Source of the DNA: Clostridia bacterium
Lineage (GTDB): Bacteria > Bacillota > Clostridia > Christensenellales > Aristaeellaceae
Reading direction: 5' to 3'
Assembly (NCBI GenBank): GCA_017552615.1
Contig: JAFZPI010000043.1
Location: forward strand, 62,001-126,000
DNA: 64,000 nucleotides
The notes below the pieces were generated by a model, which was given only the letters and a program-made list of their open reading frames with translations, was not told the DNA's origin and ran no database searches. This document shows positions 1 to 64,000 of this stretch, one piece after another. Position numbers and translations under genes: made by a program. Each line of letters begins with the position of its first letter. Position 1 is the first letter of the stretch.

Positions 1-44
1 AAAGCCATGATCGCAGCCAGAACCAGAGCAAGCAGCTTCTTCAT
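1..44 (-). CDS. N-terminus of a secreted protein (partial, runs off the window)
   Basis: Only the first 14 codons are present. They read MKKLLALVLAAIMA, a lysine pair followed by a hydrophobic stretch, which is the start of a Sec signal peptide. An AAAGGAAG ribosome binding site (52-59) precedes the ATG, and a consensus promoter lies at 132-160. The opening resembles that of the secreted protein at 47512-48018, so the two could belong to the same family, but 14 residues cannot show this. Nothing can be said about the mature protein. Confidence 0.6.
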   Translation of the reverse strand, partial: MKKLLALVLAAIMA

Positions 45-131
45 AGGGCATACTTCCTTTCTTTTGTCTGACTCCAACAGCAAAACGCTCCCGGAGTCTT
101 GGTTATAGGTTACGGCTGAACCGTTGAGCCG

Positions 132-160
132 ATTATAGTACGATCTTCAGGATTTGTCAA
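132..160 (-). promoter_or_regulatory. Consensus sigma-A-type promoter of the leftward secreted-protein gene
   Basis: On the minus strand TTGACA (155-160) and TATAAT (132-137) are separated by exactly 17 bases. It reads away from the insertion sequence, whose left end lies 38 bases upstream of the -35 box, so the IS did not disrupt the core promoter. Transcripts would carry a leader of about 80 bases before the ATG at 44. Confidence 0.8.
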
Positions 161-183
161 CTGTTTTCAAAGCGGTTCCTGTA

Positions 184-196
184 TCGGTTTTGTATG
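184..196 (+). repeat. Left copy of apparent 13-bp target-site duplication of the IS30 element
   Basis: TCGGTTTTGTATG occurs here and again at 1756-1768, one base outside each end of the 29-bp terminal inverted repeats. The identity of the two copies points to a fairly recent insertion with no later deletion at either end. Confidence 0.7.
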
Positions 197-197
197 A

Positions 198-1754
198 GTA
201 AATTCCCAAAGTAACTTCCACAGTAGGAATAAGCGAAGGGACTTACATTGAGACATGAAATGCGGTTGAACTTATTCTGGGAAATTTCCCAGAAAGGAGA
301 CCGCAGGTCATGAAAAAGAAAGAGACCGGCAAGAACAAGCACCTGACCATCGAACAGCGAAAGGAGATTGAGAGATGCCTTGACCACGGGGTGAGTTTCA
401 AGGCCATCGGAGGACGAATCAGCAAAGATCCGACGACGGTGTCATACGAGGTCAAGCACCATCGGAAAGAATACCGCAACGGCTTTGTCCGCAGGGAGGA
501 CGGCTGTCCATTGCTGTTGAAAGCGCCGTTCGTATGCAATGGCTGCACGAAACGGCATTCCAAGAGCTGTCCTTACGTGCGGTATCTGTATCGGGCTTCT
601 GAAGCGCAGGAAGAATACAAGGTTCTTCTGTCTGAAGCCCGGGAAGGAATCCCGCTGAACAAAGAGTCATTTTATGAGGATGATCGAATCATCTCCGAAG
701 GATTGAAGAAGGGACAGCATATTTGCCATATCCAAGCCAACAATCCACTCCATTCTTCCAAGAGCACTATCTACCGACATTTTCACAAAGGCTATTACTC
801 TGCCTCGATCCTCGATCTTCCGCGTGCTGTCAAGTTCAAGCCCCGCAACCAAAGGCATACTGATTACGTGCCGGCAGGGATCAAGATCGGCCGCAGCTAT
901 AACGATTACTGTGCTTTCATGGAGACAAATCACCTGGAATCCTGCGTCGAAATGGATACTGTCATCGGGCGTGTGGGCGGGAAGGTAATCCTCACCATGA
1001 TTCTGTCTGCCTGTAATTTCATGTTCGGCTTACTGTTGGAAAACAAGTCGGCTGTTGAAGCCGCCGCTAAGTTCATGGAACTGAAAGCCAGGATGCGCGC
1101 TTGCAGCTTTGATCCTGCTGAAATCATGCCTGTAATCCTGACGGACAACGGTGTCGAGTTCTCTGACATCTTCTCCTTTGAGAATGATAACAGTGGGTCG
1201 AAAGAACTCTCTGTTTTCTTTTGTGATCCAATGATGTCGGCTCAAAAACCTCATGTTGAGAAGAATCACTCACTTTTCAGGGATATTGTTCCCGGCGGTA
1301 AATCTTTTGATGACTTTACGCAGGATACAGTGAATCTCATCTTCTCTCATGTCAATTCCGTTTCCCGGAAGCTTTATTCAGGAAAAACCGCATACGATAT
1401 GTTTGTTTACCTTTATTCTGAGAAGCTTGCTGCCTGCTTCGGCATTCAGCGGATTCCGCCGGATCAGGTATGTCAGTCTCCTCAGCTGCTTGATGGTATT
1501 GCCGACTTGAGCAAAGGTATCTGATTCCGTCCTAAAGTAATTTCATCTTCGACTGAAGTTACTCTGAAACACATGCTGCTTCGGTCTTTTCGTCGTGCGT
1601 TTCTTGGCCTGAATGATGATGCAATTGCTGCTGAAAAACGGTTTCTCAACCTTGTTTCTGTTCGTTTTTCCCTTGTTTCAGTCTTATTCCCGCTGTGTTT
1701 CTTGCACTAACTCCTACACCCCTTTCTACTGTGGAAGTTACTTTGGGAATTTAC
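198..1754 (+). mobile_element. Complete IS30-family insertion sequence
   Basis: The element is about 1557 bp with perfect 29-bp terminal inverted repeats (198-226 and 1726-1754; each begins GTAAATTCCC reading inward). It carries one transposase gene that fills most of it, typical for the family. A 13-bp direct repeat (184-196 and 1756-1768) flanks it. The right end lies 18 bases past the stop codon of the ABC exporter operon. An imperfect 10-bp inverted repeat (about 1535-1565) lies between the transposase stop and the right end and may be a terminator. The other 200 or so bases after the transposase hold no supportable gene. Confidence 0.9.
310..1524 (+). CDS. IS30-family transposase
   Basis: This DDE transposase cuts and joins the element ends. 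The 404-residue protein begins with an IS30-type helix-turn-helix region (residues about 11-55, containing LTIEQRKEIE and DPTTVSYEVKHHR). A cysteine-containing linker follows, then an RNase-H-fold catalytic domain. Candidate catalytic residues are D216 (VEMDTVIG), D279 (LTDNG) and E317 (PHVEKNHS). The TDNG signature and the C-terminal GKTAYDMF block are also family features. An AAAGGAG site (293-299) sets the ATG start. The frame is open and full length for the family, so it may still be active. Its coding style is slightly more A+T-rich than its neighbours, as expected for a mobile gene. Confidence 0.95.
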   Translation: MKKKETGKNKHLTIEQRKEIERCLDHGVSFKAIGGRISKDPTTVSYEVKHHRKEYRNGFVRREDGCPLLLKAPFVCNGCTKRHSKSCPYVRYLYRASEAQEEYKVLLSEAREGIPLNKESFYEDDRIISEGLKKGQHICHIQANNPLHSSKSTIYRHFHKGYYSASILDLPRAVKFKPRNQRHTDYVPAGIKIGRSYNDYCAFMETNHLESCVEMDTVIGRVGGKVILTMILSACNFMFGLLLENKSAVEAAAKFMELKARMRACSFDPAEIMPVILTDNGVEFSDIFSFENDNSGSKELSVFFCDPMMSAQKPHVEKNHSLFRDIVPGGKSFDDFTQDTVNLIFSHVNSVSRKLYSGKTAYDMFVYLYSEKLAACFGIQRIPPDQVCQSPQLLDGIADLSKGI

Positions 1755-1755
1755 G

Positions 1756-1768
1756 TCGGTTTTGTATG
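1756..1768 (+). repeat. Right copy of apparent 13-bp target-site duplication
   Basis: TCGGTTTTGTATG, identical to 184-196. It lies 4 bases beyond the stop codon of the leftward ABC transporter gene (TGA at 1773-1775). The insertion therefore fell in the short gap between that operon and the promoter of the next leftward gene. Confidence 0.7.
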
Positions 1769-1772
1769 GATT

Positions 1773-3641
1773 TCAGGCGCTTAACGTGCCGGTTTGGGCC
1801 TCGCGTTCAAGGAGGGCACGGCCGGCTTCATCGCGGAACTGATTGGTGTAAAGCCGGTAATACTCGCCCCGTTTGGCCAGGAGCTGCCGGTGTGTTCCGT
1901 CCTCGACGATCTTCCCGTCGTGGATCAGGAGGATCCGGTCCGCCGAGCGGATCGTCGACAGGCGGTGCGCTATTATAAAGGAAGTGCGACCTTCCAGCGT
2001 CGTCTGGATGGCCTGCTGGATCAGGCGTTCCGTCTCCGTATCGACGGAGGAAGTCGCCTCATCCAGCACAAAGATAGCCGGATTCGTCAGCAAGGCACGG
2101 GCAAAAGAGACAAGCTGCTTCTGCCCGGTGGACAGCCGTCCGCCGCCCTCGCCCACCTGCGTGTCATATCCGTCCTGCATCCCGAGGATGAACGGCTCGG
2201 CGCCGACCATGCGGGCCGCGTGATGGACTTCGTCATCCGTCGCGTCCGGACGGCCGTACCGGATGTTGTCCGCGATCGTCCCGGAGAACAGATGCGGCGT
2301 CTGCAGCACATATCCGAGGTTCGACTGCAGCCAGAGCTGGCTGCGCTGGCGGTAGTCCACATGGTCGATCAGCACCCGGCCTTCGGTCGGTTCATAGAAA
2401 CGACAGACAAGATTTACGATCGTGGATTTCCCCGACCCGGTTTCGCCGACAAGGGCAATCGTCTGTCCGGCTTTCACGCTCAGATTGAAATGCTCGAGAA
2501 CTTTCTCTCCGTCTTGATACTTGAAAGACACGTCTTCAAAGTCGATATCCCCGTGAAGAGCAGGCCAGTTTTCCTTCTTCGGATGGAAATTGTCGCCAAA
2601 GATTGCCTCCACCTCCGGGGTGTCCACGATTGCCGGCTGAGTGTCTAGGAGGGTCAGGACGCGCTCCGCCGCTGCCTGAGAGGACTGGAGCTCGGCAAAA
2701 ATCCGGGCGACATCCTGCACGGGCTGGAAGAACTGAAGCGTATAACTGATGAAGGCCTGCAGAACGCCCACCGTCATGCCGATCTGTCCGGCCTTTTCCG
2801 CCAGGACCTGGCTGCTCCCCTGAAGCAAAGCCCAGGCCGTTGCCAGGGACCCCAGACTCACCACAATGGGGAGAAACAGAGCCGACAGGGTCGCGGCACG
2901 GACCGCAGATTTCCTCATACCCTCGGCAATTTCATGGAATTCTTCGTTGTTCAGTTCTTCACGCACAAGGGTCTTTGTGGTCTTGGCGCCATTAATGCCT
3001 TCGTTAAAAGCGGAGGTCAGCTGGCTGTTGCGCTTGCGGACCTGCCGGTAGCTCTGCAGGATTCCCTTCTGGAAGCGCCAGGAAACCAGCGCAAGCGGCG
3101 GAAGGACCAGCATAACGGCCAGGGCCAGCGGCGCGTTGAGGATCAGCATCTGAATCGAGCAAAGCACCAGGAAGGCCACGCCCCAGCACAGGTCCACCAG
3201 AGACCAGCCGATGGTATCGCCCAGTCGCTGCGTGTCGTTGGTCAGGCGACTCATCAGGGAGCCTACGGGCATCCGGTCATAGTAGGCAAAGGGCAATTCC
3301 TGAAGCTTCCGGAAGCCCAGCTGCCGGATGTGGTAGCACATCCCGGTCTCTACCTTACCGCTCTCGCGGATAAACAGGAAGATAAACCCCACCTGCATGG
3401 CAATGAGCATCACGTAGAGCAGACCGAAAACCACCAGCCCGTCGCTGGTCTTTTCAGCGATGAAATGGTCGATCGCATAGGAGTTCATCATGGGCAGGGC
3501 AACGTCCACACCGGCGGACAGCACCATGGTGATCGCAATGATCCAGAGATTCTTGTGGAAGGGCTTTGCCAGCTTCAAAAGCTTCTTCCACAGACTCAGA
3601 TCAAATCGCTTAGTATAATCCTCTTCCTGAAACGCGGTCAT
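1773..3641 (-). CDS. Heterodimeric ABC exporter, subunit with consensus Walker B
   Basis: Fused membrane and ATPase subunit (622 residues) of a type IV (B-family) ABC exporter, probably for drugs, lipids or peptides. An N-terminal six-helix domain (about 35-340) precedes the nucleotide-binding domain. Walker A GETGSGKST is near 399, the signature is LSTGQ near 502 (not the usual LSGGQ), and Walker B ends in LDEAT with the catalytic glutamate near 526. The altered signature here and the altered Walker B in the partner at 3638-5482 fit the known asymmetric exporters such as TM287/288, LmrCD and BmrCD, in which only one of the two ATP sites hydrolyses efficiently. It overlaps the partner gene by 4 bases, so translation is coupled. 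Substrate is not predictable from sequence. Confidence 0.93.
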   Translation of the reverse strand: MTAFQEEDYTKRFDLSLWKKLLKLAKPFHKNLWIIAITMVLSAGVDVALPMMNSYAIDHFIAEKTSDGLVVFGLLYVMLIAMQVGFIFLFIRESGKVETGMCYHIRQLGFRKLQELPFAYYDRMPVGSLMSRLTNDTQRLGDTIGWSLVDLCWGVAFLVLCSIQMLILNAPLALAVMLVLPPLALVSWRFQKGILQSYRQVRKRNSQLTSAFNEGINGAKTTKTLVREELNNEEFHEIAEGMRKSAVRAATLSALFLPIVVSLGSLATAWALLQGSSQVLAEKAGQIGMTVGVLQAFISYTLQFFQPVQDVARIFAELQSSQAAAERVLTLLDTQPAIVDTPEVEAIFGDNFHPKKENWPALHGDIDFEDVSFKYQDGEKVLEHFNLSVKAGQTIALVGETGSGKSTIVNLVCRFYEPTEGRVLIDHVDYRQRSQLWLQSNLGYVLQTPHLFSGTIADNIRYGRPDATDDEVHHAARMVGAEPFILGMQDGYDTQVGEGGGRLSTGQKQLVSFARALLTNPAIFVLDEATSSVDTETERLIQQAIQTTLEGRTSFIIAHRLSTIRSADRILLIHDGKIVEDGTHRQLLAKRGEYYRLYTNQFRDEAGRALLEREAQTGTLSA

Positions 3642-5482
3642 GGCTGGCTCACCTCCCCGTCAGCCTCCCGGAGTTCGTCCTCCAGGCCGGCCTGAATGTT
3701 GTTGATGCGTTGGTAAAGACCCGGCCGCGCAACCAGTTCCCGGTGCGTACCGCGGTCGGCAATCCGGCCGTCCTCGAGAACCAGGATCTGATCCGCCTGG
3801 CTCAGGGTCGTTACACGGTGGCTGATGATCAGGGTCGTGACCCCCTTCTGCTCCCGCTGCAGCGCGGCGCGGATCCGGGCGTCCGTCTCCGTGTCCACAG
3901 CAGAAAGGGAATCGTCAAACACCAGAATGTGGTTGTCCTTCATCAACGTGCGTGCGATGGCAATTCGCTGCTTCTGCCCGCCGGAAAGCGTCACGCCGCG
4001 CTCGCCGACCAGTGTGTCATATCCCTTCTCGGAGCGCTCGATGAAACCAGTCGCCGAGGCCGTATCCGCCGCATGTCGGATGCTGTTCTCCTCCGGGTCG
4101 CGCAAGGCAATGCCCACATTCTCCCGGATGGTACGGGAATAAAGGAACGGCTCCTGCAAGATCAGACCTACGTGAGCACGGAGCCAGGCCCGGTCAATCT
4201 TCAGGATATCCACCCCGCCGATGGTGATCACGCCGGAAGTCGGCTCATAGAGGCGCTGGAGCAAAAGCATCAGCGTGGATTTCCCGCTTCCGGTCGCCCC
4301 GAGGACCGCCGCCGTGGTTCCAGCGGGAATCGTAAACGATATATCTTTCAGTACAGGTACGTTGTCGTCGGGATAGGCAAACGAGACATGGTCGAAGACA
4401 ATATCGCCATGCAGGTCCGGCTTGAGGGCATCAGGCTCTTCCGGCTCCGCAGGCTGGTTCAGGATGGTCTGGATGCGTTCCATGGCCACCATGCTCTTGC
4501 CCGTATCCGAGAGGGTACGCCCCAGTTGACGGATCGGCCAGAGTAGTTGGCCCACATAGCTGGTGAAGAGCACCAGCGTGCCCACGGTGATGTCCCCACG
4601 GACCGCCAGCACCACACAGGTCAGGAGCGTGAGCGTCTGCTGCGCCATCGTAATGCCGTCCCCGACACCCCAGTAGATCGCCAGCAGGTTGTTCACGCGC
4701 AGGGACTTTTTCCGGAAATCAGCGGAAGCCCCGTCAAAGCGCTCAACTTCCCGCTCTTGCTGCCCAAAGGCCCGCACCACCCGGACACCGGAAAGGTTCT
4801 CCTGCAGGACGGAACTCATGGCCGCTTCGGACTCGTCCGCTGTCTGGAAGCTCTTCCGAACTTTCCGGAAATACCACATGGCAAAGGCAAAGATCCCCGG
4901 TGTGAGAATCAGGCTGAACAGCGTCAGCATCGGATCGCGTCCGAGCAGAATCACGAGGGCGATCCCGATCATCAGGAGCGCGTTGACAACTTCCAGCACC
5001 TGCACCGCCAGGAAGCGCCGGACTGTATCCACATCCGACGTACAGCGCTGGATCAGGTCACCGGTCTCGGCGTGCACATGGTAGGAAAAAGGCAGCGCCT
5101 GTAAGTGGCCGTACAGGTTTTCCCGGAGTTCCTTTGCAATCCGCTCGCTGGCCACTGCGCTCATGCGTCCGCGGAAATAGCTGAACACGCCTTTGAACAG
5201 GGAAAGAGCAACCAGTGAAACCGCCAGGAACCACAGATTCCCCAGGATCCAGTCCCGGGTAACGCCGACACTCTTTAGCCAATCCGTGAACCACACCGGC
5301 AGAGTCGAAGGCTTCCCGCTGAGAATACAGTCAATGGTTTCCGCCAGGAGAAGCGGGGTCGCAAAACCCAGGAGTACCGCCATCACGACAGACAGGGAGG
5401 CAACGATAAAGGCACCCCGGTTCGGCTTTAAGAGCGAAAGCAGCGCCTTTCCGGGCGTCTTGTTCTTATCGGAATTCATCAT
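3638..5482 (-). CDS. Heterodimeric ABC exporter, subunit with degenerate Walker B
   Basis: First gene of the exporter operon (614 residues from the ATG at 5482; an in-frame GTG at 5488 is possible). A six-helix exporter domain occupies about 30-330. The ATPase domain has Walker A GATGSGKST near 394, canonical LSGGQ near 495, and Walker B followed by aspartate instead of glutamate (VFDDSLSAVD, near 519). That substitution marks the non-catalytic half of heterodimeric exporters, complementing the partner at 1773-3641. An intrinsic terminator (5505-5538) stands only about 23 bases before the start, and a short leader ORF (5568-5639) lies before that, so expression is probably controlled by attenuation. 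The ribosome binding site is weak (TGGATGTG). Confidence 0.93.
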   Translation of the reverse strand: MMNSDKNKTPGKALLSLLKPNRGAFIVASLSVVMAVLLGFATPLLLAETIDCILSGKPSTLPVWFTDWLKSVGVTRDWILGNLWFLAVSLVALSLFKGVFSYFRGRMSAVASERIAKELRENLYGHLQALPFSYHVHAETGDLIQRCTSDVDTVRRFLAVQVLEVVNALLMIGIALVILLGRDPMLTLFSLILTPGIFAFAMWYFRKVRKSFQTADESEAAMSSVLQENLSGVRVVRAFGQQEREVERFDGASADFRKKSLRVNNLLAIYWGVGDGITMAQQTLTLLTCVVLAVRGDITVGTLVLFTSYVGQLLWPIRQLGRTLSDTGKSMVAMERIQTILNQPAEPEEPDALKPDLHGDIVFDHVSFAYPDDNVPVLKDISFTIPAGTTAAVLGATGSGKSTLMLLLQRLYEPTSGVITIGGVDILKIDRAWLRAHVGLILQEPFLYSRTIRENVGIALRDPEENSIRHAADTASATGFIERSEKGYDTLVGERGVTLSGGQKQRIAIARTLMKDNHILVFDDSLSAVDTETDARIRAALQREQKGVTTLIISHRVTTLSQADQILVLEDGRIADRGTHRELVARPGLYQRINNIQAGLEDELREADGEVSQP

Positions 5483-5504
5483 GATCACATCCAGTCATAA
5501 AGCA

Positions 5505-5538
5505 AAGAAAAACCGGCCGCACATCCCTGTGCAGCCGG
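5505..5538 (-). terminator. Intrinsic terminator in the leader of the ABC exporter operon
   Basis: On the minus strand an 11-bp stem (5513-5523 with 5528-5538, one G-U pair), a four-base loop and TTTTTCTT form a strong rho-independent terminator. It lies between the leader ORF and the first exporter gene, downstream of the operon's own promoter, which is where an attenuator sits. Its promoter-proximal arm and loop (5525-5534, CTGCACAGGG on the minus strand) can instead pair with codons near the end of the leader ORF (5582-5589, CCCTGCAG), giving a candidate antiterminator. Confidence 0.85.
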
Positions 5539-5567
5539 ACAGCAGGCATCAAAACGGGACAGGCCCA

Positions 5568-5639
5568 TTATGCCGCTCGGACTGCAGGGGACGCATAAAA
5601 AGACACCAAAGCGAATGCATGATTGACGCGCATATTCAT
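5568..5639 (-). CDS. Leader peptide of the ABC exporter operon
   Basis: A 23-codon ORF beginning MNMRVNHAFALVSFYASP and ending in TAA. It has a strong site (AAAGGGGGACCGGAAG) 4-14 bases before the ATG, which is better than that of the exporter gene itself. It lies about 40 bases downstream of the predicted transcription start and about 30 bases before the terminator hairpin. This matches a regulatory leader peptide, as bmrB is for bmrCD in Bacillus subtilis, where ribosome stalling on the leader prevents termination. Regulation by translation inhibitors is inferred from that parallel. A longer ORF in another frame (to 5694) overlaps it but has no ribosome binding site. Confidence 0.7.
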   Translation of the reverse strand: MNMRVNHAFALVSFYASPAVRAA

Positions 5640-5685
5640 CTTCCGGTCCCCCTTTCTTTAGTCTCATTCCAAGCGGAACGTGCCA

Positions 5686-5714
5686 AGCATACATGATTTA
5701 TATGCCTTTGTCAA
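5686..5714 (-). promoter_or_regulatory. Promoter of the leader-ABC exporter operon
   Basis: On the minus strand TTGACA (5709-5714), a 17-base spacer and TATGCT (5686-5691). Transcription would start near 5679 and cross the leader ORF and terminator before the exporter genes. Confidence 0.75.
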
Positions 5715-5770
5715 GCGTTTTTCCGTCTTTTGCGGTTTTGATCAGTAACAAGTAATTTTGTTTTATGCTG

Positions 5771-8700
5771 TCACAGCGTAGCGATCATCCGCAGCAATTC
5801 GGCTTCGTCTGCATAGATGGCTAGATCCACGCCTTCCCGCCTGTAAACCGCTTCGTCCCGCGCCGGAACCACCAAGCGAATGCTGTGATCCCTGATCTTC
5901 TTCAGTTCGGCAGAGGACAGTCTCTCTCCGTTCAAAACCGCAACGGCCTTTGTCTGTTGAAGATCATGATCATCCAATACCCAGTCCCACAGCATCACAT
6001 CGTACCGAGTAAAGCGATGCACCAGCGTCGGGAGGACTGTCCCTTTGAACAGAATTAACGGTTTGCTGCGCACACCAGACAACGGCGGCAAGTGATCATA
6101 CAGCTCAGCCAATTGTCCCACTTGCCGGTGCAGGCTTGCTTTGCCGATTCTCTCGCAGCCCGCCTGCCCCATTTGTTCCCGCAGTTTTTCATCTTTGCAA
6201 AGGATGACCAGCTTCTCCGCGAGTGCCTCAGCATTTCCGGCCGGGAACAGGAGTCCCGTCTCTCCGTCCTTCACGAGTTCCCGATTTCCGCCGAGATCCG
6301 ATGCAAGAACCGGGATCCCGCAGGCCATAGCTTCGGTGATGCTCACCGGCTGGTTCTCCGGCCAAACGGACGGCAGACAGTAAATATCCGTCTCGCGATA
6401 TGCCGCGATCATTTCCGCGTTCGAGAGCCGTCCCCAGAACCGAAGCTGTCCGGCGATGCCGAGCGAAGCCGCCAGTGCTTTATAGTTCTCTTCCTCCGCA
6501 CCGGAACCCACGAGATTAATCTGGATATCGCTGCGTTTCGTCAGCGCAACCGCCCGGATCAACACATCAATCCCCTTATGGGCACCAAAGTAACCCGCGA
6601 AGGTGACCCTGATCAGATCCGAAGGCACCCTTGTACAACCCGCAAACTGTGTTAAAGTGATGCCGTTCCAAATCACATTCATTTTGTGGGCGTCAAAGCC
6701 CGCCCGAATGTAGGTGTCCGCAAGATATGCACTTGGTGAGACAAAAGCATCCGTCCGCTCGAAGCAGCGCCGCAGATAGCATCTCCTCACACCCATAGGA
6801 ACTCGAATTCCGCCGGCGGTCAGGTTTTCCTTGCAGACATCGCAGGCCAGGATGTTCCCACAAAGATTCCCTCGGTTGTCGAGCATTGTATTCTTGAAGC
6901 AGAAGCCCCAGTTGTCATGCAGGGTAAAAACCACTTTGGCGCCGGCAGCATGGGCAATGTCCACAATGCCCATCGAGAGGCCGAACATGTTGTGGAAATG
7001 AACCACGGTCGGATGAACCAGCTCACAAAGCTCCCGGAATACCCGGTTTTGCTCTGCGCTGAAGAAATGGATGCCGTTCGCATCAAAGACCGTCCCCGGC
7101 ACACTGAGCCGTACGACAGGAACACCTTCGAACGTATCCACCGTTACGGTTCCCTCTTCATGCTTCCCGCTGATATCAAGCGTAAATGCCACACCCCGGG
7201 CATGGTTATCCGCGATCAGCGTCCTAAGCTGCTTATGCGCGATGATCTCCGCTCCACCGATGATATTCGGCGGATAGTAGTTGCTCACCGTCACGACGCG
7301 TCGTCCGTTCCATCCCGCAAACACCGCCTGCAAGCTTGACTGTACTTCGGAGGGAAGTCCCGAATTACGGACAGTTTCAGGGTGGACAGAAAGCTCCGTT
7401 AGTGCTGTGGCAACCGAATCGGCATAGTCCCGCCAAGTCGTAATAGGGCGTGTCACGGCTTCACGCTGCAGGCGCAAGAGGGTTTCGGGTTCGGTCATCA
7501 TGTGATGAAGCGTATCCGAAAGGCTGTCCACGTCCAGGACATCTGCCGTCATGCATCCGCCCAGGGCTGCCAGTTCGCCGATACTGCCGCTATTGCTGCA
7601 CAGGCAGGGTTTCCCTGCCCAAAGGCTCTCGATGATCGGCATGCCAAAGCCTTCAATTTCCGAGGGATAGACCGTGAACGTGCAGGTCGCGTACTCACGC
7701 CGCAGAGTCTCATCATCCACGACACCCAGCCATCGCACCTGGGAATGGTCCGCACAGAACCGCTCCACAAACGCCGGGATCTCCTCGTTTCCGGCATATC
7801 GATTGCCAACAAGATGGACTTCGGTTTTTTGCGCAAGTTCGGGATCTTTCCGGAACACTTGCTCAAGGGCTTTCAGGAAGCGGATGTGATTCTTCCTGGG
7901 TTCCAGGGTGGAAACGAACAGGATCCTGATATGATCCAAATCAATGGCATTCAGCTTCTCGGTATATCTCGGAACACCGTCGATTTCCGCAGCCAGCGCA
8001 GCGGTCCGCACGACTGCACGGGGTGTGACTCCTTCCGCCTTCCAGCACTGTTTCAGATCAGTTCCGTTGTGATCCGCCGTCGGCAACACCAGATTTGCTG
8101 TAGCCAGTTGTCTAATATAGGCACTGTGGTTCTCGCATACAGCTTTGCTGACCAGGTCCGGACGGAGCACGGGAATTGCGTCGTGGAAGACAGCCGCAAC
8201 GGCGATTTTTCGCGCTTGCAGCGATGGGATCGCCTTCTTCATCATACCCGCATCGGCAGTTTCAATCATCAGGAGTATACGGCGTTTTCCTTCTGAATGT
8301 GTCAGGATCGTTTCCAGTGTTTCCCTGGGTTTCCCATCCTGAGAACGTTCAAGAATCTGATTCGCGTCCGGTCCGCCATAGGCGCAGAGGGTGCGGACTT
8401 CCGCCTCATAGGGAAGCACATACTGTTTAATGCTGCAATCCCACAGCACAAAGACCGTATCGAGAAGCCCCTGCAGGTAACGGGAGAGCTTGCGCGTTAC
8501 ACGCATGACGCCGGAATTGGCCGTGTCATGGCAGGCATTGGTCACATCCACATAGAGTGTGGTGGAGTTCCGAAGCGCCCGGCGGAAGGCGTCCATCATC
8601 TTATCGGCACAGTTTTGCCAGGTAAAAACCTCACGGAAAGCCGCGCATTTATTCTTGAACTCTTCTTCGGTAAAAGGCATGCTGCCTTGCAAGACATCCG

Positions 8701-9718
8701 CAGTTTTGCGCGCCAGTTCATCCATGTCTTTGCAAAGGAAATACGGGTCGCAGACAACCTCCGGATGCGCTCCGACATTCAGGACAAACATAGGTCGGTC
8801 CAGCCACTGCATCTCGCCGAGGGGTAAATCGAACCCCTCCCAAAGTGTCGGGGAGATCCCCACATCCGAGAGTTCCATGGCGGCACGCATGGTTTCGTCG
8901 TCGACAAAACCGAGGCAGAAGAACTTATCCGAGACATCGCTCGGCAGAGAGCCCATGCGCTCTCTGGCTGAAAGCACCAGGATACGATGGTCGATCCCAC
9001 GTTTTGTAAGAAAACGCGAAACCGTGACGCTGCCATCAGAATTCTTGTAGTTCCCGGTTTCCCAGCGACCGGGCTGAAAGATGATCCTGATTCCCTGTTC
9101 CTTCAGTTGGCGGATCTCTTTGAGGACATCATTTTCCCTTATGCCCAGTTCACCGCTCTGCCAGAGCTTCTGCACAATGTGATCCACGCCGCAGTGCGCC
9201 ACTTCCGCAGGAACGCGACCGCCCGTATCCTTGTTGCTCTGGCTCTCCATCAGAAAACGGCTGATGGCGATGATCGCGCTAGCTTGCGGCAGGGATTCCC
9301 GCCGAAGGCGGCGCAGCTCGTTCTGCACGGTCTTCTGTCCTTCGTCCATTCCGTCTGTAGGGACCGCGCCGTATTCATGAAAGATCGCACACCCGCACTT
9401 TTCCCGGAGGAAGCCGATACTGCGGTAGAAAGGCCATCCTGCAACCAACGCCAGATCGGGTGTATCGGCATCATTAAACCATTCGTCCCAGTGCTCTTGC
9501 AGGTAAAACAGGGTAAAGTCGTTCCCATGCAGGTATTCCAGGGCTTCCGGTACGGAAATGAAACGGTCGGAGCACTTGTCCACCGCACGCTCGTCCAACC
9601 GGTTGCCCATCATGATGATCTCATGACCCTGGGCTTTCCAAAGGCTTCCCAGCATCAGCAGGCAGCGGTCCACGCCGAAGCGGAAGAGGAAGCGCTCATT
9701 GCAGATCAGGATTCTCAT
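5771..9718 (-). CDS. Triple-domain GT4-type glycosyltransferase
   Basis: A 1315-residue cytoplasmic protein with three GT-B glycosyltransferase modules in tandem. The first covers about 1-385, with WEGFDLPLGE as its donor-site motif. The second covers about 390-790, with EGFGMPIIE, a classic EX7E motif. The third covers about 800-1205, opening with a GGAE acceptor-side loop and carrying PENQPVSITEAMACG. A tail of about 100 residues resembles no domain I can name. GT4 enzymes transfer sugars from nucleotide donors with retention, so one polypeptide could add several sugars to a cell-surface glycan. The start at 9718 is set by AGGAGG (9727-9732); a TTG at 9736 would put that site inside the gene. 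It follows the methyltransferase gene by 14 bases in the same operon. Confidence 0.88.
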   Translation of the reverse strand: MRILICNERFLFRFGVDRCLLMLGSLWKAQGHEIIMMGNRLDERAVDKCSDRFISVPEALEYLHGNDFTLFYLQEHWDEWFNDADTPDLALVAGWPFYRSIGFLREKCGCAIFHEYGAVPTDGMDEGQKTVQNELRRLRRESLPQASAIIAISRFLMESQSNKDTGGRVPAEVAHCGVDHIVQKLWQSGELGIRENDVLKEIRQLKEQGIRIIFQPGRWETGNYKNSDGSVTVSRFLTKRGIDHRILVLSARERMGSLPSDVSDKFFCLGFVDDETMRAAMELSDVGISPTLWEGFDLPLGEMQWLDRPMFVLNVGAHPEVVCDPYFLCKDMDELARKTADVLQGSMPFTEEEFKNKCAAFREVFTWQNCADKMMDAFRRALRNSTTLYVDVTNACHDTANSGVMRVTRKLSRYLQGLLDTVFVLWDCSIKQYVLPYEAEVRTLCAYGGPDANQILERSQDGKPRETLETILTHSEGKRRILLMIETADAGMMKKAIPSLQARKIAVAAVFHDAIPVLRPDLVSKAVCENHSAYIRQLATANLVLPTADHNGTDLKQCWKAEGVTPRAVVRTAALAAEIDGVPRYTEKLNAIDLDHIRILFVSTLEPRKNHIRFLKALEQVFRKDPELAQKTEVHLVGNRYAGNEEIPAFVERFCADHSQVRWLGVVDDETLRREYATCTFTVYPSEIEGFGMPIIESLWAGKPCLCSNSGSIGELAALGGCMTADVLDVDSLSDTLHHMMTEPETLLRLQREAVTRPITTWRDYADSVATALTELSVHPETVRNSGLPSEVQSSLQAVFAGWNGRRVVTVSNYYPPNIIGGAEIIAHKQLRTLIADNHARGVAFTLDISGKHEEGTVTVDTFEGVPVVRLSVPGTVFDANGIHFFSAEQNRVFRELCELVHPTVVHFHNMFGLSMGIVDIAHAAGAKVVFTLHDNWGFCFKNTMLDNRGNLCGNILACDVCKENLTAGGIRVPMGVRRCYLRRCFERTDAFVSPSAYLADTYIRAGFDAHKMNVIWNGITLTQFAGCTRVPSDLIRVTFAGYFGAHKGIDVLIRAVALTKRSDIQINLVGSGAEEENYKALAASLGIAGQLRFWGRLSNAEMIAAYRETDIYCLPSVWPENQPVSITEAMACGIPVLASDLGGNRELVKDGETGLLFPAGNAEALAEKLVILCKDEKLREQMGQAGCERIGKASLHRQVGQLAELYDHLPPLSGVRSKPLILFKGTVLPTLVHRFTRYDVMLWDWVLDDHDLQQTKAVAVLNGERLSSAELKKIRDHSIRLVVPARDEAVYRREGVDLAIYADEAELLRMIATL

Positions 9719-9732
9719 GCCCGTTTGCCTCC

Positions 9733-11145
9733 TCAACCGTTTCGAAATGCGATAACGGCATAGTCTGCCTCATGATTGAAGAAATCCGAAAGCTCGCGCA
9801 GCGCGTCATTATTGTTATCTTCCTTGTTTACGTGAATCGCCTGGTAGGGGTGCAGACGCATAATCTCCGCGTTTTCAAAACCCGCCCCCTCCACAAAGAC
9901 CCGCAGCAGCGGCGGGGGCAGCTTGGTGATATGCGTGGGATCCATATAGAAATTGCAGGCACCGACAATCATGTTTTCCGGATTTGGGGTCTCCACGATC
10001 AGTGCGCCGCCATTGCGGAGCACGCGGCAGCATTCTGTCAGCGTGTCGCTGAGCACGTTGAACGGCAGGTGCTCCGCAACCTGGAACAGCGTGATGATGT
10101 CTACGGAAGCACTCTGGCAGTTTCGGAGATAGGTGAGCAGATCTGCGCGGATTGTTAGCAAACCCTTTTCTTCACATTCCTTCAGCATAGACGGGTCCGA
10201 GTCCACGCCCAAAGCTTTGATCTTGTACCGAGTCTGCATCAGTTCCAGCCATTCCCCGCGTCCGCAGCCGAGGTCCAGCGCAAAGAGGTTTTCGCCAAGG
10301 GTCTCGCGAACCTGCCGGACAACCCCTTCATAACAGGTCAGGCGCTCCATGATCTCCTCCCGGGAGCCGCGCATCTCATCCTCAAACTTCTTGTAGGCCA
10401 CGTTGGTCCGCGGCGCATTGTTTTCTTCAAGGAGTTCTTTTAGCTGCAGACGGCTCCGCAAGGTCGCGACTTCTTCCCGGAGGTCACGGACAGTCTGATC
10501 ATTCTCGAGTGCCTGTACACGCATATAGAGCCGGTTGATATGCAGCAGATTGCCGATCGCCGTCCGTGTCCGACGGAACAGCGACAAATTCCGGAATCGT
10601 CTCCAGACCTTTCCGGGCAACGCCAACGGCTGCCGCAGCACATTCAGCAGACGGTTCATCCCGGGAATGTGCCGAAGGCCGTTGATCACCTTTCTCCGAA
10701 GAAGCTTTGGTTTCAATCCGGTCATCACGGTTCCGTGCGCTTTTGCCTCCGATGATGCCGCCACGGAAGCCAGCACAACCTCCCGGCTTGTTCCTTTGAC
10801 CAGGGTGCTCAAGTTTTCTGCCAATTCTCCGGGATCGGGTGTGCGCCCAAGCATTGCCAGCCAGATTGCCGTGACAAAGGCTTCGCCGTTATACTGCAAC
10901 AAGGTCGTCGCCGCGATGTTTTTCGTGCGGAATCCCGATATCGCTTCACCCGCAAGCATTCCCTCGGGTGACACGCGGAGCGAAAGGGCGAACTGTTCCT
11001 TGGAAACGCCCTGTTCCATAGCCCGTAAATGGGAAGATAATCCCTCCGCGTCCGCTTCGCGGTGCAGGATCAAACGATAAGCCGTCCGGACGAAGTCTTC
11101 CCCCTCCAGACGCATGAGTTCCGCAAGACCGGTTTCGTTGAGCAT
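9733..11145 (-). CDS. DUF4214 and class I SAM-dependent methyltransferase protein
   Basis: The 470-residue protein starts with two DUF4214-type repeats (about 8-55 and 80-130, with the AYRLILHREADAEG and WLAMLGRTPDPGE pattern). A linker and a coiled-coil stretch (about 210-245) follow, then a Rossmann methyltransferase domain. Motif I is LDLGCGRGEW, and FQVAEHLPF and GGALIVETPNPEN follow. Such fusions occur in surface-glycan loci, where the methyl group may cap or modify a glycan chain; that role is inferred. The ATG at 11145 follows AAAGGCGG. The longer reading frame to 11217 would start inside the promoter (11189-11217), so it was rejected. Confidence 0.85.
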   Translation of the reverse strand: MLNETGLAELMRLEGEDFVRTAYRLILHREADAEGLSSHLRAMEQGVSKEQFALSLRVSPEGMLAGEAISGFRTKNIAATTLLQYNGEAFVTAIWLAMLGRTPDPGELAENLSTLVKGTSREVVLASVAASSEAKAHGTVMTGLKPKLLRRKVINGLRHIPGMNRLLNVLRQPLALPGKVWRRFRNLSLFRRTRTAIGNLLHINRLYMRVQALENDQTVRDLREEVATLRSRLQLKELLEENNAPRTNVAYKKFEDEMRGSREEIMERLTCYEGVVRQVRETLGENLFALDLGCGRGEWLELMQTRYKIKALGVDSDPSMLKECEEKGLLTIRADLLTYLRNCQSASVDIITLFQVAEHLPFNVLSDTLTECCRVLRNGGALIVETPNPENMIVGACNFYMDPTHITKLPPPLLRVFVEGAGFENAEIMRLHPYQAIHVNKEDNNNDALRELSDFFNHEADYAVIAFRNG

Positions 11146-11188
11146 CGTCGGAACCGCCTTTCCCGCTGTTGCTGTCGTTTTCCGTGCC

Positions 11189-11217
11189 ATTATACCACAC
11201 ACGCGTCCTGCGTTCAA
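11189..11217 (-). promoter_or_regulatory. Promoter of the methyltransferase-glycosyltransferase operon
   Basis: Minus strand TTGAAC (11212-11217), 17 bases, TATAAT (11189-11194). It is divergent from the amidohydrolase promoter, with the two -35 boxes 20 bases apart. This promoter fixes the methyltransferase start at 11145 rather than at upstream in-frame codons. Confidence 0.75.
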
Positions 11218-11237
11218 TCCTGGCGCGTCATTTCTCC

Positions 11238-11266
11238 TTGCGCCGGGAACAAAAATGCGGTATGCT
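11238..11266 (+). promoter_or_regulatory. Probable promoter of the amidohydrolase-rlmH genes
   Basis: TTGCGC (11238-11243), 17 bases, TATGCT (11261-11266), 47 bases before the ATG at 11313. The match is moderate. Confidence 0.5.
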
Positions 11267-11312
11267 TACTGCAGCCCACAGCCAAATCACAAATTGCTAT
11301 GGAGGGAAGATT

Positions 11313-12470
11313 ATGCTGCTGATTCAGGGAGGACTTGTAAAACCCATCGCCGGAGAAGACATTCCTAATGGCCAGGTACTGATTGACAACGGAAAGATCG
11401 TCGCAGTCGGAACAAATCTTCAGGTTCCTGATGGCACAGAAGTCTACGATGCGTCCGGCTGTATCGTCACTCCGGGCCTGGTGGACGCCCATACGCACAT
11501 CGGCCTTGACGAAGAAGCCATTCGCTGGGAAGGCGCAGACTATAACGAGATGTCCGATCCCGTCACCCCGGACATGCGCGGCATTGACGGCATCAATCCC
11601 CAGGATGAAGCTTTCCGCCTGGCGCTAGAAGGTGGCGTCACCACGGCGGTGACCGGACCGGGTTCCGCCAATGTCCTCGGCGGCACCTTCGTGGCTATCA
11701 AGCTATACGGCAACGTGGTGGACGAAATGGTCATCAAAAACCCTGCCGCCATGAAAGCGGCTTTCGGCGAAAACCCCAAGGGTTGCTACGGACAAAACGG
11801 ACGGAAAGCTCCCGTAACCCGTATGGGCGTTGCCGCGCTCCTGCGAGAAACGCTTGAGAAAACCCGCCGCTATGCCGAAGAGATCGAAGAATCCGAAAAG
11901 GATGACACAAAGAAACGTCCTTATGACCCCAAGCTTGAGGCCATGCTCCCGGTCATCCGTAAAGAGATCCCGCTGAAGTGCCACGCCCACCGCGCTGACG
12001 ACATGCTCACAGCCATTCGCATTGCGGAAGAGTTTGACATTCGCTTGACCCTGGACCATTGCACCGACGGACACCTCATCGCCGACACGCTGGCCAAGAA
12101 GGGCTATCCCGTGCTCGTGGGCCCTTCCCTGGGCAACAAGAGCAAGTTTGAACTGAAAAACAAGACTTTCTCCACCCCAGGCATCCTGTATAAGGCCGGT
12201 CTGCCGGTGTGCATCATTACGGATGCACCGGTCATCCCGCTGTACTACCTGCCCCTGTGCGCCGGACTGGCCGTCCGGGAAGGCCTCCCGGAAGACGAAG
12301 CCTGGCGCGCCATCACGATCAATCCCGCGCGCGTCGCAGGCATTGAAGATCGCGTTGGCTCTCTCGAAGCCGGAAAGGACGCCGATATCGCCGTCTTCTC
12401 CTCCAATCCGCTCCATGACATCCAGGCCGTGGCCAAACAGGTTTTCGTGAACGGAAAGCCCGTGCTGTAA
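11313..12470 (+). CDS. Amidohydrolase (imidazolonepropionase-like)
   Basis: A 385-residue metal-dependent hydrolase of the amidohydrolase superfamily, full length. The family's small beta-sandwich strands open the protein (DNGKIVAVG). The metal motif HxH is in VDAHTHIG (about 62-68), later histidines are in KCHAHRADD and LDHCTDGH, and the catalytic aspartate is in IITDAPV. The C-terminal GSLEAGKDADIAVF block is typical. These proteins cleave C-N bonds in cyclic or linear amides; the substrate here is unknown. GGAGGG (11301-11306) supports the ATG. It is followed after 9 bases by rlmH, so the two are probably co-transcribed. Confidence 0.88.
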   Translation: MLLIQGGLVKPIAGEDIPNGQVLIDNGKIVAVGTNLQVPDGTEVYDASGCIVTPGLVDAHTHIGLDEEAIRWEGADYNEMSDPVTPDMRGIDGINPQDEAFRLALEGGVTTAVTGPGSANVLGGTFVAIKLYGNVVDEMVIKNPAAMKAAFGENPKGCYGQNGRKAPVTRMGVAALLRETLEKTRRYAEEIEESEKDDTKKRPYDPKLEAMLPVIRKEIPLKCHAHRADDMLTAIRIAEEFDIRLTLDHCTDGHLIADTLAKKGYPVLVGPSLGNKSKFELKNKTFSTPGILYKAGLPVCIITDAPVIPLYYLPLCAGLAVREGLPEDEAWRAITINPARVAGIEDRVGSLEAGKDADIAVFSSNPLHDIQAVAKQVFVNGKPVL

Positions 12471-12479
12471 GGAGTCTTC

Positions 12480-12959
12480 ATGAACGCTGCCATCATCGCC
12501 GTGGGTCGCATGAAAGAGAAACCATACCGAGCCATGGCGGACGAATACCTCAAACGCCTGTCGCGCTACGGAAAGTTCCGGGAGGTCGAACTGAATGACC
12601 TCCCGGAACCTGCCAATTCTTCCGATGCCATCGAAGACCAGATCCGGCAGAAGGAAGGCGAATCGATCCTCAAGGCCATCCGCCCAACCGATTATGTGGT
12701 CGCCCTGACCATCCCGGGCAAGATGTGGGACTCCCCTGCCCTGGCCAGGCATCTTGAGGATCTGTGCAACCGGAGTACCGGGGAAATCATTTTCGTGATC
12801 GGAGGCAGTCTTGGCCTGAGCAAGGCTGTGATCTCCCGGGCGGATGAGGAGCTCAGCATGTCCCCGATGACGTTTCCCCACCAGCTGGCCCGCGTGATGC
12901 TTCTCGAGCAGCTCTACCGGTGCTGCAAGATCCAGAGCGGGGAGAGATATCACAAGTAA
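12480..12959 (+). CDS. rlmH: 23S rRNA (pseudouridine1915-N3)-methyltransferase RlmH
   Basis: A SPOUT-class methyltransferase (159 residues, the usual size) that modifies pseudouridine 1915 in helix 69 of 23S rRNA on assembled ribosomes, using S-adenosylmethionine. The knotted C-terminal region carries the family hallmarks FVIGGSLGLS, MTFPHQLARV and the final GERYHK. AAGGAG precedes the ATG at a normal distance. There are no unusual features. Confidence 0.97.
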   Translation: MNAAIIAVGRMKEKPYRAMADEYLKRLSRYGKFREVELNDLPEPANSSDAIEDQIRQKEGESILKAIRPTDYVVALTIPGKMWDSPALARHLEDLCNRSTGEIIFVIGGSLGLSKAVISRADEELSMSPMTFPHQLARVMLLEQLYRCCKIQSGERYHK

Positions 12960-13073
12960 GGAATAGAGAAAAGAATAAGCAGTAAGTATTGGGAAAAACC
13001 GATCGGGAACGAATCACCTTGATCCTTCTCATTTCGAATAGCGCAATCGTCCAGTTTGATCCCTTTCCGTCCA

Positions 13074-13101
13074 TTGCAAAAAGCATTTTCGTGACTATAA
13101 T
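13074..13101 (+). promoter_or_regulatory. Promoter of the BMP-domain gene
   Basis: TTGCAA (13074-13079), 16 bases, TATAAT (13096-13101), followed 20 bases later by GGAGG (13121-13125). Confidence 0.65.
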
Positions 13102-13133
13102 AGGGCCGTACCGACAGACAGGAGGTGCAGTCC

Positions 13134-15095
13134 GTGAACCGGAACGAAGCCATTGAGCAATACCGCGCTGCACTGCGGCGCGGACAGAAATATCAGTCTA
13201 CTTGTACCGCCAGGGGTGAAGATCCCTGGCCGAAGGTCCTCCAGGAGCTTGTCCCGAATTTCTCCGCTGCCAGCCGCGTCGACATGGGGATCATCGAAAT
13301 CCCGATGGATGCTATCGTGGGCACCCTGGCGGACGGCCGCAAAAGCGCTTTCGCCGGCAACATGATGCCCCTTCTCGGCGAGAGTACCGAGTTTGCCCAG
13401 AAATGGATCGCGCTTTGTGAAGCTCACCTGGGCGACCAGGGCATCACCGACCCCATCACATGCTATGAATACTATGGCCTTTTCTATGTTCAGGAAGGCC
13501 ACAAGCGTGTCAGCGTCCTGCGCTCTTACGACGCCCTGACAATCCGTGCCCATGTGCTGCGCGTACTGCCTGAAGCAACGGAAGAACCGCAGTATTTGTC
13601 CTACCAGGAGTTCATTCGCTTTTACAGCCGCAGCCGCCTCTATGTCCTGCGCTTCGACAAACCCGGGAGCCTGCGCCGCCTCGAACAAGGGCTCGGGATG
13701 GATGAAGACCATGTTTGGACCGATGAGGAACGGCTCAGTTTTCTTGCGCTTTACTGGAAGGTCAGAGAAGCCTGCCAGCATCCAGAGGCCTCCGGGCAGT
13801 CACCCAGCGAGGCCCTGTTGGCATGTTTGGACGTTTATCCCTATGACCAGCTTTTGGCGCTGGATACCGCGGAGATCCGCAAGCGCGTGTCCGCCCTGGT
13901 GCCGGACTTGCGTTATGCCGCGGCAGACGAACCCAAAGAAGTCTCCACCGAGCCCGATATTCCCGAGCGAAGCCTCGTGGAACGCATTATCACGGGCATC
14001 ACCCGCCCTGTCCTGAATGTCGCCTTTATCCATGTGAACGACCCGAACCAGAGCGTCTGGACCCGCGGGCACGAAGAAGGCCGGCTGTATGTGGACGAGG
14101 CGCTGGGTGCCCAAGTCCGCACGCGCTGCTATGTTGTGGGTGAACAGGATGCCGATGCGCTGATGGAAAAAGCCATTACAGAGGACGGAGCCGCGCTTCT
14201 GATCGCTACAGCCCCCACGCTTTTAGCCAGCGCCCGTCAGGCCGCTGCCCTGCACCCGAACGTGAAGGTGCTGGTTTGCGCGCTGTCCGTGCCTTATGTG
14301 GGCGTGCGCACCTATTACAGCCGCATCCATGAGGCCAAGTTCATCTCTGGAGCCATTGCCGGAGCCATGTGCGGAAAGGATCCGGTCGGCTACATTGCGC
14401 GCTATCCGATCCTCGGCGTTCCCGCAGCGGTGAATGCCTTTGCCCAGGGGCTGCGCATGACCAATCCGGAAGCGAAGATCCTGCTGGAATGGTCCTGTCT
14501 TGGCGGGAATCCGGTCAAACGTCTTTGGGCCGACGGAGCAAGGATCATCTCCGGCCATCCGATTCCCAACAACTCCGCCAGCGGGATCAGTTTCGGCTGG
14601 TCCACCGCCCTGATGGCGGAGGATGGGAGTTTCCTCCCCCTGGCCTCGGACCTGTGGGACTGGGGCAAGACATACGAGCAGATCGTGCGAAGTGTCCTCG
14701 CCGGCGCGTGGGACAAAGAGGCCTCCCCCGGCACCGCCGTGAGCTACTGGTGGGGTATGTCCAGCGGCGTGATCGACGTGAAGCTCGCTGAGAGCCTCCC
14801 GGATGGCGTCTGGCAGCTGGCTGATATCCTCAAGGACGGCCTGGTCCATGGGACTGTCCAACCTTTTACCGGCCCCATCCGGGACCAGGAGGGGATTCTT
14901 CGGCTTCCTGCGGAAGGAACCTTCACGCCCGATGAACTCATGCGCATGAACTGGCTGCGTGAAGGTATCATCGGTTCAATCCCCAAACTGGAGGAACTCA
15001 TGCCCGCGGCCCGCGAAACCACCCGCTTGCTGGCGCTTCCGGAAGATGAAGGAATCACAGAACCTCCTCCTGAAACAACAAACACAACAAAATAA
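13134..15095 (+). CDS. ParB-like/BMP-family ligand-binding fusion protein, apparently cytosolic
   Basis: 653 residues. The C-terminal part (about 295-590) is a basic membrane protein/PnrA-type ligand-binding domain, normally the extracellular receptor of nucleoside ABC importers. It is recognised from VAFIHVNDPNQSVWTRGHEEG, FISGAIAGAMCGKDPVGYI and GGNPVKRLWADGA. There is no signal peptide or lipobox. Instead, residues about 40-150 resemble a ParB/sulfiredoxin-like domain, with YVQEGHKRVSVLR like the DGxxR motif of that fold. A sensor of a nucleoside-type ligand in the cytosol is a reasonable guess, not a demonstrated function. The GTG at 13134 lies 8 bases after GGAGG; the GTG at 13125 overlaps that site. 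Confidence 0.75.
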   Translation: MNRNEAIEQYRAALRRGQKYQSTCTARGEDPWPKVLQELVPNFSAASRVDMGIIEIPMDAIVGTLADGRKSAFAGNMMPLLGESTEFAQKWIALCEAHLGDQGITDPITCYEYYGLFYVQEGHKRVSVLRSYDALTIRAHVLRVLPEATEEPQYLSYQEFIRFYSRSRLYVLRFDKPGSLRRLEQGLGMDEDHVWTDEERLSFLALYWKVREACQHPEASGQSPSEALLACLDVYPYDQLLALDTAEIRKRVSALVPDLRYAAADEPKEVSTEPDIPERSLVERIITGITRPVLNVAFIHVNDPNQSVWTRGHEEGRLYVDEALGAQVRTRCYVVGEQDADALMEKAITEDGAALLIATAPTLLASARQAAALHPNVKVLVCALSVPYVGVRTYYSRIHEAKFISGAIAGAMCGKDPVGYIARYPILGVPAAVNAFAQGLRMTNPEAKILLEWSCLGGNPVKRLWADGARIISGHPIPNNSASGISFGWSTALMAEDGSFLPLASDLWDWGKTYEQIVRSVLAGAWDKEASPGTAVSYWWGMSSGVIDVKLAESLPDGVWQLADILKDGLVHGTVQPFTGPIRDQEGILRLPAEGTFTPDELMRMNWLREGIIGSIPKLEELMPAARETTRLLALPEDEGITEPPPETTNTTK

Positions 15096-15145
15096 CAAAG
15101 TATTCAGGAAACAGATAAACAAGAAATGCATACAGAAAGGCGGTG

Positions 15146-15763
15146 ATGGCCACGAATATCCTCTTGCTCTCCGATGTGGAAAGCCCGGCGCTCTGGGATT
15201 ACTACCAGCCCGATCGTGTGGCGAACGTGGACATCATCGTCTCCTGCGGTGACCTGAAACGCGAATACCTCGAATTCCTCGTGACCCTGAGCAACAAGCC
15301 GGTGCTCTATGTGCCAGGGAACCATGACACCGGATACGTGCGTAACCCCCCGGAGGGATGCGAATGCATAGACGGGACCGTCTACACCTGCAAGGGGGTT
15401 CGCTTTCTCGGTCTCGGCGGCTGCAAGCGCTATTCCCAGGGAGAGTATCAGTATTCCGAAGAAGAGATGCGGAAGCGCATCCGGAAGCTCCGCAAGCCGA
15501 TCCGCAAGGCCGGCGGCGTGGACATTATCGTGACCCACGCTCCCATGACCGGCTGCGGTGACGCGGAGGACTATGCCCACCGTGGTTTTGACTGTTTCGT
15601 GACCCTGGCAGAAGAACTGCATCCCCTCGCCTTCTGCCACGGCCATGTCCACCGGAGCTATGCCTGGAACACGCCCCGTGCACAGGAATACAAGGGGATT
15701 CCGGTGATCAACGCCTATGAGAGGTATCTCCTGACGATTCCCGATCCAGTCGCAAATTTGTAA
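15146..15763 (+). CDS. Metallophosphoesterase
   Basis: A 205-residue calcineurin-like phosphoesterase. The family blocks are present in order: IVSCGDLKREY, VPGNHDTG, IVTHAPM and CHGHVH, which bind two metal ions. The first block, normally DxH, reads SDVES, so one metal-ligand histidine is replaced by glutamate. Substrate is unknown; the family hydrolyses phosphomonoesters or phosphodiesters. It is 50 bases after the ParB-like/BMP gene, probably in the same transcript. The ATG at 15146 fits AAAGG better than the adjacent in-frame GTG at 15143. Confidence 0.88.
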   Translation: MATNILLLSDVESPALWDYYQPDRVANVDIIVSCGDLKREYLEFLVTLSNKPVLYVPGNHDTGYVRNPPEGCECIDGTVYTCKGVRFLGLGGCKRYSQGEYQYSEEEMRKRIRKLRKPIRKAGGVDIIVTHAPMTGCGDAEDYAHRGFDCFVTLAEELHPLAFCHGHVHRSYAWNTPRAQEYKGIPVINAYERYLLTIPDPVANL

Positions 15764-15786
15764 CACAAATTACAAGAAACCTTCTG

Positions 15787-15815
15787 TTGTGCTATCTCCC
15801 TAAAAATGATATGAT
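15787..15815 (+). promoter_or_regulatory. Promoter of the DUF1846 gene
   Basis: TTGTGC (15787-15792), 17 bases, TATGAT (15810-15815). It lies 34 bases before the GTG start. Confidence 0.6.
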
Positions 15816-15848
15816 CATATGAACCCATTGATGATTGGAGGCATCCGC

Positions 15849-17330
15849 GTGGCACGCATCGGTTTTGACAATGATCTCTACCTGAAAACCCAGTCCGAGC
15901 ACATCATGGCCCGTATTGCGGAGTTTGGCAAGCTGTACCTCGAGTTTGGCGGCAAGCTGTTTGACGACTATCACGCCTCCCGGGTGCTGCCGGGCTTCAA
16001 ACCCGACTCCAAGATCACCATGCTCAAGCAGCTGCGGGACCAGACCGAGATCGTCATCGCCATCAACGCGGATGACATTGAGAAGAACAAAGTCCGGGGC
16101 GACATCGGCATCACCTACGACATGGACCTGCTCCGTCTCGTGGATGCCTTTGTGGGCAACGGTTTTTATGTTGGCAGTGTGGTGTTGACCCGCTGGCGCG
16201 GACAGCCTTCTGCCGTCGCTTATGAAAAGAAGCTGAAAGCCCTCGGCCTTCGCACCTGGCGACATTATCCGATCGAGGGCTATCCCTCCAATCTGCCGCT
16301 GATCGTCAGCGAGGAAGGCTACGGCCGCAACGATTACATTGAGACCTCCCGTCCTCTGGTCGTGGTCACCGCCCCAGGCCCCGGTTCCGGCAAGATGGCC
16401 ACCTGCCTCAGCCAACTCTGGCACGAGCAGAAGCGCGGCGTCCGGGCAGGCTATGCCAAGTTCGAGACCTTCCCGATCTGGAACCTGCCGCTGAACCACC
16501 CGGTCAACCTGGCCTACGAGGCCGCCACCGCGGACCTCAGCGACGTGAACATGATCGATCCGTGGCACCTCGAAGCGTACGGGAAAACCGTCGTCAACTA
16601 CAACCGCGATGTCGAAGTTTTCCCCGTACTGAAAGCGATTTTCGAGCGCATCTTCGGGCGCTGCCCCTACCAGAGCCCCACGGATATGGGCGTCAACATG
16701 GCCGGCAACTGCATCGTGGACGACGAAGCCTGCCAGGAGGCCGCGCGCCAGGAAATCATCCGCCGCTACTATGACGCCCAGTGCGAGCGCCGCAAGGGCA
16801 ACGCCGGGGACGAACCTGTCCGAAAGATCCAGCTCCTGATGGAGAAGGCCGGCATCAGCGTCGCAAACCGCCCCGTCGTGGCCGCCGCCAATGTGCGCGC
16901 CGCTGAGACCGGCGGACCCGCCGCCGCGATCTCCATGCCGGACGGCACAGTCATCACCGGCAAGACCAGCACCCTTCTGGGCGCTTCTTCCGCTATGATC
17001 CTAAACGCGCTGAAACATCTTGCCAACATCGACGACAGCGTGAAACTCATCGCCCCGAGCGTCATTGAACCCATCATGGAACTCAAGGTCAAGTATCTCG
17101 GGAACCATAATCCCCTGCTGCATATTGACGAAATCCTGATCGCCCTGGCCCTTGCTGCCACCGAAAATGAAGCTGCCAGAGCTGCCTACGCCATGCTGCC
17201 GAAGCTGGCAGGACTTGAAGTGCACTCTTCTGTCATTCTTTCCCAGGTCGATGTCAGTGTGTTCAAAAAGCTTGGCGTCAACCTGACCTGTGAACCGGCT
17301 TACCAGAGCAAGAAGCTCTACCACACTTGA
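15849..17330 (+). CDS. DUF1846 (UPF0371) family protein
   Basis: A 493-residue protein matching the UPF0371 family in length and throughout its sequence (IGFDNDLYLKTQSEHIMARI at the N-terminus; VVTAPGPGSGKMATCLSQL and GVNMAGNCIVDDEA in the middle). A nucleotide-handling role has been suggested for the family because of the glycine-rich PGPGSGKMA loop, but no function is established. The GTG at 15849 lies 7 bases after TTGGAGG, and the family consensus begins at exactly this point. The ATG at 15819 lies upstream of the ribosome binding site. Confidence 0.93.
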   Translation: MARIGFDNDLYLKTQSEHIMARIAEFGKLYLEFGGKLFDDYHASRVLPGFKPDSKITMLKQLRDQTEIVIAINADDIEKNKVRGDIGITYDMDLLRLVDAFVGNGFYVGSVVLTRWRGQPSAVAYEKKLKALGLRTWRHYPIEGYPSNLPLIVSEEGYGRNDYIETSRPLVVVTAPGPGSGKMATCLSQLWHEQKRGVRAGYAKFETFPIWNLPLNHPVNLAYEAATADLSDVNMIDPWHLEAYGKTVVNYNRDVEVFPVLKAIFERIFGRCPYQSPTDMGVNMAGNCIVDDEACQEAARQEIIRRYYDAQCERRKGNAGDEPVRKIQLLMEKAGISVANRPVVAAANVRAAETGGPAAAISMPDGTVITGKTSTLLGASSAMILNALKHLANIDDSVKLIAPSVIEPIMELKVKYLGNHNPLLHIDEILIALALAATENEAARAAYAMLPKLAGLEVHSSVILSQVDVSVFKKLGVNLTCEPAYQSKKLYHT

Positions 17331-17331
17331 A

Positions 17332-17360
17332 TTGACAACCGCAAGATGTTGTGGTACAAT
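17332..17360 (+). promoter_or_regulatory. Promoter of the DUF6273 and PIG-L fusion genes
   Basis: TTGACA (17332-17337), 17 bases, TACAAT (17355-17360), immediately after the DUF1846 stop codon. It is one of the best promoter matches in the window. Confidence 0.8.
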
Positions 17361-17391
17361 GTTTTGAAGACCACAAGAAGAGGTGATGGGG

Positions 17392-18282
17392 ATGCGCCTT
17401 CGTTTCCGCTGCATGGCCTGCCTGTGTGCGTTGGCATTGCTGCTTTGCGGTGCAGCACGGAGCGAGGAAGCACTGCGCGGATATACGAAAGAGAACGGCT
17501 ATATCTATGTTTCTCTCGGCAGGTATCCGCAGAGCGCGGACGGCACGGTGAAACCGATCGTCTGGCGTGTCCTGTCAACCGATGAAGAAAAAGTGTGGCT
17601 GCTGAGTGAGTATGTTCTTTTCGCAAGGGCCATGCACACCAGCCTGAAAGAATACCAGAATGAATTCAAAGGCGACTTTTCCCAGACAGAATTGAGCCAC
17701 TATCTGAATTCAGCTTTCACAGACGATGCCTTTACAGCCGAAGAATCCGACATGCTGCTCCCATTTGAAGAATTTGGAAAAGTCTTCATCCTGAGCACGG
17801 CCGAACTGAACGACAAAAGCATCGGCCTCGGCGTGACCCTGAAGGATTCCAGCAACAGCAAAAAGATCCATGAAAACCCAGGAGTTCGGGCCTGGGGAAC
17901 CGAATGGGCCACCACCGACAACGGATATCCCCAGGAAACCTACCCCAATCCGAAAGCAAAAATTCGCAATGCCACAGATACCGCCAATATCACCGTCGGA
18001 GAGAAACGGCTTTTTGTGTACTCCGCCAACCGGGGAAGCACCAGCCCTTACTGGACGCGCACCCAGTCCGGCGCAGACAAACGCCATGCCAACTGCACGA
18101 AAGCAGACGGAACGATCGGCCATATCGAAGTCGGTCGGGATAACGAAGGCGTCCGGCCCTCGGTCTGGCTTGCGGCCGGAAGCTTCGAAATCGTCGGCGG
18201 CTCCGGCACCCTCGATGATCCTTTTGTTCTGGCGCCCCCTGAGGCCGCTGAATCCATTCCGGAAGGAGATGCTGCGAATTGA
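17392..18282 (+). CDS. Secreted DUF6273-type protein
   Basis: 296 residues with a cleavable signal peptide (MRLRFRCMACLCALALLLCG, cut probably after AARS). The mature part has the pattern of DUF6273 surface proteins: SLGRYPQ, PIVWRVL, WLLSEYVL, then SPYWTRTQSG and GVRPSVWL near the end. These features recur in Clostridia cell-surface proteins of unknown role. The start at 17392 is 8 bases after AAGAGG; two in-frame codons just upstream (17383, 17386) overlap that site. Its stop codon overlaps the TTG start of the next gene, so the pair is translationally coupled. Confidence 0.8.
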   Translation: MRLRFRCMACLCALALLLCGAARSEEALRGYTKENGYIYVSLGRYPQSADGTVKPIVWRVLSTDEEKVWLLSEYVLFARAMHTSLKEYQNEFKGDFSQTELSHYLNSAFTDDAFTAEESDMLLPFEEFGKVFILSTAELNDKSIGLGVTLKDSSNSKKIHENPGVRAWGTEWATTDNGYPQETYPNPKAKIRNATDTANITVGEKRLFVYSANRGSTSPYWTRTQSGADKRHANCTKADGTIGHIEVGRDNEGVRPSVWLAAGSFEIVGGSGTLDDPFVLAPPEAAESIPEGDAAN

Positions 18283-20546
18283 AAAAGTGGCTGACCGCTT
18301 TCTTTGCGTTGGCAGCGTTTTTGTTCGCGCTCAGCGTGGCGCTGGCAGATGAAGCACCCGAAATCACCGACAAGTGCGGCTTTAAATCCAGCGGCACAAA
18401 GTTCAAATACACCCAAATGACCGACGGGAAGTATACCACCTACTGGGATACCCACGAGGCCAAGCACAACTACCTGCAGATCACAGCCCCCAACGGCCAG
18501 AAGATCTACGGCTTATATCTCTGCTTCCGCAGCATGCCCGACGCCTACGAAGTGCAGACCGCGCACGGCAGCGACTGGCAGACCGTTTATGTCGGGGACA
18601 CTGAGATTTACCACGCCTTTTACAGCTTTGACGGCGGTGTCTCCTCGGTGCGCGTCTATGTGCCCACCACCACAAAACAGGTCTTGGGTTTCAATGAGGT
18701 TTTCGCTTTCGGTGAAGGGGAAATCCCCGACTGGGTTCAGCGCTGGGAACCCACGGTGGAAAAGGCAGACATTCTCTTCCTGGTCGCCCACCCCGATGAC
18801 GAGCTGATTTTCATGGCCGGCGGCATCCCCACGGCCATCGACGAAGGCCGCAGCGTAGCTGTGGCCTACATGACCTACTCCAACACCACACGCCGCTCCG
18901 AGTTGCTCAACGGCCTATGGCTTCTTGGCGTTCGCAACTACCCTGTCATCGGCAACTTCAAAGACAGCTACCAGAAGAACCTCAAAACCCAGTATAAATC
19001 CCTTGGCGGCGAGGAGAAGGTCAATGCCTGGGTTACGGAAGTGATTCGCCGGCTGAAGCCCGAAGTCATCGTCACCCAGGACGAGGACGGCGAGTACGGC
19101 CATCCGATGCACAAGGTCATCTCTGAAGCCGCACGCAATGTCTGGGACAAGACCGCAGATGCCACTTATTGCCCGGAATCCGCCGAAGCCTACGGCACCT
19201 GGCAGGCGAAAAAACTCTATGTGCACCTCTGGTCCGAGAATGCCTCGCTCTTCGACTGGGAAACCCCGCTGTCTTCTTTCGACGGCAAAACCGGCATGGA
19301 ACTGGCCATCGAGGCCTACGAGCTGCACATCACCCAGAAAACCAGCGGCATGAGCGTCACCAAGACCGGCGCCGAGTATGACAACCACCGTTTCGGTCTC
19401 TTCGCCTCCACCGTCGGCCCCGACGAAACAGGCGGCGATTTCTTCGAGAATATCGATGCATCCGCGCCCATACAGGAAGTCGAAATCGAGGCCGTCCCGA
19501 TGACCCTTCCTGAGGAAGAACTCTCCCCTGTGGAAGACGAGATCTCTGAAACCAAAATCGAAGTCATCTACGTTGAGGAGAATAATCAGAATACCGAAAA
19601 CGCTCAATCGGAAGATCCGCTTCCCCTCGAAACCGAAACAACCGGCACCTGGGTCGAAACCGATGAAGACCTGGCCGCCATCCTTCCGCCGCTGAACGCA
19701 AAAGGCTATCTGGATGAAGGCGAATTTGTCTACTCCAGTGATGAACAGGGACTCTACATCTATGTGAGCCAAACGCTGAAGGTTGTCATCCGGCGGAGCT
19801 ATGAAGTCCCTGACAAGAAGCACGCCTTCTACTGCTTCACGGCGCATGTCTGGTGCGACACGGAAGCCGGGATGCTGCCGCAGACGATTTTCACAAATCC
19901 GGAAAAGCCACGCAGCACACACGATAATGTTAAAGACATCGCCACGAACAACAAAGTGGTCTTTGCCACCAGCACAGACTATTATACCTACCGGATCAAG
20001 CAGACCTATCCCACCGGCATCATCGTGCGCGGCGGACAGATCTTCTATGATGAACCCCGCAGGAATCCACCCACCATGCCCAACTACGAGACCCTTGCTT
20101 TCTTCCCCGACGGACATATCGAGAGCTACCTGTCCACGGAGAAGAGCGCACAGGATTACCTGGACGCCGGGGCCTACGATGTTTACTGCTTCGGCCCCTG
20201 CCTGATACGGGACGGAGAGCCCACGCCCTACATTGCCACCGCCAACACCAGCTATAACCCGCGCTATGCCTTCGGCACCGTGGAACCCGGGCACTATGTC
20301 GCCATCCTCTGCGAAGGCCGTCTGGCCCGCTCCAAAGGTGTACAAATGAAATACCTCGCTGAATTACTGCAGCGGGAAGGCTGTGACATCGCCGTAAACC
20401 TTGACGGCGGTCAGACCGCTGTCTTCTGCTTCATGGGCAAACAACTCAACCAGGTCGACAAATCCATCCCCTACGGCCGCAAGCAAGCCGAAATCCTTGC
20501 CTTTGGCACCTCGGAACAGGTCGGAGATTACGAAATTGGTCCGTAA
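18279..20546 (+). CDS. Secreted PIG-L deacetylase/phosphodiester glycosidase fusion
   Basis: 755 residues with a signal peptide. After a discoidin-like N-terminal domain (about 25-150) comes a PIG-L/LmbE deacetylase domain (about 160-390). Its zinc motif is VAHPDDE, with a second cluster in GEYGHPMHK; the family removes acetyl groups from N-acetylglucosamine-type sugars. An acidic linker (about 410-470) leads to a NAGPA-type phosphodiester glycosidase domain (about 480-755) ending in NLDGGQTAVFCFMG, a family that releases sugars from phosphodiester links. The combination suggests an extracellular enzyme acting on wall or teichoic-acid-like glycans, which is inference. GGAAGGAG supports the TTG start at 18279. 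Confidence 0.85.
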   Translation: MKKWLTAFFALAAFLFALSVALADEAPEITDKCGFKSSGTKFKYTQMTDGKYTTYWDTHEAKHNYLQITAPNGQKIYGLYLCFRSMPDAYEVQTAHGSDWQTVYVGDTEIYHAFYSFDGGVSSVRVYVPTTTKQVLGFNEVFAFGEGEIPDWVQRWEPTVEKADILFLVAHPDDELIFMAGGIPTAIDEGRSVAVAYMTYSNTTRRSELLNGLWLLGVRNYPVIGNFKDSYQKNLKTQYKSLGGEEKVNAWVTEVIRRLKPEVIVTQDEDGEYGHPMHKVISEAARNVWDKTADATYCPESAEAYGTWQAKKLYVHLWSENASLFDWETPLSSFDGKTGMELAIEAYELHITQKTSGMSVTKTGAEYDNHRFGLFASTVGPDETGGDFFENIDASAPIQEVEIEAVPMTLPEEELSPVEDEISETKIEVIYVEENNQNTENAQSEDPLPLETETTGTWVETDEDLAAILPPLNAKGYLDEGEFVYSSDEQGLYIYVSQTLKVVIRRSYEVPDKKHAFYCFTAHVWCDTEAGMLPQTIFTNPEKPRSTHDNVKDIATNNKVVFATSTDYYTYRIKQTYPTGIIVRGGQIFYDEPRRNPPTMPNYETLAFFPDGHIESYLSTEKSAQDYLDAGAYDVYCFGPCLIRDGEPTPYIATANTSYNPRYAFGTVEPGHYVAILCEGRLARSKGVQMKYLAELLQREGCDIAVNLDGGQTAVFCFMGKQLNQVDKSIPYGRKQAEILAFGTSEQVGDYEIGP

Positions 20547-20606
20547 GCAATAATAAAGATCATAAGGCATAATGAACAGAAAAACTTGATGCCTGAACAC
20601 GCCATT

Positions 20607-20650
20607 CTATGTGCCCTATGCCCTATGCCCTGTGCCCTGCGCTTTGTGCC
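20607..20650. repeat. Short tandem repeat of CCCTATG/CCCTGTG units
   Basis: Degenerate 7-base units (CCCTATG, CCCTGTG, CCCTGCG) run in tandem in the gap before murA. They resemble the short heptamer repeats found in intergenic DNA of many bacteria. No function is evident. Confidence 0.5.
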
Positions 20651-20694
20651 TTATATCTTATCCTTTATCCCCAACGCCCCCATTGGAGGAAGTT

Positions 20695-21966
20695 ATGCCC
20701 GGCAAAGAAAAAATGGTCATTGTGGGCGGAAGCCCGCTGGAGGGTGAAGTCCATGTCAGCGGCGGTAAGAATACTTCCGTCGCGGTGATCCCGGCCACAC
20801 TCCTGTGTGACGAGCCCTGCACCATCGAGAACCTTCCCGACATCGACGACGTGCGCGCGCTGGTGGATATCCTGCGCTCTCTTGGCGCGGTTGTGGACTA
20901 CGAGCCCGGTGAGTTCATGAAAGTGGACCCACGGCCCGCGAACGGCTATCAGGTCGGCTACCGGGACGCCCAGCGTCTCCGGGCTTCCTATTATCTGATT
21001 GGCGCGCTTCTGGGCCGGCAGGGCCGGGCAGAGGTCGCTTTCCCCGGCGGATGCAAGATTGGACAGCGGCCCATTGACCAGCATCTGAAGGGCTTCAACG
21101 CGCTCGGGGCCGAGACCGATGAGCGCGGCGGCACGATCATCGCCGAGGCGGAAGAGCTCAACGGGAGCGACGTTTTCTTCGACATGGTGACCGTCGGCGG
21201 CACCATCAACGTGATGTTGGCAGCCTGCAAGGCCATGGGTACCACGGTCCTGCACAACGCTGCCAAGGAACCCCATATCGTTGACCTGGCCAACTTCCTG
21301 AACTCCATGGGCGCCAATGTCCGCGGTGCAGGTACCGACCTGATCCGTATAAAGGGCACCCCTTATCTGCACGGAAGCACCTATGCCGTGATCCCGGACC
21401 AGATCGAGACCGGCACGCTGATGATCGCCGCGGCCGCCACGCACGGCGACGTGGTCATCACCGGCTGCATCCCAACGCACATGGAAGCCCTTTCCGCCAA
21501 GCTGCTGGAAATGGGCGTTCGCGTCACGGACTCCGACGATGCCATCCGCGTGCGCATTTCCAGCGCGCACCGGGCTGTGAACGTCAAGACCCAGGTCTAC
21601 CCGGGGTTCCCCACAGATTTACAGCAGCCCATGAGCGCTCTGCTGACCACCGCCCACGGCACGAGCATCATCCAGGAAACGATCTTCGAGTCGCGCTTCA
21701 AGCACATGGACGAGCTGATCCGCATGGGCGCACAGATCCGCGTGGTGGACCGCACGGCCATCATCGAGGGCGTGCCGCAGCTCCTCGGTGCGCCGGTGAC
21801 CGCCACCGACCTGCGTGCCGGCGCGGCACTCCTCGTCGCCGGGCTGATGGCTAAGGGTGAGACGGAGATCTACGAACCCGAATACATCGATCGGGGCTAT
21901 GAGCACATCGAGAAGAAACTGCGCGCCCTCGGCGCTTCCATCCGCAGGGAATCCATTGAGTCCTGA
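20695..21966 (+). CDS. murA: UDP-N-acetylglucosamine 1-carboxyvinyltransferase (MurA)
   Basis: Catalyses the first committed step of peptidoglycan synthesis in the cytosol, moving enolpyruvate from PEP to UDP-GlcNAc. It is full length at 423 residues with the EPSP-synthase fold. The PEP-binding start GGKNTSVAVIPATLL is clear. The catalytic cysteine is in the family context PGGCKIGQRPID (C120), so the enzyme should be fosfomycin-sensitive. The late PGFPTDLQQP and DLRAGAAL blocks are also present. GGAGGAAG precedes the ATG at 20695; a longer in-frame extension from 20611 runs through the tandem repeat and is not coding. It heads a block of envelope genes. Confidence 0.97.
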   Translation: MPGKEKMVIVGGSPLEGEVHVSGGKNTSVAVIPATLLCDEPCTIENLPDIDDVRALVDILRSLGAVVDYEPGEFMKVDPRPANGYQVGYRDAQRLRASYYLIGALLGRQGRAEVAFPGGCKIGQRPIDQHLKGFNALGAETDERGGTIIAEAEELNGSDVFFDMVTVGGTINVMLAACKAMGTTVLHNAAKEPHIVDLANFLNSMGANVRGAGTDLIRIKGTPYLHGSTYAVIPDQIETGTLMIAAAATHGDVVITGCIPTHMEALSAKLLEMGVRVTDSDDAIRVRISSAHRAVNVKTQVYPGFPTDLQQPMSALLTTAHGTSIIQETIFESRFKHMDELIRMGAQIRVVDRTAIIEGVPQLLGAPVTATDLRAGAALLVAGLMAKGETEIYEPEYIDRGYEHIEKKLRALGASIRRESIES

Positions 21967-22001
21967 ACCCATGAGATACCGCTGACGAAAGGGGTGAGAC
22001 C

Positions 22002-22523
22002 GTGAGCGACCCGTTCCTGATCCTCGGCATCGAGGAAACGTCGGACGAGACGCTCGTCCGGCATGCCTACCACCGGATGGCCCGCAAATGGCACCCCGAT
22101 CAGTTTCAGGACGAAGCGCAGCGCGAGGAAGCCAACCGCCGCATGGTCGCCCTGAATCACGCTTACGAGAAAGCGCTGGCCCATTGCTCTCCGAAAAAGC
22201 AATCCTCCCTCCCGATGGTTATCTCCTGCGAGGATGCCCTGGAGCTTGGCGGCAAAATGCTGGATAAAGGCTTTCCCGAAAGCGCGCTGCAGCAGCTCCT
22301 CCGGGCCTCCAGTCGCAGCGCTGCCTGGTATGCGATGCAGGGCAAGGTACTCATGGAAATGTCGCAGTACGAGTCTGCGGAGCAGTCCTACCGCGAGGCC
22401 GTGCGCATGGAGCCCGACAATATCCGCTACCGGGCCGGGGCACTGGATGCGCTGGTGGCCCTCCGCGAATCCAAGACCCTGGGCGGACGGTTGCGGCAGT
22501 TCATGGGAAAGAAAAAGCGCTGA
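22002..22523 (+). CDS. J-domain co-chaperone with TPR-like tail
   Basis: 173 residues. The N-terminal J domain (about 1-60) includes the essential HPD in RKWHPDQF, which stimulates DnaK ATPase. The C-terminal half (about 75-150) is helical with a TPR-like motif (AAWYAMQGKVLMEMSQYESAEQSYREAV). It lacks the G/F and zinc domains of DnaJ, so it is a specialised co-chaperone that would deliver a bound partner to DnaK. Its position between murA and the FHA/FtsW genes hints at an envelope client, by inference only. The GTG start has AAAGGGGTGAG upstream. Confidence 0.85.
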   Translation: MSDPFLILGIEETSDETLVRHAYHRMARKWHPDQFQDEAQREEANRRMVALNHAYEKALAHCSPKKQSSLPMVISCEDALELGGKMLDKGFPESALQQLLRASSRSAAWYAMQGKVLMEMSQYESAEQSYREAVRMEPDNIRYRAGALDALVALRESKTLGGRLRQFMGKKKR

Positions 22524-22524
22524 T

Positions 22525-22554
22525 ACCCGGCCGGCTGCCGCTGACCGGGTTTTC
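22525..22554 (+). terminator. Possible weak intrinsic terminator
   Basis: A 6-bp stem (ACCCGG 22525-22530 with CCGGGT 22545-22550) is followed by TTTTCATGTT. The short stem and run suggest partial termination between the J-domain gene and the FHA-FtsW-PBP genes. Confidence 0.45.
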
Positions 22555-22595
22555 ATGTTGATACATTCCTGATTCTATTGGAAAGGAGCAGGCAC

Positions 22596-23279
22596 ATGTC
22601 GGATGACGTCTATGAAATCGTCGCGCAGGCCATGCGCTACTGGTTTGTCGCGCTCGGCATCCTGATTGTGCTGCGCTCTTTTCTCTGGCTCCGTCGGGAC
22701 CGCAAGGCAAAGCATCGCCGCCTCCGCAGCCTGCCGGATGCCGGCATGGTCGGCGAGTGGCTGGTCGAGTCCGGAAATCGCGAACTCCCCGAAGGCGTTG
22801 TCCTGCCGGTTCCGCGGGAAGGTGTTTTAGGAGACACCCGCTCCTGTGACCTTTATGTTCCCGTCTGGGGCGTCGCCCACACGCATCTCTACCTCCGCTA
22901 CAGTCCCAAACAGGGCCTGATCCTCACTCCAGCCTACCGCCAGCACTGCCTGGTCAACGATGTCCCCGTCACCTGGCGGAGCGTCCGCAAGCAGCCGGTC
23001 GCGCTTCATCACGGAGACATCCTCACGGTCGGAGAAGCCGTGCTGCGGCTGCGGATGTTTGCGGGCCTGAAGAGTGAATCCAGACCGCGGTTTGCCCATG
23101 AAGCAGAACCTCAGGCCACTCCCATCGCCTACGGCATTTCCGGCGACACCCAGATGGATACCCAGGCCCCCACGATCGAACGCCCCGGGGAGAAAACCGG
23201 CATCGGATACGGCATGAGCGGTGTAACTGTCGAACCTGTCCGTCACCGGCGTTCCGACAGTCGGAAAGGGGGCGGGTGA
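22596..23279 (+). CDS. Membrane-anchored FHA-like domain protein
   Basis: 227 residues. One transmembrane helix (about 12-32, YWFVALGILIVLRSFLWL) is followed by a basic stretch. An FHA-like domain (about 70-150) has the order LGDTRSCDLYVP, VAHTHLYLRY, VNDVPV and LHHGDILTVGEAVLRL. FHA domains bind phosphothreonine, but the usual GR and SxxH positions read GD and AHTHL, so binding is uncertain. The C-terminal 60 residues look disordered. It sits directly before FtsW/RodA, as FHA proteins do near cell-shape genes in Clostridia and Actinobacteria. The ATG at 22596 follows AAAGGAG. Confidence 0.75.
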   Translation: MSDDVYEIVAQAMRYWFVALGILIVLRSFLWLRRDRKAKHRRLRSLPDAGMVGEWLVESGNRELPEGVVLPVPREGVLGDTRSCDLYVPVWGVAHTHLYLRYSPKQGLILTPAYRQHCLVNDVPVTWRSVRKQPVALHHGDILTVGEAVLRLRMFAGLKSESRPRFAHEAEPQATPIAYGISGDTQMDTQAPTIERPGEKTGIGYGMSGVTVEPVRHRRSDSRKGGG

Positions 23280-23280
23280 C

Positions 23281-24534
23281 ATGGGCCTTCGCCATAAAGA
23301 TCCCGTACGCAAAGCCGGACGCCGCCTCACCGACGTGGTCATGCTCTTCTTTCTTTCGGGTTTCCTGCTCCTCGCGATCCGACGAAACGATGTCACCGGC
23401 TATGTCCTGGCCGCCGGTGTGCCGCTCATCATCTGGCTGGGTTCCACCCTCCTGCCCATGATCTTTCATGTGGACAGCCTGATGCTTGCCCTGACGAATT
23501 TCCTCTGCGCGCTCGGTGTCCTATTACTGTATGACACAAACCCGGAATATGCCAGACAGCAGGTTGTCTGGTATGGTTTCGGTATGTTCGCCATGCTTGT
23601 CTGTATCTGGGGCGTGCGGACATTCCATTTCACCCGGCGCTCCGCCTGGATCCTGGCCGCCGTCAGCCTCGTCCTGCTGGTCCTGCCTGTCCTCTTTGGC
23701 CGGGAAACCTACGGCGCCAAGAACTGGGTCTACATCGCCGGGATCTCCTTCCAGCCCAGTGAGGCTGTCAAGCTGTGCCTTCTGATCGTCCTGGCACGCT
23801 GGATGGCCGACCGCCACTTCTGGCCGTGGTTCCTTTTCGCCATGGCCTGCCTGGCTCTATTGATGCTCCAGATGGACCTCGGCACCGCACTGCTATACTA
23901 CGGCGTGACCCTGATGCTCGGTTTCGCCTCCACCGGTTCTTTCTTCCTTCTTCTGGCGGGAATCGTCGGCGCGGGCGGTGCGGCATGGATCGGATACCAC
24001 CTGTTCGCGCACGTCAAGAAACGTCTGGCGATCTGGCTCAACCCCTGGGCTGTCTACGACACTTTCGGATACCAGATCGTCCAGGGTCTGATCGCGCTGG
24101 CTTCCGGCGGACTGATGGGAGTCGGCCTGGGCCTCGGGAGCCCCACGACCATCCCGGTCTATGAGTCGGACTTTATCTTTGCGGTGCTGTGCGAACAGTT
24201 CGGTCTGGTCTTTGCCCTGTGCGTGCTGGCGATTGTCGTGGCCCTGATCTGGCGCGGCGCGACGATCGCCATGGCAGCCCGCACAAGCTTCCACGGCCTC
24301 CTGGCCATGGGCGCCACGCTCATGATCGGTCTGCAGACCTTCGTCATCATTGGCGGCGTCATCAAACTGATCCCCCTGACCGGCGTCACAATGCCCTTTG
24401 TCTCGTACGGCGGCACGTCCCTGCTCTCCAGCATGTGCCTGGTCGGGTTGATCCAGGGCGTGGAGAGCCTGAACCGCGACGACCTGGCGGAAGACACCCG
24501 CCTGGCCCTGCAGGCAGAGGAGGCGGATGTATGA
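23281..24534 (+). CDS. FtsW/RodA/SpoVE-family peptidoglycan glycosyltransferase
   Basis: A SEDS-family membrane protein (417 residues, about ten hydrophobic segments) that polymerises lipid II into glycan strands outside the membrane. Hallmarks: GAKNWVYIAGISFQPSE near the middle, NPWAVYDTFGYQIVQGLIALASGG, GLGLGSPTTIPVYESDFIFAVLCE and the C-terminal PLTGVTMPFVSYGGTSLLS. The family normally works with a class B penicillin-binding protein, and such a gene follows with a 4-base ATGA overlap; that partner has lost its active site. Whether this is FtsW, RodA or SpoVE in role cannot be decided here. Confidence 0.93.
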   Translation: MGLRHKDPVRKAGRRLTDVVMLFFLSGFLLLAIRRNDVTGYVLAAGVPLIIWLGSTLLPMIFHVDSLMLALTNFLCALGVLLLYDTNPEYARQQVVWYGFGMFAMLVCIWGVRTFHFTRRSAWILAAVSLVLLVLPVLFGRETYGAKNWVYIAGISFQPSEAVKLCLLIVLARWMADRHFWPWFLFAMACLALLMLQMDLGTALLYYGVTLMLGFASTGSFFLLLAGIVGAGGAAWIGYHLFAHVKKRLAIWLNPWAVYDTFGYQIVQGLIALASGGLMGVGLGLGSPTTIPVYESDFIFAVLCEQFGLVFALCVLAIVVALIWRGATIAMAARTSFHGLLAMGATLMIGLQTFVIIGGVIKLIPLTGVTMPFVSYGGTSLLSSMCLVGLIQGVESLNRDDLAEDTRLALQAEEADV

Positions 24535-25775
24535 AACGACAGCGCCTCCGCTTCAAGCTCCTGGCCCTCTTTCTGTTTGGTCTGATCGCTTTGCTGGCCG
24601 TATACGGCGGCTACAGCGTTCTGACCAACGGAAGCCGCTGGTTTGCGTCGACGCACAACACCCGCTTGAGGGACGAAAAGCAGCGCGTGACCGCCGGGGA
24701 CATCCTTGACCGCGACGGAGCCGTTCTCGCCATGACATCCGGGGACGGCACCCGCCTCTACGCCGAAGACTTGTTCACGCGCAAGGCAATGGTTCACGTG
24801 GTCGGCGATACCTCCGGCCGCGTCCGCAACGCGGTCGAAACCTTCCAGTCCGCGTATCTGTACGGCTTCCAGGCCTCAATCTGGGAACGCATCGGCGACT
24901 TGCTCCACAACACGGATCGAAAGGGCGATACTGTACAGCTAACAGTTTCCGCTTCATTGTCAAAAGCGCTCGCTGATTCCTTCTCTCAAAAGCTTGGCGA
25001 AGACCCGCGCGGCGCAGCTGTCGTTATGAACTGGAAAACCGGCGAAGTCCTTGCCCTCGTCAGCCTCCCCGCCTTCGACCCTACAGTCGACAATGGAACC
25101 GTTCCCGACGGCGCTTACCTCAACCGCGCAACCGAAGCCCTGTATGCACCCGGAACCGCGTTTTCCCCCGTAACCTGGGCCGCCTCCCTAAGCCAGGATC
25201 ACAGTGCTTCTCCGGCCGCACGTCTGCGGAATACATCTGAAGCCTTCGGTCTGAACGAGAATTTCCTCTTCCGCGACCTGGTTGTTGCCAACGCAGTCTA
25301 CCCCACCGGCAATCCTTCCGACTCGCAACTGGCTCTGTTACAGCAAGGCTCAGGTGGCATCCTGGTGACACCCATGCACATGTGTATCATCACCGCCTCC
25401 ATCGCCAACGACGGAGTCATGATGGAGCCAAGGATGCTGCTGAAGGTAACAACCTCCACGGGGAAAACCCGTCTGGACTTCTCATCAAGAATCGAGAAAA
25501 TCTGCGTCGACCCCTCCGTCTCCCTGAGCCTTCAGAGCAGGATGCGGGAAGCAGCTGCAAGCCTCCCGGCTTTACAGAATGCTTTATATCAAACACCGGT
25601 AGGTGCATGGACCGGAGCGGGAGAAAACTGCGCCTGGTTCATCGGCTTTCTTCAAAACACAAATTCACCCTATGCAATTTGTGTAATGACGGAGAACGGC
25701 GACGAAAACGCAGCCGCTTCCATTGGTGCTAATTCGATTGCATGGCTCTTGGAGCACCCGATCTCGTTGCCATAA
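24531..25775 (+). CDS. Penicillin-binding protein homologue with degenerate catalytic motifs
   Basis: 414 residues. One N-terminal transmembrane helix (about 9-30) is followed by a class B PBP dimerisation segment (AGDILDRDGAVLA) and a transpeptidase-type fold. The acylation motif SxxK reads TAFS (T209-S212 in YAPGTAFSPVTWA), losing both serine and lysine. The KTG motif reads WTG (W360-G362) before the usual AWFIGF. The segment that normally holds SxN appears deleted, in keeping with a length shorter than the usual 450-600 or so residues. It is therefore probably a non-catalytic partner or regulator of the adjacent SEDS protein. The frame is intact, so it is not an ordinary pseudogene. Confidence 0.85.
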   Translation: MKRQRLRFKLLALFLFGLIALLAVYGGYSVLTNGSRWFASTHNTRLRDEKQRVTAGDILDRDGAVLAMTSGDGTRLYAEDLFTRKAMVHVVGDTSGRVRNAVETFQSAYLYGFQASIWERIGDLLHNTDRKGDTVQLTVSASLSKALADSFSQKLGEDPRGAAVVMNWKTGEVLALVSLPAFDPTVDNGTVPDGAYLNRATEALYAPGTAFSPVTWAASLSQDHSASPAARLRNTSEAFGLNENFLFRDLVVANAVYPTGNPSDSQLALLQQGSGGILVTPMHMCIITASIANDGVMMEPRMLLKVTTSTGKTRLDFSSRIEKICVDPSVSLSLQSRMREAAASLPALQNALYQTPVGAWTGAGENCAWFIGFLQNTNSPYAICVMTENGDENAAASIGANSIAWLLEHPISLP

Positions 25776-25872
25776 GTGCATCGTGTTGCTTCGACAGTTT
25801 TTATCCCAAATGGCAGGAAATCTGCTTTCCGTATGGAAATAGAATGAATACACATGAAACGGAGGGAACGGC

Positions 25873-26241
25873 ATGAAAGGACTGCTGGAAAGATTGCGCC
25901 GGATGCAGATCAGCTGGCCGTTTTTGGCGATATGCGCGGTCATTCTGGTCGTGGCTTGCGTGCTAATGATCAACAGAACACAGAAACAGCTGCAGCAAAC
26001 CCGCAGCCTGCTCTCCGAAAAGCAGCTTGAACTCTTCAACAGCCAGGCTGAGCGCGATGCGCTCCAGCTCAAAGTCGACAACGTCGGGACGGATCATTAC
26101 ATCGAGAACGCCGCCCTGCGGCAGGGAATGCAGGTCACCGGGAGCGTGCGGTTCACGGTCATCAATTACGAAAGCCTCGACAAGTACACCGAAGAGGAAT
26201 GGAAAAGCGTCATGGAAGACCTGGAGTGGGCAGGAAACTGA
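25873..26241 (+). CDS. DivIC/FtsB-like septum formation initiator protein
   Basis: 122 residues with the bitopic layout of DivIC/FtsB/FtsL. A short basic cytoplasmic part comes first, then one transmembrane helix (about 15-33, WPFLAICAVILVVACVLM) and a coiled coil (about 34-70, rich in Q, L and E with heptad spacing). A small extracellular tail with YIENAALRQGMQ is like the Y/NP-E-AR region of the family. Such proteins stabilise the divisome and its SEDS/PBP synthase. It follows the FtsW-PBP pair by 97 bases. Assignment rests on topology and context rather than strong identity. Confidence 0.7.
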   Translation: MKGLLERLRRMQISWPFLAICAVILVVACVLMINRTQKQLQQTRSLLSEKQLELFNSQAERDALQLKVDNVGTDHYIENAALRQGMQVTGSVRFTVINYESLDKYTEEEWKSVMEDLEWAGN

Positions 26242-26268
26242 TCCATCTGTGACAACAGGAGGTTCTGG

Positions 26269-27183
26269 ATGAAGGCGGCAGTCATCGGGATCGGGTCTAA
26301 CTCCGTGCGCATGCTGGCAGCGGAGATCGAGGGGAACGTGGGGCACAGGCTGCTCCGGAACCGGGCATCCACCCGGCTTTTTGCAGGCCTGGACGAGCAC
26401 CGGATGCTCAGCGAGGAATCAATGGAGCGGACCCTGTCCGCCGTAAAAAACCAGGTGATCACGGCCCGTTCGATCGGTGCGGAAGAGGTCTCGATCTTTG
26501 CGACCTCCGCGACACGCGACGCCGCCAACGGCCCCTATTTCGCCCAGCTGGTTCTGGAGCGCACCGGATACCCGCTGCATATCAGTTCGGGAACCGAAGA
26601 GGCGGCCCTCTCTTTTGCGGGCGCGACCGACGGCGGGGACTGCGGCGTGATCGACATCGGCGGCGGTTCCACCGAAGTTATCGTCGGCGAGGGCATGAAC
26701 GTCTCCGCATCGCTGTCTTGCCAGATGGGCGCGGTCCGGCTTTTCCGGCTCATCGACATCCGCTCCCGGGCTGACATTCCGGACGCCATCGCCGCGGCAA
26801 AGGGTGTGCTGCGGGATCAGTTGGATCAGGTGGGAGACTGGCCGAACCCTTCCCGCTGGTGGGGCACCGGCGGCACCTTTACCGCACTGGCTTCGCTGGT
26901 CCGGGATGTGCCCTGGACCGACCGAACGATGATGCACGGCACCATGCTCTCCCGGGATCGCGTGCGGACGGAGGCTGAATTTCTCTCAGAACTGAGCCTC
27001 GCGGAACGCCTGCGGATCCCCAGCCTGCAACCCGGGCGTGCGGATATCGTGGTCCACGGGATTTGCATCCTGCTGGCCTGCATGGAAGAGTTGGGCATCG
27101 AGCGCATCACAGTCAGTGAGTACGGGAACCTGGACGGATACCTCAAGCAAAAGTACCGGCTCGAGCATCTTTCGAACATTTGA
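26269..27183 (+). CDS. Ppx/GppA-family exopolyphosphatase
   Basis: 304 residues of the ASKHA-fold Ppx/GppA family, which hydrolyses polyphosphate or pppGpp. Motifs: GIGSNSVRML at the N-terminus, the central IDIGGGSTEVIVG phosphate-binding loop, SLSCQMGAVRL, and the second phosphate loop WWGTGGTFTALA. The catalytic glutamate is expected in the GTEEAALSF segment. It matches the short form lacking the C-terminal HD-like domain of Escherichia coli Ppx. AGGAGG precedes the ATG. Which substrate it prefers cannot be told from the sequence. Confidence 0.92.
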   Translation: MKAAVIGIGSNSVRMLAAEIEGNVGHRLLRNRASTRLFAGLDEHRMLSEESMERTLSAVKNQVITARSIGAEEVSIFATSATRDAANGPYFAQLVLERTGYPLHISSGTEEAALSFAGATDGGDCGVIDIGGGSTEVIVGEGMNVSASLSCQMGAVRLFRLIDIRSRADIPDAIAAAKGVLRDQLDQVGDWPNPSRWWGTGGTFTALASLVRDVPWTDRTMMHGTMLSRDRVRTEAEFLSELSLAERLRIPSLQPGRADIVVHGICILLACMEELGIERITVSEYGNLDGYLKQKYRLEHLSNI

Positions 27184-27300
27184 AACGGTTTTGCGCTGGT
27201 TTTTGTAAACCAAAACCGTATCAGGGCAGTACGCAAGCCGCACAATTGTTAAAAATCGTTGAAAAACCGCAGAAAATCTGCCAAAACCGCCAAAAAGGTG

Positions 27301-27329
27301 TTGCCAAGCCTTGCAATCTATTGTATAAT
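27301..27329 (+). promoter_or_regulatory. Promoter of the HU gene
   Basis: TTGCCA (27301-27306), 17 bases, TATAAT (27324-27329), 46 bases before the start codon. The flanking DNA (27184-27300) is A-rich with no other feature seen. Confidence 0.75.
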
Positions 27330-27375
27330 GTCAGCGGTTCCCAAAACCAAACTATATCGGAAAGGAAGTATCACC

Positions 27376-27669
27376 ATGAATAAGGTCGAACTCGTCGAGA
27401 AAGTTGCCTCCAAAGCTGAAATCACCAAGGTTGAGGCCTCCAAGGTCGTCAACGCTGCCCTCGAAAGCATCACCGAAGGCCTCGCCGCTGACGGCAAGGT
27501 CGTCCTGATCGGCTTCGGCACCTTTGAAGTCCGCACCCGCTCCGCTCGCGAGGGCCGCAATCCCCGCACCGGCGAAAAGATCAAGATCGCTGCGACCAAG
27601 GTTCCCGCTTTCAAGCCCGGCAAGGATATGAAGGCCGCCGTCGCCGCCAAGAAGGGCAAGAAAAAGTAA
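27376..27669 (+). CDS. hup: HU-family DNA-binding protein
   Basis: A histone-like nucleoid protein of 97 residues that bends and wraps DNA as a dimer. It has the standard order: MNKVELVEKVA, GFGTFEVRTRSAREGRNPRTGEKI (the DNA-binding arm with the RNPxTG tip), then AFKPGKDMKAAV. The C-terminus is extended by a few lysines and glycines. AAAGGAAG lies at a normal distance from the ATG. It is a single-gene transcript with its own promoter and terminator. Confidence 0.97.
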   Translation: MNKVELVEKVASKAEITKVEASKVVNAALESITEGLAADGKVVLIGFGTFEVRTRSAREGRNPRTGEKIKIAATKVPAFKPGKDMKAAVAAKKGKKK

Positions 27670-27684
27670 TTAAGCCCATCCATC

Positions 27685-27710
27685 AGCCGTCCCGACCGGG
27701 ACGGCTTTTT
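27685..27710 (+). terminator. Intrinsic terminator of the HU gene
   Basis: A perfect 9-bp stem (27685-27693 with 27698-27706), a four-base GACC loop and a run of five T, 16 bases after the HU stop codon. Confidence 0.9.
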
Positions 27711-27736
27711 CGTGTTTCTGAACGTTTCCAGTTCGC

Positions 27737-27765
27737 TTGCATTATCTATGCCTATATGGTAAGAT
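27737..27765 (+). promoter_or_regulatory. Promoter of the ROK kinase gene
   Basis: TTGCAT (27737-27742), 17 bases, TAAGAT (27760-27765), 45 bases before the ATG at 27811. Confidence 0.6.
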
Positions 27766-27810
27766 AGCCTCAGAAACGGGATTTCAGAACAAACAAAGGA
27801 GGCCCCCTCT

Positions 27811-28704
27811 ATGAAACGCTACGGAGCGCTGGAAGCCGGCGGAACCAAAATGGTGCTCTCATGCCTGGATTCCCAGGGAAACATTCTCGAAAGAGCCAGT
27901 CTTCCCACGGAAACACCGGAGATCACCCTGCCCGCCATCATCGAATGGTTCCTCGCCCACCCGGTGGACGCGCTGGGGATCGGTTCCTTCGGGCCCGTAG
28001 ACTTGCACCCGACCTCTGTCTCCTATGGCTATATCACTTCAACGCCCAAGCTGGCCTGGCGCAACGCACCGCTCCTGCCCGTACTCCGGGACGCCTTGGC
28101 GATCCCGGTGGGACTGGACACGGACGTGAATGCCGCCGCCATCGCCGAAGCGATGCTCGGTGCCGCGAAAGGGCTGGACAGCTGCCTCTATGTCACGGTC
28201 GGCACAGGGATCGGCGGCGGCCTTGTCATCGGCGGACGCCCTGTCCACGGACTGACGCACCCCGAGCTCGGCCACCAGCTGCTCCGTCCCGACCCCGACG
28301 ATCCCATGCCCCGGGGTGTCTGCCCTTACCACGAGGGCTGTCTTGAAGGCCTCGCCGCCGGACCCTCCCTGCACAAGCGCTGGGGGATTTCCGGCCAGAA
28401 GATCCCGCCGGACCACCGCGCCTGGGAGATCGAAGCAGGCTACCTGGCCCAGATGTGCCACAACGCGCTGATGGCCTTCTCGCCGGAGAAGATCATCCTC
28501 GGCGGCGGCGTAATGCAGCAGGAATTTCTGATCCCCATGGTCCGCGCAAAGACCCTCGAACTCCTCGGCGGATACCTCGAAGTCCGCGAGGTCACCGACG
28601 GTCTGAAGGACCTGATCGTAGCGCCGGGTCTCGGCATCAACAGCGGCGTCATGGGCGCCTGGATCCTGGCCAAGCAGGCGGTCGGTGAAACGATCCCTGC
28701 CTGA
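27811..28704 (+). CDS. ROK-family fructokinase/sugar kinase
   Basis: A 297-residue ROK kinase that phosphorylates a hexose, most likely fructose, with ATP in the cytosol. The ATP-loop EAGGTKMVLS is at the N-terminus. DVNAAAIAEAML and the GTGIGGGLVIGG phosphate loop follow, then the zinc-binding ROK signature, here HPELGHQLL with CPYHEGCLEGLAAG. That pattern matches the bacterial fructokinase (GmuE/YdhR-like) subgroup rather than glucokinases. GGAGG precedes the ATG. The aldo/keto reductase gene follows after 38 bases. Confidence 0.88.
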   Translation: MKRYGALEAGGTKMVLSCLDSQGNILERASLPTETPEITLPAIIEWFLAHPVDALGIGSFGPVDLHPTSVSYGYITSTPKLAWRNAPLLPVLRDALAIPVGLDTDVNAAAIAEAMLGAAKGLDSCLYVTVGTGIGGGLVIGGRPVHGLTHPELGHQLLRPDPDDPMPRGVCPYHEGCLEGLAAGPSLHKRWGISGQKIPPDHRAWEIEAGYLAQMCHNALMAFSPEKIILGGGVMQQEFLIPMVRAKTLELLGGYLEVREVTDGLKDLIVAPGLGINSGVMGAWILAKQAVGETIPA

Positions 28705-28742
28705 TTGCAAATTCCATACCAAGATGAACAGGAGGCGAATCT

Positions 28743-29867
28743 ATGTCGGATTATCCTGGAAAGGACACATTTAAGCTGGGGTTCGGCCTGATGCGCCTGC
28801 CCAAACTGGCAGACGGCAGCATGGACATCCCGCAGATCAAGCAGATGGTGGACAAATTCATCGAAGCCGGCGGCACTTATTTCGACACAGCTTATGTCTA
28901 TGACAACGGCGCCTCGGAGGACGCCGCCCGCCAGGCGCTGGTCGAACGCTATCCCCGCGAGTCTTACACGCTCGCCACCAAACTCAACGCCTGGTTGCAG
29001 TGCCATGATGAGGCGAGCGCCAAGCAGCAGTTCTGGACCAGCCTGGAACGCACAGGGGCAGGATACTTCGATTATTATCTTCTCCACGCCCTGCAGCGCA
29101 ACAACTACAAAAAGTACGATGAGTACCATATCTGGGATTTCGTCAAAGAACAGAAGGCCAAGGGCCTGATCAAGCACTGGGGCTTCTCCTTCCACGCCGA
29201 CCCGGACCTGCTCGAAGAGCTGCTTAACGCGCATCCGGACGTCGAATTCGTCCAACTGCAGATCAATTACGCCGACTGGGAGAACCCCGGTGTCAACTCT
29301 CGCCGCTGCTTGGAAATCTGCAAAGCGCACGGCAAGCCCGTGACCGTCATGGAGTCGGTCAAGGGCGGCATCCTGGCCGATCCCATCGCCGAGGCCAAGG
29401 ATATCCTGAAAGCCGCGAATCCTGACCTCTCGTACGCCGGTTGGGCTCTGCGCTTCGTTGCCAGCCAGGACTATATCATCACGGCCTTGTCCGGCATGTC
29501 GAACCTCGAACAAATGGAGGACAACCTCCGCACCATGAAGGATTTCCGGCCGATGACAGAAGCCGAATTCGATGTCATCCGGAAAGCCCAGGACGCCCTG
29601 AATGCGAACCAGGCGATCCCCTGCACGGCCTGCCATTACTGCACCGAAGGCTGCCCGATGAGCATCCCGATCCCGGAGATCTTTGCGGTGTACAACCGGC
29701 GCACGGGAAGCCCACATTTCCGCACGGTACGGGAGTACAACATTGTCACCCAGGACCGTGGCAAAGCTACGGACTGCATCCAGTGCGGCCAGTGCGAAGG
29801 CGCCTGCCCGCAGCACCTGAAGATCATCGACCTCCTGCAGGAGTGCACGGCTGTCATGGTGGATTGA
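28743..29867 (+). CDS. Aldo/keto reductase with C-terminal 4Fe-4S domain
   Basis: 374 residues. An aldo/keto reductase barrel (about 1-275) starts with GFGLMRLPKL and has the catalytic FDTAYVYDNGASE block (Asp and Tyr) and the lysine in TLATKLNAW. A C-terminal ferredoxin-like domain carries two cysteine clusters, CTACHYCTEGCP and CIQCGQCEGACP, for two 4Fe-4S centres. Such enzymes reduce carbonyl compounds with NAD(P)H and occur widely in anaerobes; the role of the Fe-S part is not settled. An AGGAGG site precedes the ATG. Confidence 0.92.
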   Translation: MSDYPGKDTFKLGFGLMRLPKLADGSMDIPQIKQMVDKFIEAGGTYFDTAYVYDNGASEDAARQALVERYPRESYTLATKLNAWLQCHDEASAKQQFWTSLERTGAGYFDYYLLHALQRNNYKKYDEYHIWDFVKEQKAKGLIKHWGFSFHADPDLLEELLNAHPDVEFVQLQINYADWENPGVNSRRCLEICKAHGKPVTVMESVKGGILADPIAEAKDILKAANPDLSYAGWALRFVASQDYIITALSGMSNLEQMEDNLRTMKDFRPMTEAEFDVIRKAQDALNANQAIPCTACHYCTEGCPMSIPIPEIFAVYNRRTGSPHFRTVREYNIVTQDRGKATDCIQCGQCEGACPQHLKIIDLLQECTAVMVD

Positions 29868-29879
29868 CCCAATGTCAGG

Positions 29880-29905
29880 ATCCCCGGCCCGCGCCGGGGA
29901 TTTTT
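29880..29905 (+). terminator. Intrinsic terminator after the aldo/keto reductase gene
   Basis: A perfect 9-bp stem (29880-29888 with 29893-29901), CCGC loop and a T run of five. It ends the ROK-AKR transcript just before the TPR gene. Confidence 0.88.
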
Positions 29906-29925
29906 GAAGAAAGGAGGCAGACGGA

Positions 29926-30723
29926 ATGCAGAACAGCACCGAATCCTTCCCTTTTGAATCGATGGACCGCATCCGCCCCGTGCCCCAGCAGCGCATTTCG
30001 GAAAAGGTCGATGCCCTGATGGCGAAGCGCGACTACCCCGGCGTTGAGCGCGCGCTTCTCTATTGGCTGGCCGAAGCCCAGGCCGGAAACGATCGTCGCG
30101 GTGAACTGATGATCCGAAACGAGCTGGTCGGCCACTATCGCAAGACCGGCGAGAAGGAGAAGGCCCACCAAAGCGCTGACGAGGCCCTTCGTCTCCTGCG
30201 GGAGACCGGCTACGAAGGTTCCCTCACCGCCGCCACAACCCGCGTGAACATCGGGACCGCGCTGAATTCTTTCGGGGAAAACGAGGAAGCCCTCAAGCTG
30301 TTCGAAGAGGCACGAAAGATCATGGAGACGAGTCCGGCTTGTTCTCCTTCGCTGTTGGGCGGTCTCTATAACAATATGGGTTTGGTTCTCTCCGCCCTGA
30401 ATCGGCCGGATGAAGCTTTGCAACTTTACAAGAAGGCTATGGAACAAATGGCCATAACGCCTAACGGTGAACTCGAACAGGCCGTCACCTGCCTGAACAT
30501 GGCCAACGCAGTCGAATTGCGGGATGGCATGGAAAAGGGGGAACCGGAGATCAACAAACTCCTGGATCAGGCCGAAGCCCTCCTCGCCGCCCCCGGTCTC
30601 CCCCGCGACGGTTACTACGCCTATGTATGCGAAAAATGTGCCCCGACGTTTGAATACTACGGTTCTTTCCGAACCGCGCAGGACCTGAAGGAGAAGGCGG
30701 AACAGATCTATGAAAGGGCTTGA
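29926..30723 (+). CDS. Tetratricopeptide-repeat protein
   Basis: 265 residues, soluble and mostly helical, with at least three TPR units. They are visible as RGELMIRNELVGHYRKTGEKEKA, ALNSFGENEEALKLFEEA and GGLYNNMGLVLSALNRPDEAL. TPRs hold partner proteins. It overlaps the start of the DUF4037 gene by 14 bases, so the two are translated together and may interact. No catalytic motif is seen. AAAGGAGG supports the ATG. Confidence 0.82.
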   Translation: MQNSTESFPFESMDRIRPVPQQRISEKVDALMAKRDYPGVERALLYWLAEAQAGNDRRGELMIRNELVGHYRKTGEKEKAHQSADEALRLLRETGYEGSLTAATTRVNIGTALNSFGENEEALKLFEEARKIMETSPACSPSLLGGLYNNMGLVLSALNRPDEALQLYKKAMEQMAITPNGELEQAVTCLNMANAVELRDGMEKGEPEINKLLDQAEALLAAPGLPRDGYYAYVCEKCAPTFEYYGSFRTAQDLKEKAEQIYERA

Positions 30724-31651
30724 GATCGCCCGGGCTTACTTTGAGCAGTACGGCTTGCCCATGTTACGCGAGCAGTTTTCCGAGCAGCTTCCGAAAATCG
30801 CAATCGGCCTGTGCGGGAGCGGCTCGGAATGCTTCGGCTATGACGACGAAGTTTCCCGGGATCACGACTTCGAACCGGGGTTTATCCTCTTCCTGCCCAA
30901 TGAAGAGATTGTCACCCGACGTGAAGCCTTTCTCCTCGAACGGGCTTACGCCAAGCTGCCGAAAGAATTCATGGGTCTCCATCGTTCCCTGATGGCCCCG
31001 GTAGGCGGCGCCCGTCATGGTGTCATCCGGACGGCAGACTTCTTCACCGAAAAAGCAGGCACCCCCGACGGAAACCTGACGTTACAGCAATGGCTGACCA
31101 TCCCCGAGGAATCCCTCGCGGAGGCTGTCAACGGGGAGATCTTCTGGGATGGTTCCGGAGAAGTATCCTCCATCCGGGAGAAACTCTCCTATTACCCAGA
31201 GGATATCCGCCGCAAAAAGCTGGCTGGACACCTCCTTCTCATGGCCCAGTCCGGGCAGTACAACTACAGCCGCTGCCTCCGGCACGGGGAAACCGGCGCG
31301 GCACAGTTGGCGGTAACCGAGTTTGTGCGAAGCGCGATGAGCGTTCTCTTCCTTCTGAACCAAAGATATATGCCTTACTACAAATGGAGTTTCCGCGCTC
31401 TGCGCGCCCTGCCGATCCTTTCGCTTCACGCGGAACTGATGGAATACCTGCTGACCACTGACAACTGCCCCGAAATGGCCGAAGAAAAGCAGGATGTAAT
31501 CGAGGGCATGGCAGTAGACATCATCGACGAACTGCAAAAGCAGAAGCTGACCGAAGCCGTTTGCGGGGATCTGGAGAAACACGCCTATTCCGTCAATGAT
31601 TCGATTGGCGATGCGGAAATCCGCAATCTGCATATCCTGGCGGCTGTGTAA
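30710..31651 (+). CDS. DUF4037 protein, nucleotidyltransferase-like
   Basis: 313 residues. The N-terminal half carries a nucleotidyltransferase-like pattern: IGLCGSGSECFGYDDEVSRDHDFEP, with a GSxS turn followed by the D-x-D pair (HDF) that would bind magnesium. A helical C-terminal DUF4037 region follows (about 180-300). A nucleotidyl-transfer role is therefore plausible, but the substrate is unknown. It overlaps the TPR gene by 14 bases. Confidence 0.85.
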   Translation: MKGLEIARAYFEQYGLPMLREQFSEQLPKIAIGLCGSGSECFGYDDEVSRDHDFEPGFILFLPNEEIVTRREAFLLERAYAKLPKEFMGLHRSLMAPVGGARHGVIRTADFFTEKAGTPDGNLTLQQWLTIPEESLAEAVNGEIFWDGSGEVSSIREKLSYYPEDIRRKKLAGHLLLMAQSGQYNYSRCLRHGETGAAQLAVTEFVRSAMSVLFLLNQRYMPYYKWSFRALRALPILSLHAELMEYLLTTDNCPEMAEEKQDVIEGMAVDIIDELQKQKLTEAVCGDLEKHAYSVNDSIGDAEIRNLHILAAV

Positions 31652-31696
31652 CCCAATTGCCCAACCAATCCATTTACTTTCTTAGGAGGTTCCAGC

Positions 31697-32734
31697 ATGA
31701 ACAAAGAGTTCTTATTTGACCTGCTGTCCACCGGGTCTGTGTCCGGAAATGAAACCGAACTGGAAAAGAAGATCTATGACTATATGCAGGACAAAGCAGA
31801 CCAGGTGACGGTCGACGAACTGGGCAATGTAACGGCAGTCGTCAACCCGACTGCGACCTTCAAGGTGCTGCTGGCCGGACACGCGGACGAGATCGGCCTC
31901 ATGGTCAGCGCCGTCGGAAATGACGGAACGCTGATGGTGACGGAGATCGGGGGCATCTATCCCACGACCTACCCCGGTCACAAGGTCCGGATCTATACAA
32001 AGAATGGGATCCTCTATGGCGCGGTGGCGAATTCCCGGGATATCTCCAAGAACAAGGAACTGGAAGCCTCCGACCTGCGGATCGACATTGGCGCGAAGGA
32101 TAAAGAAGACGCGCTGAAATACGTGGAACTCGGTGATACGGTCACTTTCGACACGGATGTTCGGGAACTCCTGAACGACTGCATCACCGGCAGGGCAATG
32201 GACGACAGGATCGGCGCCTATATCGTGATGGAAGCGCTGGCGGAAGCCAGGAAAAGAGGCGCCACAGTCGGATGCTATTCCGTCTCGACAACCGGGGAGG
32301 AGACGACCGGCAACGGCGCGTATTTCTCCGCATCCCGCATTAAGCCGAACATCGCGATCGCCGTCGATGTGACCTATACCTCGGACAACTGCGGCATCAG
32401 CGAAGCGTTGACCGGCGACGTCTCTGTCGGCAAAGGTCCGGTGCTCTGCAACAATCCTTCCATCCACAAGAAACTCAACGTCTGCCTGCGCGACTGTGCG
32501 AAGAAGCTGAACATGGCCGTCCAGACCGAAGCGGCAAGCGGACGCACCGGCACCGACGGCGACACCATGCACCGGACCGGCATCGGCGTCCCCTTCGCCC
32601 TGGTCTCCATCCCGCTCCGCTACATGCACAATCCGGACGAAGTGGGTTCCCTGAAGGATATCCAGGACTGTATCGACCTGCTGGCAGAATTCCTCGTAAC
32701 CTGCACGGCAGACATGGATCTGAAGCCATTTTGA
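31697..32734 (+). CDS. M42-family aminopeptidase
   Basis: A 345-residue cytosolic metallopeptidase of the M42 (glutamyl aminopeptidase/endoglucanase M-like) family that trims peptides as a large TET-type oligomer. Motifs: first metal ligands in LLAGHADEIGLM, the bridging aspartate in GRAMDDRIGAYIV, the catalytic glutamates in STTGEETTGNGA, and a late histidine in IPLRYMHNPDEV. AGGAGG lies before the ATG. The DNA of this gene and its neighbours is similar in composition, so transfer is not suggested. Confidence 0.93.
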   Translation: MNKEFLFDLLSTGSVSGNETELEKKIYDYMQDKADQVTVDELGNVTAVVNPTATFKVLLAGHADEIGLMVSAVGNDGTLMVTEIGGIYPTTYPGHKVRIYTKNGILYGAVANSRDISKNKELEASDLRIDIGAKDKEDALKYVELGDTVTFDTDVRELLNDCITGRAMDDRIGAYIVMEALAEARKRGATVGCYSVSTTGEETTGNGAYFSASRIKPNIAIAVDVTYTSDNCGISEALTGDVSVGKGPVLCNNPSIHKKLNVCLRDCAKKLNMAVQTEAASGRTGTDGDTMHRTGIGVPFALVSIPLRYMHNPDEVGSLKDIQDCIDLLAEFLVTCTADMDLKPF

Positions 32735-32787
32735 AGGATTGAAGGGGTTTGCTTCCGGAATATTTTCGGGTTGCAGAGGAAACATAT

Positions 32788-33345
32788 ATGGAGCTCAAAA
32801 CAAAACGTTTGACACTCAGGCCGATCCAATTGGGAGACGAGACTGAGATCCATGAATATGCGGGGGACAAGAGCATCACAATGATGTATTATCTTCCGAA
32901 TGAAACATTTGAAGAAACGGTCGAGTTTGTAAAGACAAGTGTCGCTGAATGGAATGCTGCCGATCAGATGGATTTTGTATTCGTCATCCTGTATGACGGA
33001 AAGATCATTGGCGGATGTGATGCCGACCTCAGCCACAGCGCAGACCGCTCATACGCAACACTTGGCTGGATCATTAACAAAGAATACCGCAATCAGGGCT
33101 TTGCGTCCGAAGCGGCCGGTGCTCTGCTGGACTTCGCGTTTACTGAGCTCGGTATCGAAAAGGTCTATGCACAGTGCGATATCCACAACCCGGCTTCTTT
33201 GGGTGTGATGAAACGAATCGGAATGAAGTGTATCAACGACAAGGGAACACGCACCTATCCCAGAACAGGCATCACATCAGGCGAATATACTTGCCTGATC
33301 ACAAAAAGCGAATGGAAAGCTTTACGGGAAGACTTGCGTGAATGA
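32788..33345 (+). CDS. GNAT N-acetyltransferase, RimJ/RimL-like
   Basis: 185 residues. The sequence begins LKTKRLTLRPIQ like RimJ/RimL-type acetyltransferases. Acetyl-CoA binding motif A is at LGWIINKEYRNQGFASEAAGALLDFAF, with GIEKVYAQCDIHNPASLGVMKRIGM following. Substrate may be a protein N-terminus or a small amine; this cannot be decided. The ATG at 32788 follows AGAGGA; an upstream in-frame start at 32749 lacks a ribosome binding site. It starts a run of three small enzyme genes with short gaps. Confidence 0.88.
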   Translation: MELKTKRLTLRPIQLGDETEIHEYAGDKSITMMYYLPNETFEETVEFVKTSVAEWNAADQMDFVFVILYDGKIIGGCDADLSHSADRSYATLGWIINKEYRNQGFASEAAGALLDFAFTELGIEKVYAQCDIHNPASLGVMKRIGMKCINDKGTRTYPRTGITSGEYTCLITKSEWKALREDLRE

Positions 33346-33392
33346 CCCTGATTGTTATTGATGCCGAACCTGAAAGAGTGGAGAAAACATAA

Positions 33393-33860
33393 ATGGAAGC
33401 AAACAGGACCGTAAGGGTATCCGCAAAAGCGCTGGTCATTCGGAATGGCAAAATGCTTGCCATTCGCCTCAGGGATCAGGACGGCGATTTCTATATCATG
33501 CCAGGCGGCGGCCAAGCAGCCGGCGAACTGCTGCCTGCCGCTGTGGAACGCGAAGTCGCCGAAGAGACAGGTCTTGCGGTGAAAGCACAAGACGTTGCTT
33601 TTGTGATCGAAGGCGCGGAAGGAGAAATTCACCACAGGGTAGATATCGTCTTCCGGTGTGAGCTCGTCGGAGAAACAGACACCAACCGTCACCCGGACCA
33701 TAACCAGATCGGTTATGAATGGCTGGACATCGCCACCCTGAACCGAACACCCCTCTATCCATCCAGACTTCGCCGCCCCATCATGAATCTGTATGAAGGA
33801 AAGAAAACAGCCGTCTATCTTGGCAACGAAAACATGGGCGACCCGGAAATCACAGACTGA
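33393..33860 (+). CDS. Nudix hydrolase
   Basis: 155 residues. The Nudix box reads GGGQAAGELLPAAVEREVAEETGL, matching GX5EX7REUXEEXGU apart from minor positions, so it should bind magnesium and hydrolyse a nucleoside diphosphate linked to another group. The rest of the fold is typical and it has no extra domain. It is flanked by acetyltransferase genes, which gives no clear hint of the substrate. Confidence 0.93.
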   Translation: MEANRTVRVSAKALVIRNGKMLAIRLRDQDGDFYIMPGGGQAAGELLPAAVEREVAEETGLAVKAQDVAFVIEGAEGEIHHRVDIVFRCELVGETDTNRHPDHNQIGYEWLDIATLNRTPLYPSRLRRPIMNLYEGKKTAVYLGNENMGDPEITD

Positions 33861-33890
33861 AGAATCCCGTGATGAGATGAAAGGAAATCC

Positions 33891-35018
33891 ATGAAGCACA
33901 AACGACTGAACCGGGACCTGTGGGGCTTTCAATACTATCCCTACTACCAAATGCGTATCGACGACCCGCTGTTCCATGGGCTGGCCTGCCTGATTCGATT
34001 CTCGGACGGAAAATCCAGCTACTGGGAAACTCCAAAGGCCGGTCGTATCCAGGTGATCGGCGCGGGCATGACATGGCTGGAACTGATCCCGGATGACCAG
34101 GACCGTGTGATCACCGCTGTGTATTTTCCAAAGGGAACGCATGATCCGGAGCGAAAAAACTATCCCCGACCTGCAAATCAGACTTATCAGCCATCCTTCT
34201 GGTATGTGGACATCATTGAAGGAACCGAAACCGATGACTGCGACATTGCGGTTTTCATTGACAAGTACCTCGATGTGATCTTTACCCCGGAAGGTGATAT
34301 CAGGATCGACGACCGCGATGAGCTCGACACCGCTTTGGCTTCGGGAGAACTGACGCACAAGCAGTATGACCGCGCCTTGGCAGAATGCGACTCTATCCTT
34401 CACAACCTGTGCGAAGACATCCCGAAAACAGATCACTGGTGCGCAGAGGTCATGAAAATCGTCGAGCAGAGAATCTTGGATGGCGAGCCAAACCACCTGA
34501 GCCGGGAAATCCTCGAATGGCAGAAGCAGTGGAGCATCCGTCCGATCTTAGAGGCTGAAATTCCTGCATGTGCCGTGCTCATACAAAAAGCCTTCCGGAC
34601 CGTCGCCGATGATTTCGGTTTCACCCGGGTAAATGCGCCGCGCTTTACCGCTTTTGCCGTCACGGACGAAAGAGTCCGTCAGGAAATGGAAGATCCCCAT
34701 CGCTCGATCATCGGATGCTTTGACCAAGATCAGCAGCTGGTCGGGTGCTATTCTCTTCGACTGTCGGATGATAATTCCAGCGAACTGAATCACCTGTGCG
34801 TCCTGCCGGAATACAGGCACCTGCACATCGGGAAAATGCTGCTGCAGGATGCGTTTGAACGGGCGTTCCAACGGGGAGCCCACAGTATGATGATCAGTAT
34901 TGTGGAAGAAAACACTATGCTGAAACGATGGTATGAAAGCTTTGGTTTTTCTCCCGTAGAGACGAAGAAGTTTGATTTTCTGCCGTTTACCTGCGGGTAT
35001 ATGCAGAGAATGCTTTGA
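33891..35018 (+). CDS. DUF402-GNAT acetyltransferase fusion
   Basis: 375 residues in two parts. Residues about 1-175 match DUF402, a fold with nucleoside-diphosphatase members, recognised by FWYVDIIEG, DKYLDVIFTPEGDIRIDDRDEL and the following helix. Residues about 220-375 are a GNAT domain with motif A in LCVLPEYRHLHIGKMLLQDAFERAF and ENTMLKRWYESFGF. The join is in one continuous frame with no internal stop, so this is a real fusion. Substrates of both halves are unknown. AAAGGAAA precedes the ATG. Confidence 0.85.
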   Translation: MKHKRLNRDLWGFQYYPYYQMRIDDPLFHGLACLIRFSDGKSSYWETPKAGRIQVIGAGMTWLELIPDDQDRVITAVYFPKGTHDPERKNYPRPANQTYQPSFWYVDIIEGTETDDCDIAVFIDKYLDVIFTPEGDIRIDDRDELDTALASGELTHKQYDRALAECDSILHNLCEDIPKTDHWCAEVMKIVEQRILDGEPNHLSREILEWQKQWSIRPILEAEIPACAVLIQKAFRTVADDFGFTRVNAPRFTAFAVTDERVRQEMEDPHRSIIGCFDQDQQLVGCYSLRLSDDNSSELNHLCVLPEYRHLHIGKMLLQDAFERAFQRGAHSMMISIVEENTMLKRWYESFGFSPVETKKFDFLPFTCGYMQRML

Positions 35019-35033
35019 GAAAGGAATCTATCG

Positions 35034-35726
35034 ATGAAACTGCACGGACTGCAAAAGATGACCCTCCTAGACTGGCCCGGCCATGTGGCCTGCACCGTCT
35101 TCCTTGGTGGATGCGATTTCCGCTGTCCGTTCTGCCACAACTTTGAACTGGTGGACGGCACCGCACCCGCCGTGATGGACGATACAGAATTCTTTGCTTT
35201 TCTGGAAAAGCGCAAGGGTCTGCTCGACGGTGTGGCCATCACCGGCGGAGAACCCTGCCTGCACAAGGATCTCCTGGACTTCATGCGCCGTATCCGGGAG
35301 ATGGGCTTTGGCGTGAAGCTCGATACCAACGGGTATCATCCTGCTTTGCTCCGCAGCCTGTTGGAAGAAGGGCTGGCGGATTATGTCGCCATGGACATCA
35401 AGAACAGTCCGGAAAAGTATGCGGAAACGATTGGACTGGAAAGCCTGGATCTCTCCCCTGTTCGAGAAAGTGTTCGCCTGTTGATGGGCAGCGCCGCTGA
35501 CTATGAGTTCCGCACGACCGTAGTGGATGAGCTACACGGCGAAGATGACTTCCGGGCAATCGGAGCGTGGATCAAAGGGGCAAAACGGTACTTCCTTCAG
35601 GCCTTTACCGACCGGGATACGGTTCCATTCGCTGGCTTCCACGCCCCCTCCCGGGAGGCGATGCATACCTATGCAAACATCATGCGTGAGTTTGTCCCGT
35701 CTACCGCCATCCGGGGGGATGACTGA
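35034..35726 (+). CDS. nrdG: Anaerobic RNR-activating radical SAM protein (NrdG-type)
   Basis: 230 residues. The radical SAM cluster motif is in GGCDFRCPFCHN (CxxxCxxC), which binds a 4Fe-4S cluster that cleaves S-adenosylmethionine. AITGGEPCLH follows. The length and the LQKMTLLDWPGHVACTVFLGGC opening fit the activase family that installs the glycyl radical on the class III ribonucleotide reductase. The target gene nrdD lies 202 bases downstream. Closely related activases serve pyruvate formate-lyase-like enzymes, but the neighbour makes the RNR role the best reading. AAAGGA supports the start. Confidence 0.92.
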   Translation: MKLHGLQKMTLLDWPGHVACTVFLGGCDFRCPFCHNFELVDGTAPAVMDDTEFFAFLEKRKGLLDGVAITGGEPCLHKDLLDFMRRIREMGFGVKLDTNGYHPALLRSLLEEGLADYVAMDIKNSPEKYAETIGLESLDLSPVRESVRLLMGSAADYEFRTTVVDELHGEDDFRAIGAWIKGAKRYFLQAFTDRDTVPFAGFHAPSREAMHTYANIMREFVPSTAIRGDD

Positions 35727-35769
35727 GCCTTTTTCGGGTTGGTTCCGGGTTGCATGGTTCTGCACCCAT

Positions 35770-35785
35770 ATACAACATCTTGTTC
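35770..35785 (+). promoter_or_regulatory. Candidate NrdR box 1
   Basis: ATACAACATCTTGTTC matches 11 of 16 positions of the NrdR consensus (ACACWATATATWGTGT). Box 2 is exactly 42 bases downstream, about four helical turns, as in tandem NrdR sites. NrdR represses RNR operons when ATP or dATP is bound. This is a candidate. Confidence 0.5.
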
Positions 35786-35811
35786 TAAATCGGGCTTTTT
35801 CAGGAAATTGA

Positions 35812-35850
35812 CCACAACATATTGACAAACCCCTTTCCATGTGATAGTCT
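35812..35850 (+). promoter_or_regulatory. Promoter of nrdD with overlapping candidate NrdR box 2
   Basis: CCACAACATATTGACA (35812-35827; 11 of 16 NrdR consensus positions) overlaps the -35 box TTGACA (35822-35827). A 17-base spacer and TAGTCT (35845-35850) follow. A repressor bound here would block the promoter. Confidence 0.6.
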
Positions 35851-35928
35851 AACCCTTGCCGCGTGGTGCTTCGTTGAAGTGCGCCCGCAGGAGAGATATT
35901 GACCATCCGCGAAAGGGGATTTTTCACA

Positions 35929-38355
35929 ATGTATCAGGTTGTTAAGCGCGACGGCAAGCTCGTGGATTTTTCCATCGGCAAGATTACGGCCGCCATTACC
36001 AAGGCTTTTGACGGCTGCGGGAAGCAGTACCATCCCAGCGTGATCGAACTGATCGCCCTCCATGTCACGTCCGACTTCGAGTCCAAGATCCACGACGGCA
36101 AGATCACCGTGGAGGACATCCAGGACAGCGTGGAAAAGGTCCTCTCTGAGTCCGGCTATGCCGATGTGGCGAAAGCCTACATCCTCTACCGCAAGCAGCG
36201 TGAAAAGGTCCGCAACGTCAATTCCGCCCTGCTCAACTACAAGGACCTGGTCGACAACTATCTCCAGATCAACGACTGGCGCGTGAAGGAGAACTCTACC
36301 GTCACCTATTCCGTCGGCGGCCTGATCCTCTCCAACTCCGGCGCCATCACCGCCAATTACTGGCTGAGCGAGGTCTATGACGACGAAATCGCCGAGGCCC
36401 ACCGCTCCGCCGCCCTCCATCTGCACGACCTGTCCATGCTGACCGGCTACTGCGCTGGCTGGAGCCTGAAGCAGCTGATCCAGGAAGGCCTGGGCGGCGT
36501 ACCTGGCAAGATCACCTCCTCCCCCGCCAGCCACCTCTCCACCCTCTGCAACCAGATGGTCAACTTCCTCGGCATCATGCAGAATGAATGGGCCGGCGCC
36601 CAGGCGTTTTCCTCTTTCGATACCTACCTGGCCCCCTTCGTGAAGGTGGACAACCTGACCCAGAAAGAGGTCAAGCAATGTGTCCAGTCCTTCATCTATG
36701 GTGTGAACACCCCCAGCCGGTGGGGCACCCAGGCACCTTTCTCCAACGTGACACTGGACTGGGTCGTGCCCGCGGATATGAAGAACCTCCCCGCCATCGT
36801 CGGCGGCAAAGAGCTCGATTTCACCTACGGCGACTGCCAAAAAGAGATGGACATGGTCAACAAAGCGTTCATCGAGATCATGATCGAAGGCGACGCCAAC
36901 GGCCGCGGCTTCCAGTACCCGATCCCGACCTACTCCATCACCCGCAATTTCGACTGGTCCGAGACCGAGAACAACAAACTGCTCTTTGAGATGACGGCAA
37001 AGTACGGCACACCCTATTTCTCCAACTATATCAATTCCGACATGGAACCCAGCGACGTGCGCTCGATGTGCTGCCGCCTGCGCCTGGACCTGCGCGAGCT
37101 CCGGAAAAAGAGCGGCGGCTTCTTCGGCAGCGGCGAGTCCACCGGCTCCATCGGCGTTGTGACCATCAACATGCCCCGCATCGCCTACCTTGCGACGGAC
37201 GAGGCCGATTTCTACCGCCGCCTCGATAAGCTGATGGACCTCGCCGCCCGTAGCCTGAAGACCAAGCGCACCGTCATCACAAAGCTCCTCGAGAACGGCC
37301 TCTATCCCTACACCAAGCGCTATCTCGGCAACTTTGAGAACCACTTCTCCACTATCGGCCTGATCGGTATGAACGAAGTCGGCCTCAACGCCAAGTGGCT
37401 GCGGAAGGACATGTCCCATCCCGAGACCCAGCGCTTCACCCGCGACGTGCTGAACCACATGCGCGAGCGTCTGATGGACTACCAGGAAGAATACGGCGAC
37501 CTGTATAACCTAGAGGCCACCCCAGCGGAATCCACGACCTATCGCTTTGCCAAGCATGACAAAGAGCTTTACCCGGACATCATCACCGCCAACATGAACG
37601 GCACGCCCTACTACACGAATTCCTCCCACCTGCCCGTGGGCTACACGGAGGACGTGTTCTCCGCGCTTGATATTCAGGACGAACTGCAGACCCTGTACAC
37701 CTCCGGCACCGTGTTCCACGCCTTCCTGGGCGAAAAGCTGCCGGACTGGAAAGCCGCGGCCAACCTGGTGCGCAAGATCGCCGAGAACTACAAGCTCCCC
37801 TACTACACCATGAGCCCCACCTATTCGGTCTGCCGCGACCACGGCTACCTTACAGGCGAGCAGTACATCTGCCCCCACTGCGGCCAGAAGACCGAAGTGT
37901 ACAGCCGCATCACCGGCTACTACCGCCCCGTCCAGAACTGGAACGCCGGCAAGACGCAGGAGTTCAAGGACCGCAAGGTTTACAACATCGGGCACTCCGT
38001 CCTGACCCACACCGGCCCGAAATCCGCCCTGGCGGACGCCGCCCTTGAAGCCGCGCAGGAAGCCGCATGCTGCGCGCCGATGCAGCCCACGATGCTCGCG
38101 GATGAACCCAAGGCAGAAAAGCCCGCGGACGTGCTGCTCTTCAAAACGCCCACCTGCCCCAACTGCAAGACCGCCCAAGCCCTGCTGGACCGCGCCGGCG
38201 TCCGCTATGAAGCTGTGAACGCCAACGAGTCCAAAGACCTGGTGGAGCGCTATGATATCAAGCAGGCGCCCACCCTGGTGCTGCTGAGCCCTGACGGCTT
38301 CGCAAAGTACCGCGGTGTTTCCGATATCAAGGGCTGGCTGATGCAGCGGCAGTGA
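35929..38355 (+). CDS. nrdD: Anaerobic (class III) ribonucleoside-triphosphate reductase with C-terminal redoxin domain
   Basis: An 808-residue oxygen-sensitive enzyme that reduces NTPs to dNTPs through a glycyl radical. An ATP-cone allosteric domain (about 1-95) precedes the ten-stranded barrel. Near the end are a four-cysteine zinc site (CRDHG and CPHCG) and the glycyl radical loop RITGYYRP (G663). Beyond it lies an extra domain (about 725-808) with TPTCPNCKT, a C743-P-N-C746 thioredoxin/glutaredoxin active site. Class III enzymes reduced by a thioredoxin-type redoxin are known, and the next gene is a thioredoxin-reductase-like flavoprotein, so this fusion probably carries its own reductant. 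The ATG at 35929 follows GAAAGGGGA. NrdR-like boxes precede it. Confidence 0.96.
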   Translation: MYQVVKRDGKLVDFSIGKITAAITKAFDGCGKQYHPSVIELIALHVTSDFESKIHDGKITVEDIQDSVEKVLSESGYADVAKAYILYRKQREKVRNVNSALLNYKDLVDNYLQINDWRVKENSTVTYSVGGLILSNSGAITANYWLSEVYDDEIAEAHRSAALHLHDLSMLTGYCAGWSLKQLIQEGLGGVPGKITSSPASHLSTLCNQMVNFLGIMQNEWAGAQAFSSFDTYLAPFVKVDNLTQKEVKQCVQSFIYGVNTPSRWGTQAPFSNVTLDWVVPADMKNLPAIVGGKELDFTYGDCQKEMDMVNKAFIEIMIEGDANGRGFQYPIPTYSITRNFDWSETENNKLLFEMTAKYGTPYFSNYINSDMEPSDVRSMCCRLRLDLRELRKKSGGFFGSGESTGSIGVVTINMPRIAYLATDEADFYRRLDKLMDLAARSLKTKRTVITKLLENGLYPYTKRYLGNFENHFSTIGLIGMNEVGLNAKWLRKDMSHPETQRFTRDVLNHMRERLMDYQEEYGDLYNLEATPAESTTYRFAKHDKELYPDIITANMNGTPYYTNSSHLPVGYTEDVFSALDIQDELQTLYTSGTVFHAFLGEKLPDWKAAANLVRKIAENYKLPYYTMSPTYSVCRDHGYLTGEQYICPHCGQKTEVYSRITGYYRPVQNWNAGKTQEFKDRKVYNIGHSVLTHTGPKSALADAALEAAQEAACCAPMQPTMLADEPKAEKPADVLLFKTPTCPNCKTAQALLDRAGVRYEAVNANESKDLVERYDIKQAPTLVLLSPDGFAKYRGVSDIKGWLMQRQ

Positions 38356-38367
38356 CGGAGGCGCACC

Positions 38368-39276
38368 ATGCATGATGTGATCGTGGTGGGCGGCGGGCCT
38401 GCCGGTATGACAGCCGCCCTGTATGCCCTCCGCAACGGAAAAAGCGCCCTGGTCATCGAGCGCGAAGGATTCGGCGGGCAGATCACCCACTCCCCGAAGG
38501 TCGAGAACTATCCCGGAACCCTCCAGATGAGCGGCAACGAGTTCGCTGAACGGCTACTGGACCAGATCCTGGCCCAGGGTGCTGAGATCGAATTCGAAAA
38601 CGTGATCAAAGTCGAACAAAATGAAAGCACCCTGACTGTCCGCACGGAAGAAGGCAGTGCTTTCGAGGGAAAGGCTGTCATCCTGGCCACCGGCGCTTCC
38701 CATCGCATGCTTGGCCTCCCCGGCGAACAGGAACTGGTCGGCGAAGGCGTCTCCTACTGCGCCATCTGCGACGGTGATTTCTATGCCGGAAAAGATGTGT
38801 GCGTGGTCGGCGGCGGTAACTCTGCCCTGCAGGAAGCGGTGTTACTGAGTGATATCTGCAGGACAGTCACCATCCTCCAGGACATGCCGTTCCTGACGGG
38901 AGAACAGAAGCTCCAGGATGTCCTCACAAAGAAAGAAAACGTCCGCGTGATGTGCGGCGTCGCTGTGACTGCGCTGAACCAGTCGGACGGTGTCCTGACG
39001 GGCGTCGGGATCCGCCACCGGGAGAACAGCATCGAAGAGTCTGTTTCCTGCGACGGAGTGTTCGTCGCCATCGGCCTGGTCCCGCACAATGAAGCGTTCA
39101 CCGATGTGGCAGACCTGGACGCTGCCGGATACTTCGACGCCGACGAACGCTGCCTGAGCATGACACCCGGGGTCTATGTGGCCGGCGACTGCCGCCGCAA
39201 GGGCATCCGCCAGCTGGCTACGGCCATCGCAGACGGCGCCTGCGCCGCCATGGCCGCGTGCAGGAATATGGATTGA
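38368..39276 (+). CDS. Thioredoxin reductase-like flavoprotein
   Basis: 302 residues with the FAD motif VVGGGPAGMTAALYALRNG, the redox-active pair CAICD (C131 and C134), and a second dinucleotide loop VVGGGNSALQEA. The HRRxxxRA block that binds the 2'-phosphate of NADPH in classical thioredoxin reductases is replaced by ILQDMPFLTGEQ, so NADH or another donor is more likely; that is inference. The C-terminal FAD motif GVYVAGDCRRKGIRQLATAIADGA is intact. It follows nrdD by 12 bases and is probably its reductase partner through the redoxin domain. Confidence 0.9.
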   Translation: MHDVIVVGGGPAGMTAALYALRNGKSALVIEREGFGGQITHSPKVENYPGTLQMSGNEFAERLLDQILAQGAEIEFENVIKVEQNESTLTVRTEEGSAFEGKAVILATGASHRMLGLPGEQELVGEGVSYCAICDGDFYAGKDVCVVGGGNSALQEAVLLSDICRTVTILQDMPFLTGEQKLQDVLTKKENVRVMCGVAVTALNQSDGVLTGVGIRHRENSIEESVSCDGVFVAIGLVPHNEAFTDVADLDAAGYFDADERCLSMTPGVYVAGDCRRKGIRQLATAIADGACAAMAACRNMD

Positions 39277-39294
39277 CGGAACCGTGTCCTCCCT

Positions 39295-39325
39295 CCCCTC
39301 TCCTTGCCGGTGAGGGGATTTCTTT
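39295..39325 (+). terminator. Possible intrinsic terminator after the nrd-reductase genes
   Basis: A 6-bp stem (CCCCTC 39295-39300 with GAGGGG 39312-39317) is followed by ATTTCTTT. The sequence resembles the CTCCCC/GGGGAG part of the palindromic repeats at 40126 and 44595, so it may be a repeat fragment used as a terminator. Confidence 0.5.
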
Positions 39326-39335
39326 GCGAAAACCC

Positions 39336-39364
39336 TTGCAATTCACAATAGATTGTATTAAACT
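39336..39364 (+). promoter_or_regulatory. Promoter of the GntR regulator gene
   Basis: TTGCAA (39336-39341), 17 bases, TAAACT (39359-39364). Confidence 0.5.
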
Positions 39365-39420
39365 TGTATCCGAAATGCAGACAATATACATCTGCATTTT
39401 CAAAGAGGAGGCCACCGAGG

Positions 39421-40122
39421 ATGGAAAAGAAGATCTCCTTCCAGCCCATGATGGAATCAAGACCGATCCGCGAGATCGCCTATGAAGTTTTAAAGCACGC
39501 CATTATCACCGGGGAGATCCCCGCCGGGGAACGCATTGTCGAGACTGATTACGCCGATCGCCTGCACATCAGCCGTACCCCCCTGCGCGAAGCCCTGCGC
39601 AAACTGGAGCGGGACGGCCTGGTCGAGTATATGCTTCGGCGCGGCGTGGTTGTGCGCGCGTTCACAATCGACGATGTTGAGGAAATCTACACGATCCGCA
39701 ACGCCCTCGAAATGCTGACCCTTCCCTCGATCATCGAACGAGCCACTGACGAGGACATCGCTTCCCTCCGGGAACGCCTACGGGTCATGGACGGCCTGGT
39801 CGCCGCCGGGAACATTGAGGAGCTTTCCCCCCTCGCGCGCGCTTTCCACACGGAGCTCACCGCCATCAGCGGCCTGAACCGTATCCTTCGGGTCATCGAG
39901 GGTCAGGACGAATACATCAAGCGCTTCTCCGCCATGTCCATCCGCCAGGAAAACCGCCTGAACGAGTCTCATGCGGAGCACCACAAGCTGGTGGACCTGA
40001 TCGAGGCCAAGGATCTGGAAGGCTTCACCGCCCTGATGTCGCATCACATTGAGGAAAGCAAGCGCAACTGCCTGAATGCCCTGATGGAACAGCAGGCTCA
40101 GCACGCGATGCAGAATACATAA
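39421..40122 (+). CDS. GntR-family transcriptional regulator, FadR/FCD type
   Basis: 233 residues. The N-terminal winged helix (about 12-75) has the GntR pattern AYEVLKHAIITGEIPAGERI, then SRTPLREALRKLERDGLV. The helical FCD effector domain (about 90-225) has the histidines and aspartates expected for a metal site (ARAFHTELTAIS, ESHAEHHKLV, MSHHIEESK). Such regulators bind carboxylic acids. Its targets are not obvious; it stands alone between the reductase gene and the palindromic repeat. The ATG at 39421 follows AGAGGAGG; an upstream in-frame start lacks such a site. Confidence 0.9.
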   Translation: MEKKISFQPMMESRPIREIAYEVLKHAIITGEIPAGERIVETDYADRLHISRTPLREALRKLERDGLVEYMLRRGVVVRAFTIDDVEEIYTIRNALEMLTLPSIIERATDEDIASLRERLRVMDGLVAAGNIEELSPLARAFHTELTAISGLNRILRVIEGQDEYIKRFSAMSIRQENRLNESHAEHHKLVDLIEAKDLEGFTALMSHHIEESKRNCLNALMEQQAQHAMQNT

Positions 40123-40125
40123 GAA

Positions 40126-40244
40126 CCTCATCCGGCGCTTCGCGCCACCTTCCCCTAAAGGGGAAGGCTTGAGTAGAAAAGTATCCAAAAGCCTTCCCCT
40201 TTAGGGGAAGGGGAACCGCCGCGCTTGCGCGGTGGTGGATGAGG
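40126..40244. repeat. Palindromic intergenic repeat, copy 1
   Basis: The element starts CCTCATCC and ends GGATGAGG. Inside, 40148-40170 is a perfect 23-base inverse of 40189-40211, each arm being nearly self-complementary (CCTTCCCCT with AGGGGAAGG). It could fold into a long cruciform RNA or DNA structure. It lies between convergent genes. A diverged relative is at 44595-44709. Confidence 0.85.
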
Positions 40245-40265
40245 TCTGTACATACCGAATGAGTT

Positions 40266-40304
40266 CAAAAAAACTGGCCATCTTCAAGACAGCCAGTTCT
40301 TTTC
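40266..40304 (-). terminator. Intrinsic terminator of the 536-residue secreted-protein gene (minus strand, possibly bidirectional)
   Basis: On the minus strand a 7-bp stem (AACTGGC...GCCAGTT, 40272-40278 with 40292-40298) is followed by seven T. It is 27 bases past the stop codon at 40325. Confidence 0.8.
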
Positions 40305-40324
40305 ATTGCCTGAAAACGAGATTC

Positions 40325-41935
40325 TTATTCCTCTCCCCAGAAAATCAGGTTGAAGCGCGGGTAGTAGTGGTCTCCGTTGACGCTGTCCTGCACCAGATGT
40401 GTGCCGATCAGCGTGCCGTACATCAGCTGCTGGCTGTCGATCTCGAAGGTCGGTTCCTCCTCGGTGTAAACCATCACATAATCCGCATAGCCGTCCGGCG
40501 TCACGCGCTGGGCCATGGTGATCAGCCAGCCGCTGCCGCTCGGGGCAATGCTGACCACATACATCCGGTAGCACATGATACGGTTGATGTAGCTCTGCAC
40601 TTTCCGCGTCAGGGTCGCATAGGCCGGCTTGATGGCCTCTTCAAGCGCCTTTTCCTGCATGTCGGTCTTGGTCAGGGAACGGGTCGCAGTGCAGGAGAAG
40701 GTGCGGGTGTTATAGTTCTTTTTGCTGAAGGTCAGGTTGATATGGTAGACGCCGTCAGCGCTGGTATCGATGGTGAAGGAGAACTTGCCGGAATTGTTGG
40801 TGCGGATTTGCTTGTTGTAGCCGCCGTCAACCATGCACTGCACCGTGGTCTGCTTGATCGTGGTGCCGGAGATCGTCAGGCTGTCGCCCTTCAGTTCCAG
40901 TGTCGCGGGAAGCTCCTCGTTGAAATTGACGACCAGGAGATTCGACTGATACGTCGTGACCTGGAAGACCTTCTCCTCGACCACTTCACCGTTCTTCTCG
41001 GCATTCAGGGTCATGAGCCAGATACCCTCCTGGGGCAGCACAACACTCAGTTTGAACTTACCCCGCTTGTCCGCGTCTTCCTGGAAGATCACGGGCTCGG
41101 ACGTGTCCATGCGCAGGCAGACGCCCACCAAGTGAGTGTACGGATCACAGGTTCCCTCCACGGTGAACTTGCCGGTATAGGTCTCGGCCGGAGGTTCGGA
41201 GGTGAACTTCAGGTTTGCCGTGCTGGCAGACACCTGGGCTACAGCCGTCTCGGTACCATCTCCTTCGCTGCCTTCGGGAAGCGGGATCAGTTCGCCGGAT
41301 TCCGTGACATTGTCCGCGGACACATGCTGGGTGAACTGCCAGGTGTTCCAGATCTTATTCAGGTTATTGTTATCCTTGCTGGCCAGGCGGCGCCCGTAGA
41401 CCTTGTAGTCCAGGGTGATCGTGTAACCGTTCTTGATGGTCTTACGGGCGTAGCCGCTCCATTTCACGCCGTTCTGGTTATAGCTGTATTTCAGCATCAG
41501 GAATCGACCCTGTGCCGTCTTTTTCCACTCGGCGGACTGGATATTATAGCCCAATTGTTTGTAGGTCGCGCCGCTCAGGTGCTCCTTGCGGTAGCTGGCG
41601 CGGTAGTTGGGCGTTTGGTCATCGATGTCGTGAACCTGGATGGCCGTCTCGTCCCGGACCGCCGTGATCTCGAAGCAAGCGTCCGCATCCACGGTCCACG
41701 CCTGCAGCAGCACACCGCGAGCATTCCAGTCCGCGATCATCTCCGCCTCGGTCATGTTGTGATTGGCAAGCCACTCCGGATGCCGGGAAATATTGTCTGC
41801 CCGCAGCACGACATAGGTGTTCGGGATCTCACAGGTGGCATAGATCATATCCAGGGTCACCGTGTCCGCTGCCGCGATACCGCAGCAAAGCAGAATCGCC
41901 AGGGCAAACAGCAGAAGCACAGAAGCTTTTTTCAT
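40325..41935 (-). CDS. Secreted protein of unknown function
   Basis: 536 residues with a clear signal peptide (MKKASVLLLFALAILLCCG, cut near AAA). No enzyme motif is recognisable. The N-terminal mature half (about 25-205) is mixed alpha/beta. Residues about 235-415 form two or three beta-rich segments (FTVEGTCDPYTHLVGVCLRM, LKGDSLTISGTT, GVYHINLTFSK) that look like Ig-like or bacterial surface beta-sandwich domains. The final 120 residues are different and end in HYYPRFNLIFWGEE. No sortase or lipoprotein signal is present. It is a single-gene transcript with its own promoter and terminator. I do not recognise the family. Confidence 0.75.
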   Translation of the reverse strand: MKKASVLLLFALAILLCCGIAAADTVTLDMIYATCEIPNTYVVLRADNISRHPEWLANHNMTEAEMIADWNARGVLLQAWTVDADACFEITAVRDETAIQVHDIDDQTPNYRASYRKEHLSGATYKQLGYNIQSAEWKKTAQGRFLMLKYSYNQNGVKWSGYARKTIKNGYTITLDYKVYGRRLASKDNNNLNKIWNTWQFTQHVSADNVTESGELIPLPEGSEGDGTETAVAQVSASTANLKFTSEPPAETYTGKFTVEGTCDPYTHLVGVCLRMDTSEPVIFQEDADKRGKFKLSVVLPQEGIWLMTLNAEKNGEVVEEKVFQVTTYQSNLLVVNFNEELPATLELKGDSLTISGTTIKQTTVQCMVDGGYNKQIRTNNSGKFSFTIDTSADGVYHINLTFSKKNYNTRTFSCTATRSLTKTDMQEKALEEAIKPAYATLTRKVQSYINRIMCYRMYVVSIAPSGSGWLITMAQRVTPDGYADYVMVYTEEEPTFEIDSQQLMYGTLIGTHLVQDSVNGDHYYPRFNLIFWGEE

Positions 41936-41985
41936 GGTGATTCACCGGCCTTTCAGCAAGCGTTCAGCATCATAGTCCAAAGTAA

Positions 41986-42014
41986 ATTGTAACATACAGA
42001 TGACAATTTCGCAA
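41986..42014 (-). promoter_or_regulatory. Promoter of the 536-residue secreted-protein gene
   Basis: Minus strand TTGCGA (42009-42014), 17 bases, TACAAT (41986-41991), 50 bases before the ATG at 41935. Confidence 0.65.
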
Positions 42015-42104
42015 GCAAAATTTCATTCTTTCGACATTTTTACAGAAGTTTATACCGTTCGATCGCATAGAAAGAAAAAGATGCCCCAGGGTGAACCTCA
42101 CCGA

Positions 42105-42133
42105 TAGACAAAAACGGCATCAGAAGGTATAAT
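42105..42133 (+). promoter_or_regulatory. Promoter of the GT2 glycosyltransferase pair
   Basis: TAGACA (42105-42110), 17 bases, TATAAT (42128-42133). Confidence 0.65.
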
Positions 42134-42166
42134 GACGAAGAATGCAACAGAGAGGGGGTGCCGCAC

Positions 42167-43120
42167 ATGCTGACCGATCCGCAGGTTTCGGCCTGTATGG
42201 TGCTATACCATTCGGGTGAGGCTGCCCTGCGCTGCGCCCGCTGTGTTCAGGACAGCACGGTCCCCATCACCCTCTATGTCGTGGACAACAGCCCCAAGGA
42301 CAGCACCGCGAGCCGGATCCGCGAGCAATATCCGGACACCATCCTTCTCGAAATGAAAAAAAACGTCGGCTACGGCGCTGGCAACAACGCAGTTCTTCCC
42401 TACCTGAAGACCCGCTATCACATCATCATGAATCCAGACATCACTTTCACGCCCGACCTCGTGGAGCGGATGACGGATTTCATGAACAAGAACCCGGATA
42501 TCGCGATCCTGACCCCGAAGGTCCTGAACCCGGACGGAACCGAGCAGTTTCTCCCCCGCCGCACACCGTCGGTGCGCTATCTCCTTGGCGGAATCCGGGC
42601 TCGCCGCGGCGACCGTGTCGGCGCAAAGGCAACCGCCATGCACACCCGGGCGGAAGCCGCCGATGCCGCGGCTGTCGTCGCATGGAAACAGGAAAAGGAA
42701 AAGCCCGGCCTGATCGGCATTGTGCGGGGAAACATGGCCGAGCTCCGGCAAAGCATTTTGCAGTGGCGGGCCAAGCGCCTGGACGCCAAACGCAATCACC
42801 TGCATGCCTGGCGCGACGAGTACACCCTCGCCGACATCCACCCCACGGAACCCACGGAAGTCCAGTTCGCCACCGGCTGTTTCATGCTGATCCGCACGCA
42901 CACCTTCTACCGGATGAAGGGCTTTGATCCCCGCTTCTTCCTCTACCACGAAGACAGCGACCTGAGCCTAAGCGCCCTCCAGCACGGCAAGATCGTTTAC
43001 CATCCCGAGATGGAAGTCACCCACGACTGGCACCGGGAGTCCAGCAAGTCCGCCAAAGCCGCACGGCATCACTTGGTCTCCACGCTGAAATTCTTTCACA
43101 AGTGGGGGTGGCGGTGGTGA
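42167..43120 (+). CDS. GT2-family glycosyltransferase, rhamnosyltransferase-like
   Basis: 317 residues. A GT-A fold with the nucleotide-sugar site YVVDNSPKDST, NVGYGAGNNAV and the DxD-type IMNPDIT. The acceptor-side block FATGCFMLIRTHTF then DPRFFLYHEDSDLSL is that of WbbL-like rhamnosyltransferases. It inverts the anomeric configuration of a nucleotide sugar and would build a surface glycan. An insertion of about 90 residues (about 150-235, rich in charged helices) separates the two blocks. The ATG at 42167 follows AGAGGGGG. It overlaps the next transferase gene by 4 bases. Confidence 0.88.
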   Translation: MLTDPQVSACMVLYHSGEAALRCARCVQDSTVPITLYVVDNSPKDSTASRIREQYPDTILLEMKKNVGYGAGNNAVLPYLKTRYHIIMNPDITFTPDLVERMTDFMNKNPDIAILTPKVLNPDGTEQFLPRRTPSVRYLLGGIRARRGDRVGAKATAMHTRAEAADAAAVVAWKQEKEKPGLIGIVRGNMAELRQSILQWRAKRLDAKRNHLHAWRDEYTLADIHPTEPTEVQFATGCFMLIRTHTFYRMKGFDPRFFLYHEDSDLSLSALQHGKIVYHPEMEVTHDWHRESSKSAKAARHHLVSTLKFFHKWGWRW

Positions 43121-44046
43121 AGTCCCTGACCGTTCTTCTCCCGACCTATAATGGCGCACTCTATCTTCCGGAACAAATTGAAAGCCTGCGAAAGCAAACC
43201 GATGCGGATTCTTGTGTTCTCATTCAGGATGACGGCTCCACAGACGAAACCCTAGCATTCCTGGACTCCCTGAAAAACGATTCACTTTTCGCTTTCGGGA
43301 CCGAATTCGGTCGCCACTTTGGTGCAAAAGACAATTTTCTCAGCATGATGCGCCAAGTCAAAAGCCCTTATGTGGCTCTCTGCGACCAGGATGACGTCTG
43401 GGAACCCGACCGCCTGGCCCTGGGACGCCGCGCCCTGGAAGAAGCCGAAGCGCGTCTCGGCCCCTCCACGCCCCTGCTCGTTCACAGCGACTGTAAAGTC
43501 ACGGACGCTGAAGGCCATATCATTCACGAGAGTTTCTTCGCACATCAGGGGTGGGACCCGGAAGCAAAGAGCCTCTCCCGGCTTCTCGTTCAAAACAATG
43601 TCACCGGCTGTACGGTAATGATGAATCACGCCCTGTGCCGTCTTGTCGCGGATCATGCGAACTCCCGAATCTTCATGCACGATTGGTTTATAGCCCAGAC
43701 AGCCGCGGCTTTCGGGGAGATCCTATTTATCCCCCAGCCTCTTGTGCGATACCGTCAGCACGGAAACAACGCCATCGGAGCCTCAAAAAGTGGGTTCGGA
43801 GCCCGAATCCTGAAGACTGTCCGGAGTCCTGAACTTGCGCGTCAGCGCATCGCTCTGACGTATGACCAGGCCGCGGTTTTCCGGGATTGTCACGGAGATG
43901 ACCTGCCCGAAGAAGCCAGAACTTGCGTGGATGAATACCTGGCCACTCAATCCCTTCCTAAACTCAAACGCATTCGCGCCGTGCGGTGCGGCGGATATAC
44001 CATGCAGTCCCGTATCGCGAGAATGGGCCAGATGCTCTTCGGCTGA
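43117..44046 (+). CDS. GT2-family glycosyltransferase
   Basis: 309 residues. The fold begins VLLPTYNGALYLPEQIESLRKQT, followed by LIQDDGSTDET and the metal-binding CDQDDVWEPDRL. The catalytic-side motif FMHDWFIA is later, with LVRYRQHGNNAIG near the C-terminus. This is the rhamnosyltransferase/RfbF-like pattern of polysaccharide genes. The GTG at 43117 overlaps the upstream stop codon (GTGA), giving translational coupling; earlier in-frame GTG codons overlap the upstream gene. The target glycan is unknown. Confidence 0.88.
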   Translation: MKSLTVLLPTYNGALYLPEQIESLRKQTDADSCVLIQDDGSTDETLAFLDSLKNDSLFAFGTEFGRHFGAKDNFLSMMRQVKSPYVALCDQDDVWEPDRLALGRRALEEAEARLGPSTPLLVHSDCKVTDAEGHIIHESFFAHQGWDPEAKSLSRLLVQNNVTGCTVMMNHALCRLVADHANSRIFMHDWFIAQTAAAFGEILFIPQPLVRYRQHGNNAIGASKSGFGARILKTVRSPELARQRIALTYDQAAVFRDCHGDDLPEEARTCVDEYLATQSLPKLKRIRAVRCGGYTMQSRIARMGQMLFG

Positions 44047-44054
44047 AAGGGCAC

Positions 44055-44085
44055 GTAAAAACCCCGCTGAAGCGGGGTTCGTTGG
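44055..44085 (-). terminator. Terminator between the convergent GT2 gene and yajC
   Basis: Stem ACCCCGC...GCGGGGT around a TGAA loop (44061-44078). On the minus strand it is followed by a T run of five, so it ends the yajC transcript; on the plus strand the T content is weak (TTCGTT) but may serve the GT2 gene. Confidence 0.8.
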
Positions 44086-44087
44086 GA

Positions 44088-44396
44088 TCAGTTGAGTTCC
44101 TCGGCGTCGTTCTCGATGGCGACTTCTTCTACCGAGCGGATCGCCCAGCGGGCGAACACGACGGGTACGTCCTGCTTGCCCACGGCGAGTTCGACGGTGT
44201 CATCCTTCAGGCCGGTAATGGTGCCATAGATGCCGCCGATGGTGCAGATCCGGTCACCCGCCTTGAGGTTGGCCAGCATCTCCTTGACCTGCTTGTCCTT
44301 TTTGCGCTGGGGACGGATCATGAAGAAGTAGAAAACCACAAAGATCAGGATCATGGGAACGATCATGGTAAGTGTACTCAGCATTTCTTCAGACAT
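44088..44396 (-). CDS. yajC: Preprotein translocase subunit YajC
   Basis: A 102-residue small accessory protein of the SecDF-YajC complex. One N-terminal transmembrane helix (about 8-28, LTMIVPMILIFVVFYFFM) is followed by IRPQRKKDKQ, the family's hallmark, and the beta-rich LKAGDRICTIGGIYGTITG region. The start at 44396 has AAGGGAG upstream; the longer frame to 44459 lies in the promoter. No secD or secF gene is visible in the window. Confidence 0.95.
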   Translation of the reverse strand: MSEEMLSTLTMIVPMILIFVVFYFFMIRPQRKKDKQVKEMLANLKAGDRICTIGGIYGTITGLKDDTVELAVGKQDVPVVFARWAIRSVEEVAIENDAEELN

Positions 44397-44432
44397 CTGG
44401 ATATACTCCCTTCTTGAATCGGATACGGTGGG

Positions 44433-44461
44433 ATTATAGCAAAGATTTCCCATCAACACAA
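44433..44461 (-). promoter_or_regulatory. Promoter of yajC
   Basis: Minus strand TTGTGT (44456-44461), 17 bases, TATAAT (44433-44438). Between this promoter and the next gene at 44763 lie about 300 bases holding a possible plus-strand -10 box (TATAAT near 44559) and the palindromic repeat at 44595-44709. Confidence 0.65.
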
Positions 44462-44594
44462 GGGTTTGGAGAAAACTTCATCCAGACTTCACCGAAAACC
44501 GCTCGCCATACGGCAAAAATGCTCTCCCGGATGCTATGCAAGCCCCTTTTCTTTTGCTATAATGCGTTTTGCGAGGGTAACGGTTCAGTCCTGC

Positions 44595-44709
44595 CATGAA
44601 ACCTCATCCACCGCTGCGACGGTCCCCCTTCCCCTTTCAGGGGAAGGAATCAAGCCGCTTGACATCTCCCCTCTCCTGAAAGGAGAGGGGGCAGGGGTGA
44701 GGTTTCATG
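44595..44709. repeat. Palindromic intergenic repeat, copy 2
   Basis: Ends are perfect inverses (CATGAAACCTCA at 44595-44606 and its complement at 44698-44709). The inside carries CCTTCCCCTTTCAGGGGAAGG and CTCCCCTCTCCTGAAAGGAGAGGGG hairpins, related in layout to copy 1 at 40126-40244. It lies in the leader region of the M16 peptidase gene. Confidence 0.8.
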
Positions 44710-44762
44710 CAAGCATAATTGACAATTATCCTTCTCATCATCATTAATGATCAGGAGACAGC

Positions 44763-46010
44763 ATGACCGAACTCTGGACACTTCCCAACGGCCTGCGGGT
44801 TGTGGGCGACCCGCTGAACGGGCTCCGTACCGTCTCGGTGGGCATCTGGCTGCATGTGGGTTCCATGATGGAGACAGCCGACGAAAACGGCCTCTCCCAT
44901 TTTCTGGAGCACATGGCATTTAAGGGTACCGTGACCCGCACCACCCGGCAAATCGCTGAAGAGACCGACGCCATCGGCGGACAGATCAACGCCTTCACCG
45001 CCCGGGACTGCACCTGCTTTTACACCAAGGCCATCGATGAAGACCTGCCCACAGCGTTGGATCTGCTCTCCGACCTGGTGCTGCACCCGCGCTTCGACCC
45101 TGAAGAACTTGAGAAGGAGCGCGGGGTCATTCTCGAGGAGATGGCCATGGACGAGGACGACCCGGAAGACCTGGTCGGCGAGATGATGGCAGAAGCCCAG
45201 TTCGGCGAATTGCCTGCCGGCCGTCCGATTGCCGGGACCGCAGACCGCGTTTCGGCTTACAGCCGCGAAACCCTGATGGACTTCCGCGCAAAGCACTATG
45301 CGCCGGGCCGCACGGTGGTTGCGATCTCCGGCCATTACGACCGTGCGCTGGCAGAACAGTTAACCGCCCGGTATTTCGGATCATGGAAAAACGATACACC
45401 CCAGGACCCGGTTGTTCCTCAAAAGCCCCGCACCGGCATCCGGCTGACAAAAGACAAAGAGATCGAACAGCTTCACCTGACCCTCGGTTATCCCGGCTAT
45501 GCTTACGGCCGCGACGAGAGCATGGAGCTGGTCATGCTCAGCACGATCTTCGGCGGAGCGATGTCCTCCCGCCTGTTCCAGCGGGTACGCGAGGAACTCG
45601 GCATGGCCTACAGCATCTATTCTTATCAAAGTGCCCAGGAGGGTCACGGCACCTTCCATATTTACGCCGGAGTCTCTCCGAAAAACGCGGCCCGTGTCCT
45701 TTCCGAGATCGACCGCCAGCGGGAACTGCTTTTGATGGGCGGACTGACAGAAAAAGAGTTCACAGAAGCCAAGAAACAGCTCCGCATCGGCTACTTGATG
45801 GGCCTCGAGAGCCCAAGTTCCCGCATGAGCGCGTTGGGCCGGAGGCTACTGATCCTCGGCGACGTGCGTGAGGAAGATGAGGTACTGCGGCAGATCGATG
45901 CCGTGACCCCGGAGGACGTGATGCGGACCGCACATGCCGTGCTGGAAGCCCCGCCCTGCCTGACCGCCGTGGGCAATGGCGCGGAAATGATCGTGGGAGG
46001 TGCGCTGTGA
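44763..46010 (+). CDS. M16-family zinc peptidase
   Basis: A 415-residue pitrilysin-type peptidase of the processing-peptidase/YmxG group. The inverted zinc motif HxxEH is in HFLEHMAF, and a downstream glutamate expected as the third ligand is in EELEKERGVILEEM. The RIGYLMGLESPSSRM region of the C-terminal half is also typical. It probably degrades peptides in the cytosol. The gene overlaps ruvX by 4 bases (GTGA). Function in Clostridia is not well defined. Confidence 0.93.
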   Translation: MTELWTLPNGLRVVGDPLNGLRTVSVGIWLHVGSMMETADENGLSHFLEHMAFKGTVTRTTRQIAEETDAIGGQINAFTARDCTCFYTKAIDEDLPTALDLLSDLVLHPRFDPEELEKERGVILEEMAMDEDDPEDLVGEMMAEAQFGELPAGRPIAGTADRVSAYSRETLMDFRAKHYAPGRTVVAISGHYDRALAEQLTARYFGSWKNDTPQDPVVPQKPRTGIRLTKDKEIEQLHLTLGYPGYAYGRDESMELVMLSTIFGGAMSSRLFQRVREELGMAYSIYSYQSAQEGHGTFHIYAGVSPKNAARVLSEIDRQRELLLMGGLTEKEFTEAKKQLRIGYLMGLESPSSRMSALGRRLLILGDVREEDEVLRQIDAVTPEDVMRTAHAVLEAPPCLTAVGNGAEMIVGGAL

Positions 46011-46468
46011 ACGAACGGATCGTCTGTCTCGACATCGGGGATGTCCGCATCGGCGTAGCCGTGAGCGATCCCGCAAGGATCATCGCTTCTCCGGTCGAAG
46101 TCATCACGCGGGTCGGCTGGGGTCCGGACACCAGGAAGATCGCCGCCATCTGCGAGCGCTACGACACCCGTCTGGTCCTCAGCGGCCTGCCGCGCAATAT
46201 GGACGGCACAGAAGGCTTCCAGGCGGAGAAAGTGCGCGCCTTGTGCGCTCAACTGGAACAGGCCGGGATGACCGTTCGCTACCAGGATGAACGCCTGACC
46301 ACCGTCACAGCGGAAGACGCCCTGATCCAGGGCGGTGTGCGCCGCGAAAACCGGAAGCAATACGTCGACAAGGTCGCAGCCGCAGTGATCCTGCAGTCCT
46401 GGCTGGACGCGCATCCCGGCGGCGGACAGCAGCTATGGGAGGAAAACACCGATGCAATGGATCCGTGA
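46007..46468 (+). CDS. ruvX: RuvX/YqgF-family Holliday junction resolvase-like nuclease
   Basis: 153 residues with the RNase-H fold: IVCLDIGDVRIGVAVSDP at the N-terminus gives the first acidic residue, SGLPRNMDGTEG is the central loop, and YQDERLTTVTAE and YVDKVAAAVILQSWLD follow. The family processes 16S rRNA precursors and may cut junctions. The GTG start is coupled to the upstream peptidase gene. The end overlaps ribF by 17 bases. Confidence 0.95.
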   Translation: MNERIVCLDIGDVRIGVAVSDPARIIASPVEVITRVGWGPDTRKIAAICERYDTRLVLSGLPRNMDGTEGFQAEKVRALCAQLEQAGMTVRYQDERLTTVTAEDALIQGGVRRENRKQYVDKVAAAVILQSWLDAHPGGGQQLWEENTDAMDP

Positions 46469-47387
46469 GCCCCAATCGCTCGGGCCTTGCGTGCTCGTCC
46501 TGGGCATGTTCGACGGCGTTCACCGCGGCCACCAGACCCTGCTGGACAAAGGCCTGGAAATCGCTGAAGCCAAAGGCCTCCCCCTGGTCGTCTGTACTTT
46601 TGAACCTCATCCCCTTGAAGTACTCCGCCCGGACCTGGCTCCGAAACGCCTCACGACCCCGCTCGAGCGCGCCGGCCTGATGGCGCAGTGCGGCGCGGAC
46701 ATCCTCGCGGAACTCCGGTTCACGCGCGAACTGGCCGATATGGAGCCGGAGGCTTTCTTATCGGAAATGTCAGACCGTTTCCACCCCGATACAGTTGTGT
46801 GCGGCTATAACTTCTCCTTTGGGCGGGGCGGAAAAGGCGACGGTGAATTCCTGCAAGCCCGCGCAAAGGATCATGGCTTTGACGCGATCATCGTACCGGC
46901 TGTGTGCGTCGCGGGGAAGGCCGTGTCTTCCACCCGCATCCGGGGCTGTCTGGCCGCGGGAGATGTCTCGGAAGCAGCACGGCTGCTGGGTCACACTTAC
47001 ACACTGTCTGGCCGCGTGCAGCACGGCAAGCAGCAGGGGCGGACCATGGGCTTCCCCACGGCCAACGTTGGGATCCCGCCTAGGAAGCAGCTCCCGGCCT
47101 ACGGTGTTTATGCCTGCGGCGTCCTGTACCGGGGTGAGGAACATCCGGCCATCGTGAACGTCGGCCGTCACCCGACCCTGCCGGAAGGCGACGTCACCGT
47201 GGAAGCGCACATCCTCGACGACAGCGCGGACCTTTACGATGAAGCTGTACGTGTCAGCTTTCTGCGGCATTTACGGCCCGAGAAGCCCTTTCGGGATAAG
47301 GAGGAGCTCACGGATCAGCTGAAGCGCGACCGTCTGGAAGCAATTTCCTATTTCGGAATGTCAGATGTCGCAGATGGGAAGAAATAA
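46452..47387 (+). CDS. ribF: Bifunctional riboflavin kinase/FAD synthetase (RibF)
   Basis: 311 residues. The N-terminal adenylyltransferase domain (about 1-180) contains LGMFDGVHRGHQTLL, VVCGYNFSFGRGGKGD and SSTRIRGCL. The C-terminal flavokinase domain (about 185-305) has the GRVQHGKQQGRTMGFPTANV block that binds ATP and riboflavin. It turns riboflavin into FMN and then FAD. Its product would regulate the FMN riboswitch at 62377-62484 and supply ApbE (48103-49143). It overlaps ruvX by 17 bases. Confidence 0.96.
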   Translation: MQWIREPQSLGPCVLVLGMFDGVHRGHQTLLDKGLEIAEAKGLPLVVCTFEPHPLEVLRPDLAPKRLTTPLERAGLMAQCGADILAELRFTRELADMEPEAFLSEMSDRFHPDTVVCGYNFSFGRGGKGDGEFLQARAKDHGFDAIIVPAVCVAGKAVSSTRIRGCLAAGDVSEAARLLGHTYTLSGRVQHGKQQGRTMGFPTANVGIPPRKQLPAYGVYACGVLYRGEEHPAIVNVGRHPTLPEGDVTVEAHILDDSADLYDEAVRVSFLRHLRPEKPFRDKEELTDQLKRDRLEAISYFGMSDVADGKK

Positions 47388-47431
47388 TTCCGATTTGTAC
47401 CGATTGTTGCGAAATTGTCATGTTTCCGCTC

Positions 47432-47460
47432 TTGAAATTCGCGTTCGGATGTGGTAGAAT
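47432..47460 (+). promoter_or_regulatory. Promoter of the small secreted protein and apbE
   Basis: TTGAAA (47432-47437), 17 bases, TAGAAT (47455-47460), 51 bases before the ATG. Confidence 0.7.
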
Positions 47461-47511
47461 ATGGCTGATGGGAAAGATCCCACAATCATAATTTAATAGG
47501 AGGTTCCCGCT

Positions 47512-48018
47512 ATGAAGAAACTGCTTGCTCTGGTTCTCGCGCTGGTACTCTGCCTTGCCGCCACGTCCGCTTTCGCTGACAAGCTGGGCTTCGGCTCTGT
47601 GACCGGTGTTGGCCACAGCTCCAAGGACGCGACCGAAGACGCCGTCGGTGTTATCCAGGTTGAGACCACCTATTGCGCCGTGCTGGTTGACGACAATGGC
47701 GTCATCCTGCAGATCAAGTTCGACGTCGCGCAGAACAATTTCTCCTTCGACAACGAAGGCAAGATCATCCCCCACGATGACAACTATCCCACCAAGCTCG
47801 AGAAGGGCGACGCCTACGGCATGAAGAAGGCTTCAGCCATTGGCCTAGACTGGTATGAGCAGGCTGCGGGCCTTCAGGACTGGCTGGTCGGCAAGACCAT
47901 CGACGAGTTCAAGGCTGCCGTTGAAGCCAAGGACGAGACCCTGCTGGCTGTGTGCTCCATCACCGCCACCGCCTTCGTGAATGCCGCCGAGAAGGCGATT
48001 GCCGACGCTCTCAAGTAA
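47512..48018 (+). CDS. Small secreted protein, possible flavin-carrier-like domain
   Basis: 168 residues with a signal peptide (MKKLLALVLALVLCLAA, cut after FA). The mature part begins KLGFGSVTGVGHSSKDA and has AAVLVDDNGVILQIKFDVAQ, GDAYGMKKASAIG and a C-terminal CSITATAFVNAAEKA. The layout resembles FMN-binding domains, in which ApbE attaches FMN to a threonine in an SGAT-type motif, but that motif is not intact here. The neighbouring apbE gene supports a link. It could equally be a structural or binding protein. AGGAGG precedes the ATG. Confidence 0.7.
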   Translation: MKKLLALVLALVLCLAATSAFADKLGFGSVTGVGHSSKDATEDAVGVIQVETTYCAVLVDDNGVILQIKFDVAQNNFSFDNEGKIIPHDDNYPTKLEKGDAYGMKKASAIGLDWYEQAAGLQDWLVGKTIDEFKAAVEAKDETLLAVCSITATAFVNAAEKAIADALK

Positions 48019-48035
48019 TTGAGGTCCAACATCTC

Positions 48036-48072
48036 GGGAGGGGGCCAAAGGTTCCCTCCCCTTTCTTTTTCC
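48036..48072 (+). terminator. Intrinsic terminator between the small secreted protein and apbE
   Basis: A 7-bp stem (GGGAGGG 48036-48042 with CCCTCCC 48054-48060) followed by CTTTCTTTTTCC. It probably gives partial termination, lowering apbE expression relative to the abundant secreted protein. Confidence 0.7.
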
Positions 48073-48102
48073 TCAATAATGCTGACAGGAGACGGATGCG
48101 TC

Positions 48103-49143
48103 ATGAAACGAATCCTGGCTGTTCTGCTGCTGGCTGCTGTGCTGGCAATTCCCGCCGCGGTTTCCGCCGATCCGCAGCGATACACCTATACGTTTTACGG
48201 AACCTTTGACACAGTCATGACCTTGATTGGTTATGCCGACAGCCAGGAGCAGTTTGACCGCGCCGCCGCTCTGTGCGAATCAGAGTTCAGGCGCCTGGAC
48301 GCGCTCTACACCCCGTACCTGCACTCCGAAGCCGGGACCAACCTCTGGTCACTGAACAACGGTGCCTGGAAAGAACCCATGAAGGTCGAGCCGGACATGA
48401 TGAACCTGCTGGTCTTCTGCCGGGATTTGCAGGAGAAGTATCCGGGCGCGGTCAATATCGCGATGGGCCGTGTCCTGAACCTGTGGCACGAGGCCAGATT
48501 GGCAGCAGAGGATAATCCCGCGGAAGCGAAAGTACCTGATCCCGAAGTGCTGGCAGAAGCCGCAGAACACTGCGACATGAGCGACCTCGTCCTGGATGAA
48601 GAAGCTGGGACCGTCTTTTACCGCGACCCTCTGCTGCGCCTGGATTTAGGTGCCGTGGCGAAAGGCTACGCCGCAGGGTTGGTCGAACAAAAGCTGGCGG
48701 AACTCCTGCCGGCCTTCTGCCTCAACGCGGGTGGGAACATCGTCCTGCACGGGGCGCCGTATAATAGCCGCAAAGCCTGGCGCACCGGCATCCAGAATCC
48801 GGACGCGCTTCTGTACGGCGACAACACGACCCTCGGTACCGTGGACCGCACCGACGGCTGCATTGTGACCAGCGGTGATTACCAACGGTATTTCACCGTG
48901 GACGGTGTGCGCTACCACCACATCATTGATCCCGTAACCCTGCAGCCCGCCCGGAGTGTCCGCGCCGTGACCATCATCTGTGAGAATTCCGGTCTGGCGG
49001 ATTTCCTGTCCACGACCTGCTTTATTCTCCCCTATGAAGAGAGCCGGAACCTGGTGCTCTCCCTGGACGGCGTCGAAGCGCTGTGGGTACTCCCGGACGG
49101 GATGGTCATCCAGACCGCAGGGTTCGGGCTGACGCTTCCTTGA
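48103..49143 (+). CDS. apbE: FAD:protein FMN transferase (ApbE)
   Basis: 346 residues with a signal peptide (MKRILAVLLLAAVLA). It moves FMN from FAD to threonine in secreted flavoproteins. Family motifs are RLDLGAVAKGYAAGLV, NAGGNIVLHG, VTSGDYQRYF and YHHIIDPVTLQPA, the last binding FAD and magnesium. There is no lipobox cysteine, so the enzyme may be released or held by its N-terminal segment. It follows the small secreted protein, a candidate substrate. The ATG at 48103 follows AGGAGACGG; an earlier in-frame ATG at 48019 lies in the terminator region. Confidence 0.94.
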   Translation: MKRILAVLLLAAVLAIPAAVSADPQRYTYTFYGTFDTVMTLIGYADSQEQFDRAAALCESEFRRLDALYTPYLHSEAGTNLWSLNNGAWKEPMKVEPDMMNLLVFCRDLQEKYPGAVNIAMGRVLNLWHEARLAAEDNPAEAKVPDPEVLAEAAEHCDMSDLVLDEEAGTVFYRDPLLRLDLGAVAKGYAAGLVEQKLAELLPAFCLNAGGNIVLHGAPYNSRKAWRTGIQNPDALLYGDNTTLGTVDRTDGCIVTSGDYQRYFTVDGVRYHHIIDPVTLQPARSVRAVTIICENSGLADFLSTTCFILPYEESRNLVLSLDGVEALWVLPDGMVIQTAGFGLTLP

Positions 49144-49184
49144 AACAGGCTGCCGCGATTTTTCGCAAAAAGCAGAATTAGGGC

Positions 49185-49214
49185 TTGCATTGTCCCCCTT
49201 TCCTGTGCTATAAT
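49185..49214 (+). promoter_or_regulatory. Promoter of rplS
   Basis: TTGCAT (49185-49190), 18 bases, TATAAT (49209-49214). The 90 or so bases of leader up to the start (49221-49313) hold a GGGCGG...CCC hairpin region that could be the L19 autoregulatory leader; this was not verified. Confidence 0.6.
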
Positions 49215-49313
49215 GCACTTTGTGACAACGGGCGGTCCTCTGTCCCGGAGATCAGTGCGACGAAAGAGCGCACGAGCCGGACACGAACGTCTATGAGGGA
49301 AGGAGGACTAACC

Positions 49314-49664
49314 ATGAGCGAAATCATCCGTTCCATCGAAGCCCAGCAGCTTCGCACCGATCGCCCCGCCATCTTTATCGGCGACACCGTTCGCGTGTGG
49401 GTGAAGGTTGTGGAAGGCACGCACGAGCGTCTGCAGGCTTTTGAAGGCACTGTTATCGCCAAGCGCAACGGCAGCATCCGCGAGACGTTTACCGTCCGCC
49501 GCATGTCGTACGGCATCGGCGTGGAGCGCACTTTCCCACTGCACTCTCCGCGCGTGGATCGCATCGAAGTGATCCGTCACGGCAAGGTGCGCCGGGCCAA
49601 GCTGTACTACCTGCGCTCCCTGCAGGGCAAAGCTGCCCGCATCAAGGAAGTCAGGCGCGTCTGA
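49314..49664 (+). CDS. rplS: 50S ribosomal protein L19
   Basis: 116 residues, the usual length. L19 sits at the 30S-50S interface next to 23S rRNA. The family sequence is evident in [52 protein letters not shown] and [26 protein letters not shown] precedes the ATG. It is transcribed as a single gene with a terminator straight after; the trmD, rimM and rpsP neighbours of other species are not here. Confidence 0.97.
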
Positions 49665-49679
49665 GCCATGCATCCAATT

Positions 49680-49711
49680 CCGCCGGAATAAATCCCGGCG
49701 GTTTTGTTTTA
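49680..49711 (+). terminator. Intrinsic terminator of rplS
   Basis: A 7-bp GC-only stem (CCGCCGG 49680-49686 with CCGGCGG 49695-49701) followed by TTTTGTTTT. Confidence 0.88.
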
Positions 49712-49754
49712 TGGATTTGCCGCCTGCAGACCGACTCCTGTTCAGGCCGAATCA

Positions 49755-49782
49755 TTGACATTTCTTACTCAAAAGCTATAAT
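49755..49782 (+). promoter_or_regulatory. Promoter of the DUF3048 gene
   Basis: TTGACA (49755-49760), 16 bases, TATAAT (49777-49782): both boxes are consensus. Confidence 0.78.
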
Positions 49783-49819
49783 GGCTGTGAAAGAACCTCT
49801 ATCGTAAGGAGCTGTTCCT

Positions 49820-51010
49820 ATGAAGATACGTCTCTGCCTGCTGGTGTTTGGTATCGCTGTGCTTCTGTCCGCCGTCTCCTTCGCGGAAACCACCATCGAC
49901 GGCAAAGCGGACCGCGGCATCGTGCCCGTGGAGAATGCCGGAAACATGGTGGAAAAAGGCATCAGTCCCACGACCGGGCGCACGCTGTCCACGATCCAGG
50001 TTCCGGCAGGTTATTCGGGCCTGGCTGCCAACGGACGATATCAGCCGATGATGGTCCAGATCGACAACACCGACAACGGCGCCGGATACCGGGCACCCTG
50101 GGGCGGGATCTGGGCGGACATCATCTATGAATCCGCCCTGCGACGGGAAGGTCACACCCGCATCACGATGGTCTTCTCCGACGCGATCCCTTACGATGTC
50201 GGACCGATTCGCTCCGCGCGCATCGGTCATGTGTGGCTGCGTGAGGAGTGGGGCGCAGGCTTCATCTACTACGGGCAGCAGGAATACTACCGCACCAACG
50301 TCAAGGATGAGCTCTCCCGCCTAGGCGCGGACGCGGACGGCGTGGCCTTCTCGGGCACCGTCCGGACCTGGGGCGAATACTTCTACTCCCGCGCCAAGCT
50401 GAAATCCCCCCATGACAAAGGTGCGGATGCCGCAGGTCTCCAGGACCTGATTTCAACAGACTACGAAGTCCCCAACCACGCCTTCCGTTTCACCGATGGA
50501 CCCGCCCAGGGCGACAAGGCCACCACGATCACCGTCAACTGGGGCCGCAAGGATTACATCTCCCGCTACACTTATTCCGCCGCACTTGGCTGCTACACCC
50601 GGATGGTCGGTACCGACAAGCAGGAGGTCTACCATGACCTCGACACAGGTGAAGCCATCACCTTCGCGAACGTGATCATCCAGTGGACAGACATGGACTG
50701 GCCTCAGGTCACCGCTCCGGTCATGCGGATCGCGGGCGACGCTTCTTTCTTCACAGCCTACGCGGACGGCGCCTTCGTCGCGCAGGGCAACGCCGACTAC
50801 TTCATGAACGGGGTCCATGTCGAAGGTTATTGGCGCCGCAACAGCATGAACGACCGGACAGTCTTCTACGGGCCTGACGGAGAAGAGATCGAGCTCCAAC
50901 GCGGCCGCACGATGATCATCATGTTCCCCAATGTCGAACGCCAGGTCCAGGAAGGCGTCAACCGCAAGATCGAAGTCCTCAGCATCAAGCGATCCGTTTC
51001 CTACGAATGA
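49820..51010 (+). CDS. Secreted DUF3048 protein
   Basis: 396 residues with a signal peptide (MKIRLCLLVFGIAVLLSAVS, cut after FA). The mature part has the DUF3048 pattern: QPMMVQIDNTDNGAGYRAPWG, DIIYESALRREGHTRITMVFSD, DVGPIRSARIGH, and late in the protein GEAITFANVIIQWT. This family includes YerB of Bacillus subtilis, whose function is not established; no lipobox cysteine is present here. It is a single-gene transcript with consensus promoter and terminator. Reading through the second half shows no other domain. Confidence 0.88.
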   Translation: MKIRLCLLVFGIAVLLSAVSFAETTIDGKADRGIVPVENAGNMVEKGISPTTGRTLSTIQVPAGYSGLAANGRYQPMMVQIDNTDNGAGYRAPWGGIWADIIYESALRREGHTRITMVFSDAIPYDVGPIRSARIGHVWLREEWGAGFIYYGQQEYYRTNVKDELSRLGADADGVAFSGTVRTWGEYFYSRAKLKSPHDKGADAAGLQDLISTDYEVPNHAFRFTDGPAQGDKATTITVNWGRKDYISRYTYSAALGCYTRMVGTDKQEVYHDLDTGEAITFANVIIQWTDMDWPQVTAPVMRIAGDASFFTAYADGAFVAQGNADYFMNGVHVEGYWRRNSMNDRTVFYGPDGEEIELQRGRTMIIMFPNVERQVQEGVNRKIEVLSIKRSVSYE

Positions 51011-51023
51011 TCGGTATTTCAAA

Positions 51024-51057
51024 GGGGCTGCCGTGTGAGCAGCCCCGTTTTCGTTTG
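51024..51057 (+). terminator. Intrinsic terminator of the DUF3048 gene
   Basis: A perfect 8-bp stem (GGGGCTGC 51024-51031 with GCAGCCCC 51039-51046) followed by GTTTTCGTTT. Confidence 0.88.
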
Positions 51058-51066
51058 CAATTCTAC

Positions 51067-52725
51067 TTATTCTTCCATAAAGGTAAAACCCGGATGCGCA
51101 TTGCAGAACGCTTCCGCCGTCCCGCCCACAGAACCGAACAGCGTCACCGCACTGCATCCGCTGAAGGCAGAAGGATCGATGGTGCATCCGTCCGGGATGC
51201 GGACTTGCCGCAAATCATGGCAAGCAGCAAATGCTCCGGCTCCGATGGAACCGCATCCGTCCGGGATATACACCGTCACTGCCGCGATGCCTTCAAAAGC
51301 TCCGTCAGCGATCTCCGTCAGCGAAGACGGCAGCACCAGGTCTGCGATCCCCAGCCGAATGGCATCCGTCCAGCAAGCCGTCAGCGTCATATGATCTTCT
51401 ACCGTAAAAGATTGACCGGCCGCATACGTCTCCCCCTCGATCTCCCATCCGGCAAAAGCCATCAGGGACGGAGGATCAAATTCACAGGCGGGAAGCGCAA
51501 CCGTTTCGCCTTCGCCCAGGATCAGGCGTTCCATTGTACCCGTGCCGCCGTTGCTCTCAAAGAGCACCTGCCGCGGATTCGCGACACCGTTGATCCTGTA
51601 GTCGTGGCCATACTCGTCCACCGTCACCATCTGCGCCACGGCGGAGATATCCGTAATGGGGATCCAGCAGTCGTCTGTGTACCCGCTGGTTGCACTCGTG
51701 GAGTGCGCATAGGCGTGAACTGTCCCTTCCTCCCGATTGATCGCACTGCAGTACATCGCATGCCCCATGTTCCGGATCCAGATGATGTCTCCCTCGTGGA
51801 AATCATCGATCGTGAACTCTTTTTTGCAGTATGCGTCGCCAATCAGGAGCTTCAGCGTCGCGAAGAGGCCTTGGCCTGGATTGTTGGCACCTTCGGTATA
51901 GGGAGCATAGACCGGGAACCCTCCGCCGGAGAGGACCCGGCTCTGGAAGGTCGCGCAGCTATTGTTCTGTACCCACTCGTGGTCGCTTCCGCCAACCGTG
52001 GGAAGCAGATGGCTGGTTGCGTAGGCTGTCGCGGCATGGTAATTGTAGTCGCCGAACGTCCAAGTCAGATAGGTCAAATGACTCCGCCCGTCGGCAGTAT
52101 GCTGATCGTCAAAGATCACAAGGCCGTCTTCGTCGGACATGGCTGTGGTGATCGGCGTCCCGACTTCATCCGTCAGCAGGACTTCAGCATTCGGGATCCC
52201 CGTCTCGAAGCATACAGCCGGACCATGCTCGAAAAGGTTGCGCTCCGTGTGTGCGGGAACAAAGGCAGGCTGTGAGCTGCCCAGACAACCGACCCAGAGA
52301 TAGCGCTCTGCCGCGGCGGAATTCTTCGACCACGCGACGACCTTCACACAGGCATAATGCGAATTGTTGACGCGCGCATACCCGTACAGCCTGGCGGACG
52401 AACCGGACGCAAGGGTATACTCTCCGCTCCGGGCACCATCCTTGCTGTAGATGGCGTTATAGCCGAGGGTCGCGTACACAATAACCGGCAGCCCGTCCGC
52501 GCTGAAAAACGCATAGTTGGCCAACCCGCCGGATGATCCGCCCGCGCAGGTGGAAGCGCTGACCAGCGAACCGCTGGCATCCGCCGTGTTTGCTTCGAGT
52601 ACATAGTCAAATCCAATGGGCATTTCAGGCTTCTGCGCATGGGAAACAAGAGGCACAGCTACCAGCGCCACCATCAGGATGAAAAGAAACAAACGTTCTC
52701 CGAATAGCGGAAACAATCGTTTCAT
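51067..52725 (-). CDS. Secreted protein with amidase-like, Listeria-type repeat and leucine-rich domains
   Basis: 552 residues with a signal peptide (about 1-31). Residues about 30-215 are beta-rich and of unknown type. Residues about 225-370 resemble a papain-like amidase (Amidase_6/CHAP-like): YHAATAYATSHLLP, NNSCATFQSRVLSGGG with the candidate cysteine, GDIIWIRNMGHAMYCS with the candidate histidine, then YAHSTS. A beta-grasp Listeria/Bacteroides-type repeat follows (VLFESNGGTGTMERL, AFAGWEIEGETYAAGQ). BspA-type leucine-rich repeats end the protein (LPSSLTEIADGAFEGI, CGSIGAGAFAACHDL). It probably cuts or binds an extracellular wall or host substrate. The start at 52725 follows GGGAGG. Confidence 0.78.
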   Translation of the reverse strand: MKRLFPLFGERLFLFILMVALVAVPLVSHAQKPEMPIGFDYVLEANTADASGSLVSASTCAGGSSGGLANYAFFSADGLPVIVYATLGYNAIYSKDGARSGEYTLASGSSARLYGYARVNNSHYACVKVVAWSKNSAAAERYLWVGCLGSSQPAFVPAHTERNLFEHGPAVCFETGIPNAEVLLTDEVGTPITTAMSDEDGLVIFDDQHTADGRSHLTYLTWTFGDYNYHAATAYATSHLLPTVGGSDHEWVQNNSCATFQSRVLSGGGFPVYAPYTEGANNPGQGLFATLKLLIGDAYCKKEFTIDDFHEGDIIWIRNMGHAMYCSAINREEGTVHAYAHSTSATSGYTDDCWIPITDISAVAQMVTVDEYGHDYRINGVANPRQVLFESNGGTGTMERLILGEGETVALPACEFDPPSLMAFAGWEIEGETYAAGQSFTVEDHMTLTACWTDAIRLGIADLVLPSSLTEIADGAFEGIAAVTVYIPDGCGSIGAGAFAACHDLRQVRIPDGCTIDPSAFSGCSAVTLFGSVGGTAEAFCNAHPGFTFMEE

Positions 52726-52749
52726 GCCTGCATTGCCTCCCAGCAAACC

Positions 52750-53967
52750 TCACCATTTCCCGCCCTTGCTGCCTTTTGCGCCTTTGCTTCCCTTGGCACC
52801 TAGGGTTGCACCCTTCAGGATTTCGGAAGTATACACATAAGTCCGGCTGTTTTTCTCGCGGTGTGCTTTCAGCGCGATCTCCACCATGCGGTCGATGAGT
52901 GTGCTGTATTTGACCCCCGCGGCTTCCCAGAGATAATAGGCCAGTGAACCGGGAATGGTGTTGATCTCGGTGATGAAAAGTTTATCGGTCGCTCTGTCCC
53001 ACATATAGTCAATCCGTACGACTCCCTTGCAGTCCATCTCGGTGAATATCCTCTTCGAGAGCGCCTGGATCTCATCCCGGCGTTCGTCAGGAATCGGCGC
53101 GGGCAGAACACGGCTGAGGCTCGCCATCCCGCTGGATTTGGTTCCGCCTCCGGCAAGGTATTTCTCGGCAAAGGTCAGCGTTTCTTCGTGGGAAATCGGC
53201 ATCTCCACGGGAGAAGCCTCGCAGTCCCCGTCAAAACCAATCACGGAGCAATTCAGCTCAATGGGCTTGTCCAAGCCTTTTTCCACCAAGACACGGCGGT
53301 CATACTCGAAGGCCAGTTCCATCGCGTCGGCGAAACCTTCGGCATCGTCAGCACGTGTCACGCCGATGGACGAGCCCAGGTTAGCAGGCTTGACATAGAC
53401 AGGCCAACCGAGTTCTTTTTCGACCTGTTCCAATGCCGCATTGGGATCTTCCGCATACTTCGCGGCGGTAAACCAGCAACCCGGCAGGACTGGAAAACCG
53501 CAGCCCTTGAAGAACTGCTTCATCATGATCTTGTCCATGCCGACGGCGCTTCCCGCCACGCCGGTGGAGGTGTAGGGCAGGTTGGCCAGTTCCAGCAGGC
53601 CCTGCAGGGTGCCGTCCTCACCGTTGAGGCCGTGCATGACGATCACACAGACCTCCAACCTGGCCACGATCACCTGTTCCGGCTTACCGAACAAGCCCTT
53701 GCCAGGCTTGATGGCCGTCAACGCACCGCTCCCGGCGGTGATGTCAAGATGCACCTGCTGGGCTTTGGCCGGGTCCCAGGCAGTGAAGGTCTGCACCTTC
53801 CGCAGGGCGTCACCGGTATACCAGCGGCCGTCCGGGGCAATGTAGACCGGGATGATGTCGTATTTCTCGGTGTTGACATGGTTCATCAGCTGAATCGCGG
53901 AAATGATGGCCACCTCGCGCTCGCAGCTGCGGGAGCCGAAGATCACGCCAAGCTGGGTTTTCGCCAT
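52750..53967 (-). CDS. ddl: D-alanine--D-alanine ligase with lysine/glycine-rich tail
   Basis: 405 residues. An ATP-grasp enzyme that joins two D-alanines for the muropeptide stem. VIFGSRSCEREVAIISA is the N-terminal start, MHGLNGEDGTLQGLLEL the central loop, WPVYVKPANLGSSIGVTRA the ATP site and ITEINTIPGSLAYYLW the metal-binding end. The last 20 residues are a low-complexity tail of GAKGSKG-type units not usual in the family. It is encoded just upstream of a repeat-rich gap, and no stop codon change is seen. The murF-like gene lies 12 bases upstream, so both steps of stem completion are co-expressed. Confidence 0.93.
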   Translation of the reverse strand: MAKTQLGVIFGSRSCEREVAIISAIQLMNHVNTEKYDIIPVYIAPDGRWYTGDALRKVQTFTAWDPAKAQQVHLDITAGSGALTAIKPGKGLFGKPEQVIVARLEVCVIVMHGLNGEDGTLQGLLELANLPYTSTGVAGSAVGMDKIMMKQFFKGCGFPVLPGCWFTAAKYAEDPNAALEQVEKELGWPVYVKPANLGSSIGVTRADDAEGFADAMELAFEYDRRVLVEKGLDKPIELNCSVIGFDGDCEASPVEMPISHEETLTFAEKYLAGGGTKSSGMASLSRVLPAPIPDERRDEIQALSKRIFTEMDCKGVVRIDYMWDRATDKLFITEINTIPGSLAYYLWEAAGVKYSTLIDRMVEIALKAHREKNSRTYVYTSEILKGATLGAKGSKGAKGSKGGKW

Positions 53968-53979
53968 AGCTGTCGCCTC

Positions 53980-55542
53980 TCAAGTCTCAGAATAGTTATC
54001 CGGCAAATCATTTTCAAACAGGACGGTATCCCCCACACGCGCGATGGACCGCATCAGGTCTGCCGCCTCGGTGAGGCTGTTCACCGTGTGGATGTCTTCT
54101 TCTTTGAACCCCTTTGATAACAGCCCTTCCCGGATCGGCGCGGTATGCTTCGGCCCGACCAGGATCGCGACATCCACACTGTCCGCCATGTCCTCACCGA
54201 AACGGCGGTTGTACGTGGCTTCCTCGCTGCCTAGCTCCACCATACCCGGCGTAACGATCATGCGCTTCGGCGGGAAAGCCTTCAGCACCCCGAGAGCCCT
54301 CGAGGCTCCGGCCGGGTTCGCGTTGAACGCATCGTCGATCAGAGTGATCCCGCCAGGGTTGTCGATCAGCTGCAAGCGGTGCTCGACCGACTGAACCCGT
54401 CCGATCCCGCGGGATATCTCCTTCAGCGTCATGCCAAGCTCCAGGCAGACAGAAGACGCCAGCAAAAGATTCTGGATGTTATGGGAACCAAGCAGGCGCG
54501 TCTCGCAGGCCACGCGACCGTCTTGGGTGCAGAGCGTGAACGACGATCCGCGTGCGCTGACCTGCACGTCTTCCGCCCAGACATCCGCATCCGAACTGGG
54601 TGTCAGGTTCACCAAGCGCTTTTTCCCGTTTGTGCGGTCATAGAGACCACGGCAGATGTCCCCGTCATCGGGGAAGAAGCGCACACCGCTTTCCGGGATT
54701 GCACGGATCAGGTCGTATTTGGTCTCCTTGATGGCTTCGAGGCTGCCGAAGGTGTCCAGGTGCTGAGCCCCGACGCTCGTCAGTACCCCGTGATCCGGGT
54801 GTACGAGGCGGCAGAGTTCTTTGATGTCACCGCGGTGCCGGGCCCCCATCTCCGCCAGGAAGATCTGGTGAGCGGGTTCGAGCTTTTCCCGGATGATCCG
54901 GGTCAGGCCCATCGGTGTATTGAAACTGGCCGGGGTCGTTAACACTTGAAAGCGTTCCGAAAGCATAACGCCGAGCATCACTTTCACGCTCGTCTTGCCG
55001 AATGATCCTGTGATGCCGATCTTGATCAGATCCGGCCGGTTCGCCAGCTTTTTGCGGGCGTCCTGGAAATAGAGCTCATAGACGCCGCGTTCGATGGGCC
55101 AGGCCAGCAGGGCTCCCACGGCCAACCACAGGGGCAGGAGTAACGGGAACAGCCATCGCCAGGCCTCGGGAATCAATAAGCATAAACCAAAGCAGGCCAA
55201 TCCATACACGACCCACAGGCGTTTCACCCGGGCTGTCGCTTTGAAGGGCTTTTTTGCCTTCTTTACAGCTGTCAGCTTACCGATCGCAAACCCAGCTGCG
55301 GACATGAGGACCGCAGAAAACGCTTTGCCCCAGTTCCATTGGCCCAGCGCGAACCAGCACAGCGCTGCGGCGGCAGTCATCAGGAGCCCGGGTAGGAGGT
55401 CTTTCGGGGCATTGCGTTTGACGGAACGGAGATAACCGGGAAGCTGGTAGCTCTCCAGCTGAAAGAAATGAACGAGGGTCCGGGACGCAAGGACACAGCC
55501 CACAGCCATCCCGGCTGCGGCCAACAGAGCCCAGATGCTCAT
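53980..55542 (-). CDS. Membrane-anchored MurF-like ligase
   Basis: 520 residues. Three or four transmembrane helices (about 1-150) replace the usual MurF substrate-binding N-terminal domain. The central ATPase domain has the Mur ligase P-loop GITGSFGKTSVKVML, FLAEMGARHRGDIKEL and GAQHLDTFGSLEAI. The C-terminal domain has LLGSHNIQNLLLASSV, IDDAFNANPAGASRAL and MVELGSEEATYNRRFGE, the MurF pattern. It should add D-Ala-D-Ala to the UDP-MurNAc-tripeptide; anchoring would place this near MraY. The start at 55542 follows GGGGGATGAGGGG, four bases after the upstream gene's stop codon. Confidence 0.88.
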   Translation of the reverse strand: MSIWALLAAAGMAVGCVLASRTLVHFFQLESYQLPGYLRSVKRNAPKDLLPGLLMTAAAALCWFALGQWNWGKAFSAVLMSAAGFAIGKLTAVKKAKKPFKATARVKRLWVVYGLACFGLCLLIPEAWRWLFPLLLPLWLAVGALLAWPIERGVYELYFQDARKKLANRPDLIKIGITGSFGKTSVKVMLGVMLSERFQVLTTPASFNTPMGLTRIIREKLEPAHQIFLAEMGARHRGDIKELCRLVHPDHGVLTSVGAQHLDTFGSLEAIKETKYDLIRAIPESGVRFFPDDGDICRGLYDRTNGKKRLVNLTPSSDADVWAEDVQVSARGSSFTLCTQDGRVACETRLLGSHNIQNLLLASSVCLELGMTLKEISRGIGRVQSVEHRLQLIDNPGGITLIDDAFNANPAGASRALGVLKAFPPKRMIVTPGMVELGSEEATYNRRFGEDMADSVDVAILVGPKHTAPIREGLLSKGFKEEDIHTVNSLTEAADLMRSIARVGDTVLFENDLPDNYSET

Positions 55543-55546
55543 CCCC

Positions 55547-56308
55547 TCATCCCCCAATCAAGAATTGCCTGATAATGGTGTTGAAACGTGCTGCCTGTTC
55601 CAGATAGGCAAAGTGCGTGCCGCCCTCAAGGATCACCAGGCCCGCATCAGGAATCTCCCGTTCCATGCGCTGGCCCATCCACAGGGGTGTTTCCGTATCA
55701 TGATCCCCCCAGAGGAGCAGCGTAGGCTGCTGTATTCGGGGCAGCCGGTCTGCCAGGTCCAGGCTGATGACCTTCACAAAGGTTTTGCGCATTTCCTCGT
55801 CAAGTGCGTTATAATCTGCGGAACCATATTGCTGCCGGAGTTTCTCCTCTGCCTTTTCAGCAATGCCGGAGAAGAGTTTTACGGTTTTGACCTTTTCCCA
55901 GACCGCTTTCTTTCGTTTGAATTCCTCGGAACGTTTTTTTGCCTCTTCGGTCTGTGGCTTTTTGATCCCCGCACCGCCGGTGATCACGATCTTTTTGAAA
56001 AGGTTGGGATACTCCGAGGCCAGCCAAATCGCCACCCGTCCGCCAAAGGAGTGGGCCACCACGCTGCAAGGAATGAAATCTTCTTCCTGCAGCAACGCTC
56101 GTACGGCTTCCGCGTATTCCGGGACGCCCCAGGGTTCCGGAGGACGGTCGCTTTCTCCAAAGCCGGGAAAATCGAGAGTCATGACCTCAGCGTTTGGTGC
56201 CAGGGCATCGGCCACGGACTTCATCATCGCGCCGGTGCAGCCCCATCCGTGGAGGAACAGGATCTTTTCTTCGCCGCTTCCCCGGCGCTCCCGGTGAATC
56301 CGCGTCAT
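55547..56308 (-). CDS. Alpha/beta hydrolase
   Basis: 253 residues of the alpha/beta hydrolase fold. The oxyanion turn is in FLHGWGCTGAMM, the nucleophilic serine in VAHSFGGRV, the aspartate in LLWGDHDTETP and the histidine in LEGGTHFAYLEQ. A helical cap (about 115-180) is rich in lysine and glutamate. The gene carries no signal peptide, so the enzyme is cytosolic. Substrate is unknown. It is upstream of murF-ddl in the same direction and its stop is only 4 bases from the murF start. Confidence 0.9.
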   Translation of the reverse strand: MTRIHRERRGSGEEKILFLHGWGCTGAMMKSVADALAPNAEVMTLDFPGFGESDRPPEPWGVPEYAEAVRALLQEEDFIPCSVVAHSFGGRVAIWLASEYPNLFKKIVITGGAGIKKPQTEEAKKRSEEFKRKKAVWEKVKTVKLFSGIAEKAEEKLRQQYGSADYNALDEEMRKTFVKVISLDLADRLPRIQQPTLLLWGDHDTETPLWMGQRMEREIPDAGLVILEGGTHFAYLEQAARFNTIIRQFLIGG

Positions 56309-56339
56309 GAACCTTTCCCTCCTCCCGGCTTTTGTTTAT

Positions 56340-56798
56340 TTACTCTTCGTTGATTCTCCAGATGTAGCGGCATTTCTCCCGGCTGATGGACCAGCGCTGC
56401 CGGATCCAGTCCGGGACCTTCACCGTGCGCTCCAGCACACAGCCCAGGTGTTCACACGTCGTGCGGGACGGCGTGTTGTCCGGATCGCAGGTGATGACCA
56501 CACTCTGCTTTCCGGCCCGCTGCATGATGGGTACCAGCAGCTGGCAGGCGCGGCGCGCGTAATGGTGGCCGCGGTAGGGGGGATCGATATGGTAGCCGAT
56601 GTGCCCGTAGACATACACGCAGGGGCTCTCCCCCAGCCGCAGGTTGATGCGTCCCATCTCGCGGCGCTTTCCGCGGGGTGCGATGATCCAGCTGTATTCC
56701 TCGCCGAAGCCCATGTCCGGCTCCGCGTGCCCGTCATCCACCGGGATCAGGTCGATGACCCCGTCGGTGAGGGGTTCTTTTCGTCTGAAAAAGAACAA
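56340..56798 (-). CDS. GNAT N-acetyltransferase
   Basis: 152 residues. The acetyl-CoA site is in GYHIDPPYRGHHYARRACQLLVPIM and the DPDNTPSRTTCEHLGC block follows, both characteristic of the GNAT fold. The substrate cannot be named. The start is unusual: an upstream in-frame stop codon leaves only a TTG at 56798, with AAGGA directly against it. The next ATG lies 28 residues in, which would remove a conserved strand. It may therefore start poorly. Confidence 0.82.
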   Translation of the reverse strand: MFFFRRKEPLTDGVIDLIPVDDGHAEPDMGFGEEYSWIIAPRGKRREMGRINLRLGESPCVYVYGHIGYHIDPPYRGHHYARRACQLLVPIMQRAGKQSVVITCDPDNTPSRTTCEHLGCVLERTVKVPDWIRQRWSISREKCRYIWRINEE

Positions 56799-56801
56799 TC
56801 C

Positions 56802-57722
56802 TTACACTTCCCGGATGGACACCCGTTCGAGCAGGGCGTCGTAGTCTTCGCGGCGGATCAGCTGCGTGCCGTCCGTCATGACGGAAGCCGTTCCGGCGGC
56901 AATACCGCGGCGGAAAGCCTCCACATAATCCCCCGTCTCCACATATCCAGCGACAAAACCCGCCGTCATTGCGTCTCCTGCACCGACGGTGGAAGATACC
57001 TTGACCCGAATACCCGGTGCATGCCAGGCCTTGTCCTTCGTCACGAGCATCGCGCCTTCGGCGCCGAGAGACACAAGCACGTTCTCGGCTCCCGCATGGA
57101 TGAGTTCACGGGCCGCGGCCTCCACGTCAGCGAGGCCTTCCAGTTTTCTCCCAACTGCGCTGCAAAGCTCGGCCCGGTTCGGCTTCACAAGGAACGGTTT
57201 TGCCGCCAGGGAGGTCCGAAGGGTCGCACCGGAGGCGTCCACCACGCAGGGTACGGGGAGGACCCGTACCAACCGGGCATAAGTGTCATCCGCGCAGCAC
57301 GGCGGCAGAGAACCGGTCAGTACCAGGAAGTCATCGTTGCCGCAGTTGTCCCGCACCAGCTTCAGGAAGTCTGTGAGGCGTTTCCCGTCCACGCAGGGAC
57401 CGGGTTCGTTGATCTCCGTGCATTCGCGGCCGTCAAGGCTGATAATCTTGAGGTTGGTCCGGATCTCTCCGGGCACGTGCAGGAAGCCGTGAAGCACGCC
57501 CGCCTCGCTGAGCATCGACTCATACCGCGCTGCGCTTGCCTCTCCCGCCAGGCCGAGGCAGCGGGCCTGAGCCCCCAGTTTGGTCAGGACATTTGCCACA
57601 TTGGCGCCCTTCCCGCCGGGATCGGTCCGCATGCTCCGCACGCGGTGCACGGCGCCGACGGACATGGCGTCCACCACAACGGTTTTGTCGAAGCTGGGGT
57701 TCAGGCAGATGGCGGTGATCAT
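56802..57722 (-). CDS. PfkB-family hexose kinase, 1-phosphofructokinase type
   Basis: A 306-residue ribokinase-fold enzyme of the 1-phosphofructokinase/tagatose-6-phosphate kinase group. ICLNPSFDKTVVVD and PGGKGANVANVL are at the N-terminus, LVLTGSLPPCC and LVKPNRAELC in the middle, and the catalytic VGAGDAMTAGFVAGYVE near the C-terminus. It phosphorylates a phosphorylated hexose with ATP. No PTS genes adjoin it. The ATG at 57722 follows GGAGG; a GTG 9 bases upstream would be too close to that site. Confidence 0.92.
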   Translation of the reverse strand: MITAICLNPSFDKTVVVDAMSVGAVHRVRSMRTDPGGKGANVANVLTKLGAQARCLGLAGEASAARYESMLSEAGVLHGFLHVPGEIRTNLKIISLDGRECTEINEPGPCVDGKRLTDFLKLVRDNCGNDDFLVLTGSLPPCCADDTYARLVRVLPVPCVVDASGATLRTSLAAKPFLVKPNRAELCSAVGRKLEGLADVEAAARELIHAGAENVLVSLGAEGAMLVTKDKAWHAPGIRVKVSSTVGAGDAMTAGFVAGYVETGDYVEAFRRGIAAGTASVMTDGTQLIRREDYDALLERVSIREV

Positions 57723-57753
57723 CCGGGACACACCTCCGAAATCGTTTCAGCTG

Positions 57754-57782
57754 ATTATACCATAGGGCTTGCGGATACGCAA
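57754..57782 (-). promoter_or_regulatory. Promoter of the PfkB-type kinase with an overlapping palindrome
   Basis: Minus strand TTGCGT (57777-57782), 17 bases, TATAAT (57754-57759). An 8-bp inverted repeat (GGCTTGCG 57766-57773 with CGCAAGCC 57778-57785, GATA between) covers the -35 box and spacer and could be an operator or the tatD terminator without a T run. Confidence 0.65.
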
Positions 57783-57788
57783 GCCAAA

Positions 57789-58568
57789 TCAAAGCGCCAA
57801 GCCATAGACCCTGCACGCATTTTCAAACGTATAAGCAGCCGTTTCTTCGGCTGTTTCACTCCGCAGTTCCGCGATGCGCGTACAGATATACCGCACATTC
57901 GTGGGTTCGTTCCGCGTCCCGCGCACGGGCTCCGGAGCCATGTAAGGGCTGTCTGTTTCGATCAGGATCCGATCCCTGGGGCACTTTGCCGCGACCTCCT
58001 GGAGTTTTCGGGCATTCCTGAATGTCACCGGCCCCGCAAAAGAAATATGGTAACCCATGCAAAGATACTCCTGCGCTGTCTCCCAGCTCCCCGAAAAGCA
58101 GTGCATGATGCCGCCCGTCAGGTGTTCCTTGTGGGCCCTTAAGAGTTCGATCATATCCGGATGGGCTTCCCGCACATGGAAAGCACAGGGCAGGCCCAGT
58201 TCCCACGCCAGTTCGATCTGATCAGCACAGACCTTCTGCTGCCACTCCCGGGGCGGATTATCCTCCCAATGATAATCAAGCCCGATCTCACCGATCGCAC
58301 GCACCGCGGGTTCTTGGGACAGCGCTGCCAATGCCTGCAAGTCCTCTTCGCCCTTGTATGCACCGCTATCTCCCGGATAGAAGCCGATCGCCGCTACCGC
58401 GCCGGGATGGGCCGCTGCGTAGTCAGCGGCCTTTCGGGAGGAATTCAGTTCCGTTCCGATCAGTGCATAGCGGGTCACGCCTGCCGCGAGCATCCGCTCG
58501 TGCAAATCCTTCCGGTCCGCGTCAAAGCGCGGGTCGTCGATATGGCAATGGGAATCAAACAGGTTCAT
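57789..58568 (-). CDS. tatD: TatD-family DNase
   Basis: 259 residues, a metal-dependent nuclease barrel of the TatD family. Motifs: DSHCHIDDPRF, the GEIGLDYHW region with the metal-bridging glutamate, IMHCFSGSWETAQ, and IETDSPYMAPEPVRGTRNEP. The protein removes 3' ends of DNA or acts in quality control; exact role in this organism is unclear. The gene is in a leftward cluster, with htrA 112 bases upstream. Confidence 0.95.
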   Translation of the reverse strand: MNLFDSHCHIDDPRFDADRKDLHERMLAAGVTRYALIGTELNSSRKAADYAAAHPGAVAAIGFYPGDSGAYKGEEDLQALAALSQEPAVRAIGEIGLDYHWEDNPPREWQQKVCADQIELAWELGLPCAFHVREAHPDMIELLRAHKEHLTGGIMHCFSGSWETAQEYLCMGYHISFAGPVTFRNARKLQEVAAKCPRDRILIETDSPYMAPEPVRGTRNEPTNVRYICTRIAELRSETAEETAAYTFENACRVYGLAL

Positions 58569-58603
58569 GAGGGATTCCGCCTCTCTTCTCCGGACTCTAT
58601 CCG

Positions 58604-58633
58604 CAAAAACCGGGAGAGGATCACCCTCTCCCG
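58604..58633 (-). terminator. Intrinsic terminator of the htrA gene
   Basis: Minus strand stem GGGAGAGG...CCTCTCCC (58612-58619 with 58625-58632), five-base loop, then a GTTTTT run. It lies 48 bases beyond the htrA stop codon. Confidence 0.85.
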
Positions 58634-58680
58634 TTCAAGTGTATACCCATTCGGCTGTTTTTGCAAGCGCGTCCGCAAAC

Positions 58681-59952
58681 TTACTGTTTCAAAGTGTCAA
58701 TCACACGCAGGGTCACCGTCAGTTCTACGTATTCGCCGCCTTCCGGGATCGAACCGCCGTTTTCCACCGCGTTCACCATGCCTTCCGCACGGAAGACCTT
58801 GATCGTCACGGTATCCCCGGCCCCGTGGTTCGCCACGGCGGACTGCAGCTCGGACGTGGTGTTCACGATCTTGCCGTCGATCTCCACGATGATGTCGCCC
58901 TGCTTCATGCCGGCCTCTTCCGCCGGGGAGTTCTCCTCAACCTGGCTGACATACACGCCGTAAGGGATCAGGCCCATCTGGATGGTGTAAGATGAAGGAT
59001 TCAGGCCCGCAATCGTGATGCCGAGACGCGGCTTGCCCAGCAGGCTCTCCGCCGCTTTCTCATCTTCCGCCTGGGAAGCAGGCTCCCCCTTCTGTGTAGC
59101 ATCGGCGCGATCGGTGCCGCCGTTCACGGCCTCCTCGATCAGCGGCTTGGCCACATTGATCGGGATGCACATGTTGATGCCGTCAATCGACGTGCTGCTG
59201 TAGAAAGAGGACGTATACTTCAGGGTCGGAATGCCCATCAGTTCGCCGGTTACGGAGAACATGCCGCCGCCGGAGTTGCCGCTGTTGATGTCAGCGTCCA
59301 CCTGGATCATCGTATTGGTGACCGAAGACCGGCGTCCGTAGCGGTCCGTGCTGGACGTGGAAATGGACCGGTTCAGGGCTGAGACCACACCCACCGTCAC
59401 CGTACCGTAGAACTCGTCACTGATCGGGTTGCCGATGCAGATGGCCCAGTCGCCGACCTGCAGAGTATCGCTGTCGCCCAGCTTTACGGCCGGGAGGTCA
59501 AGCTCCGGGCAGTACAGGACCGCCACATCCAGGTCTGTGTCATAGACGGCAAGAGTGCAGTCATACTCGCGCATGTTCTCACCATTCTCGTCCTGGACTG
59601 CGACCTTCAGCGTGGAAGCGCCTTCCACTACATGGTAGTTGGTGAGCACATAGCCTTCCGCAACGACCACGCCGGAGCCGGAAGCGTACTTGGTCTCCCG
59701 GGTCGTCTCGTTGCCGCGGCCCCAGCCATAGCCATAATTGTTATAGCGGACGATCTGGTAATTATTCACGCCCACCACGCTGCCGCGGACATCCTTGACC
59801 GCCTGGGTAAAGGGGCTCGTGACCACGACGGTCTCCGCCGCAGTCCCGTTTTCCGCTGTTGCCGCGCCAATCGTGGCAGCGCCGACATAACCACCCACCA
59901 TCGCGCAGACCAGAGCCAGCGCAACCAGTACAAACTTTGTCCTATTCTTCAT
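58681..59952 (-). CDS. S1C serine protease, HtrA/DegP-like
   Basis: 423 residues. An N-terminal hydrophobic anchor (about 5-27) is followed by a trypsin-fold domain. The catalytic triad is H107 (LTNYHVVEG), an aspartate in YDTDLDVAVL near 140, and S227 (INSGNSGGGMF). One PDZ domain (about 320-410) ends the protein, with GVYVSQVEENSPAEEAGMKQGD and IVEIDGKIVN. HtrA proteases degrade misfolded extracytoplasmic proteins. GGAGGTAAC lies before the ATG. A -10 box (TACAAT) lies upstream at about 60016 with no strong -35 match. Confidence 0.95.
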   Translation of the reverse strand: MKNRTKFVLVALALVCAMVGGYVGAATIGAATAENGTAAETVVVTSPFTQAVKDVRGSVVGVNNYQIVRYNNYGYGWGRGNETTRETKYASGSGVVVAEGYVLTNYHVVEGASTLKVAVQDENGENMREYDCTLAVYDTDLDVAVLYCPELDLPAVKLGDSDTLQVGDWAICIGNPISDEFYGTVTVGVVSALNRSISTSSTDRYGRRSSVTNTMIQVDADINSGNSGGGMFSVTGELMGIPTLKYTSSFYSSTSIDGINMCIPINVAKPLIEEAVNGGTDRADATQKGEPASQAEDEKAAESLLGKPRLGITIAGLNPSSYTIQMGLIPYGVYVSQVEENSPAEEAGMKQGDIIVEIDGKIVNTTSELQSAVANHGAGDTVTIKVFRAEGMVNAVENGGSIPEGGEYVELTVTLRVIDTLKQ

Positions 59953-60065
59953 AAACTGTTACCTCCGTTTCATCGGGATTCAATGGACAGCTTTCACTGT
60001 TCGGGATCATTGTAGCAGGCAGTTTTGACGAAGGTGTGAACAAAACGTAAATTTCTCGCCTGAAG

Positions 60066-60091
60066 CGAAAACGGGAGGGTCAGGCCTCCCG
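60066..60091 (-). terminator. Terminator overlapping the rimI stop codon
   Basis: Minus strand stem CGGGAGG...CCTCCCG (60072-60078 with 60085-60091) and a TTTT run (60068-60071). Its 3' arm lies beyond the TGA at 60080 and its 5' arm inside the last codons. It ends the tsaE-tsaB-rimI transcript compactly. Confidence 0.75.
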
Positions 60092-60577
60092 CAAAGTCTC
60101 CGGTTCCTCAAAGTCAGGGTCTACTTCCGGCATATGGTCACAGACCATCAGGAAGGCGTCCTCCCCGTTATCCTCATAATAGCGCTTCCGCCGTCCGACC
60201 TGGATAAACCCGAGTTTCTCATACATATGCTGTGCCGCAAGATTGCTCTCCCGAACCTCCAGGGTAGCATAAGCTGCCCCGAGATTTGAAAGATACTGCA
60301 GCAATGCCAGCGTCACCGCGCCACCGATCCCCTGTTTTCGGTATTTCTCCGCAACCGCAATATTGGTGATATGACTCTCATCCAAAATGATCCATGCTCC
60401 GGCAAATCCCACAACCTCGCCATCCAACACCGCCACAAGATACCGCGCGGCTACATTGCGGGTGAGTTCCCCCTCGTAATCGGCACGGGTCCACGGATGA
60501 GCAAACGTGGCCTCTTCGATGGCGACCACAGCGTCGAGATCGTCCATCGTCATACGGCGAATGATCAGGTCATTCAT
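60080..60577 (-). CDS. rimI: Ribosomal protein S18-alanine N-acetyltransferase (RimI)
   Basis: A 165-residue GNAT enzyme that acetylates an N-terminal alanine, classically of ribosomal protein S18. DLIIRRMTMDDLDAVVAIEEATF is the start, ITNIAVAEKYRKQGIGGAVTLALLQ carries motif A and LEVRESNLAAQHMYEKLGF the C-terminal helix. It overlaps tsaB by 8 bases, a neighbour pair common in Bacillota. Confidence 0.92.
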   Translation of the reverse strand: MNDLIIRRMTMDDLDAVVAIEEATFAHPWTRADYEGELTRNVAARYLVAVLDGEVVGFAGAWIILDESHITNIAVAEKYRKQGIGGAVTLALLQYLSNLGAAYATLEVRESNLAAQHMYEKLGFIQVGRRKRYYEDNGEDAFLMVCDHMPEVDPDFEEPETLREA

Positions 60578-61259
60578 GCTGCGCCTCCATGAGCCTGCGG
60601 TTGCGCTCCGCGCTGGGTGCCCGCAGATACAGGGGCATCAGCGTAAGATAATCCAGCGTTTCTTCTGCCTTCGCGGCAATCTCCGCCACCGTCTCCGGCC
60701 GCAGGTACGCAAAAGCGGGATCGGCAAAGACCGCCTGCTCCCCCATCAGATCACCAATCTCCTCACGGTGAACCGTCATTCCGTCCCCCGTGAAAAGAAC
60801 CTTTTGATTCATAGTCAAAAGTCTCTTCGCCAGCTCTGTCAAAGCGATCGGTTCATCCGGCGCGATGCGCATTCCATCCCGGAACAACGCCGCGTACACC
60901 TGCCCCGCACGGGCATCCTGCATCGGGCAGATAAGTCCGTCAAAACGCCCCACACCGAGCGCCATGGCCTCCAGCGCATTAACCGCCACACAGGGCTTTC
61001 CGCTGCCGTGAGCCAGCCCCTTGACAGTGCTCACGCCCAGGCGTACACCTGTAAAAGAACCCGGACCTACCACACAGGCAAGTCTGTCCATTTCGTTCAG
61101 GCTTAACCCCGTGAATGCAAAGGCCGCGTCCACCATGGGCATCAGGTTCACGGAATGGGTACGCTTGTTGAGGACTGTCTGGGAAAAGCGGATGATTCCG
61201 TCCGAAAAGATCGCCACCCCGCAGGTGGGACCTGAGGTATCGATAGCCAGGATGTTCAC
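60570..61259 (-). CDS. tsaB: tRNA threonylcarbamoyladenosine biosynthesis protein TsaB
   Basis: 229 residues of the ASKHA-fold TsaB family, the scaffold that joins TsaD and TsaE in making t6A37 of ANN-decoding tRNAs. The start MNILAIDTSGPTCGVAIF and the GPGSFTGVRLGVSTVKGLAHG block are diagnostic. It overlaps tsaE by 4 bases. The catalytic partner TsaD is not encoded in this window. Confidence 0.95.
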   Translation of the reverse strand: MNILAIDTSGPTCGVAIFSDGIIRFSQTVLNKRTHSVNLMPMVDAAFAFTGLSLNEMDRLACVVGPGSFTGVRLGVSTVKGLAHGSGKPCVAVNALEAMALGVGRFDGLICPMQDARAGQVYAALFRDGMRIAPDEPIALTELAKRLLTMNQKVLFTGDGMTVHREEIGDLMGEQAVFADPAFAYLRPETVAEIAAKAEETLDYLTLMPLYLRAPSAERNRRLMEAQHE

Positions 61260-61699
61260 AGGATCCCCTCCTCTATCTTCCGGAACGCTCCCCTGGGTGT
61301 CCAGAGAATCTCGCGGGTGGTTTCATCAATGGGTATGATGGTCACAAGCAGATGATTGTCCGGAATGGCTTCCGGGCATCGGGAAGGCCACTCGACAACG
61401 GCGATGCCGTCCCCGCCCAGGTACTCGTCCAGGCCCATGTCGTAGAGTTCATCGACACCGGAAAGGCGATACCAGTCAAAGTGGTACAAAGGGATCCGGC
61501 CTTCATCGTAGACGTTCAGGATTGTGAAAGAAGGCGAGGCAACGGGTCCCGAAATCCCCAAGCCGCGCGCAATGCCGCGCGTCAGTTCGCTCTTGCCCGC
61601 GCCGAGGTCACCCTCCAAAACGAGAACATCCCCCGGCAGAAGCTGCCGGGCCAGGGTCGCGCCGAGGGCTCGGGTCTCTGCGGGGGAATGTGTGATCAT
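61256..61699 (-). CDS. tsaE: tRNA threonylcarbamoyladenosine biosynthesis ATPase TsaE
   Basis: 147 residues. The Walker A motif EGDLGAGKSELTRGIARGLG and the SPSFTILNVY switch-like block are the family signature. ATP binding by TsaE cycles the TsaBDE complex. IPLYHFDWYRLSG and VEWPSRCPEAIP complete the fold. The gene heads the tsaE-tsaB-rimI unit. Confidence 0.96.
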   Translation of the reverse strand: MITHSPAETRALGATLARQLLPGDVLVLEGDLGAGKSELTRGIARGLGISGPVASPSFTILNVYDEGRIPLYHFDWYRLSGVDELYDMGLDEYLGGDGIAVVEWPSRCPEAIPDNHLLVTIIPIDETTREILWTPRGAFRKIEEGIL

Positions 61700-61725
61700 G
61701 GATAGGACCTCTCTTGCAAATCGGA

Positions 61726-62298
61726 TCAGCGGCTGGATTTGATCTTTCCCTTGAGGATGGGAGACAGCGGCTTGTAGATGAAGAAGGTGATCAGGGTCAG
61801 GCCGACCCCTTTGATCAGGTTGAACGGGATGATAAACGGAATGATGTAGGTCTCTGCGTTCGGAACATGATAGAACGGGAAGAGGATATAAACGTTCGCA
61901 ACGATCGCCGCCAGAACCATCGTAACGGTTCCTGCGATCATGCCGATCAGCGCGTTCGTGCGGGTCTTCTTGCCGTAATAAATCAGCAGAGCCGGTACGA
62001 TGAAAGCAAGCAGTGCAATGAAATCGGCAAGCTGGCCGACCCAGCCTCCGCTGGGATGAATCAGCAGACCAATCAGGTCTTTGATCAGCAGTGTCAAAGC
62101 CCCGGCAGGCAAGCCCATGGCGAAGCCCGCCAGCAGGACTGCCACACCGCTCGGATCAAGCTTGAAAAACGGCGCGGCCGGAAATATCGGGAACTCCAGC
62201 ATAGACAGGGCGGCGCCTAAGCCTGCCAATACTGCAATACGAGCCAGGTAGGGCGTCGTGAAAAGTTTGTTGAAGTTCGTCAGGTTACGATTTGTCAT
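61726..62298 (-). CDS. ribU: ECF transporter S component, riboflavin type (RibU)
   Basis: 190 residues with six hydrophobic segments, an energy-coupling-factor S component that captures a vitamin for a shared ATPase module. LEFPIFPAAPFFKLDPSGVAVLLAGF is the RibU-type pattern, and an FMN riboswitch precedes the gene, so the substrate is almost certainly riboflavin. No EcfA or EcfT genes are nearby, as expected for group II ECF systems. The start at 62298 follows GGAGGAGG; an earlier in-frame start overlaps the leader. Confidence 0.92.
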   Translation of the reverse strand: MTNRNLTNFNKLFTTPYLARIAVLAGLGAALSMLEFPIFPAAPFFKLDPSGVAVLLAGFAMGLPAGALTLLIKDLIGLLIHPSGGWVGQLADFIALLAFIVPALLIYYGKKTRTNALIGMIAGTVTMVLAAIVANVYILFPFYHVPNAETYIIPFIIPFNLIKGVGLTLITFFIYKPLSPILKGKIKSSR

Positions 62299-62324
62299 TG
62301 GAACGCCTCCTCCGAAAATGCGCA

Positions 62325-62355
62325 CGCCCCTGAAGCGACTTGCTTTTCAGGGGCG
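62325..62355 (-). terminator. Hairpin of the FMN-riboswitch expression platform
   Basis: On the minus strand CGCCCCTGAA pairs with TTCAGGGGCG (62346-62355 with 62325-62334), a perfect 10-bp stem. A short TTTT run interrupted by GCGCA follows. It lies between the aptamer and ribU and probably terminates or blocks expression when FMN is bound. Confidence 0.65.
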
Positions 62356-62376
62356 GAAATGCGTATTTCCAGCGCT

Positions 62377-62484
62377 CTTCTCTCATCCAGACTGTACTGT
62401 CGGCCCCGGAATCTCACCGGATCGGCCTGCATTCGCAGGTTCGCGGGCTATACCGCCGGTAGGGAATCTCACCCTGCCCCGAAG
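62377..62484 (-). promoter_or_regulatory. FMN riboswitch (RFN element)
   Basis: Minus strand shows the conserved RFN blocks in order: CTTCGGGGCAGGGTGAGATTCCC at the 5' end, ACCGGCGGTATAGCCCGCG, GATCCGGTGAGATTCC, and ACCGACAGTACAGTCTGG with ATGAGAGAAG at the 3' end. It binds FMN and would lower ribU expression when flavin is plentiful. Confidence 0.97.
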
Positions 62485-62532
62485 AAGCTTCATGAAGCGA
62501 TGCAATTGTGCGGCGGTCTCCCGCCGGGTTTG

Positions 62533-62561
62533 ATGATAACACCGATGGCCTTGCCTGTCAA
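62533..62561 (-). promoter_or_regulatory. Promoter of the FMN riboswitch-ribU transcript
   Basis: Minus strand TTGACA (62556-62561), 17 bases, TATCAT (62533-62538). Its -35 box covers the stop codon of galK (62558-62560). Confidence 0.75.
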
Positions 62562-63844
62562 GGCTCGATTTGCAGGGTATGCGCGCCGACTGGACGGATG
62601 TCCAGCACATGCGAAGCCCCGCACCCGAAGACATCGTCCATCGCGGTGACGAAACGATCCAGCCGGGCGATCGGCACAAAGTTCAGCGTCGTGCCCGCAA
62701 AGCCGCCGCCATGAATCCGCCAGGAACCCTCCTCGCCCAGCAATTCCTCCGCCATGCACAGGGCCAGGGACAGGCTTTGGTCACCCGGCTTGCACCATAC
62801 ATTCTGCAGATATTCAAACGAAGACCGGCCGCTTTCCTTGATTTCCCACAGGAAAGCCCAGAGATCATCCCGCCTGAGTGCGTCCACCTGACGCAGCACC
62901 CGCTCGTTCTCACGGAAGAAGTGCATGGCACGCAGGAGGGCGCGGTCCGGAACCTTCCCATACAGGGCCCGAAGGTCTGCAAAGAACACGTCCGGCATGA
63001 CTTCGCGCAGATACTGTTTCCCAAAGTGGGCAGCCACCTGCTTCATCTCCGCGGGGATCGCGGCATAATCCGATGTAAGGTCCGCGTGACTGCCGCCAGT
63101 CGCGACCACCACCAGCGCAAAGTCTTTGGCGGCAAAATCATAGGCAATGGGCTGCACATCCGGCTCATCACAGCAGAAGTCCACCGTCACCAGGCCACCC
63201 GCTGCGGACGCCATCTGGTCCAGTAAACCCGAAGGCTTCCCGAAATAAACGTTCTCGGCACGCTGTCCAATCTTCGCCTGCGTGACGAAGTCCATATTGC
63301 TATTTCCATACAGACGGTCAAAGATCGCAGCGATCAGCACTTCGTACGCCGCCGAGGAAGACAATCCGCTGCCCGAAGCTACAGTCGAGGTCATCACCGC
63401 GTCAAAGCCGCCGATGGCATGGCCTTCCGCCTGCATCCCCGCCGCAACGCCGCGGATCATGGCGGCAGAAGTTCCCGCTTCCTCCGCTACCGGATCCAGC
63501 CCGGATAAATCCACGGATTGCGGTGCGTGGCCTTCAGAGAAAACATTCACGATCATGTCATCCCGGGGCGAAACCGCCGCCAGGGTGTCCAGATTGGCCG
63601 CCGCCGCCAGCACCCGTCCATGGTTGTGATCGGTGTGGTTGCCGCCGATCTCCACCCGTCCCGGAGCACTGATGAGCCAGACGGGGCCTTCGGCGTCAAA
63701 CTGCTTTTCATGGCGGATCAGCACCGTTTTATGGCGGTTGAGCTGGGCGAGCATCTGCCCTTCCCGGTTCCCGTACAGCCAGCTGAACTGTCCCATCACT
63801 TCTGGGGTAGTGAGCTTCCCGATCATCTGTGTGTAGATGCTCAT
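62558..63844 (-). CDS. galK: Galactokinase
   Basis: A 428-residue GHMP-family kinase that phosphorylates galactose at C1 in the Leloir pathway. APGRVEIGGNHTDHNHG is the galactokinase sugar-binding signature, TSTVASGSGLSSSAAYEVLI the ATP loop, and WRIHGGGFAGTTLNFVP the C-terminal motif. The start at 63844 follows GAGGAGG and overlaps the stop codon of the upstream sugar-binding-protein-like gene (ATGA), so the two are coupled. galT and galE are not in the window. Confidence 0.95.
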   Translation of the reverse strand: MSIYTQMIGKLTTPEVMGQFSWLYGNREGQMLAQLNRHKTVLIRHEKQFDAEGPVWLISAPGRVEIGGNHTDHNHGRVLAAAANLDTLAAVSPRDDMIVNVFSEGHAPQSVDLSGLDPVAEEAGTSAAMIRGVAAGMQAEGHAIGGFDAVMTSTVASGSGLSSSAAYEVLIAAIFDRLYGNSNMDFVTQAKIGQRAENVYFGKPSGLLDQMASAAGGLVTVDFCCDEPDVQPIAYDFAAKDFALVVVATGGSHADLTSDYAAIPAEMKQVAAHFGKQYLREVMPDVFFADLRALYGKVPDRALLRAMHFFRENERVLRQVDALRRDDLWAFLWEIKESGRSSFEYLQNVWCKPGDQSLSLALCMAEELLGEEGSWRIHGGGFAGTTLNFVPIARLDRFVTAMDDVFGCGASHVLDIRPVGAHTLQIEP

Positions 63845-64000
63845 TTGCAAGCCTCCTCAAAGCGGTCTACGGCTCCCTGCCAGATGGCAATCACTTCATC
63901 CATCCCGAGTTCGGTCAATTTCGCACAGAAGGCGTTCCATCCCGCGTCATCCATGGATTCCTCGCCTGTCACGAACCAGGTCAGCTGATACTCGATATAG
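63841..64000 (-). CDS. C-terminus of a probable extracellular solute-binding protein (partial)
   Basis: The last 52 codons of a gene that enters from the right. The sequence around WFVTGEESMDDAGWNAFC and IAIWQGAVDRFEEACK matches the C-terminal end of family 1 extracellular sugar-binding lipoproteins (the LipO/YtcQ group) of ABC importers. The overlap with galK would place galactoside uptake and galactose phosphorylation in one operon. The rest is outside the window. Confidence 0.65.
   Translation of the reverse strand, partial: YIEYQLTWFVTGEESMDDAGWNAFCAKLTELGMDEVIAIWQGAVDRFEEACK

Follow-up and report, generated by a model that had tools for sequence, protein, structure and literature searches.

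A putative ribosome-mediated transcription attenuator, widespread in Clostridia, ahead of a predicted heterodimeric ABC exporter

Introduction

Is the short open reading frame that precedes two ABC exporter genes in a Clostridia bacterium part of a switch that is operated by the ribosome, and if so, what would such a switch sense? The locus lies within a 64,000-nt stretch of a draft genome (2.03 Mb in 49 contigs, 72.8% complete), and we refer to this whole stretch as the window. The first-pass annotation, made from the letters of the window, had proposed a leader peptide and terminator acting as a ribosome-mediated attenuator, and our analysis supports this reading through two competing helices (P1 and P2) that covary across relatives, and through constraint on the frame and stop position of the leader reading frame. 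We put the probability at about 75% that a ribosome-mediated transcription attenuator controls a heterodimeric ABC exporter here, with arrest of a ribosome close to the leader start allowing P2 to form and the exporter genes to be read through. That an attenuator of this kind is real and widespread is, as a prediction from sequence, well supported.

Results

The leader and exporter genes in the window

Transcription of the leader is predicted to start from a sigma-70-like promoter, TTGACA-17-TATGCT (5686-5714, minus strand, with TTGACA at 5714-5709, a 17-nt spacer and TATGCT at 5691-5686), which is present where the first-pass annotation had placed it. The promoter is followed on the same strand by a Shine-Dalgarno (SD) sequence, AAAGGGGG (5648-5655), and by a leader ORF of 23 codons, MNMRVNHAFALVSFYASPAVRAA (5568-5639), that ends in a TAA stop codon at 5570-5568. 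An intrinsic terminator hairpin (P3; 5513-5538, minus strand) with an 11-bp stem and a folding energy of -21.3 kcal/mol begins 29 nt past this stop codon, and is directly followed by the U-tract TTTTTCTTT (5504-5512, minus strand), the end of which lies 21 nt before the exporter ATG at 5482. Both the terminator just ahead of the exporter and the better ribosome binding site of the leader ORF had been described in the first pass and hold on inspection, in that AAAGGGGG is strong and the exporter start (5504-5477) is without a good SD. At the same place, the relatives L010-L013 have GGAGG or AGGAGG. Translation of a read-through transcript may also be limited at the exporter start in the window.

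Both downstream genes encode ABC exporter subunits. Gene 1 (P0001; 3638-5482, minus strand) has the Walker B sequence FDDSLSAVD, with Asp in place of the usual Glu, and gene 2 (1773-3641, minus strand) has the Walker B sequence VLDEATSSVD and the signature LSTGQ. The Asp-for-Glu exchange, typical of the degenerate subunit, and the altered signature of gene 2 both mark heterodimeric exporters in which one site is degenerate, and on these sequence features the two adjacent subunits probably form a heterodimer. Among the best 60 of 180 matches to known structures, gene 1 matches YheI/BmrC chains at about 1e-90 and ABCB1 chains, which are eukaryotic, more strongly at 1e-137; none of the 25 best NCBIfam models for each gene (out of 183 and 186 matches) reaches its cut-off. 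Elsewhere in the window, a long ORF is present at 310-1524 (plus strand), the product of which we take to resemble an IS30-type transposase.

Two competing pairings share the later leader codons

The later leader codons (5573-5604, minus strand), which we call segment A, are able to pair with two different partners. The first-pass annotation had noted that CCCTGCAG (5589-5582) can pair with CTGCACAGGG (5534-5525), and the two are indeed complementary, with a 2-nt bulge; the best duplex in this region, P2, has 16 pairs joining 5591-5573 to 5542-5524, at -21.8 kcal/mol, and its 3′ strand (5524-5542, minus strand) includes the 5′ arm of the terminator. Our analysis adds a third element that was absent from that account, an SD:anti-SD helix (P1) in which 5652-5638, a stretch that contains part of the leader SD, pairs with 5586-5604 of segment A at -17.6 kcal/mol. 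Neither pairing goes beyond chance in the window sequence itself, with 24% of 200 dinucleotide shuffles giving an equally good P1 (p=0.24) and 8% of 200 an equally good P2 (p=0.08), and by the same measure a control stretch just 5′ of the SD outdoes them both (p=0.015, 1.5% of shuffles). Since the window pairings fail to beat shuffled sequence, the case for P1 and P2 rests on relatives.

The leader layout is conserved upstream of exporter orthologs

Of the 200 genomes sampled from the same family, 155 have a match to the exporter protein at E<=1e-120. We assembled 91 ortholog loci, made up of the 30 best matches (L009-L038), a further 60 places with identities as low as 49%, and L004; G038, where the match had no start, was left out, as were matches below 49% identity, except for 20 that were used as a contrast. 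The layout of SD, leader ORF and terminator could be parsed in 80 of the 91 loci, from 26 genera, and 70 of these 80 have a sigma-70-like promoter pattern no more than 90 nt upstream. The commonest form in the family is TTGACA-17-TATACT, followed by GAAAGGAGGCYGC and ATG. About 20 leader starts and 14 terminators of this set were placed by hand. Two of the relatives are metagenome-assembled Clostridia, one of them from goat omasum.

No leader was recognized in 9 of the 91 loci, one of which (L051) lies at a contig edge, and a further locus, L073, does have a leader that our pattern missed and is not among the 80. In L030, L052 and L079, all from one genus, the exporter ortholog has no leader and another gene, HAD hydrolase-like in appearance, lies directly upstream, which suggests that the attenuator was lost in this genus. 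Upstream of the orthologs at L080, L084, L087, L099 and L101 no leader was recognized. At L075 (upstream region in G046:C35), a leader ORF of only three codons (MVF) precedes a weak terminator-like hairpin of -7.0 kcal/mol, an arrangement that recalls the minimal upstream ORFs (uORFs) of vmlR and cplR. In the contrast set of distant exporters (41-46% identity), 3 of 20 have the layout (L108, L112 and L115, 43-46% identical), and because of these the leader may have been duplicated along with exporters, or moved between them.

A scan of the source genome with the promoter-SD pattern, which overlooks most leaders of its own genus, gave nine places, one of them the exporter leader. Five others (L148, L150, L153, L154 and L156) run straight into a long ORF and were rejected, and two more are L149 and L155. 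At L152 (G000:C10:2992-3057, minus strand), a promoter and AAAGGAGG precede an ORF of 9 codons, and a stem that ends in a U-rich stretch can be made out by eye, all some 400 nt upstream of a GNAT acetyltransferase-like gene; this is possibly a second leader of the same or another kind. The same scan in 12 genomes of the genus gave four places, three of which are exporter leaders, in G001, G008 and G009.

P1 and P2 covary within the family

We compared the best-duplex energy of cognate strands with that of partners swapped between loci in the 80 parsed family loci, taking P1 as the 19-nt SD region against the leader, and P2 as the leader against the terminator 5′ arm with its loop. Cognate pairs were better for both helices, with means of -20.72 against -16.23 for non-cognate P1 and -19.56 against -17.89 for non-cognate P2 (0 of 5000 permutations in each case), and a control pairing of the SD with the terminator arm did not covary in the same loci (2486 of 5000 permutations). 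When one locus per genus was used (26 genera), the mean z was -9.4 for P1, -4.0 for P2 and -0.08 for the control, and the cognate pair was better in 25, 21 and 11 of the 26 genera, respectively. The alternative pairing, the lack of which in relatives would have counted against the first-pass reading, is therefore kept, as P2 covaries among the family loci and again in the held-out loci described below.

At positions -8 to -4 of the SD flank, cognate strands include each of the four Watson-Crick pair types. The contrast between cognate and swapped P1 is one of energy rather than of the share of positions paired, which at several SD positions is about the same (for example, 0.91 vs 0.89 at -8). 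Tested locus by locus against leader shuffles, P1 reached p<=0.05 in 57 of 80 loci, P2 in 18 and an upstream control in 7; P2 is a weaker signal than P1. At least 6 nt of segment A are common to P1 and P2 in 72 of 80 loci, and in 64% when terminator arms from other genera are used. The terminator arm is also slightly closer to the SD region of its own locus than to those of other loci (z -2.6, 19 of 26 genera).

The covariation recurs in held-out families

To these we added 47 held-out loci, none of which had been used in forming the idea, from other families of the order (19 of 28 genomes gave loci) and of the class (28 of 65). Leaders in this set were chosen automatically by SD strength, ORF length and the presence of a downstream terminator only; separately chosen earlier candidates were kept out of the statistics because they had been selected in part by P1 energy. 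In total, 27 of the 47 loci qualified, representing nine families, with 18 loci lacking a candidate (including L147, where only 150 nt of upstream sequence was available) and two too short. At least one automatic pick, that at L134, is probably a wrong start, a better one being visible, and it was kept in the statistics. In the 27 loci, P1 averaged -17.84 against -13.55 when swapped and P2 -19.58 against -15.71 (0 of 5000 permutations for each), with the control pairing of SD and terminator arm at 2864 of 5000. By family, the cognate pair was better in 8 of 9 for P1, 8 of 9 for P2 and 5 of 9 for the control.

These results bear on the possibility that the leader is an independent small gene, coding for a peptide or small RNA and ending in its own terminator, with P1 merely limiting leader translation. 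Such a gene would fit the strength of the terminator at equilibrium and the stronger covariation of P1, but it leaves P2 covarying in both sets of loci. Moreover, a scan of 5440-5760 found no promoter-like site besides TTGACA-17-TATGCT, the layout keeps with the exporter across families, and the peptide is not conserved, and we therefore regard an independent gene as improbable.

The leader frame and stop are constrained, and the peptide is not

Leader ORFs in the family range from 16 to 57 codons. In 77 of 80 loci the in-frame stop codon lies in the zone that runs from the middle of segment A to a point 10 nt short of the terminator. The corresponding figures are 15 of 80 in frame +2 and 1 of 80 in frame +1, the latter being a poor control because ATGA often creates an immediate stop. 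The distance from stop to terminator has a median of 24 nt (18-31 nt, 10th-90th percentile, 80 loci). A ribosome positioned at the leader stop would cover or adjoin segment A without reaching the terminator. Of all the observations, this constraint points most clearly to an ORF that is probably read by ribosomes, and to a switch in which the place where reading ends plays a part.

By eye, the 80 leader peptides show no resemblance between genera. The leader ORF that the first-pass annotation expected to find in relatives is thus kept in its frame and in the position of its stop, but not in its peptide sequence. An amino-acid attenuator of the trp kind would likewise combine a leader ORF with competing hairpins; yet there is no common run of control codons in the 80 leaders, where no residue at positions 2-14 exceeds 30% (position 2 comes nearest, with Thr in 23 of 80), and we give this alternative hardly any weight.

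More serious is a leader of the ErmCL/TlrB kind, in which a motif in the nascent peptide arrests the ribosome in the presence of one drug class. Of the 80 leaders, 23 have the macrolide stall motif R/K-X-R/K (PMC6851288) within residues 2-8, more than shuffling within each leader gives (0 of 2000). We rejected this as a signal, since N-termini of ordinary genes from the same DNA show the motif similarly (24 of 110, Fisher p=0.31); the leader in the window is, moreover, not one of the 23. In addition to looking unrelated between genera, the peptides differ in the few close pairs, seven in all, with a pS of only 0.23 against a pN of 0.15. The lack of enrichment of the macrolide motif and the drift of the peptides provisionally favour sensing of ribosome position over sensing of the peptide, and peptide-specific stalling, the least improbable of the alternatives that we weighed, appears unlikely.

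A metabolite riboswitch or a protein-binding leader, with the ORF incidental, would also be a structured leader with a terminator, and a ligand is compatible with the sequence. Against this, Rfam searched over the whole window at gathering score returns only an FMN riboswitch (62371-62490, minus strand, 112.1 bits), distant from the leader, and in six loci searched at E up to 0.5 the only match, that of L029 to the MIR1882 model, is not credible at 31.1 bits, the gathering score being 107. A conserved unpaired core is absent by eye, and the stop and frame of the ORF are strongly constrained, for which an aptamer has no need. We consider a ligand-binding leader very improbable.

A start-proximal arrest would release the antiterminator

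In the attenuator that we propose, segment A would have two mutually exclusive partners, the leader SD (P1) and the terminator 5′ arm (P2). P1 would act as an anti-antiterminator, since segment A bound to the SD would let the terminator P3 form and keep the exporter off. When the leader is read to its end, the ribosome at the stop codon would sit on segment A, and the terminator would again form. A ribosome arrested on the first few codons would instead cover the SD and free segment A, which could then capture the terminator 5′ arm as P2, allowing RNA polymerase to read through and turning the exporter on. The natural signal would be start-proximal arrest by drugs that target the ribosome, and the response should depend little on the peptide. 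Induction of the exporter by translation inhibitors, as the first-pass annotation suggested, is plausible on this sequence-based model.

We modelled these states by folding partial transcripts that extend up to the terminator loop and lack the 3′ arm, with the ribosome represented as an unpaired footprint of about 30 nt, a length that we assumed. Across the family, the mean number of pairs between segment A and the terminator arm was 6.4 on ribosome-free RNA, rose to 11.9 when a ribosome occupied the start and fell to 3.4 when one occupied the stop, and this pairing peaks for stalls at codons 1-4. In the window, P2 had 13.0 pairs without a ribosome compared with 13.2 with the start covered; covering the stop left 7.9 pairs, and a ribosome placed at codons 15-18 left 1-2. 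Because P2 forms in the window even when no ribosome is present, silence at this locus seems in the model to depend on translation through the leader and not on P1, unlike the family mean.

Folding of the full-length leader at equilibrium gives a terminator probability of 0.99 in the window in every state, with a ribosome bound at the start or none, and covering the start reduces the terminator probability by more than 0.2 in 19 of 80 loci, with none gaining as much. We therefore do not use full-leader equilibrium folding in support of the switch: the response is weak across the 80 loci and does not occur in the window. Since the terminator persists at full-length equilibrium, read-through would require kinetic trapping, with the antiterminator first, and we infer that P2 forms before the terminator is able to.

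Discussion

Taken more broadly, an anti-SD leader that reads occupancy would be off without initiation, off with full translation, and on with start-proximal arrest. We tentatively propose, giving it somewhat less than an even chance, that ribosome occupancy and not a peptide is what this leader family reads, across the many families of a single class (Clostridia) in which it occurs. If true, the exporter would serve as a general alarm, raised by translation inhibitors of many unrelated kinds. The leader would add to the known repertoire a widespread RNA that has no Rfam family and through which ribosome arrest would control an ABC exporter, and it predicts intrinsic, inducible export in the bacteria that carry it. 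The peptide drifts, whereas changes in the SD, the anti-SD and the terminator arm go hand in hand; the family is therefore also a natural setting in which to ask whether a leader can respond to the position of the ribosome and not to its product. In the open-licence PMC literature, searched by titles and abstract openings and thus mostly without subscription papers, no such leader is described for this exporter among the papers listed.

Our comparison with known systems draws on portions of the cited papers. A survey of premature terminators lists an ABC-leader in two lactobacilli, where it precedes an operon for multidrug export (PMC2965389). The first-pass annotation had pointed to bmrB-bmrCD of Bacillus subtilis, where read-through in the presence of drugs is attributed to slowing or stalling of the ribosome (PMC4191407). 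The parallel is a loose one: in both cases a leader ORF and a terminator lie ahead of an ABC exporter, which is heterodimeric in bmrCD and predicted to be so here, but the anatomy differs. The three structures of bmrB are confined to nt 60-162 of the ORF and so exclude its SD, and an anti-antiterminator is given there without an established role (PMC4191407); here, the terminator lies past the stop codon, and the anti-antiterminator would be formed with the SD. The guess that the leader is not simply BmrB is borne out by this different placement of the structures in the portion of that paper compared, and by the lack of an Rfam match. The leader peptide of tlrB (yxjB) in B. subtilis is likewise associated with a terminator, and with a long hairpin that limits further leader translation (PMC6851288). 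Unlike our family, with its overlapping antiterminator P2, tlrB stalls the ribosome at a C-terminal RYR, and no overlapping antiterminator is identified in the portion of that report considered here (PMC6851288). In Escherichia coli, the toiL uORF senses several drug classes, with tetracycline and retapamulin stalling the ribosome at its start codon (PMC12121999), and if our leader senses occupancy, it too would use one uORF for several drug classes.

The closest likeness is to the uORF-controlled ABCF genes vmlR of B. subtilis and cplR of Clostridioides difficile, in which an antiterminator competes with a terminator and the uORFs have about three codons, and drug-induced arrest on the very short uORF, the start codon of which is required, leads to read-through (PMC9226507, PMC10201436). 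The 5′ hairpin is named an anti-antiterminator in vmlR (PMC9226507) and sequesters the uORF in cplR (PMC10201436), and two of three vmlR uORF variants perform at least as well as wild type (PMC9226507). As in both systems, the leader described here would have mutually exclusive anti-antiterminator, antiterminator and terminator, a reading based on covariation and not significant in the window alone; as in cplR, the uORF region would be tied up by a 5′ helix, here P1 with the SD. In contrast to both, the ORF has 16-57 codons, runs through segment A and stops at a near-fixed distance before the terminator. Furthermore, the uORF SD is single-stranded in vmlR (PMC9226507), whereas here it lies in the 5′ strand of the anti-antiterminator, and the gene controlled is an ABC exporter instead of an ABCF protein. 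On this comparison, the leader is best described as a putative attenuator of the vmlR/cplR type with a long ORF, acting on a different class of gene.
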